A DNA stretch of 31,047 nt from a virus. Positions 1 through 31,047 of this stretch are shown here, one piece after another (the stretch's first letter is position 1; each line of letters begins with the position of its first letter). The stretch is taken from positions 1 through 31,047 of IMG/VR virus record IMGVR_UViG_3300025112_000105. One strand, 5' to 3'. The translations under genes were made by a program, and so were the position numbers. A model generated the notes under the pieces. That model saw only the letters and a program-made list of their open reading frames with translations. It was not told where the DNA came from and searched no databases.

Positions 1-69
1 CCCCTGCCAATAGAGGTGGCGGGCGGCCATGCGTGGGGATTCTGTGAGTTCTAAGGCTGTCGTCGTCAT
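1..69 (-). CDS. P: Terminase large (ATPase) subunit, P2 gpP-like, N-terminus only
   Basis: Leftward reading from an ATG at 69 stays open for 23 codons to the window edge. It includes ARHLYWQG, which matches the start of P2-family gpP, the ATPase that packages DNA into the prohead. The gene diverges from the scaffold gene O, as in P2, where P and Q form a leftward late operon. Its start sits in GGCGGCATGA, the same ten bases found at the start of V. Only the N-terminus is present, so the Walker motifs cannot be checked. Identification rests on this short match plus gene order. Confidence 0.85.
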   Translation of the reverse strand, partial: MTTTALELTESPRMAARHLYWQG

Positions 70-89
70 GCCGCCAGCGTACCCGCCGC

Positions 90-161
90 GCGCGAAGCCC
101 ACGCCTGCCGTGGCTTGTCTTACCAATCCCGCACAACGCCAAAGCGTTGAGCCAAACGCGC
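90..161. promoter_or_regulatory. Divergent late promoters for P (leftward) and O (rightward) sharing one activator dyad
   Basis: A dyad TTGT-N14-ACAA lies at 115-136. Rightward it continues as ACAACGCC, then 15 bases, then ACGCGC at 156-161. Read leftward, the same dyad is followed by ACAAGCCA, 15 bases and TCGCGC (90-95 on the plus strand). The same spacing recurs ahead of V and FI. P2-family late promoters bind Ogr/Delta at a TGT-N12-ACA dyad near -55, so this is inferred to be the Ogr site, serving both directions here. The spacer is 14 rather than 12. No clear -10 hexamer was identified. Confidence 0.7.
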
Positions 162-213
162 TACACGCGGAACCTGAGCCCACACGAACAGCCACCCGCT
201 CAGGAAGCCCAAC

Positions 214-1026
214 ATGCCCAAGTCATTCCGCGTCGCCACCGAAGGCGCAACCACCGACGGCCGCGAGATCCAACGTGAATGGATCGAACAAATGGCCGCC
301 AACTACGACCCCAAAAAGTACGGTGCCCGCGTCTGGATGGAACATATTCGCGGCCTGACCGCCGATAGCATGTTCAACGCCCTGGGTGACGTGATCTCAG
401 TAGAAGCCCGCGAAGTGGAAGACGGCAAGCTCGCCCTGTTCGCAGAGATTGACCCCACCGACGAACTCAAGGCGATGAACAAAAAGCGCCAAAAGGTCTA
501 CAGCTCCATCGAGGTCAACCCCAAGTTTGGCGACACCGGCGAAGCGTACCTGGAAGGCCTGGCCGTCACTGATTCCCCAGCATCGCTCGGCACCGAGATG
601 ATCAAGTTCAGCCGCGAAGCGGGCAAAAGCTCACCGCTGGCAAGCCGCAAACAGCACGAAGGGAACCTGTTCAGCGAAGCGGTCGAGGTCGAGCTGGATT
701 TCAGCGAAGAGAAACCACCGGCCGCCGAGGGCCTGAAGTCCAAGATCGCCAGCCTGTTCAAACGCCACGACACCAAAACCACCCAAGGCTTTGAGGCATT
801 CCGTGCCGAGCTGGAAGGCACGCTGGAAGTGGTCGCAGAACACTACAACGCCCTGGCCGATGAGCTGGAAAGCCGCCCCACCGCCGAGCAGTTCGGCCAG
901 TTGCAGTCAGCCCACGACGATCTGAACAAGCGCTTCGAAGAGCTATACGCCCAGATCGACAGCACCCCGGACACCCCGCCGCGCACCCCAGCCACAGGTG
1001 GTGGCCAACAACTCACCGACTGCTAA
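214..1026 (+). CDS. O: Capsid scaffolding protein/prohead protease, P2 gpO-like
   Basis: 270 residues, close to the 284 of P2 gpO. This protein guides capsid assembly and carries a serine protease domain that cleaves itself and the capsid proteins. The N-terminus (PKSFRVATEGATTDGREI) and the stretch EGLAVTDSPASLGTEMIKFS are typical of gpO. The C-terminal third is predicted helical (FRAELEGTLEVVAEHYNALADE), as expected for the scaffold part. AGGAAG lies just upstream of ATG 214. First gene of the rightward late operon, directly before the major capsid gene. Confidence 0.93.
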   Translation: MPKSFRVATEGATTDGREIQREWIEQMAANYDPKKYGARVWMEHIRGLTADSMFNALGDVISVEAREVEDGKLALFAEIDPTDELKAMNKKRQKVYSSIEVNPKFGDTGEAYLEGLAVTDSPASLGTEMIKFSREAGKSSPLASRKQHEGNLFSEAVEVELDFSEEKPPAAEGLKSKIASLFKRHDTKTTQGFEAFRAELEGTLEVVAEHYNALADELESRPTAEQFGQLQSAHDDLNKRFEELYAQIDSTPDTPPRTPATGGGQQLTDC

Positions 1027-1069
1027 GCCCCGCTAGCTGCCGCCAACACATTCATTCAAGGGAAACACC

Positions 1070-2092
1070 ATGCGCACCGATACACGTAAAGCCTTTAACG
1101 CCTTCAAAAATCAGCTAGCAAAGCTGAACGGCGTCGAGAGCGCGGGCGAGCAGTTCAACGTCACGCCCAGCGTTCAGCAAACGCTAGAAACCCGCATGCA
1201 AGACAGCAGCGAGTTCCTATCACAAATCAACATGGTCGGCGTCGATGAGATCAAAGGGCAGAAAGTGGGCCTCGGCGTCACCGGCCCCATCGCCGGTCGC
1301 ACGAACACCGAAGAGAAAGACCGCGCCACCCGCGACGTCACCGAACTGACCGACAGCAGCTACGAAGCGGTCAGCACCGAGTTTGATACCCACATTCGCT
1401 GGGCGCAGCTAGATGCCTGGTCACGCTTCCCGGATTTTCAGGCGCGTATTCGTAACGCCATCCTGCAGCGGCAAGCGCTCGACCGCATCATGATCGGCTT
1501 CAACGGCACCGCGGCCGCCACGGAAACCGACCGCACCACAAACCCAATGCTGGAAGATGTGAACATCGGCTGGCTGCAGAAATACCGCACTCACGCGCCC
1601 GCCCGCGTGCTAACCGGCGGCGCGGCGGCAGGAAGTGTCACGGTGGGCGCTGGCGGTGATTATGAAAACCTCGATGCCCTGGTATTCGATGCCGTCAACG
1701 AAATGATCGACCCCTGGTACCGCGAGGACACTGCGCTGGTCGCCATCATGGGCCGCAAGATGCTAGCGGATAAGTATTTCCCGCTGATTCAACAGCACGC
1801 TGAAACACCAACCGAAAACCGCGCGCTAGATCTCATGATCAGCCAAAAGCGCGTGGGCGGCCTGCAGGCAGTGCGTGCACCGTTCGTGCCAGACGGCTCG
1901 ATCCTCATCACCTCGCTAGCCAACCTGTCGCTGTATTGGCAGCTCGGCAGCCGCCGCCGTTATGTCATAGACAACCCCAAGCGCAACCGCATCGAAAACT
2001 ACGAAAGCTCCAACGATGCCTACGTGGTGGAGGATTACGGCTTCGGCTGCCTGGTGGAGAACATCACTGAAGTAGCCACCGGGGGTGCGTGA
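1070..2092 (+). CDS. N: Major capsid protein, P2 gpN-like
   Basis: 340 residues, compared with 357 for P2 gpN, the HK97-fold shell protein whose N-terminus is removed by gpO during maturation. Family-typical stretches include MRTDTRKAFNAFKNQLAKLNGV at the start, FQARIRNAILQRQALDRIMIGFNG in the middle and RIENYESSNDAYVVEDYG near the end. AAGGGAAA precedes ATG 1070. Its stop overlaps the start region of M, consistent with translational coupling. Confidence 0.95.
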   Translation: MRTDTRKAFNAFKNQLAKLNGVESAGEQFNVTPSVQQTLETRMQDSSEFLSQINMVGVDEIKGQKVGLGVTGPIAGRTNTEEKDRATRDVTELTDSSYEAVSTEFDTHIRWAQLDAWSRFPDFQARIRNAILQRQALDRIMIGFNGTAAATETDRTTNPMLEDVNIGWLQKYRTHAPARVLTGGAAAGSVTVGAGGDYENLDALVFDAVNEMIDPWYREDTALVAIMGRKMLADKYFPLIQQHAETPTENRALDLMISQKRVGGLQAVRAPFVPDGSILITSLANLSLYWQLGSRRRYVIDNPKRNRIENYESSNDAYVVEDYGFGCLVENITEVATGGA

Positions 2093-2772
2093 TGAAAAGC
2101 CCAGCCCGTAAACACTTCGAGCGGGTGTCCGCCGCGAAAGCGGCGGGCACCGCCACCCCAGGCGAGCAGCAACAAGGCGAGCAGTACGAACTTCACGCTC
2201 ACGCGCTATACGAAGCCCGCCGCACGCTGAAAAAGATCAAGTCGACTCAGGCAAAGATCGAAGAAAAGCGAAAGATGCTGCCTGACTTCATGCCCTACGT
2301 GGACGGCGTTCTATCAGAAGGCAAAGGCGCAAAAGACGACGTGCTAATGACGCTAATGATCTGGTGCATCGACGTGGGCGATTATGAAAAAGCGCTAGAA
2401 ATTGGAGCCTACGCAATGAAGCACGGTATTGATACGCCCGACCAGTTCGACCGCGACACCGTCAGCATCCTGGCCGAAGAGATCGCCGAAGGCGTCCGCG
2501 CATCGCTTGAAAAAGAAGGTGCCGATGCCGACGCGCTCGCTAACGTGATGGCGCGCACCGTAGCGGTCGTTGGCGACCACGACATGCACGACCAGATCAA
2601 GGCCAAGCTCCACAAGAGCTACGGCTACGCCCTGCGTGCCGCAGAAGACCCAGAAGGCGCGCTCGAGCAGCTCAAGCAAGCGCTGTCGCTCAACGAGCGA
2701 ATCGGCGTCAAGCAGGATATCCAGCAGCTTGAACGCCAAATCAAGAACGCCGGTGGCAAGGCAGGCGCCTAG
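2092..2772 (+). CDS. M: Terminase small subunit/endonuclease, P2 gpM-like
   Basis: About 226 residues; P2 gpM is 247. It binds cos DNA and partners with gpP in cutting and packaging. The opening (KSPARKHFERVSAAKAA) and MTLMIWCIDVGDYEKALEIGAYAMKHG are characteristic of the family. The frame also opens with GTG at 2089 immediately before ATG 2092. I chose the ATG because it overlaps the N stop by one base and has a G-rich stretch (GGGGGTG) at usual distance. A gap of about 105 bases without a recognisable signal separates it from L. Confidence 0.9.
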   Translation: MKSPARKHFERVSAAKAAGTATPGEQQQGEQYELHAHALYEARRTLKKIKSTQAKIEEKRKMLPDFMPYVDGVLSEGKGAKDDVLMTLMIWCIDVGDYEKALEIGAYAMKHGIDTPDQFDRDTVSILAEEIAEGVRASLEKEGADADALANVMARTVAVVGDHDMHDQIKAKLHKSYGYALRAAEDPEGALEQLKQALSLNERIGVKQDIQQLERQIKNAGGKAGA

Positions 2773-2877
2773 CTACCCAACCGAGTCGCACCCCGACGGC
2801 AAGGGGGCACCGCCAAGCAAGGGCTCCAAGCCTCGCGCGAAGCGGTCCACCCCCTTCTTTCTTAACAGGTGGTCAGC

Positions 2878-3339
2878 ATGATTGCCCACGGCAGCAACCC
2901 AGCAAGCCCGCCGCTAGAAACGATAGGCAACAACGGCTTTTGGCCCGATATAGACCCCAACGAATTCAAAGACAAAGAGCGCGTGCATAACGTCACGCCG
3001 CCGCGCCTGCGGCAATCGCTGCGAGCCGCCATGGCCGATGTGAACCGCCAGTTGGCCGACTACCAGCACGCACAGCAGCAAGCCGGGCGCATGGCCTGCG
3101 ATGCCATCCCGCCTGAGATCTGGCAAACGCCAGGCGATATTCAACTGCTGTATACCCGCGCCGTTTACGCCCAAGCCCAAGCGGATCTGTTGGAGCGCTA
3201 CCGCGATGCCTCCGCTACTGGCAAAGGCGACGAACGCGGCGAAGCCAAAGACCTGGCCGCCGACGACTACCGCGCCGATGCCCGTTGGGCCATCGCAGAG
3301 CTGACCGGCATCAATCACACCACGGTCGAGCTGATATGA
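2878..3339 (+). CDS. L: Head completion/stabilisation protein, P2 gpL-like
   Basis: 153 residues, near the 169 of P2 gpL, a head-completion protein added after packaging. Supporting stretches are NNGFWPDIDPNEFKD, the pattern VTPPRLRQSLRAAMADVNRQL and the helix QLLYTRAVYAQAQADLLERYRD, all usual for the family. The frame could begin at GTG 2869, but that codon lies within the likely ribosome-binding sequence ACAGGTGG, so ATG 2878 is preferred. The stop overlaps the X start in ATGA. Confidence 0.88.
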   Translation: MIAHGSNPASPPLETIGNNGFWPDIDPNEFKDKERVHNVTPPRLRQSLRAAMADVNRQLADYQHAQQQAGRMACDAIPPEIWQTPGDIQLLYTRAVYAQAQADLLERYRDASATGKGDERGEAKDLAADDYRADARWAIAELTGINHTTVELI

Positions 3340-3551
3340 ACCGCGTCGTGCGCGCTCACCAGGGCGAAACGTTAGACGCTCTGCTCTACCGCGTGTACGG
3401 CAGAACCGCCGCCATCACCGAGCAAACGCTCACGCTCAACCCGCACCTGGCAGAACAAGGCCCGGTGCTCAAAGAGGGAACGCCGGTCACGCTGCCGCCA
3501 CCACCGGACACCCGCGAAACCAAACAGCCACGCATCCAGCTTTGGAACTGA
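3336..3551 (+). CDS. X: Tail protein X, P2 gpX-like
   Basis: 71 residues from ATG 3336, which overlaps the L stop. P2 gpX (67 residues) is a small essential tail protein with a LysM-like fold. The pattern VRAHQGETLDALLYRVYGR followed by NPHLAEQGPVLKEGTPVTLP matches that fold. Position between L and the lysis cassette is as in P2. A start 51 bases further upstream is possible in frame, but it would bury the L stop and adds an arginine/histidine-rich stretch unlike the family. Confidence 0.88.
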   Translation: MNRVVRAHQGETLDALLYRVYGRTAAITEQTLTLNPHLAEQGPVLKEGTPVTLPPPPDTRETKQPRIQLWN

Positions 3552-3559
3552 GGGAGCCC

Positions 3560-3763
3560 ATGAGCCACCCGTATGAAATCACCACCGAAAGCGTCAAAGC
3601 CGCGCCCCCGGCCATCGTCTCGCTGCTGCACGTCGGCGGCATGACGCCCGCCGATTGGGTCACGGTGCTCACGCTGCTCTATCTCGCGCTACAAATCGGG
3701 CTGCTGGTACCGCGCTACCTCACCCGCCTGCGAAACTACTGGGAGAACCGCCGTGGGTCTTAA
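3560..3763 (+). CDS. Putative holin, single membrane segment
   Basis: 67 residues from ATG 3560, with GAGGGAGC just upstream. One strongly hydrophobic segment lies at about residues 36-54 (VTVLTLLYLALQIGLLVPR), followed by a basic C-terminus (RLRNYWENRR). It sits where P2 has its holin gene and overlaps the lysozyme start by 11 bases, so it is inferred to time lysis. Because the lysozyme looks like a SAR type, this may act as a pinholin that depolarises the membrane. The sequence does not resemble P2 gpY. Confidence 0.65.
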   Translation: MSHPYEITTESVKAAPPAIVSLLHVGGMTPADWVTVLTLLYLALQIGLLVPRYLTRLRNYWENRRGS

Positions 3764-4238
3764 AACCAAACTCGGCGTTAGCCTCGCCGCCGGTGCCATC
3801 AGTATCGCCACCGCCGTGGTGTCGTTTTATGAAGGGTACGAGCCCACCGCCTACCGCGACCCCGTGGGCATCCCCACCATTTGCTATGGCCACACCGCCA
3901 CGGTGCGCATTGGGCAAACGCTCAGCCCAACCGAATGCACCGCCCTGCTGCAGCAAGATCTCGACCACGCCTTCGCGGTGGTGGATCGCCGCGCACAGGT
4001 CGAGCTTCCAGAGCCCACCCGCGCCGCGCTCGCCTCGTTCGTTTACAACGTGGGGGAAGGCAACTTCGCCCGCTCCACCCTGCTGCGCAAGCTCAACCGG
4101 GGCGATGTTCGCGGTGCCTGCCACGAGCTTAGCCGCTGGGTCTACGCCGGTGGCCGCAAGCTCAACGGCCTGGTGAACCGCCGCACCACTGAAAAAGAGA
4201 TCTGCCTGGCAGGGTTAGAACAGGAGGCCACCCCATGA
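3753..4238 (+). CDS. Endolysin, GH24 lysozyme with signal-anchor-release N-terminus
   Basis: 161 residues. The catalytic triad of the T4/P21 lysozyme family is exact: Glu27, Asp36 and Thr42 with 8 and 5 residues between them (EGYEPTAYRD...GIPT). The first 25 residues form a weakly hydrophobic, Ala/Gly/Ser-rich segment (LGVSLAAGAISIATAVVS), the hallmark of SAR endolysins that are exported by Sec and later released from the membrane. It starts with GTG 3753 inside the end of the holin gene, with GGGAGA upstream. It cleaves peptidoglycan to lyse the cell. Confidence 0.93.
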   Translation: MGLKTKLGVSLAAGAISIATAVVSFYEGYEPTAYRDPVGIPTICYGHTATVRIGQTLSPTECTALLQQDLDHAFAVVDRRAQVELPEPTRAALASFVYNVGEGNFARSTLLRKLNRGDVRGACHELSRWVYAGGRKLNGLVNRRTTEKEICLAGLEQEATP

Positions 4239-4669
4239 CCCGCCTACTCGCCGCCCTCGCCATCCTCGCCCTGGTGCTGCTGGTCACCTGGGCGCTGTGG
4301 CAGCGCACCTACGCCGCCGAAGCCCGCGCGGATCTCGCCGAACAGCAGCTCGCCCAATCACAGCAGCGGGAAGCAGAAAGCAAGGTGGTGATCGATGCGC
4401 TCTGGGAAAACGCCATGCGCCTAGAAAGCCAGCGCCGCGCCCTGGCGGATCAGCAAGCCGCCCTCACCCGCACTGCCTCACACCGCCTGGCCACCATCGA
4501 GGAACTCCAATATGAAAACGCCACGCTACGCGCTTGGGCTAGCACCTCTTTGCCTAGTGATGTTATCCGGTTGCGCCGCCGCCCCGCCGTCACCGGCGCC
4601 GCTGCTTACCATCAATCAGTGCGCGACCCCGAGCCCTTGCACCCTGCCAGCGAGCCACCCGCGCAATAA
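4235..4669 (+). CDS. Inner-membrane spanin (Rz/LysB-like)
   Basis: 144 residues beginning in the lysozyme stop. An N-terminal membrane segment (residues about 4-22, LLAALAILALVLLVTWALW) is followed by a long periplasmic coiled coil (AEARADLAEQQLAQSQQREAE...), the architecture of Rz-type i-spanins, which fuse inner and outer membranes at the end of lysis. The Rz1-like gene starts inside it in the +1 frame and runs past its end, as in many phages. The C-terminal part beyond the Rz1 start is shaped by the dual coding. Confidence 0.88.
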   Translation: MTRLLAALAILALVLLVTWALWQRTYAAEARADLAEQQLAQSQQREAESKVVIDALWENAMRLESQRRALADQQAALTRTASHRLATIEELQYENATLRAWASTSLPSDVIRLRRRPAVTGAAAYHQSVRDPEPLHPASEPPAQ

Positions 4670-4772
4670 CGGCGAACTGCACCTGCAGCTAGAACGCACC
4701 GAAGCCGCCTGGGCACAGTGCGCCGCCGAAGTAGACGCCATCATTCTTTGCCACCAGGAAGGCACCCAATGA
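4512..4772 (+). CDS. Outer-membrane spanin lipoprotein (Rz1/LysC-like), overlapping Rz
   Basis: 86 residues in the +1 frame relative to Rz, sharing about 158 bases with it. The N-terminus is a lipoprotein signal peptide with lipobox LSGC, giving a lipidated Cys21, then a Pro/Ala-rich segment (AAAPPSPAP), both typical of Rz1. The mature part is about 66 residues and ends in a helix (LHLQLERTEAAWAQCAAEVD) that could meet the Rz coiled coil. It probably sits in the outer membrane and completes the spanin bridge. The stop overlaps the R start. Confidence 0.88.
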   Translation: MKTPRYALGLAPLCLVMLSGCAAAPPSPAPLLTINQCATPSPCTLPASHPRNNGELHLQLERTEAAWAQCAAEVDAIILCHQEGTQ

Positions 4773-5254
4773 TCAAGCTCCAATCCCTACGCCAACACCT
4801 GCTCGCATCGGTCGAAGAGCTGCGCCTCAATCCCGAGCAGCTCCACACCTTCGTGAACGATGGGAAAGTGAAGTTCGCGCGCGGCACCAACCTGAGCCAC
4901 CAGTACGCCGTCGATGCCCAAATCATCATCACCGACTACAGCGGCAGCCTCGATACCGTCATGATCCCGCTACTGCAGTGGCTCAACACCTACCAGCCGG
5001 ATCTCATCGAAGATGAGGCGGTGCAAATCGAGGCCGAGATTCTCAGCAACACCCATTGGGATCTTGCTCTTACCGTCCGCCTCACCGAACGCGTCGTCGC
5101 AAACGTGGATTGCAGCACAGGCAGCATCAACGCAGAGCACCGGATGCCAGCATTCCCCGCCGATGCCTGCGCCGCCAAACACTGGCAGCTCTACATCAAG
5201 CACCCCGAAAATGCAGAGCATGACCTTGTAGCGGAATGGGATAGCCCCGAATGA
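4769..5254 (+). CDS. R: Tail completion protein, P2 gpR-like
   Basis: 161 residues from ATG 4769, which overlaps the Rz1 stop; P2 gpR is 155. The opening MIKLQSLRQHLLASVEEL and the central MIPLLQWLNTYQPDLIED are typical of this tail-completion family. It acts with gpS at the head-proximal end of the tail. An in-frame start 51 bases earlier would only add basic residues, so it is not used. It is coupled to S by a four-base overlap. Confidence 0.9.
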   Translation: MIKLQSLRQHLLASVEELRLNPEQLHTFVNDGKVKFARGTNLSHQYAVDAQIIITDYSGSLDTVMIPLLQWLNTYQPDLIEDEAVQIEAEILSNTHWDLALTVRLTERVVANVDCSTGSINAEHRMPAFPADACAAKHWQLYIKHPENAEHDLVAEWDSPE

Positions 5255-5718
5255 GCGCAGATCTCGAACAAGAGCTAAAGCAGCTGGATAACTGGCTAAC
5301 GCCGCTAATCGAAAAGCTCACGCCAAAAGAGCGCCGCGTATTAGCCCGCGAAGTGGCGCGGGATCTGCGTATTGCCAACCGCGAACGTATCAAAGCCCAA
5401 ACCAATCCCGACGGCACACCGTTTGAGCCACGCAAACAGCTACGCGGCCGAAGCGGAGCCATCCGCCGCAAAGCGATGTTCACGGGACTGCGCACGGCCA
5501 AATACCTCAAGATCAAAACCACCGCCGACGAAGCCGCAGTGGGCTTTTTGGGTCGCGTCGCCCGCATCGCCCGCGTGCATCACTACGGGCTGCGCGACCG
5601 CGTAGAAAAAGGCGGGCCACAGCACCAATACGCCCGCCGCGAACTCATCGGCATCACCGCCAAAGACGCCGACCGCATCGCGGAAAGCGTCCTGAACCAC
5701 CTCTCGCCACCCAGCTAA
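5251..5718 (+). CDS. S: Tail completion protein, P2 gpS-like
   Basis: 155 residues; P2 gpS is 150. It forms the terminal ring of the contractile tail. Supporting features are the start LEQELKQLDNWLTPLIEKLTPKERRVLARE..LR, the NPDGTPFEPRK motif and the later ARIHHYG-like stretch (RIARVHHYGLRDRV), all standard for the family. Last gene of the O operon. About 80 non-coding bases follow, which hold the next late promoter. Confidence 0.92.
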   Translation: MSADLEQELKQLDNWLTPLIEKLTPKERRVLAREVARDLRIANRERIKAQTNPDGTPFEPRKQLRGRSGAIRRKAMFTGLRTAKYLKIKTTADEAAVGFLGRVARIARVHHYGLRDRVEKGGPQHQYARRELIGITAKDADRIAESVLNHLSPPS

Positions 5719-5729
5719 TACACCGCCGC

Positions 5730-5776
5730 TTGTCCTGCCGGGCTGGCACAACGCCCACCGCTACCCATTCGCGCGT
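5730..5776 (+). promoter_or_regulatory. Late promoter of the V operon with Ogr-type activator dyad
   Basis: TTGT-N14-ACAA at 5730-5751, then ACAACGCC, 15 bases, and GCGCGT at 5771-5776. Every spacing equals that at the P/O and FI promoters. The dyad centre is 56.5 bases before the V ATG. In P2, Ogr sites are centred near -55, so transcription might begin at or next to the V start codon. The activator is probably the Ogr-like protein encoded at 26402-26731. Confidence 0.75.
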
Positions 5777-5796
5777 AGCCATCGCAGCATGGCGGC

Positions 5797-6366
5797 ATGA
5801 ACAACGTCGCCGAACTACTCCGCCTCATTCAAAACCTGATCCGCTTCGGTGCCATCGCCGAGGTGGACCACGGCGCGGCGGGTGAACGCCTGCCCACCGT
5901 GCGCGTGCGCTCGGGGGATCTGCTCACCGGCTGGCTGCCGTGGGCCGGTGGCCGCGCGGGCACTACCCGCGATTGGAACCCGCCCACCGTTGGCGAGCAG
6001 GTAATGATCCTCTCCCCCGGTGGGGATCTCGCCAACGGCGTGGCCATGCCCAGCCTATTCCAATTCAGCGCCCAGCCACCGACCAACGACCCCGGCAAAA
6101 TCAGCCGCGAGTTTCCCGATGGCGGGCTAATTGAGTACGACCACGAACGCCAAGTGGTGCGTATCAACCTACCCGGCCGCTTAGAGATCACCGCCCCCAG
6201 GGGCACGCAGTGGGTAGGCGGCATCCAGCACCAAGGCGATATGCAACGCGAGGGCAGCTATCAGCAAAACGGCGGCACCCATACACATAACGGCAAAAAC
6301 ACCGGTAGCGACCACAAGCACAGCGGCATTCAGCCCGGCCCCGCAAATACAGGAGCGCCCATCTAA
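5797..6366 (+). CDS. V: Baseplate spike/assembly protein, P2 gpV-like
   Basis: 189 residues; P2 gpV is 211. It forms the membrane-piercing tail tip. The OB-like N-terminal domain is recognisable from VRVRSGDLLTGWLPW...PTVGEQVMILSPGGDL, followed by FPDGGLIEYDHE and a C-terminal strand region. The end carries a His-rich segment (THTHNGKNTGSDHKHSG) typical of the iron-binding spike tip. The start ATG lies in GGCGGCATGA without a strong purine-rich ribosome site. Confidence 0.94.
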   Translation: MNNVAELLRLIQNLIRFGAIAEVDHGAAGERLPTVRVRSGDLLTGWLPWAGGRAGTTRDWNPPTVGEQVMILSPGGDLANGVAMPSLFQFSAQPPTNDPGKISREFPDGGLIEYDHERQVVRINLPGRLEITAPRGTQWVGGIQHQGDMQREGSYQQNGGTHTHNGKNTGSDHKHSGIQPGPANTGAPI

Positions 6367-6704
6367 TGCCCGGCATGAACGTCCAAACAGGCAAGCGGCT
6401 AGATGGCATCGACCACATCCGCCAAAGCGTGGCCGACATCATCACCACGCCCATCGGCTCCCGCGTCATGCGCCGCGACTACGGCAGCCTAGTGCCCGAG
6501 CTGCTCGATATGCCCATGAATGACGCCCTACTCATGCAGGTCTACGCCGCCACCATCATCGCCGTCACCCGCTGGGAACCGCGTATCCAGATCACCGGCG
6601 CGCGCCGCACCGTCAACACCCAGCAGCACGGTGCCGTGGTGATCGAGCTGCAGGGCAAAACCATTAACGGCCAGCCGTTGAGCGTAGGAGTACCCATTGC
6701 ATGA
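6366..6704 (+). CDS. W: Baseplate wedge protein, P2 gpW-like (gp25 family)
   Basis: 112 residues; P2 gpW is 115. It belongs to the T4 gp25-like baseplate wedge family. The stretch HIRQSVADIITTPIGSRVMRRDYGSLVPELLD is a near-perfect family signature, with the conserved EPRI motif (WEPRIQITGA) after it. Its start shares a base with the V stop and its stop overlaps the J start. It helps trigger sheath assembly and contraction. Confidence 0.95.
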   Translation: MPGMNVQTGKRLDGIDHIRQSVADIITTPIGSRVMRRDYGSLVPELLDMPMNDALLMQVYAATIIAVTRWEPRIQITGARRTVNTQQHGAVVIELQGKTINGQPLSVGVPIA

Positions 6705-7597
6705 ACAACGCCATCGACCTCTCCCAACTCCCCGCGCCCAACGTCATCGAGCCGCTGGACTATGAAACCCTGCTGGCCGAGCGCAAAGCGCGGCTGATCG
6801 CGCTGCACCCCGAAGAGGAGCGGGAAGCCGTGACCGAGCTGCTCGCGCTGGAATCCGAACCCACGGTGAAGCTGCTGCAGGAGAACGCCTACCGCGAGCT
6901 ACTACTACGCCAGCGCATCAATGAAGCCGCCCGCGCCGTGATGATCGCCTTTGCCAACGATGAGGATCTCGACCAGCTTGGGGCCAACCTCAACGTGAAA
7001 CGCCTGGTGCTGGACGCAGGCGACCCCACCGCCATTCCGCCGGTACCGCCCACTCTGGAAAGTAACCGCGACTACCGCGCCCGTATTCAGCTCGCCTTTG
7101 AAGGGTTATCGGTGGCAGGGCCAAGCGGGGCGTATGAGTATCAAGCCATCAGCGCCCACCCCAGCGTGCTGGATGTCTCGGTAGCCAGCCCGGAACCCGT
7201 GGAAGTCGTGCTCACCATTCTCTCCCGCGAAGCCGGTGGCCAGCCCAGCCAAGCGGTGCTGGAAGCCGTGCGCAAGCGCGTGGATGAACGCCGCCCGCTG
7301 ACGGATCGCGTCACCGTGCAGGCCGCCACACTGCTGCCGTTCAGCATCACGGCGGTGCTGGCCTTACGCACCGGCCCCGACCCCGCCGTGATTCGTGAGC
7401 AGGCCCGGCAACAGCTAGCAGCGTATGTGGAAGCCCGCCATCGGCTAGGGGCGTGGATCACCCGTTCAGGCGTTCACGCCGCCCTCACCGTGGAAGGCGT
7501 CGAGCGCATTACGTTGGAAGGCTTTAGCGAAATCCTCGCCGCTCAGCACCAGGCACCGCACTGCACCGGCATCACCCTACAAACGGAGGGCGTATGA
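6701..7597 (+). CDS. J: Baseplate wedge protein, P2 gpJ-like
   Basis: 298 residues, nearly the length of P2 gpJ (302). It is the large wedge subunit related to T4 gp6. Typical stretches include VIEPLDYETLLAERKARL, AYRELLLRQRINEAARAVMIAFA, the DEDLDQLGANLNVKR motif and FEGLSVAGPSGAYEYQA. It is overlapped by W before and I after, so the V-W-J-I block is preserved as in P2. Confidence 0.95.
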   Translation: MNNAIDLSQLPAPNVIEPLDYETLLAERKARLIALHPEEEREAVTELLALESEPTVKLLQENAYRELLLRQRINEAARAVMIAFANDEDLDQLGANLNVKRLVLDAGDPTAIPPVPPTLESNRDYRARIQLAFEGLSVAGPSGAYEYQAISAHPSVLDVSVASPEPVEVVLTILSREAGGQPSQAVLEAVRKRVDERRPLTDRVTVQAATLLPFSITAVLALRTGPDPAVIREQARQQLAAYVEARHRLGAWITRSGVHAALTVEGVERITLEGFSEILAAQHQAPHCTGITLQTEGV

Positions 7598-8316
7598 CCG
7601 ACCTACTGCCCCCCAACCGCACGGCGCTGGAATCGCGCCTGGCCGCTTCGCACCCGCTCGCGCTGCCGGTACCGCTGCGCACGCTCTGGAACCCGGCCAC
7701 CTGCCCGGCGCACTGCCTGCCATTTTTGGCCTGGGCGTTCTCGGTCGACCAGTGGCACGAGTCCTGGCCGGAGAGCGTCAAGCGTCGCGTGATCGCCAAC
7801 AGCGCCGAGCTTCACCGCATCAAAGGCACCCGCCCAGCGGTCGAGCTCGCCATGGCATCCCTTGGGGTAGAAGTCGAGCTCACCGAGTGGTTCGAGGCCA
7901 CGCCCCACCTGCCACGGGGCACCTTCCGCGCCGTGCTCTACGTGAACGAAAACCTCACGCCCGAGGCCCCGGCGCTGCTCAGCGACACGCTCTACACCCA
8001 GCTACGCCAGGCCATCGACAATGCTAAGAACCAGCGCAGCCACTACACCTTCCAGGTGGGTGCCCGCTACGCGGCGGGCATGGGGGCCGCCAGTGCCATG
8101 AAAAGCGCCGCCGTTCGACGCGACACCGCCAACGCCATCACACCCCCGCTGAATGCCCAAAGCTCCCTCGGCGCGGCGGCCATGCAGCGTACGGCAGCGG
8201 TCTCCCGCTGGGCGGCCACTGCCACCCAATCCCCCACGTTATCCACCCCGCTTGCCGTGGCCTGCACCTTCCGCGCTACGGCGGTGGCCCGTTACCCCAT
8301 GGAGGCCCCCGCATGA
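7594..8316 (+). CDS. I: Tail protein, P2 gpI-like, with C-terminal extension
   Basis: 240 residues against 176 in P2. The first 160 or so match gpI, which joins the baseplate to the fibres: LLPPNRTALESRLAASH at the start, LPFLAWAFSVDQWHESWPE and IKGTRPAVELAMASLGVEVELTEWFE. The last 70 residues are Ala/Thr-rich (AGMGAASAMKSAAVRRDTAN, then repeats around AMQRTAAVSRWAATA) and not part of the usual domain. They may form the docking point for the unusual fibre module that follows. Confidence 0.9.
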   Translation: MTDLLPPNRTALESRLAASHPLALPVPLRTLWNPATCPAHCLPFLAWAFSVDQWHESWPESVKRRVIANSAELHRIKGTRPAVELAMASLGVEVELTEWFEATPHLPRGTFRAVLYVNENLTPEAPALLSDTLYTQLRQAIDNAKNQRSHYTFQVGARYAAGMGAASAMKSAAVRRDTANAITPPLNAQSSLGAAAMQRTAAVSRWAATATQSPTLSTPLAVACTFRATAVARYPMEAPA

Positions 8317-8840
8317 CGGCCCTTGTTCCCACGCTCACCCTCGCCGGGCTAAACGCCGTGTTCAATGCCCAAGGCGATGGCCTGCAAGCCCGCATCACCC
8401 ATATTGTGCTGGGCGACCAAGGCCGCACGCCCAGCCCTTCGCACACCTCACTCGGCAACCAGCGCCGCCGTATTCCCATTGCCGATGGCGAGAAAACCGG
8501 CGAGCGACAGCTCCACGTCACCGGCGTGGTGGATGGTGATGGCCCGGAGTTCTGGGTGCGGGAAGTGGGTTTTGAACTGGAAGACGGCACGCTGCTGGCC
8601 ATCTGGTCCAGCACGCAGCCGCTGGCGTACGTCTCCAATAACGTGCCGTTGCTGCTGGCGTTCGATTTACGCCTGGAGGCGCTACCGGCCAATGCCGTCA
8701 CGGTCGTCACCACCGGGGCCAACCTATCGCTGGCCGCCTGGGGCGAGCAGTACCTCGCCAACGCAGCGGCCATCGTCGACAACATGGCTCGCCAGGTGGA
8801 TCTCCTCTACCGCGTTCAAGCCCTAGAGAAACGCCCATGA
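8313..8840 (+). CDS. Tail-fibre N-terminal domain protein (tail-collar fibre type)
   Basis: 175 residues. The pattern LTLAGLNAVFNAQGDGLQARITHIVLGDQG, then EFWVREVGFELEDGTLLAIWS and LLLAFDLRLEALPANAVTV, matches the N-terminal domain of P2 gpH-type tail fibres, which binds the baseplate. Unlike P2 H, the protein ends after this domain plus a short helix (QYLANAAAIVDNMARQVDLLYRVQALEK) that could trimerise. The rest of a normal fibre appears to be spread over the following small genes. Confidence 0.8.
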   Translation: MTALVPTLTLAGLNAVFNAQGDGLQARITHIVLGDQGRTPSPSHTSLGNQRRRIPIADGEKTGERQLHVTGVVDGDGPEFWVREVGFELEDGTLLAIWSSTQPLAYVSNNVPLLLAFDLRLEALPANAVTVVTTGANLSLAAWGEQYLANAAAIVDNMARQVDLLYRVQALEKRP

Positions 8841-9196
8841 GCAGCCAAGCCCCCACGATCAGCCTGGTGGCCGGAACCACGTATCGCTTTAGCGCGACGT
8901 GGGCCAGCGACGACGCCCACGCCACGCCGATCGACCTAACCGGCTGCGAGGCGATGTTCGCGGTGGTCAGTTACCAGGGTGAGACGCTGCTCACCTGCGA
9001 GACGGGTAACGGCATCGATCTGGTGCCCGAAGACGGCGGCATCCACCTGCATATTCGCCCCGAGCAAACCGCTGGCCCCGTAGCCCAGCACTGGGCAGGT
9101 GCCCGCTATGAGCTGCGCATCACCTTCCCCAACGGCGATGTGTTCAGCCTGCTGCAAGGGCGCTTTCAGCTACAGCCGGGGGTGATCCATGGCTAA
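8837..9196 (+). CDS. Small baseplate/fibre protein of unknown fold
   Basis: 119 residues, starting in the previous stop. The content is beta-rich: YRFSATWASDDAHATPIDLTGCEAMFAVV, GGIHLHIRPEQT, ARYELRITFPNGDVFSLLQGRFQL. This resembles the immunoglobulin-like N-terminal domains of upper-baseplate proteins in other phages, but I cannot name a family with confidence. Membership in the fibre module follows from the tight overlaps on both sides. Confidence 0.6.
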   Translation: MSSQAPTISLVAGTTYRFSATWASDDAHATPIDLTGCEAMFAVVSYQGETLLTCETGNGIDLVPEDGGIHLHIRPEQTAGPVAQHWAGARYELRITFPNGDVFSLLQGRFQLQPGVIHG

Positions 9197-9443
9197 CGCC
9201 ACGCGCCTCACCGTCACCATGCCCGCCCGCAGCGTCACCGTGCGCTTGCCCGCATCGCCACGCTTTCAGGTAATTAGCCACGGCCTGCAGGGGCCGCCCG
9301 GCACGCTCTCGGCAGAGATCCTGCAGCAGGTCAGCGAGGCCCGCCACGCCACCCAACAGCTCGGCAGCCTGATGGCCGCGCTCACCCAAGAATTCACCTA
9401 CTACGGCGGCAGCATCACCGCCCAGGAAGAGGCCAAACAATGA
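9189..9443 (+). CDS. Small tail-fibre module protein with a GPPG turn
   Basis: 84 residues, overlapping its neighbour by eight bases. A short beta segment (ATRLTVTMPARSVTVRL) is followed by LQGPPGTLSAEIL and then a helix likely to form a coiled coil (EILQQVSEARHATQQLGSLMAALTQE). GPPG next to a coiled coil is common in phage fibre shafts and trimerisation segments. No enzymatic function is suggested. It is probably a linker in a multi-protein fibre. Confidence 0.55.
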   Translation: MANATRLTVTMPARSVTVRLPASPRFQVISHGLQGPPGTLSAEILQQVSEARHATQQLGSLMAALTQEFTYYGGSITAQEEAKQ

Positions 9444-9805
9444 GCTTTGATGAGAATTTAACCGCACTACGCCAGGCCGTCACTCACACCCTTGGGGTGA
9501 TCGACGGCAAGCTGCGCAATAAAGCCAATAAAGCCGACGTGATGACGCCGGAACAGGTCGAGCAGCGCATTCAAACGCTGATCGGGGCCGCGCCCGCAAC
9601 CCTCGACACCCTGGCCGAAATCGCCGAGGCGCTGGGCAACAACCCCAACTTCGCCGCCACCATCACCGAGCAGCTCGGCACCAAGGCCACCAAAACCCAA
9701 CACACCGCGCTGGAAGCCGACCTCAGCGAGGCCCTCACCGCGCTCACCGACGCCTTCACCCAAGGCGCGGCCAACATCCAAAACGCCACCCAGGAGACAC
9801 CATGA
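9440..9805 (+). CDS. Tail-fibre shaft repeat protein
   Basis: 121 residues. The stretch PATLDTLAEIAEALGNNPNFAATITEQL followed by GTKATKTQH is the well-known shaft repeat found in many phage tail fibres. The rest is helical and Ala-rich. Here it stands as a separate polypeptide rather than as part of one long fibre. It is coupled to both neighbours by ATGA overlaps. It probably forms a trimeric connector between the baseplate-binding protein and the tip. Confidence 0.7.
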   Translation: MSFDENLTALRQAVTHTLGVIDGKLRNKANKADVMTPEQVEQRIQTLIGAAPATLDTLAEIAEALGNNPNFAATITEQLGTKATKTQHTALEADLSEALTALTDAFTQGAANIQNATQETP

Positions 9806-10626
9806 GCTTAGAAAACCAAGTCGCCGCGCTCGTCAGTGCCGCTAGCAACCTCACCAGCCAGGTGGCTGGGAAGATGGCTCAAATTGACCAGAAAGTGAAT
9901 CAGGCAACCGCCAGCGTACCAGGCACGATTCGCGACTTATCCGGTAAGCGTTATCACATCGACAATGAAGTGGGTGACGATAGCAACGACGGCTCAGCAG
10001 GTAGCCCATTACGCTCAGCCGAAGAGGCGGCAAAGCGCGCCATACCAGGCGCTTATGTCGAGCTCTATTTCAAAGGTGGTCAGGACCATATTGTCCGATT
10101 CAGACAGCGGTGCGGAGTAAGAGTCGCCGGGTGGGATATCGACACCAAAGGAAAGCCACGCCTCCACCCGGATGGGTCCGATTTCAACAACGACACGACC
10201 CAAAAAATTCTGCAGGGCTTTGTCGATGTCGGCCCCTATATCACGTTTGGTGGGGTCGAGTTGCATTGTGATGATGCCGGTTATAACCCCAATGGCTCTC
10301 AATCGGTCAACACGTTCTACTCCGCCATGGTGTTTGGTGACGTCGCCATCAAAATCTTCATGAATAACGTAGACATTCGGCTGGATCACGTATCACTGAC
10401 CTCCAACTGGGCAGGATACAGCCAGCGAGACTTGAGCATGAACAACACCAGCATCCAGCGTGCAGGAGCCTCCGGTGCACGACTGCTGCGTGATCGAAGC
10501 GGCTCTACCTCGACACTCCGGCTGGCCTGTAACTCGGTCACGTTGCTGAATGGGATCACATGGCCTGACCTTATCCCTATCTATAACAACGGTTCCAACG
10601 TCTTATCCAACATTGCTATCCAATAA
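9802..10626 (+). CDS. Probable tail-fibre tip/receptor-binding protein, beta-helix type
   Basis: 274 residues. The first 45 are a coiled-coil-like helix (ENQVAALVSAASNLTSQVAGKMAQIDQKV). Then YHIDNEVGDDSNDGSAGSPL resembles the entry to right-handed beta-helix domains of surface-binding or polysaccharide-degrading phage proteins, followed by short strand repeats (GYITFGG-like, VDIRLDHVSLTS, LSMNNTSIQRAG). Base composition becomes less GC-rich after about 9890 than in the genes before it, as expected for a swapped host-range domain. No catalytic residues could be assigned. Confidence 0.6.
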   Translation: MSLENQVAALVSAASNLTSQVAGKMAQIDQKVNQATASVPGTIRDLSGKRYHIDNEVGDDSNDGSAGSPLRSAEEAAKRAIPGAYVELYFKGGQDHIVRFRQRCGVRVAGWDIDTKGKPRLHPDGSDFNNDTTQKILQGFVDVGPYITFGGVELHCDDAGYNPNGSQSVNTFYSAMVFGDVAIKIFMNNVDIRLDHVSLTSNWAGYSQRDLSMNNTSIQRAGASGARLLRDRSGSTSTLRLACNSVTLLNGITWPDLIPIYNNGSNVLSNIAIQ

Positions 10627-10635
10627 GGAGTACCC

Positions 10636-11109
10636 ATGCTCATTGATAAAGTCGTTCTGGAAAACGAGACGATTTATGGCGTGGATACCGACGCCACATC
10701 GATTCCAATGAATCGTCTGATCTCCGCTGCGCAATTGCAGCTTTATAACCTGATCGACACCGCCGCCGGTAACGCCCGCGCCGCGTTCGTCAGCCCGGGC
10801 AGCTATATCGATCAGGAGTACCTGCTCGCTAAACAGGAGGCGCAGGCCTGGCTAGACAACGGCAAAGACGCCAACGCCATCCCCTCCAGCGTCAGCGACC
10901 ACATGGCCATGTTTGAGGTAGGCGCCGAAGCCGCCGCCACCGAGATCGTCGCCACCGCCGAGGCGTGGGAAACCGCATTGCGCGAAATTCGACAGCTACG
11001 GCTCGGCGGCAAAGCGGCGGTGCGTAAGGCGGAAACGATTGAAGCGGCAGAGGCAGCTGCTGAGGAAGCGATTGAGCAGTTGAATCGGTATCGGCCGCCG
11101 GAGGGCTAA
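10636..11109 (+). CDS. Putative tail-fibre assembly/accessory protein
   Basis: 157 residues, with AAGGAG before ATG 10636. It is rich in helix. The middle (ARAAFVSPGSYIDQEYLLAKQEAQAWLDNG) and DHMAMFEVGAEAAATEIVATAEAWETALREIR recall small proteins that follow fibre genes in P2-like phages and act as assembly chaperones, the role of P2 gpG. The family is not certain. Last gene of the V operon, with a strong terminator 23 bases downstream. Confidence 0.55.
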   Translation: MLIDKVVLENETIYGVDTDATSIPMNRLISAAQLQLYNLIDTAAGNARAAFVSPGSYIDQEYLLAKQEAQAWLDNGKDANAIPSSVSDHMAMFEVGAEAAATEIVATAEAWETALREIRQLRLGGKAAVRKAETIEAAEAAAEEAIEQLNRYRPPEG

Positions 11110-11132
11110 ATAATCACGCTGACTGAAAGAGT

Positions 11133-11156
11133 AAGCCCGCCAATTGGCGGGCTTTT
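11133..11156 (+). terminator. Rho-independent terminator of the V operon
   Basis: Nine-base perfect stem AAGCCCGCC/GGCGGGCTT with loop AATT, followed by a short T run. It comes right after the last fibre gene. The identical nine-base stem recurs at 11556-11577. Confidence 0.9.
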
Positions 11157-11218
11157 AGGTATTAGGTAGAAGCACAAAGTAAAGTTATCCACAGGCGTAA
11201 AAGACACGCGGTGTTACA

Positions 11219-11247
11219 TTGCAAATAAAATTAATAGGACATAACAT
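11219..11247 (+). promoter_or_regulatory. Sigma70-type promoter of a small cassette between the fibre and sheath genes
   Basis: TTGCAA at 11219-11224, a spacer of exactly 17 bases, and TAACAT at 11242-11247. Each hexamer matches four of six consensus positions in an AT-rich setting. It would start a transcript near 11254 that ends at the terminator at 11556-11580, about 325 bases. It is independent of the late promoters and so could be active in the lysogen. Confidence 0.55.
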
Positions 11248-11448
11248 TTGTCTTGGCTAAAGAGATGTAAGCCAAAAAAAAGAGAAGCCCCATGTCCTGG
11301 CAGACTAAGGCTTCTCATTCATGGACCCGGGGCTAGGCTCGGGCACATTCGACAGGTTCAAAATATATCAAAATTGATGCCTTCTTCAACTGTCAGTTGA
11401 AGATTATGCCTAGCCTCATTACCTTCGCTAACGCGAAAGGAGAATGAA

Positions 11449-11547
11449 ATGAGGTATTTAGATGCTAGTTTGGTGTTTTTGGAAGTGTTCACGAAAGCCA
11501 TAGAATTAGCACTTTTACTCTGGCCATTTTGGTCGCCATTCGGATAA
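11449..11547 (+). CDS. Small hydrophobic peptide, 32 residues, unknown
   Basis: ATG 11449 is preceded by AAGGAG with a six-base spacer. The peptide opens MRYLDASLVFLEVF, continues through KAIELALLLWPFW and ends SPFG. A hydrophobic helix of about 20 residues suggests membrane insertion. The ribosome site lies in a possible hairpin (CCTTCGC-TAAC-GCGAAAGG, one bulge, 11422-11440), and an eight-base-pair hairpin with loop TGTCA sits upstream at 11383-11403. This layout resembles type I toxin mRNAs. An antisense RNA was not identified and expression is unproven. Its own promoter and terminator flank it. Confidence 0.4.
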   Translation: MRYLDASLVFLEVFTKAIELALLLWPFWSPFG

Positions 11548-11555
11548 CCGAATCC

Positions 11556-11580
11556 AAGCCCGCCACCCGGCGGGCTTTTT
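11556..11580 (+). terminator. Rho-independent terminator of the small cassette
   Basis: AAGCCCGCC/GGCGGGCTT stem with loop ACCC and a run of T. The stem is base-for-base the same as the one at 11133-11156; only the loop differs. It lies just before the FI late promoter. Confidence 0.9.
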
Positions 11581-11602
11581 CTTGCCCAGCCTCTACGAGA
11601 AT

Positions 11603-11649
11603 CTGTCCCCCACTCCCCGCACAACGCCCGCCGCTACCCTCCCACGCGC
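11603..11649 (+). promoter_or_regulatory. Late promoter of the FI (sheath) operon with Ogr-type dyad
   Basis: TGT-N14-ACA at 11604-11623, then ACAACGCC, 15 bases and ACGCGC at 11644-11649, aligned exactly with the sites before O and V. The bases GCCGCTACCC after the dyad are nearly the same as before V. FI begins about 108 bases after the dyad centre, leaving room for a leader with its own ribosome site. Confidence 0.75.
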
Positions 11650-11721
11650 AAGCACCACACCATGGGCTTCACTCAGCCAGTACCCCATGACCCCGCTTGA
11701 ACCTGCGCAGGAGACAAGCTC

Positions 11722-13230
11722 ATGACCGACCGTTTTCACGGCGTCCGCGTGACCGAGATCAACGAAGGCACGCGCCCTATCAAAACCGTATCCACCGCCG
11801 TCATCGGGCTGGTGGCCACCGCGCCCAACGCCAGCCCCGGCGTGGCCGCCAGTGTCGTGATCAATGGCCTTGCGGCTAACGGCAACCTCACCTACACCGC
11901 CGCCAATGTCGGCGTGAATGGCGATACCATCCGCATCACCCACCTGCACCCCGGCGAGCCCTCCACCGCCATCAACGTCGCCGTGGCAGATAAACACGTC
12001 ACGATCACGCTCGCCACCGATGCCGAAGGGGAGATCCTCAGCACCGCCGACGAGGTGGCCACCGCCATTTCAGCGGATAGCGCCGCCTCGGCCCTGGTCA
12101 GCGTAGCCATCAACGGCGATGGGCTGGGCATCCCGGCCACCGCCCAAGCAGTCCGCCTAACCGGCGGCGTGAATGAGCCGTTCCCACTGAACGAACCGGT
12201 GCTGCTGAACAACCTGTACACCGCCATCGCCAACGCCGGTAAAGGCGGCACGCTGCGCCGCGCGCTGACGGCCATCGTGGAAGAAACAAAAGCCGTGGTG
12301 GTCGTGGTGCGCGTCGAAAAAGGTGACACCGAACAAGCCACCGCCGCCAACGTGATCGGCGGGGTCGATCAAGCCACTGGCAAGAAAACCGGCATTCAAG
12401 CCTTCACCGCCGCCGAGACCAAATTCGGCGTAAAACCGCGCATTTTCGGCGCGCCGGATCTCGATACCCAAGCCGTGACCGCCGCCCTCGCAGGCATCGC
12501 CCAGCAGCTACGCGGCTTTGTGTACGCCTACGCCCACGGCTGCCAAACCAAAGAAGAAGCGCGCATGTACCGCGAGAACTTTGGCCAGCGCGAAGTGATG
12601 ATCATCTGGCCCAACTGGCAAGCGTTCGATGTCGACGCAGAAGAAACCCTGCCCTTGCCTGCCGTCGCCAAGGCACTTGGCCACCGCGCCAAACTGGATA
12701 ACCAGATCGGCTGGCACAAGACGCTTTCCAACATGCCCGTGAACGGCGTCACTGGCATTAGCAAAGACGTTTCCTGGGATCTGCAAAACCCCGCCACCGA
12801 TGCGGGCTACCTGAACGACGCCGACGTCACCACGCTGATCCGCAAAGAAGGCTTCCGCTTCTGGGGCTCCCGCACCTGCTCGGCAGATCCCCTCTTTGCG
12901 TTCGAGTCCTACACCCGAACCGCGCAAGTGCTCGCCGACACTATCGCCGAAGCCCATTTCTGGGCGGTCGATAAGCCGATGCACCCGAGTTTGGTGCGCG
13001 ACATCATCGAAGGAGTCAACGCCAAGTTCCGCGAACTCACCCGCAGCGGCTACATCCTCGGCGGCTCCGCCTGGTTCGATGAAGAGCTGAACAGCCCCGA
13101 GGTGTTGAAGTCCGGCAAGCTCTACATCGACTACGACTACACCCCGGTACCTCCCCTGGAAGACCTCACCTTCCAGCAGCGCATCACCGACCGTTACCTG
13201 GTCGACTTCGCCGCCCGCATCAGCGAATAA
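11722..13230 (+). CDS. FI: Tail sheath protein, P2 gpFI-like, with inserted domain
   Basis: 502 residues, against 396 in P2. It is the contractile sheath subunit. P2-like sequence is obvious at the start ([27 protein letters not shown]), in the middle ([26 protein letters not shown]) and at the end ([16 protein letters not shown]). Between about residues 38 and 151 an extra domain appears, beta-rich and repetitive ([46 protein letters not shown]), after which the P2 alignment resumes at [15 protein letters not shown] precedes ATG 11722. Confidence 0.95.
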
Positions 13231-13268
13231 ACCGCCGCCCGCGATAGGCCATAACAGGAGCCATCAGC

Positions 13269-13778
13269 ATGCTTCCCAATATCCTCAAAGACTTTAACTT
13301 GTTCGGCGACGGCAACAACTGGCAGGGCATGGTACCCGAGCTAACGCTGCCCGAACTCGCCCGCCGCATGGTCGAGTACGAAGGCGGCGGCATGGACGGC
13401 CCCATCGAAGTCGACCACGGCAATGAGCTGCAAATCTTCGAATGGACCCTCGGCGGCATGACCGTCAACGGCCTGTTCGATACCTACGGCAGCCCAGTGC
13501 ACGACGCTGCCCTGCTTCGCATGACCGGCTCTTACGAATCCGACGAAGACGGCAGCATCATCCCCGTCGAGATCGTCATGCGCGGCCGTCACAAAACCAT
13601 CAACCTCGGCGATGCCAGCAAAGGCGACAACAACCAAATCAGCGTCACCACCACGCTGAGCTACTTCAAGCTCACGGTAGACGGCGAAGACGTGATCGAG
13701 CGCGACGTGCCCGGCTACGTGTTCAACGTGCGCGGCGAAGATCGCCTCGCCCAGCGCCGCCGCGCCCTCGGCCTATGA
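13269..13778 (+). CDS. FII: Tail tube protein, P2 gpFII-like
   Basis: 169 residues, compared with 172 in P2. It forms the inner tail tube. Recognisable stretches are LPNILKDFNLFGDGNNWQG, LTLPELARRMVEYEGGGMDGPIEVD and VEIVMRGRHKTINLGDASKGDNN, all strongly conserved in the family. ACAGGAGCC lies upstream of ATG 13269. It follows FI by 38 bases in the same late operon. Confidence 0.96.
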   Translation: MLPNILKDFNLFGDGNNWQGMVPELTLPELARRMVEYEGGGMDGPIEVDHGNELQIFEWTLGGMTVNGLFDTYGSPVHDAALLRMTGSYESDEDGSIIPVEIVMRGRHKTINLGDASKGDNNQISVTTTLSYFKLTVDGEDVIERDVPGYVFNVRGEDRLAQRRRALGL

Positions 13779-13844
13779 CCCAACCCAATCCCAACCACCA
13801 CGGCCGCCCCGGCGGCCAACCCCAACCCATAGGAACGCACCACC

Positions 13845-14195
13845 ATGACCGACAACACCGAAGCCCAAGCCGTAGAAGCCACCGAAGCTAAGCCCGCCAC
13901 CGCCCCCGGCGTCCCCACCGAAGTGGTCGAGCTGGAAACCCCGCTGCAGCGTGGCAAAACGCTGGTGAAAGAGATCACCGTGCGCAAGCCCATGAGCGGC
14001 GGTATGCGCGGCGTCTCCCTGGTCGACATCATGAACCTGGACGTGGCCGCCCTCACCAAAGTCATGCCCCGCATCACCACGCCCGCACTCACCGAAGCCG
14101 AGCTGAAAACCATGGACATCGTCGACCTAGTGCAACTCGGCACGGCGCTGAACGGTTTTTTAACCCCAAAGAAGTTCAAGGACATCGAAGCCTAA
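13845..14195 (+). CDS. E: Tail assembly chaperone, P2 gpE-like (unshifted product)
   Basis: 116 residues; P2 gpE is 91. The extra length is mainly an Ala/Thr-rich N-terminus (TEAQAVEATEAKPATAPG). The core ETPLQRGKTLVKEITVRKPMSGGMRGVSLVDI is typical. Like the lambda G/G-T pair, E and its frameshift form chaperone the tape measure protein during tail assembly. The slippery site is 11 codons before the stop. The gene ends GFLTPKKFKDIEA. Confidence 0.92.
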   Translation: MTDNTEAQAVEATEAKPATAPGVPTEVVELETPLQRGKTLVKEITVRKPMSGGMRGVSLVDIMNLDVAALTKVMPRITTPALTEAELKTMDIVDLVQLGTALNGFLTPKKFKDIEA

Positions 14196-14365
14196 CGCTG
14201 CCCGAATTCGTCGAAGACGCCATGGCGGATCTCGCCATGGTGTTCCACTGGGAACCCAGCGCGATGGACGGCATGGAACTCGACGAACTCATGGAATGGC
14301 GCGAACGCGCCCGCAAACGCCACGAAGGCGCCAAGCCCAAAGGTGGCAAGCAAGGCAAAAAGTAA
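13845..14365 (+). CDS. E': E-E' tail assembly chaperone made by -1 frameshift at T TTT TTA
   Basis: In frame 0 the bases 14154-14162 read GGT TTT TTA, a canonical X XXY YYZ heptamer (14156-14162). A -1 slip here continues from AAC at 14162 for 67 residues to TAA at 14363-14365. The shifted part contains LPEFVEDAMADLAMVFHW and then LDELMEWRERARKRH, the signature of P2 gpE'. It ends in a Lys/Gly tail. Total product about 173 residues. P2 uses the same mechanism and a similar run of T, so this is a conserved feature rather than a sequencing error. Confidence 0.88.
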
Positions 14366-14386
14366 GGCAGCAAATAGGGAAAACCG

Positions 14387-17320
14387 ATGGCACGTAATCT
14401 ACGACTGCAAGTGATGCTCAACGCCGTGGACCGTGTCACCGGCCCACTCAAACGCATGCGCCAAGGGGCTGGCCAAACCGGCCAAGCCATGCGCGACACC
14501 CGCGACCAGCTCAAAGAGCTGCAGCGCACCCAAAGCGACCTCACCAGCTACCGCAAAGCCAACGCCGCCATGCGGCAGAGCACCCGCGCGATGCGCGACG
14601 CTCGAGCACGCAACCAGCAATACACCCAAGCACTCGAACAGCAGCGCGAAGCCCACGCCAACGTAAAGTCAGGGCTCACCGTTGCCCGCCGGGAATACGA
14701 CCGCCTCGCCAAAGAGCTACTACGCACCAAACAACCCAGCGACCAGCTCACCGCCTCATTAGAGCGCGCCCGAGTGCGCCTTCACGGCCAGCAAAGCGAG
14801 TTCGATCGCTCCGCCCGCGCCCTACGGGAATACCGCAACCGAACCCGCCACGCAGGCGAAGAAGTCAAACGGCTCACCCAGAACCACGCCACGCAAACCG
14901 AGCGCATCCGTGGCCTAAAAACGCGCCTCGATGAGGCAGGCATCAGCACCGACAACCTCGGCCGAAGCGCCCGAGAGCTGCGCACAAACGAGGAACGGCT
15001 CAACACCGCCCTGCAGGAACAGAAACGCCACCTCTCCGAAGTCGCCCAGCGTCAGCGCCGGTTAACAGAGGCCCGCGACCGCTACCAAAACGGCATGGCC
15101 AACGTCGCCCGCGCCCAAGGGGTGGGCATGGGCATGTTCGGTACCGGCATCGCCCAAGGCTACGCCGCCAGCCGCCTGCTAACACCAGGCGTCGCCTGGG
15201 GCGAACAGATGAGCACCCTACAAGCGGTCGGCCGCTTTGGTGCCGACGATGAACGCTACCAGGCGTTACGTGAACAATCCCGCGAGCTAGGCGGCTCCAC
15301 CGCCTTTAGTGCTACCGAAGTCGGCGGCGGCCAAGAGTTCCTGTTGCGTGCGGGGATGAGTGCAGAAGCCATTCAGGCCTCCATGCGCGACGTGCTCGAT
15401 CTCGCCCTGGCCAACAACACCGAGCTAGCCCGCGCGGCGGATATCGCCTCCAACATCGCGGGCACCTTCAAGATCGATATGGAAGCCGATGGCGCAATGG
15501 CTCGCGTCGCGGATATCCTCTCCGGTACCGCCAGCCGCGCGAACGTCAATCTGGAAATGCTCGGCGAAACCATGAAGTACCTGGGCGGCTCCGAAGATCT
15601 CGACCTCACCATGGAACAAGCCGCCGCCATGGCAGGCTTGATGGGTAACATCGGCATTCAAGGCAGCATGGCCGGTACCGCCATGCGTGCCATGGCCAAC
15701 CGTTTAACCAAGCCCGCAAAGGAAGGTCGCGATGCCATGGAGCAACTGGGCCTAGAAGTCTCAGATGCCAACGGCAATATGCGCGATATGCCCGACATCC
15801 TCCGAGACATCAACAACGCCACGCGGGATCTCGGCAACGTCGAACGGCGCGCCCTACTCTCTGCCATCTTTGGTGCCGAAGCCGGTTCTGGCATGACCGA
15901 GCTGGTCAATGGGATGACTGACGGTGACTTGGATGCACTAATAAACGCACTACAAACCAACGCCGGTGAAAACGCCGAGATGGCCCGCGTGATGGCCGAC
16001 AACCTCGGCGGCGACCTCAAGAGCCTGCGCAGTGCATGGGAAGAGGTGGGCATCAGCATCACCGACACCAACGACGGCCCCCTACGCGAACTGGTGCAAA
16101 ACATCACCACCATCACACGCGGTGTAGGCGAATGGATCAAAGCTAACCCCGAGCTAGCGGGCACCATCGCCAAGGTGGCGGCGGGAATGATCGCACTCGC
16201 CACGGTGGGTGGCGCTGTCACCATGACGTTCGCCAGCATCCTCTCCCCGCTGCTGTTCACCCGCTTTGCCATGGCCACGCTGGGCATTCGTGCCGCGTGG
16301 CTTACGAAGGGATTTAAGTTGCTGGGCGGCGCGGCCACATGGCTAGCAAGGGCAGGTCTGGCGGTTCTGGCTGGATCACTAAAGATTATTGGGGGCGCAC
16401 TGCTTGCAACGCTGAAAGCGTCCGGTGCTTTTTTGATGGGCTTGCGCGCCTTGGGCACCATTTTATTGGCGGTGGGAAAAGGGATCATGGTCTCACTGCT
16501 CGGCGCGCTCAAAGCCACCGCCATCTTCTTGGCGACCAACCCCATCGGCTGGGGCATTGCCGCCATCGCCGGTGCCGCGTTCCTGATCTACAAATACTGG
16601 GAACCCATCAAGGCGTTTTTCGTAGGCCTATGGCAGCAAGTGAAAGCCGCATTCGATGAAGGCGTGGGCGGCGTGGCGCGCCTGCTGCTCAACTGGTCGC
16701 CCTATGGCCTGCTGTATAACGCCTTCACCAGCACCATCGAGCGGCTCGGCATCACCATCCCCGACGGCTTCCGCGACTTCGGCAGCATGATCGTGGACGG
16801 CATCATCAACGGCATCAGCGCCAAGCTCGGCGAGCTACGCGACTCCATCACGGGCATGGTCAGCAACGCCATGGGCTGGTTCCGCGATTTGCTGGATATC
16901 CACTCCCCCAGCCGCGTGTTTACCCAATACGGCGGTTTTATCACCGAAGGCCTGGCCAACGGCATCGAAGACGACGCCGACAGCCCCATCAAGCAAGTGC
17001 GCGGCATCGCCAACAACCTTCGCAATGCCGCCGGTGGGTTAATGCTCGGTGCCGGGCTGGCCACCAACGCCAGCGCCGCCAACATCGACACCAGCGCGAT
17101 ACAGATCGACGCCCGCCCACCGCTGCAAAGCCACGCCAGCGCAGCCCCCAGCGCCGGGCTAGTGATTCACGGCGGCATCAACATCGAAGTGCACGCATCC
17201 CCCGGCATGGATGAGCAAGCCCTGGCCAGAATGGTGAATGAGCAAGTGCAACGCGCCCTAAAAGACGCCGAGCGCCGCGCCGCCGCTGCCAGCCGCCGCA
17301 ACTTCTACGATAACGACTGA
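14387..17320 (+). CDS. T: Tail tape measure protein, P2 gpT-like
   Basis: 977 residues, longer than P2 gpT (815). The first 240 residues are coiled coil (RMRQGAGQTGQAMRDTRDQLKELQ and later heptads). A conserved tape-measure core follows (GGSTAFSATEVGGGQEFLLRAGMSAEAIQ, GLMGNIGIQGSMAGTAMRAMANRLTKPAKEG). Hydrophobic segments occur near residues 590-740 (TIAKVAAGMIALATVGGAVTM; FLATNPIGWGIAAIAGAAFLIYKYW). The DIHSPSRVFTQYGGFITEGLANGI stretch near the C-terminus is another family mark. Its length sets tail length, so a longer tail than P2 is expected if the relation is simple. Confidence 0.95.
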   Translation: MARNLRLQVMLNAVDRVTGPLKRMRQGAGQTGQAMRDTRDQLKELQRTQSDLTSYRKANAAMRQSTRAMRDARARNQQYTQALEQQREAHANVKSGLTVARREYDRLAKELLRTKQPSDQLTASLERARVRLHGQQSEFDRSARALREYRNRTRHAGEEVKRLTQNHATQTERIRGLKTRLDEAGISTDNLGRSARELRTNEERLNTALQEQKRHLSEVAQRQRRLTEARDRYQNGMANVARAQGVGMGMFGTGIAQGYAASRLLTPGVAWGEQMSTLQAVGRFGADDERYQALREQSRELGGSTAFSATEVGGGQEFLLRAGMSAEAIQASMRDVLDLALANNTELARAADIASNIAGTFKIDMEADGAMARVADILSGTASRANVNLEMLGETMKYLGGSEDLDLTMEQAAAMAGLMGNIGIQGSMAGTAMRAMANRLTKPAKEGRDAMEQLGLEVSDANGNMRDMPDILRDINNATRDLGNVERRALLSAIFGAEAGSGMTELVNGMTDGDLDALINALQTNAGENAEMARVMADNLGGDLKSLRSAWEEVGISITDTNDGPLRELVQNITTITRGVGEWIKANPELAGTIAKVAAGMIALATVGGAVTMTFASILSPLLFTRFAMATLGIRAAWLTKGFKLLGGAATWLARAGLAVLAGSLKIIGGALLATLKASGAFLMGLRALGTILLAVGKGIMVSLLGALKATAIFLATNPIGWGIAAIAGAAFLIYKYWEPIKAFFVGLWQQVKAAFDEGVGGVARLLLNWSPYGLLYNAFTSTIERLGITIPDGFRDFGSMIVDGIINGISAKLGELRDSITGMVSNAMGWFRDLLDIHSPSRVFTQYGGFITEGLANGIEDDADSPIKQVRGIANNLRNAAGGLMLGAGLATNASAANIDTSAIQIDARPPLQSHASAAPSAGLVIHGGINIEVHASPGMDEQALARMVNEQVQRALKDAERRAAAASRRNFYDND

Positions 17321-17342
17321 GGGTGATCTACATGTGCATTAT

Positions 17343-17714
17343 TCAAGTCTTAGGGCGGTTTTTAATAGCTCGTAACAGAAACGAAACCGTCCCATATAAA
17401 CAGATAAAAAACGATGCACTTAGAGCATTACCAACGCTCTGTACAGCAGGATCATTTAAGTCTTCTAACCCACTCGTCAAGAAGCCTGACACGGCCATAA
17501 AAACGGCTGCCACCAGTGCTCCGATAGAGTCACTGTCACTTCTATCCTTGAGGGTAAAACCGATGACCAACCCTAGCAGAACAAAAATGCCTTCATGGCT
17601 ACCACTTTGGACCGCCCGAATAGGGAAAGCAGGGTCGCCAATTAGCCATGTAATGAAATATCCAATGAGCACTAAAAATGTTCCACCTAGTGCAAATGAC
17701 ACACTTTCCTTCAT
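17343..17714 (-). CDS. Four-helix membrane protein inserted between T and U, unknown
   Basis: 123 residues on the strand opposite all neighbours. Hydrophobic segments lie at about residues 9-26 (LGGTFLVLIGYFITWLIG), 40-55, 64-82 and 96-115, so an inner-membrane protein with four helices is likely. AAGGAC lies seven bases before its ATG at 17714. P2 has no gene between T and U. Being antisense to the late operon, it would be expressed from its own promoter, not identified, and most naturally in the lysogen. A superinfection-exclusion role is possible but unproven. A plus-strand ORF covers the same bases but lacks membrane or family features. Confidence 0.6.
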   Translation of the reverse strand: MKESVSFALGGTFLVLIGYFITWLIGDPAFPIRAVQSGSHEGIFVLLGLVIGFTLKDRSDSDSIGALVAAVFMAVSGFLTSGLEDLNDPAVQSVGNALSASFFICLYGTVSFLLRAIKNRPKT

Positions 17715-17729
17715 AGCGGTCCTTATTCA

Positions 17730-18173
17730 ATGATGATGACTTACGGATTATTCGTTTTCGGCCTCAATACAGCAGCTTACCAAGAGCTACAGCGGCAAAC
17801 CAACTGGCGGCACGCCAGCACCTCACGTATCAACGCCCGCCCGGTGCACCAGTTCCTCGGCCCCGGTGACGACACCATCAACCTCACCGGCACCCTGCTG
17901 CCCATGTTTACTGGCGGTCAACAGAATCTCGATATGCTCCGCGCCCTGGCGGATCAGGGGCAAGCGTGGCCGCTGATCGAAGGCACGGGCACTTACTACG
18001 GCATGTACACCATCGAAAGCCTGCAAGAGCGCAAAAGCGAGTTCTTCCGCGATGGTGCCGCCAAGCAAATCGAGTTCGACCTGCAACTGACTCGCATTGA
18101 TGAAGGCCGAACCGAGCTGCTCGGCATCCTGGAAAGCAGCGCCCTACGCGCCATTACCGGGGCACTGGCATGA
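17730..18173 (+). CDS. U: Tail protein, P2 gpU-like
   Basis: 147 residues; P2 gpU is 159. It is a tail-terminator/assembly protein. Typical stretches are YGLFVFGLNTAAYQELQRQTNWRHA, RPVHQFLGPGDDTINLTGTLLP and WPLIEGTGTYYGMYTIESLQE. Three ATG codons in a row (17730, 17733, 17736) begin it, and no good purine-rich ribosome site precedes them. A good site with an ATG (GAGGGTGATCTACATG) remains after T at 17319-17333, which suggests the U start lost its site to the inserted membrane gene. Confidence 0.92.
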   Translation: MMMTYGLFVFGLNTAAYQELQRQTNWRHASTSRINARPVHQFLGPGDDTINLTGTLLPMFTGGQQNLDMLRALADQGQAWPLIEGTGTYYGMYTIESLQERKSEFFRDGAAKQIEFDLQLTRIDEGRTELLGILESSALRAITGALA

Positions 18174-19150
18174 GCATGCAACCCGACTACCGCATCAGCC
18201 TACAGGGCCAAATCATCAGCCCTGAGTTTCGCGCGCGCCTGGCATCGCTCACCCTGCACGATCGGCGCGGCATGCAAGCCGACCAGCTCGATATCACACT
18301 GACAGACGACGACGGAATGCTGGATATACCGCCCACCGGTGCAGAGCTAACCCTGGCCATCGGCTGGAAAGGGCAAGCGCTCACCGAGCGCGGCACGTTC
18401 ATCGTTGATGAGGTGGAGCACACCGGCGCGCCGGATACGCTCAACATCCGCGCATCCAGTGCCAACATGCGCCAAGGGCTACCGGGGAAACGGACACAGA
18501 GCTGGGATAGCGTGACCGTGCGGGACATCATCGAAACAATCGCCGCCCGCCATGAGCTAACGCCCAGCGTGGGGGCAACGCTAGCAGGCGTGCGCATCAC
18601 CCACATCGACCAAACCGACGAAAGCGACCTACATTTTTTAACGCGCCTAGCAGAACGCTTCGACGCGGTGGCCACCGTCAAAACCGGCCACCTGATTTTT
18701 GTACCCGCTGGCCAAGCTACAACAGCGACCGGGCTAGAGATCCCGCCCATTCAGCTACGCCGCCAAAGCGGCGACCAGCACCGCTACCTCAAGGCAGAGC
18801 GCGACGCTTACACCGGCGTCACAGCGCTATGGAATAACACCGCCCACGCCACCCGCGAAGCCGTCACCGTCGGCGACCCACAAAACGCACAGCAGCTACG
18901 CCACACCTACGCCAGCGAGGAAGAAGCGTTAGAGGCCGCCCAAGCCGAATGGCAGCGCATCCAACGCGGCACCGCCTACTTTTCAATCACCCAAGCCATC
19001 GGCGACCCTGAGATATTCCCCGAAACGCCCGTGTGGTGCATAGGCTGGAAACCCCAAATCGACGCCACGCCCTGGATCATCACCGAAGTGACCCACAGCC
19101 TCACGGAAAGCAGCTACACGATAGCGCTGCAGCTGAAAAGAAGAAGCTAA
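18170..19150 (+). CDS. D: Late control/tail protein, P2 gpD-like
   Basis: 326 residues; P2 gpD is 387. It is a baseplate hub protein related to T4 gp27. Family features are DYRISLQGQIISPEFRARLASLTLHDRRGMQADQLDI near the start, GTFIVDEVEHTGAPDTLNIRA, and WDSVTVRDIIETIAARHEL with DESDLHFLTRLAERFDA in the middle. Its ATG overlaps the U stop. Last gene of the late operon. Confidence 0.94.
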   Translation: MSMQPDYRISLQGQIISPEFRARLASLTLHDRRGMQADQLDITLTDDDGMLDIPPTGAELTLAIGWKGQALTERGTFIVDEVEHTGAPDTLNIRASSANMRQGLPGKRTQSWDSVTVRDIIETIAARHELTPSVGATLAGVRITHIDQTDESDLHFLTRLAERFDAVATVKTGHLIFVPAGQATTATGLEIPPIQLRRQSGDQHRYLKAERDAYTGVTALWNNTAHATREAVTVGDPQNAQQLRHTYASEEEALEAAQAEWQRIQRGTAYFSITQAIGDPEIFPETPVWCIGWKPQIDATPWIITEVTHSLTESSYTIALQLKRRS

Positions 19151-19443
19151 TTACTAGAAAAATTAAAAAGTTACGCTACGGTATACACTGAAGGATGAGT
19201 AGCTAACACGTCCGCCTAAGCTACGCACATCGGGAACTAAACGATGAAATGGTGGTACAATGTATAGCTTATCTACGTTTTGAGCAGCTAACCAAGCGAT
19301 AATGTACGCAAAACACTAAGTTACGCAGTGAAGCTAGTAACAGCTCGGTACGTTTACGACTAAACGACCTTGTCTATACAGCCGTACACTGCAATGATGT
19401 AAGTACCAAAGGAAAACACCTAGCGTCAGACGCCAGGTACATG
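19151..19443. other. Non-coding leader between D and the accessory region
   Basis: About 290 bases with no convincing gene and less GC than the late genes. Short direct repeats occur: AAGTTACGC at 19168-19176 and 19318-19326, and ACTAAACGA at 19236-19244 and 19359-19367. A possible promoter for the gene at 19510 is TTGTCT at 19370-19375, 17 bases, AATGAT at 19393-19398. No tRNA was recognised. Confidence 0.4.
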
Positions 19444-19472
19444 ACCGCCAAGCTGACGCTGTGGCGGTTTTT
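19444..19472 (+). terminator. Strong intrinsic terminator upstream of the metalloprotease gene
   Basis: ACCGCCA/TGGCGGT stem continued by AGC/GCT around loop TGAC with one bulged G, then five T. It could end the D transcript. Part of its upper stem and loop (CTGACGCT, 19453-19460) is also complementary to AGCGTCAG at 19422-19429, so an alternative fold that breaks the terminator is possible. It lies 37 bases before the next start codon, leaving little space for another promoter. Confidence 0.75.
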
Positions 19473-19509
19473 GTTCGCTACCAAGCGAGCAACTGCTAGG
19501 AGAGTCATC

Positions 19510-20016
19510 ATGGCAAGCGCAAATGTAACCAAGAAAGTACGTCAAGTACTGGACCTCACCTGGGACGACGAACTCCCAGTGGAGCCGGTTGCCATCGCTC
19601 GCTACCTGCTGATCACGAAGGGTGATGAGAAGCGCAACATCTCCATGGTTGGGCGCGACGACATCACTTTCAGTGGTCAGGCGCGGTACGACCAAGAGAA
19701 AAAACGGTATTACTGCGAATACAACGTCAATGAGCCCAGCTATCGCCAGCGCTTTACCCAAGCCCACGAGCTGGGGCATGTTGTGTTGGGTCATGTCCGT
19801 AACGGGGTTAGCCCAAAACGCGATACGAGCTTTGCGGTACGCTCGGATGACCAGGATGAAATTGACGCTAACCAGTTTGCGGCGGAGCTTCTGATGCCTG
19901 AAGACTACGTGCGCACAGCCGTTAAGCGCGAATTTAACGTCAATAAGCTGGCCAGTCTGTTCGACGTATCTACGGCGGCGATGCACTACAGGCTCAAGAA
20001 CCTAGGTCTGCTATAA
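19510..20016 (+). CDS. ImmA/IrrE-family metallopeptidase
   Basis: 168 residues from ATG 19510, with TAGGAG upstream. The zinc site is clear: HELGH at residues 86-90 and the downstream motif EIDANQFAAELLMP, with Glu126 as likely third ligand. A C-terminal helix-turn-helix-like part (VNKLASLFDVSTAAMHYRLKNLG) follows, as usual in this family. Such proteases cleave repressors, as ImmA does with ImmR in ICEBs1. No XRE repressor gene adjoins it. A longer reading from 19441 would start inside the terminator, so it is rejected. The next gene begins seven bases after its stop. Confidence 0.88.
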   Translation: MASANVTKKVRQVLDLTWDDELPVEPVAIARYLLITKGDEKRNISMVGRDDITFSGQARYDQEKKRYYCEYNVNEPSYRQRFTQAHELGHVVLGHVRNGVSPKRDTSFAVRSDDQDEIDANQFAAELLMPEDYVRTAVKREFNVNKLASLFDVSTAAMHYRLKNLGLL

Positions 20017-20023
20017 GTTTTCT

Positions 20024-20647
20024 ATGTCTTTCCTTGAACGTTATCATCGATATCTAGGCAAACATACACCTAAAACCAGTGACTCGGATGAAGGAGATAC
20101 CGAGTCACTAGGCCTAGGTAAACGCTCCAATCCTGATGAACATAACGAAGAAGACTGGACGGGAACGAAATCTCCTGAGCAAACAAAGCAAGACAGCGAG
20201 GAGCTTCGGCAGCGACATATCGAAGACTTAGATCGTGATAGGGTTACTCGTCATACGCAAGGTACCCAGCAAGTAGAGCAAATCATCACGCGCACCAAAG
20301 CAGCATCTAAGAATTTCCTTAAACTATCCGTTGCTGGGGCTTCCACAATTTTCGTTGTTGGCTTTTTCTCATTGCCACAAACGCGTGAAATATTGAATCT
20401 CTGCCCATGGATAGAGTTAGATGCTGATATAGCCACCTCGGGGCATTGGACTATATATCTACTTCTGTTTCTGCCTACTACATTGATGGCCGTCTTAGGC
20501 ATCACCCTTTGGATCACTGGCCTGAAGTTCTCCTCACAAATTTATGGCGGTATTCAAGGGTCAGAAGAAAAAGGGTCCAACGAAACCTTGTCAGAGTGCC
20601 TCAAAACTTGCCAAGAGATATTAAAGCAAAGTAGCGGATCGCCGTGA
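20024..20647 (+). CDS. Two-helix membrane protein paired with the ImmA-like protease, unknown
   Basis: 207 residues. The first 95 are polar and charged (DSDEGDTESLG, then EELRQRHIEDLDRDRVTRH). Two membrane segments lie at about 98-117 (FLKLSVAGASTIFVVGFF) and 143-168 (TIYLLLFLPTTLMAVLGITLWITG). A short polar tail ends the protein. It has no strong ribosome site and starts seven bases after the protease stop, so coupled translation is likely. It might be a substrate, anchor or effector of the protease. I recognise no family. The gene converges on 20709-21449. Confidence 0.7.
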   Translation: MSFLERYHRYLGKHTPKTSDSDEGDTESLGLGKRSNPDEHNEEDWTGTKSPEQTKQDSEELRQRHIEDLDRDRVTRHTQGTQQVEQIITRTKAASKNFLKLSVAGASTIFVVGFFSLPQTREILNLCPWIELDADIATSGHWTIYLLLFLPTTLMAVLGITLWITGLKFSSQIYGGIQGSEEKGSNETLSECLKTCQEILKQSSGSP

Positions 20648-20708
20648 TCTAACCCCCCCGGCCAATGAGCCGAGGGTGGTGGTTTATCACCCTATCAATG
20701 ACCGCCCT

Positions 20709-21449
20709 TCACTCTGGCGGCGCCTCAAAAAGCCCCATCACCATCGCCCGCAGCTCCTCCGCTTCCCAAAACCCTGTCAGGATAGAAACGATCAAGGCTG
20801 CCGCTGCCAGCCATAGCGCTTTGCGGTTACTCCACTCCTGCTCCGCCTGCGAGCGTTTCCCCTCTTCCACCTGCGCCGTCAGGATGCGTAGCTGCTCATC
20901 GCTGTTGTCAGTTTGCTTTCTAAGGCGCTCATCCCGAGCGGCCTGCTCCGCCTTTGCTTTATCCGCTTGCTTGGAAATTATCTCCAGGGCGAAATCTGGG
21001 TGGGTGGAAAGGCGACTTTTTACAGGTAGCTCAAGATTTAGAAATTGGGGAGCGAGTGATCCACCTGAGCTTCCTTGAGTATCTGCCACCGCAGGCTTAA
21101 GTGGTGCATGGCGCAGTTCATTATCTAGAGGCAAGCCTCGATCCTCAGCCATGAGCATACGCCATTTCCCAGTGGAAGCTAAAAGCCCAGCGTTTGCTGG
21201 CCCAAATAATAGCGCCTTTTCATGCTCGATAGCGGCTTCACACAAAATCATATCCAGGTAGTGCAGCTCTTCATAAGCCGGGGTAAACACACCGGCTGGA
21301 AAGCCCATGGCCAAGTAGGGACTAGAAACAGGCGTCAGGTGAACGGTCTCGTCAGCGCTCATCAAAAAGGCCACCCGTTCAGCAGGCGGAAACGAAGGTA
21401 CTCGCTCCAACTTTCCATTTTTTATCACCAGTGGTTTCGACGCCCCCAT
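20709..21449 (-). CDS. Tail-anchored coiled-coil protein, unknown
   Basis: 246 residues from ATG 21449, which has AGGGGGAG upstream. The frame opens 27 codons earlier with a Pro/Arg-rich run overlapping a terminator, so the internal start is preferred. Residues 1-120 look globular; about 155-208 form a charged coiled coil (ISKQADKAKAEQAARDERLRKQ). A single membrane segment follows at 211-227 (ALWLAAAALIVSILTGF), leaving a short C-terminus. The protein would face the cytoplasm. The gene ends opposite the two-helix membrane gene. Function unknown. Confidence 0.65.
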   Translation of the reverse strand: MGASKPLVIKNGKLERVPSFPPAERVAFLMSADETVHLTPVSSPYLAMGFPAGVFTPAYEELHYLDMILCEAAIEHEKALLFGPANAGLLASTGKWRMLMAEDRGLPLDNELRHAPLKPAVADTQGSSGGSLAPQFLNLELPVKSRLSTHPDFALEIISKQADKAKAEQAARDERLRKQTDNSDEQLRILTAQVEEGKRSQAEQEWSNRKALWLAAAALIVSILTGFWEAEELRAMVMGLFEAPPE

Positions 21450-21480
21450 GCTCCCCCTACCTAAATTGTGATCCCAAACA

Positions 21481-21511
21481 AAAAGCCCCCAACCAATCCA
21501 TGGCCGGGGGC
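21481..21511 (-). terminator. Leftward intrinsic terminator after the S24-like gene
   Basis: Read leftward, GCCCCC (21506-21511) pairs with GGGGGC (21485-21490), followed by a T run (AAAA at 21481-21484 on the plus strand). It ends transcripts coming from 21642-21992 and isolates the downstream leftward gene. The 130 bases between it and 21642 hold a small GGCGAA/TTCGCC hairpin (21537-21553) and no visible gene. Confidence 0.7.
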
Positions 21512-21641
21512 GTGGGCGTGGGTGCCGCACTCTTCTGGCGAAGCGGTTTCGCCACGCATGCTTTTAGGCGACACCCTCACTATGACAAATCCGCTTAGGC
21601 AATGATATAAGCGATTGACCATAAAACGTGTAAGCCATTTC

Positions 21642-21992
21642 TTACACCGCCCAACACCGCGCTTGCCTGACCACTACCCCGCGAAACTGTTTAGCCGTGA
21701 TAAAGCACCCTTCCCCACCCGAGGGTGGCAACAAGCGGCAGCGGCTGCCGACGCGGTGGGTTTTGAATAATCGGAACTCGCCCTCTACCTCCGCCACCAC
21801 CAGATCGGCGTGGCCATACGAGCGGGCTTCGTCCACCACCAGCACATCGCCCTCCATCCATGGCCCACCTGGGGGCACCTCGTCGCTGATCTCGACCAGA
21901 AAACAACTCGGCGGAAACTTCCGCCGATCCATCTCCACTACCGCAGGGTGCTCCACACCCACCACGGCAGGCCCCAAGTAGTTCACTCGCAT
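21642..21992 (-). CDS. S24/UmuD-like protein without the usual catalytic Ser-Met, SOS-linked
   Basis: 116 residues from ATG 21992, with AGGGGA seven bases upstream. The core GDVLVVDEARSYGHADLVVAEVEGEFRLFK lines up with the UmuD/LexA stretch GDILIVDRS...GDIVIAAVDGEFTVKKL. The GDSM motif carrying the nucleophile is replaced by SDEVPPGGPWM, so self-cleavage in the usual way looks unlikely. No DNA-binding domain is present. An SOS-box-like site lies upstream. No umuC-like polymerase gene adjoins it. It could be a UmuD-like modulator. Confidence 0.7.
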   Translation of the reverse strand: MRVNYLGPAVVGVEHPAVVEMDRRKFPPSCFLVEISDEVPPGGPWMEGDVLVVDEARSYGHADLVVAEVEGEFRLFKTHRVGSRCRLLPPSGGEGCFITAKQFRGVVVRQARCWAV

Positions 21993-22051
21993 CCGCGTTC
22001 CCCTGTTGGCTCCATCACGAGCGATGCGCTGCACCGCGTCCTAGAACCTTA

Positions 22052-22071
22052 TACTGTAAAAATTACCAGTA
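22052..22071 (-). promoter_or_regulatory. SOS (LexA) box-like site upstream of the S24-like gene
   Basis: CTGT-N8-CCAG inside TACTGT...CCAGTA; consensus is CTGT-N8-ACAG, so one core position differs. The spacer is A/T only, as in strong boxes. Read leftward, it overlaps a possible promoter TTGTTA, 16 bases, TACAGT, placing the box over the -10. Distance to the start codon is about 60 bases. Confidence 0.6.
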
Positions 22072-22082
22072 TTTAACAAGGG

Positions 22083-22106
22083 TTATGGAATAACGGTTAG
22101 CCATAA
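22083..22106. promoter_or_regulatory. Dyad resembling the repressor operator, next to the SOS box
   Basis: TTATGG-N12-CCATAA. On the minus strand it contains TAACCGTT between ATGG and CCAT, as does the operator region at 25062-25082, though the arms are one base closer here. It may be a second binding site of the phage repressor. The similarity is short and needs testing. Confidence 0.35.
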
Positions 22107-22184
22107 TGAATATACTGATTAAGAAAAGGGGATGAAGGCGATTTTGCTCTTTTTCTAAAGAATCTCTGATAAACGCACAAAATC

Positions 22185-23468
22185 TTAGCTACCTGTTTCC
22201 TCAGTAGGTGCTTTGTCTTTACTGCTTTCTCTTTTTTTGCGCAAAGCGAGTAGCTCTTCAATCGGTCCATGTTTCTCTTTGGCTGCACCATCAATCACAG
22301 ATTTAGAGTCGCGGCTAATTGAAAGAAGATTTATGCGCATCAATTCCAGCAAATCTTCAGATGCATCATCACCAATTTCACTCAACCTGCTTTTATAGCC
22401 TTCATATGATTCGGCAAGGGTCTGCTTCTGAGCATAAAACTCCTCAAGTCGAGTTAAATAAGAAGATTTTTTAGAAGCAAAAATACCAAGCCATAACGGG
22501 ATTACTAGCAAGGGTAGTCGAGTTGCGAAAAACTGGACATAATCCCAAAAACTATCAAGTTCATTATTTGAGCTAAAAAATATAACAAATGCCACGAATG
22601 CCCCTATGCCTAGGGAAATATAAAAGGTATTATCATACTTATCTCTTTGCGTGGCAGCGGCTTCTTTTCTTTCCTTAAATGACTTAGCCAACTGAACAGT
22701 AACTGCACTACCTAAAATATCATCAGCTTTAGCCTGTATATTCCTGGCTGATTGAGCCAAGGCTTCAGATTTACCTATAAGATCACCATACTTGTTCTTG
22801 AGAGAAACATTCTCCTCATTAATTGCTTCAATTCTTGTTTTAAAACTATTCAAATCCTTCTCGATAAATTTAGCTTCCTTTAAAAGACTTTTTGTCTCAG
22901 CCAAACTTTCTGCCAACTCATCACTATGCGCATTATAATTTTCTATATTAACCCGAGCCTCTTCGGTACTCTTTATTAGCTTTTCCAAAGAAAGTTCTTG
23001 CTTTTTAAAACCAGCTTCAAATTCGTCTATTTTACTTGCTAGCTCTTTATTTTTCTCAAATAAATTATTTAAAAAACTAAAATCTTGACCAACAAAAAAC
23101 GCATCCCATATTTTAATATTATATTTTTGACGAATAGATTTATTTGCCCCGTACTCTATCCATACTCCAGACCCGAAAAAAACATCCGAATCAAAAAGAT
23201 TCAATGGCTCTATTTTAAAACTTATCTCCTTACCACCCTCTATAAAACCACCTTGAATATCGGGTGCACCATCATCCTCATATTCTACCAGCTCTGCATG
23301 TCCCTCTTTCATAAGGCCATTTGAATTATAACCTCTTACTTTAAACTTTCTCTCACTTAAAAGCTCAAAGTAATAATTATTAACTAGCTTGAGATCAGCT
23401 GGAATATTGCTTGCAGCTGACTGAGGCTTTAATTCACAAAAAAAGCCCTTCTTTTCATTGTTAAGCAT
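22185..23468 (-). CDS. Coiled-coil protein with two membrane segments, AT-rich operon, unknown
   Basis: 427 residues. Residues 1-125 look beta-rich and globular (FELLSERKFKVRGYNSNG, EISFKIEPLN). About 135-275 form a long coiled coil (FEKNKELASKIDEFEAGFKKQ and on). Two membrane segments follow at 282-300 (FYISLGIGAFVAFVIFF) and 317-332 (LPLLVIPLWLGIFAS), and then a helical cytoplasmic tail (TRLEEFYAQKQTLAESYEGYKSRL). AAGGGGGTGG precedes its ATG. The tail recalls uncharacterised membrane proteins of the DUF6161 kind, recalled from memory. Base composition is far more AT-rich than the phage core, a sign of recent transfer. A membrane effector role is inferred. Confidence 0.75.
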   Translation of the reverse strand: MLNNEKKGFFCELKPQSAASNIPADLKLVNNYYFELLSERKFKVRGYNSNGLMKEGHAELVEYEDDGAPDIQGGFIEGGKEISFKIEPLNLFDSDVFFGSGVWIEYGANKSIRQKYNIKIWDAFFVGQDFSFLNNLFEKNKELASKIDEFEAGFKKQELSLEKLIKSTEEARVNIENYNAHSDELAESLAETKSLLKEAKFIEKDLNSFKTRIEAINEENVSLKNKYGDLIGKSEALAQSARNIQAKADDILGSAVTVQLAKSFKERKEAAATQRDKYDNTFYISLGIGAFVAFVIFFSSNNELDSFWDYVQFFATRLPLLVIPLWLGIFASKKSSYLTRLEEFYAQKQTLAESYEGYKSRLSEIGDDASEDLLELMRINLLSISRDSKSVIDGAAKEKHGPIEELLALRKKRESSKDKAPTEETGS

Positions 23469-23574
23469 TCCACCCCCTTAAATACAACCATTTTTTGGAA
23501 TCCCACATTCTATCTTTTACTTTTACGCAACACCTTAGAGCCCGGATTCTTTATTTGCTAAAACCTATTCTCCA

Positions 23575-24306
23575 TCACTTATCACCTAAAAAATAATTCC
23601 CGATATTTTCGATAAATTGATAAGAGGCATTAGCTTTCGTCACAAATGAAAAATATTTATCGTAAACAGATTTAAAAGATTCGCGAACGCTACCATCATC
23701 GTGCTGGGCCATATCTTTTTTATTTAATAGCATTCGACCACTTAAAGACGACATTGTCTCTTCAACACCGTCAGCACCTCTATAAAGATAAAATAGCATT
23801 GCTTTTTTCATGTTAATAACATCGGTCATTAACCTAAGACGCAACGGCCTTGGTAAAGAGCTACTCAACAGGCTATTAAAAAAACCCTCAAGGCTGTCTC
23901 TAAGCTCTTCAAAACAGTCTCCATCTACTTTACTTTCAATTCTAGAATTAAAATCTCGATAGTAATTTTTACCCACCCCTAGGAGCATAACGACAGAATC
24001 ATCAATAAGCCGAAGGTCTTTGAAAGGCTTTTGACTCTCAACAAAGAAAGCCACTTTTTTTAGCGAACAAAATGCTCTTTGATATATCTCATTATTATCG
24101 AAGTCAGGTATTAACGCCTTAAATGTAGACTCAACAATATCTACCAAGCGCAGATACTCAAAAACATGATCATATAGCTCACTTGAACTTGATCGACTCA
24201 CTTCAAAACTGTGAGACAAAACAACCTTTACGCTCTGAGCTGGATTTTGCTCTTTTATTTTATTTATGATTATTTCAAGCCGAGAAATAGGCGAAAAATC
24301 TTCCAT
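23575..24306 (-). CDS. Soluble alpha-helical protein, first gene of the AT-rich operon, unknown
   Basis: 243 residues, with AGGGAG upstream of the ATG at 24306. No membrane segment or signal peptide. It appears mostly helical (LEIIINKIKEQNPAQSVKVVLSHSF, ELRDSLEGFFNSLL, LRLRLMTDVINMKKAMLFYLYRGADG). I recognise no domain. It begins 69 bases after the repressor gene on the same strand and is followed 106 bases later by the membrane gene, so the two probably form one unit read in the lysogen from the repressor promoter. A weak promoter of its own is possible: TTGAGT, 17 bases, TAAAGG. Confidence 0.75.
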   Translation of the reverse strand: MEDFSPISRLEIIINKIKEQNPAQSVKVVLSHSFEVSRSSSSELYDHVFEYLRLVDIVESTFKALIPDFDNNEIYQRAFCSLKKVAFFVESQKPFKDLRLIDDSVVMLLGVGKNYYRDFNSRIESKVDGDCFEELRDSLEGFFNSLLSSSLPRPLRLRLMTDVINMKKAMLFYLYRGADGVEETMSSLSGRMLLNKKDMAQHDDGSVRESFKSVYDKYFSFVTKANASYQFIENIGNYFLGDK

Positions 24307-24374
24307 TAACTAACACTCCCTAGCTTCTTTATTCGCGGCCTCAAAACAGCCTTTATGTCTTGATAATTTTACAC

Positions 24375-25040
24375 TCAAACCACCCGCCCAATCCGAATCT
24401 CACACCGCCCCAAGATCTCCACATCGTGCATATCCTGCGGCTTGATCATTTCCGGCTGGTAGTGCTCGTTATCGCTAATCAAATACAGCGCCCCGCCCGC
24501 CAAGCGCTGCACCCGCTTAATCCGTCGCTCGCCACTCACCAGCAGCAGAAAAACCCCTTCCTGCTTCGGGTCGCGGTTGCTCCGATCCACCAGCACCCAA
24601 TCCCCGTCGGCCAAGGTGCCGTCCATGGAATCGCCGCGCACTTTGATGCCCACCACATGGGCCGGATCTAGACCGTGCTCGGCCAGCTCGCTGCTTGGAA
24701 AGTGCAAGATGCTTTTCACCGGCTCGCCTTCAAAGCTACGCCCTGCCCCGGCGGCCGCTTCGATGTCGTACATCTTTACCGGCGAGAGGTCTGGCCCGGG
24801 TTCGGTCATCGGCAAGCCTAAAGGCTGCGACTCTGGTACCGAACGGTTTCCAGTGAGCACGTATTGAACGTCTACTCCCTGCGAAGCAATCGCAGTCAGA
24901 TAATCCCCTTTCGGGCTGCGCTGATCGCCTTCATAGAGCATTTGAGTCTTTTTAGTCACTTGGGCAAGGTCACCGAACTGGGTTTGAGACATACCCAGCC
25001 GCTCCCTTTCCTCGCGTAGCCTTTCACCCAATGAAACCAT
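24375..25040 (-). CDS. C: LexA/CI-type repressor with S24 autoprotease domain
   Basis: 221 residues from ATG 25040, preceded by GAGGAC. The N-terminal helix-turn-helix covers about residues 5-60 (LGERLREERERLGMSQTQFGDLAQVTKKTQMLYE). The C-terminal S24 domain has the nucleophile Ser138 in GDSM and the likely base Lys175 (ERRIKR). An Ala-Gly cleavage site lies near residues 97-100 (EAAAGAG). RecA-stimulated self-cleavage on DNA damage is expected, unlike P2's own C, which is not SOS inducible. It maintains lysogeny and probably represses the early promoter at 25057. A longer form from 25082 would begin in the operator. Confidence 0.93.
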   Translation of the reverse strand: MVSLGERLREERERLGMSQTQFGDLAQVTKKTQMLYEGDQRSPKGDYLTAIASQGVDVQYVLTGNRSVPESQPLGLPMTEPGPDLSPVKMYDIEAAAGAGRSFEGEPVKSILHFPSSELAEHGLDPAHVVGIKVRGDSMDGTLADGDWVLVDRSNRDPKQEGVFLLLVSGERRIKRVQRLAGGALYLISDNEHYQPEMIKPQDMHDVEILGRCEIRIGRVV

Positions 25041-25056
25041 TTTGTCCTCACAACTC

Positions 25057-25087
25057 TTGACATGGTAACCGTTCGGTACCATTCTAT
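25057..25087. promoter_or_regulatory. Repressor operator and divergent promoters
   Basis: A dyad ATGGTA-N9-TACCAT spans 25062-25082 with CCG/CGG inside. Rightward, a perfect -35 TTGACA at 25057-25062 and a weak -10 CATTCT after 17 bases overlap it. Leftward, a good -10 TAGAAT lies at 25081-25086. A repressor bound here would block the early operon and adjust its own synthesis. Confidence 0.65.
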
Positions 25088-25130
25088 TTATGTCTTTTAC
25101 TTCACAATACTTTGCAAGGGAGCCACTGCC

Positions 25131-25700
25131 ATGGCCGCACCTGCCGAAAATTTACCGCTCGTGACGGTGGAAAAACTCGATATCCACCAAACCCACGGCG
25201 TTCTTACCCTCGAAAACGCTCAGGAGGGCATTCAACACTTCAACGACGATTGCCCTGGCAAAACCATGCCGCTATCCGAGCTGCTCAACGTTATGTTGGT
25301 GGCGCAAGGGTTTGGCGCTACCGATCTTACCGCCGATTTCCAACTCGACCAGCAAGCGCCCAACATCAAGTGGTCACTTACGGCGGTTAGCCACCAGCAC
25401 GCACCGACTCGCAACGTCGTGTTGTTCCGTGGCGTCGAGGTGGAGCTAGACCGCTGCTCTGAACGCACCCGCCGCCTCATTGAAATGGCTTTGCGCAACG
25501 GTACCCACACGCCCAACCCCTTCGCAGATCTCGAAGCCCTGGAAGAAAGCACCACGGCCAAGGCGGTTAGCCAACTCGCTGCCACGATGTTGGCCAGCCA
25601 TACCCCCGCCGTGGATATCGAAGACGCCCTGGCGGAACTGCGCGCCCACATGGATGAGCACTTCCTGCAGCGCAAGCTCGTGCGTTTGTACGAGCGCTGA
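25131..25700 (+). CDS. First early gene, unknown function
   Basis: 189 residues from ATG 25131, with AAGGGAG upstream. The frame is open from 25062, but that part lies in the operator. The protein looks mixed alpha/beta (LPLVTVEKLDIHQTHGVLTLENAQEG, KWSLTAVSHQH, VLFRGVEVELD), with a helical C-terminus (AATMLASHTPAVDIEDALAELRAHMDEHFLQRK). It occupies the position of P2 cox but shows no helix-turn-helix. As the first gene behind the early promoter it could be a regulator or take-over protein; no family recognised. Confidence 0.75.
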   Translation: MAAPAENLPLVTVEKLDIHQTHGVLTLENAQEGIQHFNDDCPGKTMPLSELLNVMLVAQGFGATDLTADFQLDQQAPNIKWSLTAVSHQHAPTRNVVLFRGVEVELDRCSERTRRLIEMALRNGTHTPNPFADLEALEESTTAKAVSQLAATMLASHTPAVDIEDALAELRAHMDEHFLQRKLVRLYER

Positions 25701-25741
25701 GCGGTTAAAAAGCATTGTATTTCACATTTGGAGCCTAACCC

Positions 25742-25948
25742 ATGAATACCGCCAACACCATTCCCCCTAAGCCGATTTATGCCCCGCGAGGCTGCCAGCA
25801 GCCCGTGATGACCTACCTCACCGAGAGCGAGTGCGCCGACCTGGAGCGGATTCAGCAGCTCGAAGTGCGCTCCAAATCGGCCACCGCCCGCATGTTGATG
25901 CTGCGCGGTATCGCACAGTACGACCAAGACACCCTCTCCGCCGAATAG
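25742..25948 (+). CDS. Small ribbon-helix-helix-like protein 1
   Basis: 68 residues, with GGAG upstream of ATG 25742. A short strand followed by two helices (MTYLTESECADLERIQQLEVRSKSATARMLMLRGI) fits the ribbon-helix-helix (CopG/Arc) DNA-binding pattern. It is the first of three such small proteins in a row. It could be an early transcription regulator or take over the role of Cox. Assignment is by pattern only. Confidence 0.6.
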   Translation: MNTANTIPPKPIYAPRGCQQPVMTYLTESECADLERIQQLEVRSKSATARMLMLRGIAQYDQDTLSAE

Positions 25949-25979
25949 CGCTGTGTGCCGCTGCAGAAGGAACACCGTC

Positions 25980-26183
25980 ATGCACCAAGATTCTCGCCGT
26001 ATTCGCCACCGTTACGCGGCCATCAACCTGGATGACTACGAGGCCAAGCTGATCGACGCCTTGGTCGATTACACCGGCCTTTCCAAAGCCACCCTGCTGC
26101 GCCAGTTGGTGCTGAAAGAGGCTCTTGAAACGCTCGGCGTCAGCGACATCGTGGAGTCCAGTGTGGGCCAGCGTGCGTCCTAA
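25980..26183 (+). CDS. Small ribbon-helix-helix-like protein 2
   Basis: 67 residues from ATG 25980, with AGAAGGAA upstream. RYAAINLDDYEAKLIDALVDYTGLSKATLLRQLVLKEALE is a clear ribbon-helix-helix pattern: a strand, a helix, then the TGLSKATLLRQ turn and second helix. These proteins usually dimerise to bind operators. An upstream start would add a Cys/Arg-rich stretch and is less likely. Its target is unknown. Confidence 0.65.
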   Translation: MHQDSRRIRHRYAAINLDDYEAKLIDALVDYTGLSKATLLRQLVLKEALETLGVSDIVESSVGQRAS

Positions 26184-26220
26184 AACCAGGCACTTAAAAG
26201 GGCCAAAAGGAGCACTTGAA

Positions 26221-26409
26221 ATGCCCCAGAACCACCTAACGCTGGATGACGAACTCGAACGCCAGCTAGAGGCGGTGAGGCTGCAACAAGGCTTGGAAAC
26301 CATCGACCAAGCCGCCGAATGGCTCGCCCGCCGCCGCTTGCGCAAAGGCGTGGGCAACCTCACCGGCCGAGGCCGTGCGCTTTACGAATTAAGGGGGCGC
26401 AGTGGCTGA
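26221..26409 (+). CDS. Small ribbon-helix-helix-like protein 3
   Basis: 62 residues from ATG 26221, with AAAAGGAG upstream. Two helices (DDELERQLEAVRLQQGL, TIDQAAEWLARRRLRKG) preceded by a short hydrophobic strand suggest another ribbon-helix-helix-like protein, followed by a basic tail (GRGRALYELRGRSG). It overlaps the Ogr gene by eight bases, so the two are likely translated together. Confidence 0.55.
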   Translation: MPQNHLTLDDELERQLEAVRLQQGLETIDQAAEWLARRRLRKGVGNLTGRGRALYELRGRSG

Positions 26410-26731
26410 AGACGCTGAAGTCGCCATGCACGAGGTCAGTCGGCTAAGGGTCGACTGCCCTCACTGCGGTAGCCACATGAAGGTGCGAACTTCGAAGACG
26501 CATCTACCCGACTACCGCGAACTGTACCTGAACTGCACCAGTGAGTTTGCGTGTGGGTTCCGCTGCAAAGCGAGCCTGGGAATCATCGAAACCATCGTAC
26601 CCAGCTACCGCCCGAACCCAGACGTGAACATCAAATTTGGTGCGTGGTTGAAACGGCAAATTCGCCTAGAAGCCGAGGGCCAGATGCGTCTGGGTTTTGA
26701 ATCGCCACCGAAGAAAGGAGCCTCAGCATGA
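26402..26731 (+). CDS. ogr: Late gene activator, Ogr/Delta family zinc-finger protein
   Basis: 109 residues starting with GTG 26402, which has AAGGGGG six bases upstream; ATG 26426 is an alternative with a poorer site. The zinc finger has Cys19, Cys22, Cys45 and Cys51, with 22 residues between the pairs as in P2 Ogr; the last pair is one residue wider than in P2. RTSKTHLPDYRELYLNCTS corresponds to the RTSR...ERYHQC part of Ogr. It is expected to bind the TGT-N14-ACA sites and recruit RNA polymerase via its alpha subunit. Longer than P2 Ogr (72), with a basic C-terminal extension. Confidence 0.9.
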   Translation: MAEDAEVAMHEVSRLRVDCPHCGSHMKVRTSKTHLPDYRELYLNCTSEFACGFRCKASLGIIETIVPSYRPNPDVNIKFGAWLKRQIRLEAEGQMRLGFESPPKKGASA

Positions 26732-27129
26732 ACGTCACTTCGTTACCCGTTCGCCAAACACCCCGCGTTCAGCAAGATCGCGCGGGCTTTGGTGCACTGC
26801 GCGCCGAGCTTCACCAGCGCGCCGCCGACCAAGACCTGGTCGCCGTCTGGGCGGATCTCCCCTTTGCCGAACGCCGCCTGGTGCTGAAAAGCGCAGGCGT
26901 GGCCGTGGATGCCACCCAAACCATCAGCCAACTCGATAAAGCCGAACGCACCGCCGTGCGCGCCGCCATCCACCGCATGAGCGAGTACGCCAGCGGACTG
27001 AAAGATCAGCTACGCAACCGCAAGCACCCCAGCGCGGAATTAGCCAGCCACGCCCGCCAAGCCATCGCGGAAGGCAACACCAAAGCGGCGCTGCACTGGC
27101 TCAGCCTGATTGAAAAGGGGGTCGCATGA
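26728..27129 (+). CDS. Early operon protein of unknown function (helical)
   Basis: 133 residues; its ATG overlaps the ogr stop and a GAAAGGAG site lies upstream. Largely helical (FGALRAELHQRAADQDLVAVWADLPFAERRLVLKSAG, HARQAIAEGNTKAALHWLSLIEKG), without membrane segments or cysteines. It lies between ogr and the replication gene and overlaps the next gene by four bases. No family recognised; a role alongside replication is inferred only from position. Confidence 0.65.
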   Translation: MNVTSLPVRQTPRVQQDRAGFGALRAELHQRAADQDLVAVWADLPFAERRLVLKSAGVAVDATQTISQLDKAERTAVRAAIHRMSEYASGLKDQLRNRKHPSAELASHARQAIAEGNTKAALHWLSLIEKGVA

Positions 27130-27407
27130 ACCTGGACACCACCATGCACAGCCTCTACCTCGTGAAAGCGCGCTTCGATTACCTCGCCAAGCAGATGGAG
27201 CAAGCGGGCCACCGCATGGCTGCCGAGGAACTCAAGCGCGAAGCCCACCACTTCGGCTGCCAGCTCACGCAAATCGAAAGCGTGCTGGATGACTACCGCA
27301 TCGACATTGCGGCGGTTCAACTTCCCCCTGCTCTGCCGCGATTCATCGGGGTAGACATGGCAGCCGTGGGCAGCGAGCGCACGGTGGTTCAAGAGGTAAC
27401 AGCGTGA
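27126..27407 (+). CDS. Early operon protein of unknown function
   Basis: 93 residues. A helical first half (MHSLYLVKARFDYLAKQMEQAGHRMAAEELKREAHHFG) is followed by a short Pro-rich tail (VQLPPALPRFIG). AAAAGGGG lies upstream. It overlaps the previous gene and the GTG start of gene A, so the three are probably translated in series. Function is not visible from the sequence. Confidence 0.65.
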   Translation: MNLDTTMHSLYLVKARFDYLAKQMEQAGHRMAAEELKREAHHFGCQLTQIESVLDDYRIDIAAVQLPPALPRFIGVDMAAVGSERTVVQEVTA

Positions 27408-29707
27408 GCGCGTTAGCCCTAGCCTTTCAACACAGCTCTGGCAGCAAAGATTGCTACCTCTTTTTGCAGGCGCACTTCGAGCGCCTGCCGTCGCTGGCTC
27501 AGAAGCTGGCCGAAGGGTATGCGCATGTATCCAAGCGGCATGGCCACGCGGCGGCTAACTGCTGGCTACGCCGCAACGCGCAGGATCTCATTGATCCGGC
27601 CAGCATCTACCGCCGCTTTCATGCCATCGGCCATGACCTGGAGCGTGGCTTTAACGCCCTGGTGAAGCGAGCCTCCACCACCATCGAAGGCCTGAAAGCC
27701 GCCTGCGAATGGCTGGCTAGCGTTCAGGATCGCTTAGTGGTGCACGGCTTCAACGTCACCCACGATGATGACGCGGTGATCAACCACGCCCAAGCCCAAG
27801 CCACGGCGTTGGAACGCGAGCGCAGCAAGCTGGTTGGCGGCATCGCCGAGCATAACCGCCGCCTGCGTTTGGGCCTGCTGCCGCCCTCGCTCAACCTGAA
27901 AACGCCTAAGGCGCGCACCCTTTCCGGCCAAGCGCGTGAAGTGGCGCTGCAAATCGCCACCTCACGCAACCCGTTAAGCCCGCCTCTGGGCATCATTCCA
28001 TTGATGGCTGTTTTCCGGTGGCATCGCGCCCCGGTGATGTGCCTAGCCGTCGTCAATGAAATGGCGCTCGAAAAGGCCCGCCACCGAGCGCGCCTGCATG
28101 GCATTAACCCGCCTAGCCTCAAGCTGAAAAGCAGCGTTCAGCTCGCCAAACTCACGGACCCCATTTGGTGGCGTCGGCAGCTGCGCCGCCTGGGCGGCCG
28201 CCGGTTAGAACAGGTGCAGCGTGAAGCGCATCGTGTGCACAAACGCGCAGGTATTTACTGCAGCAACGTCACGCTCGACCGCCGCCGCGCTCAGAAGAAC
28301 CGCAACCGCGCCCTGCTGGAAGCGCTGGAAGCCATCAACCAGGAAGGCCAGGTGTACACGCTGGCCGAACTGGCAGAGCTGGGTTTATCGAACCCCGACC
28401 ACCGCCGGGCGGAATTGATGCTACGCATCAGCGACACCGAGGCGGAATCGCGCCGCATGGGCCACGTGGGCATGTTCTACACCCTCACCGCGCCGTCGCG
28501 CTTTCATCCGGTGATCTCTGAGAACAGCGTGCGCAATTCAAAGTACGACGGCAGCACGCCACGGGATGCGCAAGCCTACTTGCAAAAGGTATGGGCGCGC
28601 ACCCGCGCGGCGCTGGCCCGCGAGAACCTGAGCATTTACGGCATTCGCGTAGTGGAGCCCCACCACGACGGCACCCCGCATTGGCATCTATTGATCTGGA
28701 TGAAGCGCGAAGACACCAAGCGCATCAACCAGATCATGCAGAGCCACGCCGAAGCCGACACGCCCCAAGAGCTTTACGACCGCCGTGGCCGCAAAACCAC
28801 CGCGCGGTTCAAGGTGGAGCGTATCAACTACACGAAGGGCACCGCCGCTGGCTACGTGGCCAAGTACATCTCGAAAAACATCAACGGCGAGCAGTTCACC
28901 CGCGAAGGCGTGGCCAACGACGACAAAGACCGTTACGGCCATGAACTCACCAGCATCGCGCCGCGCATTGAATCCTGGGCGGCCGTGTGGGGCATTCGTC
29001 AGTTTCAGTTCGTAGGCCTGCCTAGCGTCACGGTGTGGCGCGAAGTGCGCCGCCTGAACGAAAAGCACATTGATGAGCTAGCCGCCTGGGAAGCCGCCAC
29101 CCGCCCCGAGCGCCGCGTGGCGGATCGGCTGCACCAGATCCGCAAAGCCGCCAACGCGGGCCAGTGGGACCAATTCTTACGTTTGATGGGCGGCCCCAAC
29201 CTGCCCCGCAAACAGCGCCCGATCAAACCCTGGACGATGCCCCGCGTGGATCTCCAGCAAGCCGAGTTCAGCCACGCCACCGGCGAAGTACGCCAAGGCG
29301 TCGAAGCCAAAGGCCGCCACGGCGAAAACAAGCTCGGCACCTTCGGCATCGTCGTCTCCGACGGCCGAGGCAACGAACACGAATACCTGACCCGCTTTTA
29401 TAAGTGGGAAGTGCGCAGTAAAGCGCAGCGCCACCAGGGGGTTTCGGGAGGCGGCGAAGCCGCGTCCCCTTGGACTCGTGTCACTAACTGTACGCAGGGG
29501 CCAGATATTCAGCCCCGCGAGCCATCACCCGAAGAGATAAAAGCCCAGCGCGAACGTCTCGAAGAGTGGAAGCGCTCAGAAATTTACCGGGCCGAAGCGG
29601 AAGACGCCTACCGCGAAGGTCAAGCCGCTATAGAAGCCGCGCGAAACCTCTTCGCGCCGCCCACCCCTACCCCGCAGGAAGAGTACTTCCCGCCTGAATT
29701 GTGTTAA
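27404..29707 (+). CDS. A: Replication initiation endonuclease, P2 gpA-like (HUH type)
   Basis: 767 residues, close to P2 gpA (761). It nicks the origin and drives rolling-circle replication. The metal-binding HUH motif is HWH at His426 and His428 in PHHDGTPHWHLLIWM. The paired tyrosines are Tyr484 and Tyr488 in GYVAKYISKN, with three residues between them as in P2. It starts with GTG 27404 overlapping the previous stop, with AAGAGG upstream. In P2 the origin lies within this gene; I could not locate the nick site here. Confidence 0.95.
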   Translation: MSALALAFQHSSGSKDCYLFLQAHFERLPSLAQKLAEGYAHVSKRHGHAAANCWLRRNAQDLIDPASIYRRFHAIGHDLERGFNALVKRASTTIEGLKAACEWLASVQDRLVVHGFNVTHDDDAVINHAQAQATALERERSKLVGGIAEHNRRLRLGLLPPSLNLKTPKARTLSGQAREVALQIATSRNPLSPPLGIIPLMAVFRWHRAPVMCLAVVNEMALEKARHRARLHGINPPSLKLKSSVQLAKLTDPIWWRRQLRRLGGRRLEQVQREAHRVHKRAGIYCSNVTLDRRRAQKNRNRALLEALEAINQEGQVYTLAELAELGLSNPDHRRAELMLRISDTEAESRRMGHVGMFYTLTAPSRFHPVISENSVRNSKYDGSTPRDAQAYLQKVWARTRAALARENLSIYGIRVVEPHHDGTPHWHLLIWMKREDTKRINQIMQSHAEADTPQELYDRRGRKTTARFKVERINYTKGTAAGYVAKYISKNINGEQFTREGVANDDKDRYGHELTSIAPRIESWAAVWGIRQFQFVGLPSVTVWREVRRLNEKHIDELAAWEAATRPERRVADRLHQIRKAANAGQWDQFLRLMGGPNLPRKQRPIKPWTMPRVDLQQAEFSHATGEVRQGVEAKGRHGENKLGTFGIVVSDGRGNEHEYLTRFYKWEVRSKAQRHQGVSGGGEAASPWTRVTNCTQGPDIQPREPSPEEIKAQRERLEEWKRSEIYRAEAEDAYREGQAAIEAARNLFAPPTPTPQEEYFPPELC

Positions 29708-29721
29708 CCGAAGGAAAAACG

Positions 29722-29943
29722 ATGGCCGATAACGCCGACCGCGCCGCGGTCACCATTCAACAAAGCCTTGAAGCCACGCTGGCCAACCGAGCCCAGCTCG
29801 CCACCCAGGCCGCCAACGATGACTGCATCGATTGTGGCGACGAGATCCCAAGCGCCCGCCGTGAAGCTGCGCCTTGGGCCACTACCTGCATTGAATGCCA
29901 AAGTATTCGTGAAATGAGGGGGAAGCATGTTCGTCAATCTTAA
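29722..29943 (+). CDS. DksA/TraR-type zinc-finger protein
   Basis: 73 residues from ATG 29722 with AAGGAAAA upstream. The zinc motif is CIDCG...CIECQ with Cys35, Cys38, Cys56 and Cys59, seventeen residues between the pairs, and the typical PSARREA linker. It resembles P2 Orf82 and TraR, short relatives of DksA that bind RNA polymerase in the secondary channel and alter host transcription. An earlier in-frame start at 29701 is in the end of gene A and lacks a ribosome site. Confidence 0.88.
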   Translation: MADNADRAAVTIQQSLEATLANRAQLATQAANDDCIDCGDEIPSARREAAPWATTCIECQSIREMRGKHVRQS

Positions 29944-30085
29944 TAGGTTACTGATGATCGGCCTCTGGCTCTTCGGAGTGGTGGTAGCCAAAGGTTTCTG
30001 GTCAACGTTCTTCGCCGTGACCGTTTTTCCCTATGCCTGGTACTTAGCGGTTGAACACCTACTGACGTTCTGGGGGGTGATATGA
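29927..30085 (+). CDS. 52-residue membrane protein
   Basis: ATG 29927 overlaps the end of the zinc-finger gene by 17 bases and has GAGGGGGA upstream. The product begins MFVNLNRLLMIGLWLFG, continues VVVAKGFWSTFFAVTVFPYAW and ends in LLTFWGVI; it is almost entirely hydrophobic with room for two membrane segments. Its stop overlaps the next start (ATATGA). The exact fit between coupled neighbours and the good ribosome site support a real gene. Function unknown. Confidence 0.7.
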   Translation: MFVNLNRLLMIGLWLFGVVVAKGFWSTFFAVTVFPYAWYLAVEHLLTFWGVI

Positions 30086-30402
30086 GACAGACAACTCCAT
30101 CTCAAACGCCACCTCTCCCCAAAGGAGGTGTAGTGGCCAGGCAAGCGGCAATGCTGTGCTCTGATCCTGCTTTCCAGCTTTACCTGGATCGCCGTCGGCG
30201 GTTCAAGCACAACCTGACAGAAAGCCAGCTACCCGATGGCACACATAACGCAAAAGACGCGCGTGATTGGTTGGTAGCAGCCTGCAACATCGAAAGCCGC
30301 GCCGAACTGGATAGCAACTACCGTGCACGTCAAACGTTCCGCGTGATCCGCAACCGCTTCAACCACTGGCGGGCGAAACAGACAGGAGAGACCAACCAAT
30401 GA
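30082..30402 (+). CDS. Early operon protein of unknown function
   Basis: 106 residues. After a Pro-rich start (QTTPSQTPPLPKGGVVA), it has AAMLCSDPAFQLYLDRR, DARDWLVAACNIESRAELDSN and FRVIRNRFNHWRAK, a pattern I have seen in uncharacterised proteins of P2-like and related prophages. It is coupled to both neighbours. A nucleic-acid role is possible given the basic C-terminus, but no domain is named. Confidence 0.7.
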   Translation: MRQTTPSQTPPLPKGGVVARQAAMLCSDPAFQLYLDRRRRFKHNLTESQLPDGTHNAKDARDWLVAACNIESRAELDSNYRARQTFRVIRNRFNHWRAKQTGETNQ

Positions 30403-30716
30403 GCAAAAATCAGAAGCGCGATATCGATAAAGAGCTTTCCGACGCACTGGCACGCGCCCAAGCAGGTGTCGACTTGGCCAAGATCGAGCTGCCCGACGTT
30501 GTTGTATTCCCGCGCTTGATTCCAGCGATGCCCGCCACGGCTCGAAAAGCTCGCAGCACGGGCACACTATTGGGCAGACCAGGGCCACGCTTCGTGAAAC
30601 GTGGTCACCACGTCCGTTACCGCTTATCAGATGTGTACGACTGGCTGGAATCAAGCGACAGCTATTCCAGCACCGCCGAAGCGTCAATGCGCAGCACTAC
30701 AGGCCTGGCTTCGTGA
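30399..30716 (+). CDS. AlpA/excisionase-like DNA-binding protein
   Basis: 105 residues, overlapping the previous stop, with AGGAGA upstream. The C-terminal half carries LGRPGPRFVKRGHHVRYRLSDVYDWLE, the winged-helix pattern of AlpA and excisionase proteins (basic recognition stretch, then YRLSDVYDWL). The N-terminal half is helical and charged. It is the last gene of the early operon and ends six bases from the integrase stop, so an excisionase role, that of Cox in P2, is likely. Direct evidence is lacking. Confidence 0.7.
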   Translation: MSKNQKRDIDKELSDALARAQAGVDLAKIELPDVVVFPRLIPAMPATARKARSTGTLLGRPGPRFVKRGHHVRYRLSDVYDWLESSDSYSSTAEASMRSTTGLAS

Positions 30717-30722
30717 TATGAC

Positions 30723-31047
30723 CTACTCCCCCTGCCCGATCTGAGCAAAGCGCTGAACAGCGTCACGCTTATGATCGGGCTGGAGGTGGGCGTAATACTT
30801 GATCGTCGTTTGTATATCAGAGTGAGCCATGAGCTTGCTCACCGTCAGCAGATCCACCCCGGCCATGACAAGTTGGCTCGCAAAGTTATGACGCAGCGTG
30901 TACAGCACTATTCCGTCACCAAGCCCACCCAGCTTGCACACCCGCTTCCAGGGTCCTCGCATTGAATCCTTGCCCAAACGCTCCCTCGACATGGGTGAAG
31001 GAAAGACCACTCCATCTTTAGGCCGCCCTTGCTGTTCCCACCATGCA
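30723..31047 (-). CDS. int: Tyrosine integrase, C-terminal catalytic part (truncated by window end)
   Basis: The frame is open from the stop at 30723 through 31046 and out of the window (AWWEQQGRPKDGVVFPSP at the edge). Catalytic elements are LYTLRHNFASQLVMAGVDLLTVSKLMAH (second Arg region and His) and TTIKYYAHL with the nucleophile Tyr. The usual first His of the HxxR box is Tyr here. The order matches P2-family integrases, including the tail PDHKRDAV. It catalyses insertion and excision. The attachment site is not visible in the window. Confidence 0.9.
   Translation of the reverse strand, partial: AWWEQQGRPKDGVVFPSPMSRERLGKDSMRGPWKRVCKLGGLGDGIVLYTLRHNFASQLVMAGVDLLTVSKLMAHSDIQTTIKYYAHLQPDHKRDAVQRFAQIGQGE

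What the first reader, a model, noticed from the sequence alone, without database searches (positions are those of the whole stretch)
11157..11580. Self-contained mini-cassette at the P2 Z/fun locus encoding a 32-residue hydrophobic peptide
Between the last fibre gene and FI, the place where P2 carries the exclusion gene Z/fun, lies a unit with its own sigma70-like promoter (11219-11247, 17-base spacer), a long leader with hairpins, a good ribosome site partly inside a hairpin, a hydrophobic 32-residue ORF and a strong terminator. It is less GC-rich than its surroundings. The design resembles type I toxin mRNAs or small membrane peptides used in exclusion. No antisense RNA was identified.
Basis: partly seen in the sequence, partly recalled or inferred. 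Interest (0 to 1): 0.7.

Follow-up and report, generated by a model that had tools for sequence, protein, structure and literature searches.

The report
Prophage toxin–antisense RNA cassette
A phage hidden in a Halomonas-type bacterium carries a tiny gene for a membrane peptide that is apparently held in check by a matching antisense RNA read from the opposite strand, and most of its relatives borrowed the on-switch of the host's own DNA-building-block operon to drive the peptide.

Summary
Opposite the leader of the 32-residue ORF lies an extended -10 promoter (TTGAAG-16-TATATT) followed by a strong terminator, predicting an antisense RNA of about 82 nt (11355 to 11274, minus strand). It is the only such unit in the window, and 39,000 shuffles of the 13 leaders gave none. 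Relatives were found in Halomonadaceae prophages (same G–FI gap) and in bacterial genomes, several beside dusA. All 13 cassettes keep an intact 31–39-residue hydrophobic peptide, mostly ending W-P-x-W (pN/pS 0.2–0.5), a minus-strand promoter at the same place, and a covarying RNA fold. Many have a leader ORF ending at the toxin start. This is best explained as a new family of type I toxin–antitoxin module, working like hok/mok/sok or tisB/istR; no Pfam, NCBIfam, PADLOC or Rfam family matches. Unexpectedly, 11 relatives drive the peptide from a near copy of the host nrdHIEF promoter with paired NrdR boxes, in three genomes closest to that host's own copy. The window's cassette lacks this promoter. 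Expression, toxicity and NrdR control are untested.

The parts
11133..11154 (+). terminator of the upstream gene (left insulator)
   Evidence: I2, D1
11185..11193 (+). perfect DnaA-box-like TTATCCACA upstream of the sense promoter (a lead only)
   Evidence: similar site in relatives
11219..11247 (+). predicted sense (toxin mRNA) promoter TTGCAA-17-TAACAT, weak
   Evidence: read; position matches the promoter of relatives; no NrdR boxes here
11253..11275 (+). stem-loop near the 5' end of the toxin mRNA (TTGGCT/AGCCAA)
   Evidence: sequence
11274..11355 (-). predicted antisense RNA (antitoxin), about 82 nt: 5' hairpin plus terminator hairpin and 8 U
   Evidence: fold conserved in relatives
11279..11319 (-). 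terminator hairpin of the antisense RNA (followed by T8 at 11281-11274)
11362..11389 (-). antisense promoter TTGAAG-16-TATATT with extended -10 (TGA)
   Evidence: same place in relatives
11331..11338 (+). leader element a (GGCTAGGC), target of the antisense 5' loop; pairs with element b
   Evidence: I7; pair probability 0.62
11408..11415 (+). leader element b (GCCTAGCC), overlapping the leader-ORF start
11406..11447 (+). possible 13-codon leader ORF (MPSLITFANAKGE) ending 1 nt before the toxin ATG
   Evidence: overlapping leader ORFs in several relatives
11414..11454 (+). hairpin that partly sequesters the toxin ribosome site AAGGAG (11437-11442)
11449..11547 (+). 32-residue hydrophobic peptide (predicted toxin)
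11556..11580 (+). terminator of the toxin mRNA

Best explanation
The cassette is a type I toxin-antitoxin module of a family not described before as far as the searches show, carried as cargo in the G-FI gap of a Halomonas-type P2-like prophage. A structured mRNA (sense promoter near 11219-11247, terminator at 11577) encodes a 32-residue helical membrane peptide whose ribosome site is partly folded away. A short antisense RNA made from the opposite strand pairs with the leader and, most likely, stops a leader ORF or ribosome entry that toxin translation depends on, and marks the duplex for RNase III. When the antisense RNA is lost or toxin mRNA rises, the peptide is made and inserts in the membrane, giving growth arrest or death, which favours keeping the prophage and may block competing phages. 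Supported by comparison: the ORF, both transcription units, the folds, the leader coupling. Inferred: expression, repression, toxicity, benefit. In most relatives (not in this window) the toxin promoter is a copy of the host nrdHIEF promoter with NrdR boxes, so there the likely trigger is a fall in dNTPs.
For: Relatives: L002, L012, L038 in the same gap; L181-L185 and L262 in genomes; L195, L196, L199 in viral contigs. All 13 ORFs (window included) are intact, 31-39 aa; pairwise pN/pS is 0.21-0.53. Minus-strand promoter TTGnnn-16-TGnTA at -57 to -72 from the toxin ATG in 11 of 13, with antisense RNAs of 69-88 nt; similar promoters without the TG can be read in L038 (17-bp spacer) and L262 (sequence). 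Promoter plus terminator are detected together in 10 of 13, against 0 of 39,000 shuffles. Antisense fold on nine relatives: 93.6% of cells paired, 11 of 19 pairs with double-sided changes, 0 of 500 shuffles as good. Leader ORFs end on the ATGA of the toxin start in L012, L181, L184, L195, L196, L199, L262, and 1 nt before it in the window and L182. The toxin ribosome site is mostly paired. The peptide is modelled as a helix (pLDDT 84).
Against: No expression, toxicity or antitoxin data. The sense promoter of this window is weak and unlike its relatives (44% identity). The window's leader ORF is short and lacks a good ribosome site. In the folding model, occupying the antisense target does not close the toxin site in the window (SD unpaired 0.42 against 0.45), so repression would have to act through RNase III, a leader ORF or ribosome standby. 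The two Billgrantia-type relatives (L038, L256) lack a clear U-tract after the antisense hairpin.
Confidence: 0.83

Rival explanations
1. A small membrane peptide for superinfection exclusion (a functional stand-in for Z/fun), with the antisense RNA as a dose control rather than an antitoxin.
For: It lies in the G-FI gap, which in related phages holds a reverse transcriptase, an AT3-SGNH acyltransferase and 2-TM proteins. P2-like phages of E. coli carry a hotspot of anti-phage systems (PMC9122126).
Against: The antisense promoter, terminator and leader coupling are the layout of addiction-type modules. Several copies sit outside P2 prophages, beside dusA or other chromosomal genes.
Confidence: 0.1
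2. A helper of prophage induction or host lysis, as reported for hokW-sokW of an E. coli prophage.
For: hokW-sokW raises phage release after mitomycin C (PMC8621323). A promoter answering dNTP shortage would fit induction stress.
Against: The cassette has its own promoter and terminator, and copies persist without a P2 prophage nearby.
Confidence: 0.05
3. An attenuator: the ORF is a leader peptide with two Trp codons before a terminator.
For: Sub-threshold Rfam match to Trp_leader, E 0.0014, 27.9 bits against a gathering score of 41.
Against: The match rests on the terminator stem. No biosynthetic gene follows, and relatives keep the peptide sequence, not a run of regulatory codons.
Confidence: 0.01
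4. An operator decoy: the captured nrd promoter titrates NrdR (and DnaA) to raise host dNTP supply for the phage, the peptide being secondary.
For: Promoter copies with both NrdR boxes in 11 relatives.
Against: One extra site could titrate little. The peptide and antisense RNA are conserved, while the window, L038 and L256 dispense with the operator.
Confidence: 0.01

Closest known systems
hok/mok/sok (type I toxin-antitoxin)
   Same: Hydrophobic peptide; antisense RNA over the leader; leader ORF ending at the toxin start, whose start region the antisense RNA covers in several relatives (PMC4147584)
   Different: Peptide 31-39 aa with no match to any Pfam or NCBIfam family; no Rfam match; window leader ORF short
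tisB/istR-1
   Same: About 30-residue hydrophobic peptide, structured leader, stress-type toxin promoter in relatives with a separate antisense promoter (PMC4147584)
   Different: Antisense RNA is cis-encoded over the leader; relatives carry a nrdHIEF-type promoter with NrdR boxes, not a LexA-controlled one
zorO/orzO type
   Same: Antisense RNA complementary to the long leader, not to the toxin start (PMC4147584)
   Different: Different gene arrangement as I recall it; no family match
Host nrdHIEF promoter of Vreelandella
   Same: About 90 bp near-identical in 11 relatives: paired 16-bp NrdR-type boxes 15 bp apart
   Different: Drives a toxin cassette instead of NrdH/NrdI; absent from this window
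P2 Z/fun
   Same: Same place, between G and FI (own knowledge of P2)
   Different: No relative of the peptide in any phage record

Membership tests
Type I toxin-antitoxin (general) | Short hydrophobic peptide ORF under selection | tested here: met
   13 intact cassettes, pN/pS 0.21-0.53, helix model
Type I toxin-antitoxin (general) | Antisense RNA unit (promoter plus terminator) opposite the toxin mRNA | tested here: met
   (sequence level only)
Type I toxin-antitoxin (general) | Structured leader with hidden toxin ribosome site | tested here: met
   (only partly hidden in the window)
Type I toxin-antitoxin (general) | Peptide toxic; antisense RNA represses it | not testable with these tools
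   needs expression experiments
Hok family | Hok protein homology | tested here: not met
   no Pfam or NCBIfam match up to E 10
Hok family | Overlapping leader ORF coupled to the toxin | tested here: inconclusive
   ATGA overlap in seven relatives; short ORF with a 1-nt gap in the window
tisB/istR-1 | Known RNA family match; LexA-controlled toxin promoter | tested here: not met
   no Rfam match; no LexA-type CTG-N10-CAG seen by eye in the promoter
Trp leader attenuator | Rfam gathering score | tested here: not met
   27.9 against 41 bits
NrdR regulon (relatives) | Two 16-bp palindromic boxes, 15-16 bp apart, at the promoter | tested here: met
   11 cassettes score 30-34 of 44; random 119-mers 95th percentile 27, maximum 30 (box consensus from memory; spacing rule PMC12051234)
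NrdR regulon (relatives) | NrdR binds and represses | not testable with these tools
   needs gel shift and reporters
NrdR regulon (this window) | The same paired boxes | tested here: not met
   score 25, random level

The most novel reading that the evidence does not exclude
A mobile type I toxin-antitoxin family has repeatedly taken, or keeps exchanging, the host's class Ib ribonucleotide reductase promoter, so that toxin transcription follows the cell's NrdR signal of dNTP shortage: a link from nucleotide-pool sensing to a membrane toxin, parallel to the SOS link of tisB. The window's cassette would be a member that has replaced or lost this input.
Probability: 0.5. Interest if true: 0.82.

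Novelty: new variant of a known kind. Interest (0 to 1): 0.64.

Why it matters
It adds a new peptide family and antisense RNA to type I modules in a host group where the literature search found no described type I system. Its relatives offer a testable case of a mobile element capturing a host operon's promoter, possibly to sense dNTP levels. It also shows that the G-FI gap of Halomonas P2-like phages holds RNA-level cargo that protein annotation does not see.

Tried and rejected
blastn of the interval against phages and plasmids gave only terminator look-alikes, and tblastn of the peptide nothing; the family surfaced only through the neighbouring sheath gene. The first promoter pattern on viral contigs had too short a gap and found nothing. 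A pattern from the ribosome-site hairpin brought 14 viral contigs in which the peptide profile found no further member. Searching the window's promoter region in 275 genomes gave only short DnaA-box-type or chance matches, none judged to be an nrd promoter. A search of 391 genomes spread over the order found no further convincing member (one weak match, not examined). A first shuffle test with a strict stem rule missed the window's own bulged terminator and was replaced. The idea that the L181, L183 and L184 copies are decayed P2 prophages was dropped: no P2 genes within about 10 kb, and they sit beside dusA.

Full report
What is there. The window is an IMG/VR virus record with P2-like gene order; its sheath gene is most like those of Vreelandella and related Halomonadaceae prophages. 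Between the G-type gene (ends 11109) and FI (starts 11722) lies a low-GC unit bounded by two near-identical terminators 423 bp apart. The weak sense promoter TTGCAA-17-TAACAT is 8 of 12 and was not listed by the scanner.

The missing part. On the minus strand, TTGAAG-16-TATATT with an extended -10 is followed by a hairpin and eight T, predicting an antisense RNA of about 82 nt over the leader. A scan for this promoter-plus-terminator arrangement finds it once in the window on both strands, exactly here; 3000 dinucleotide-preserving shuffles of this leader, and of each of the 12 other leaders, never gave it.

Relatives. The interval has no blastn relative among phage or plasmid records. Through the sheath gene, a homologous cassette appeared in L002 (also in Vreelandella nanhaiensis, L020) and L012, and by a peptide motif and profile in L038 of Billgrantia aerodenitrificans. 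A profile search of 275 genomes of the family of G001 gave seven strong genomes, then with a better profile eight. A promoter-pattern search of viral contigs gave L195 (near-identical in L200), L196 and L199. In all 13 distinct cassettes, window included, the ORF is intact; pairwise pN/pS is 0.21-0.53. No family matched in Pfam, NCBIfam or PADLOC, and only a chance-level hit in PHROGs; no Rfam family matched. AlphaFold2 models one helix with a short C-terminal helical turn. Maximum Kyte-Doolittle values over 17 residues are 1.2-2.1, so the peptide is amphipathic to hydrophobic rather than a classic strong membrane segment.

The antisense unit is conserved. Eleven of 13 cassettes keep TTG-16-TGnTA at 57-72 nt before the toxin ATG and a 69-88 nt RNA (the hit listed there for L262 is a different, distant site). 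L262 shows TTGAAG-16-TAATTT without the TG on reading its sequence (printed), and L038 TTGGCA-17-TAGGAT. The strict joint test detects the unit in 10 of 13; L195 is missed probably for its interrupted U-tract, L038 and L262 for their promoters. On nine aligned antisense RNAs of the subtype with a GGCG stem, 93.6% of cells pair, 11 of 19 pairs show changes on both sides, and no shuffle or slid register comes near. In the window's subtype (window, L002, L182, L183, L199) the antisense fold has six pairs with double-sided changes, and a long-range leader pair joins GGCTAGGC to GCCTAGCC just before the ribosome-site hairpin; read by eye it survives in relatives through changes on both sides (L002 GGCTAGCC with GGCTAGTC, L183 TTAGGCAA with TTGCCTAA). 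In the window its pair probability is 0.62.

How it probably works. In L012, L181, L184, L195, L196, L199 and L262 a leader ORF ends on the ATGA of the toxin start, and in L181 the antisense 5' end is the complement of a good ribosome site for that ORF (AAAGGAG). This is the hok/mok/sok logic, in which translation of mok is required for hok and Sok blocks mok (PMC4147584). In the window the leader ORF is only 13 codons and ends 1 nt before the toxin; there the antisense RNA lies upstream of it, as in systems thought to use a standby site. Modelling antisense occupancy does not close the toxin ribosome site, so RNase III decay or loss of ribosome entry is the likelier route. All of this is inference from sequence.

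The promoter surprise. The sense promoter of 11 relatives is a near copy, over about 90 bp and more, of one place per genome in Vreelandella-type genomes: the pattern occurs in 58 of 275 genomes, never in its reversed control. In every one of the 30 fetched loci (L201-L230) it lies before an NrdH-like gene followed by NrdI, confirmed by NCBIfam on one example. In each of the seven genomes with two hits, one is nrdH and the other is a toxin cassette; the same seven genomes, plus Billgrantia without the promoter, are found by the peptide profile. The shared stretch holds two 16-bp boxes 15 bp apart, the spacing reported for NrdR sites (PMC12051234). Ranked among 35 nrd promoters, the cassette promoter is closest to its own host's copy in three of seven genomes (94-97%), and ranks 5, 9, 10 and 12 in the others. 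That suggests repeated capture or exchange, though species relatedness weakens the statistic. NrdR binds DNA with ATP (or ADP) plus dATP (PMC12176259), so these toxins would be made when dATP falls. No paper held combines type I toxins, antisense RNA and NrdR.

The window differs: its promoter is 44% identical to nrd promoters, its best box pair scores at random level, and no nrd promoter resembling it was found in 275 genomes. It keeps a perfect TTATCCACA (11185-11193), as does L256; the nrd copies carry a near match. This may mean DnaA or nothing.

Where the copies live. L002, L012, L038, L195, L196, L199 and the window sit before FI. L181, L183 and L184 lie next to dusA (DusA of L257 confirmed by NCBIfam, the others by eye), a known target of integrases (own knowledge); L182 lies near a serine recombinase and a helicase; L185 near sod and etf-type genes by eye. 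So the module is mobile beyond P2 phages. L256 keeps the same hairpin module but a different 59-residue membrane peptide whose start lies where other cassettes have the leader-ORF start.

Verdict. A predicted type I toxin-antitoxin module of a new family, with an unusual promoter history in its relatives. It is not filed as Hok, TisB or Z/fun, whose defining features were tested and not met or could not be tested.

Noticed in passing
L256 (same contig as L109), upstream of FI: Same leader and antisense hairpin module (CAGGCGTTGGCGCGCCTTCAAC) but with a different 59-residue membrane peptide starting at the leader-ORF position, and TTATCCACA upstream.
   Followed up: partly
L004 1826-2875; L019 and L030 near 135-790; L026 867-2795; L024 1-2499; L003, L037, L038: The G-FI gap of related phages holds varied cargo: RVT_1 reverse transcriptase (L004 confirmed), AT3-SGNH acyltransferase, sulfatase-like protein, 2-TM proteins without family.
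   Followed up: partly
L257 9036-9332, L259, L260: Cassette copies beside dusA; in L257 an integrase-like N-terminal fragment (by eye, no family match) lies beside them.
   Followed up: partly
window 11185-11193: Perfect TTATCCACA (DnaA-box consensus) before the sense promoter; also in L256, near matches in the nrd-type copies.
   Followed up: partly
L195 12864-13322: The nrd-type promoter is separated from the antisense hairpin by about 300 bp instead of about 40, as if something had been inserted.
   Followed up: no
L027, L042-L099 and most other sheath-bearing loci: No cassette found by the peptide profile: within the sets searched the family is confined to Halomonadaceae-type hosts.
   Followed up: partly
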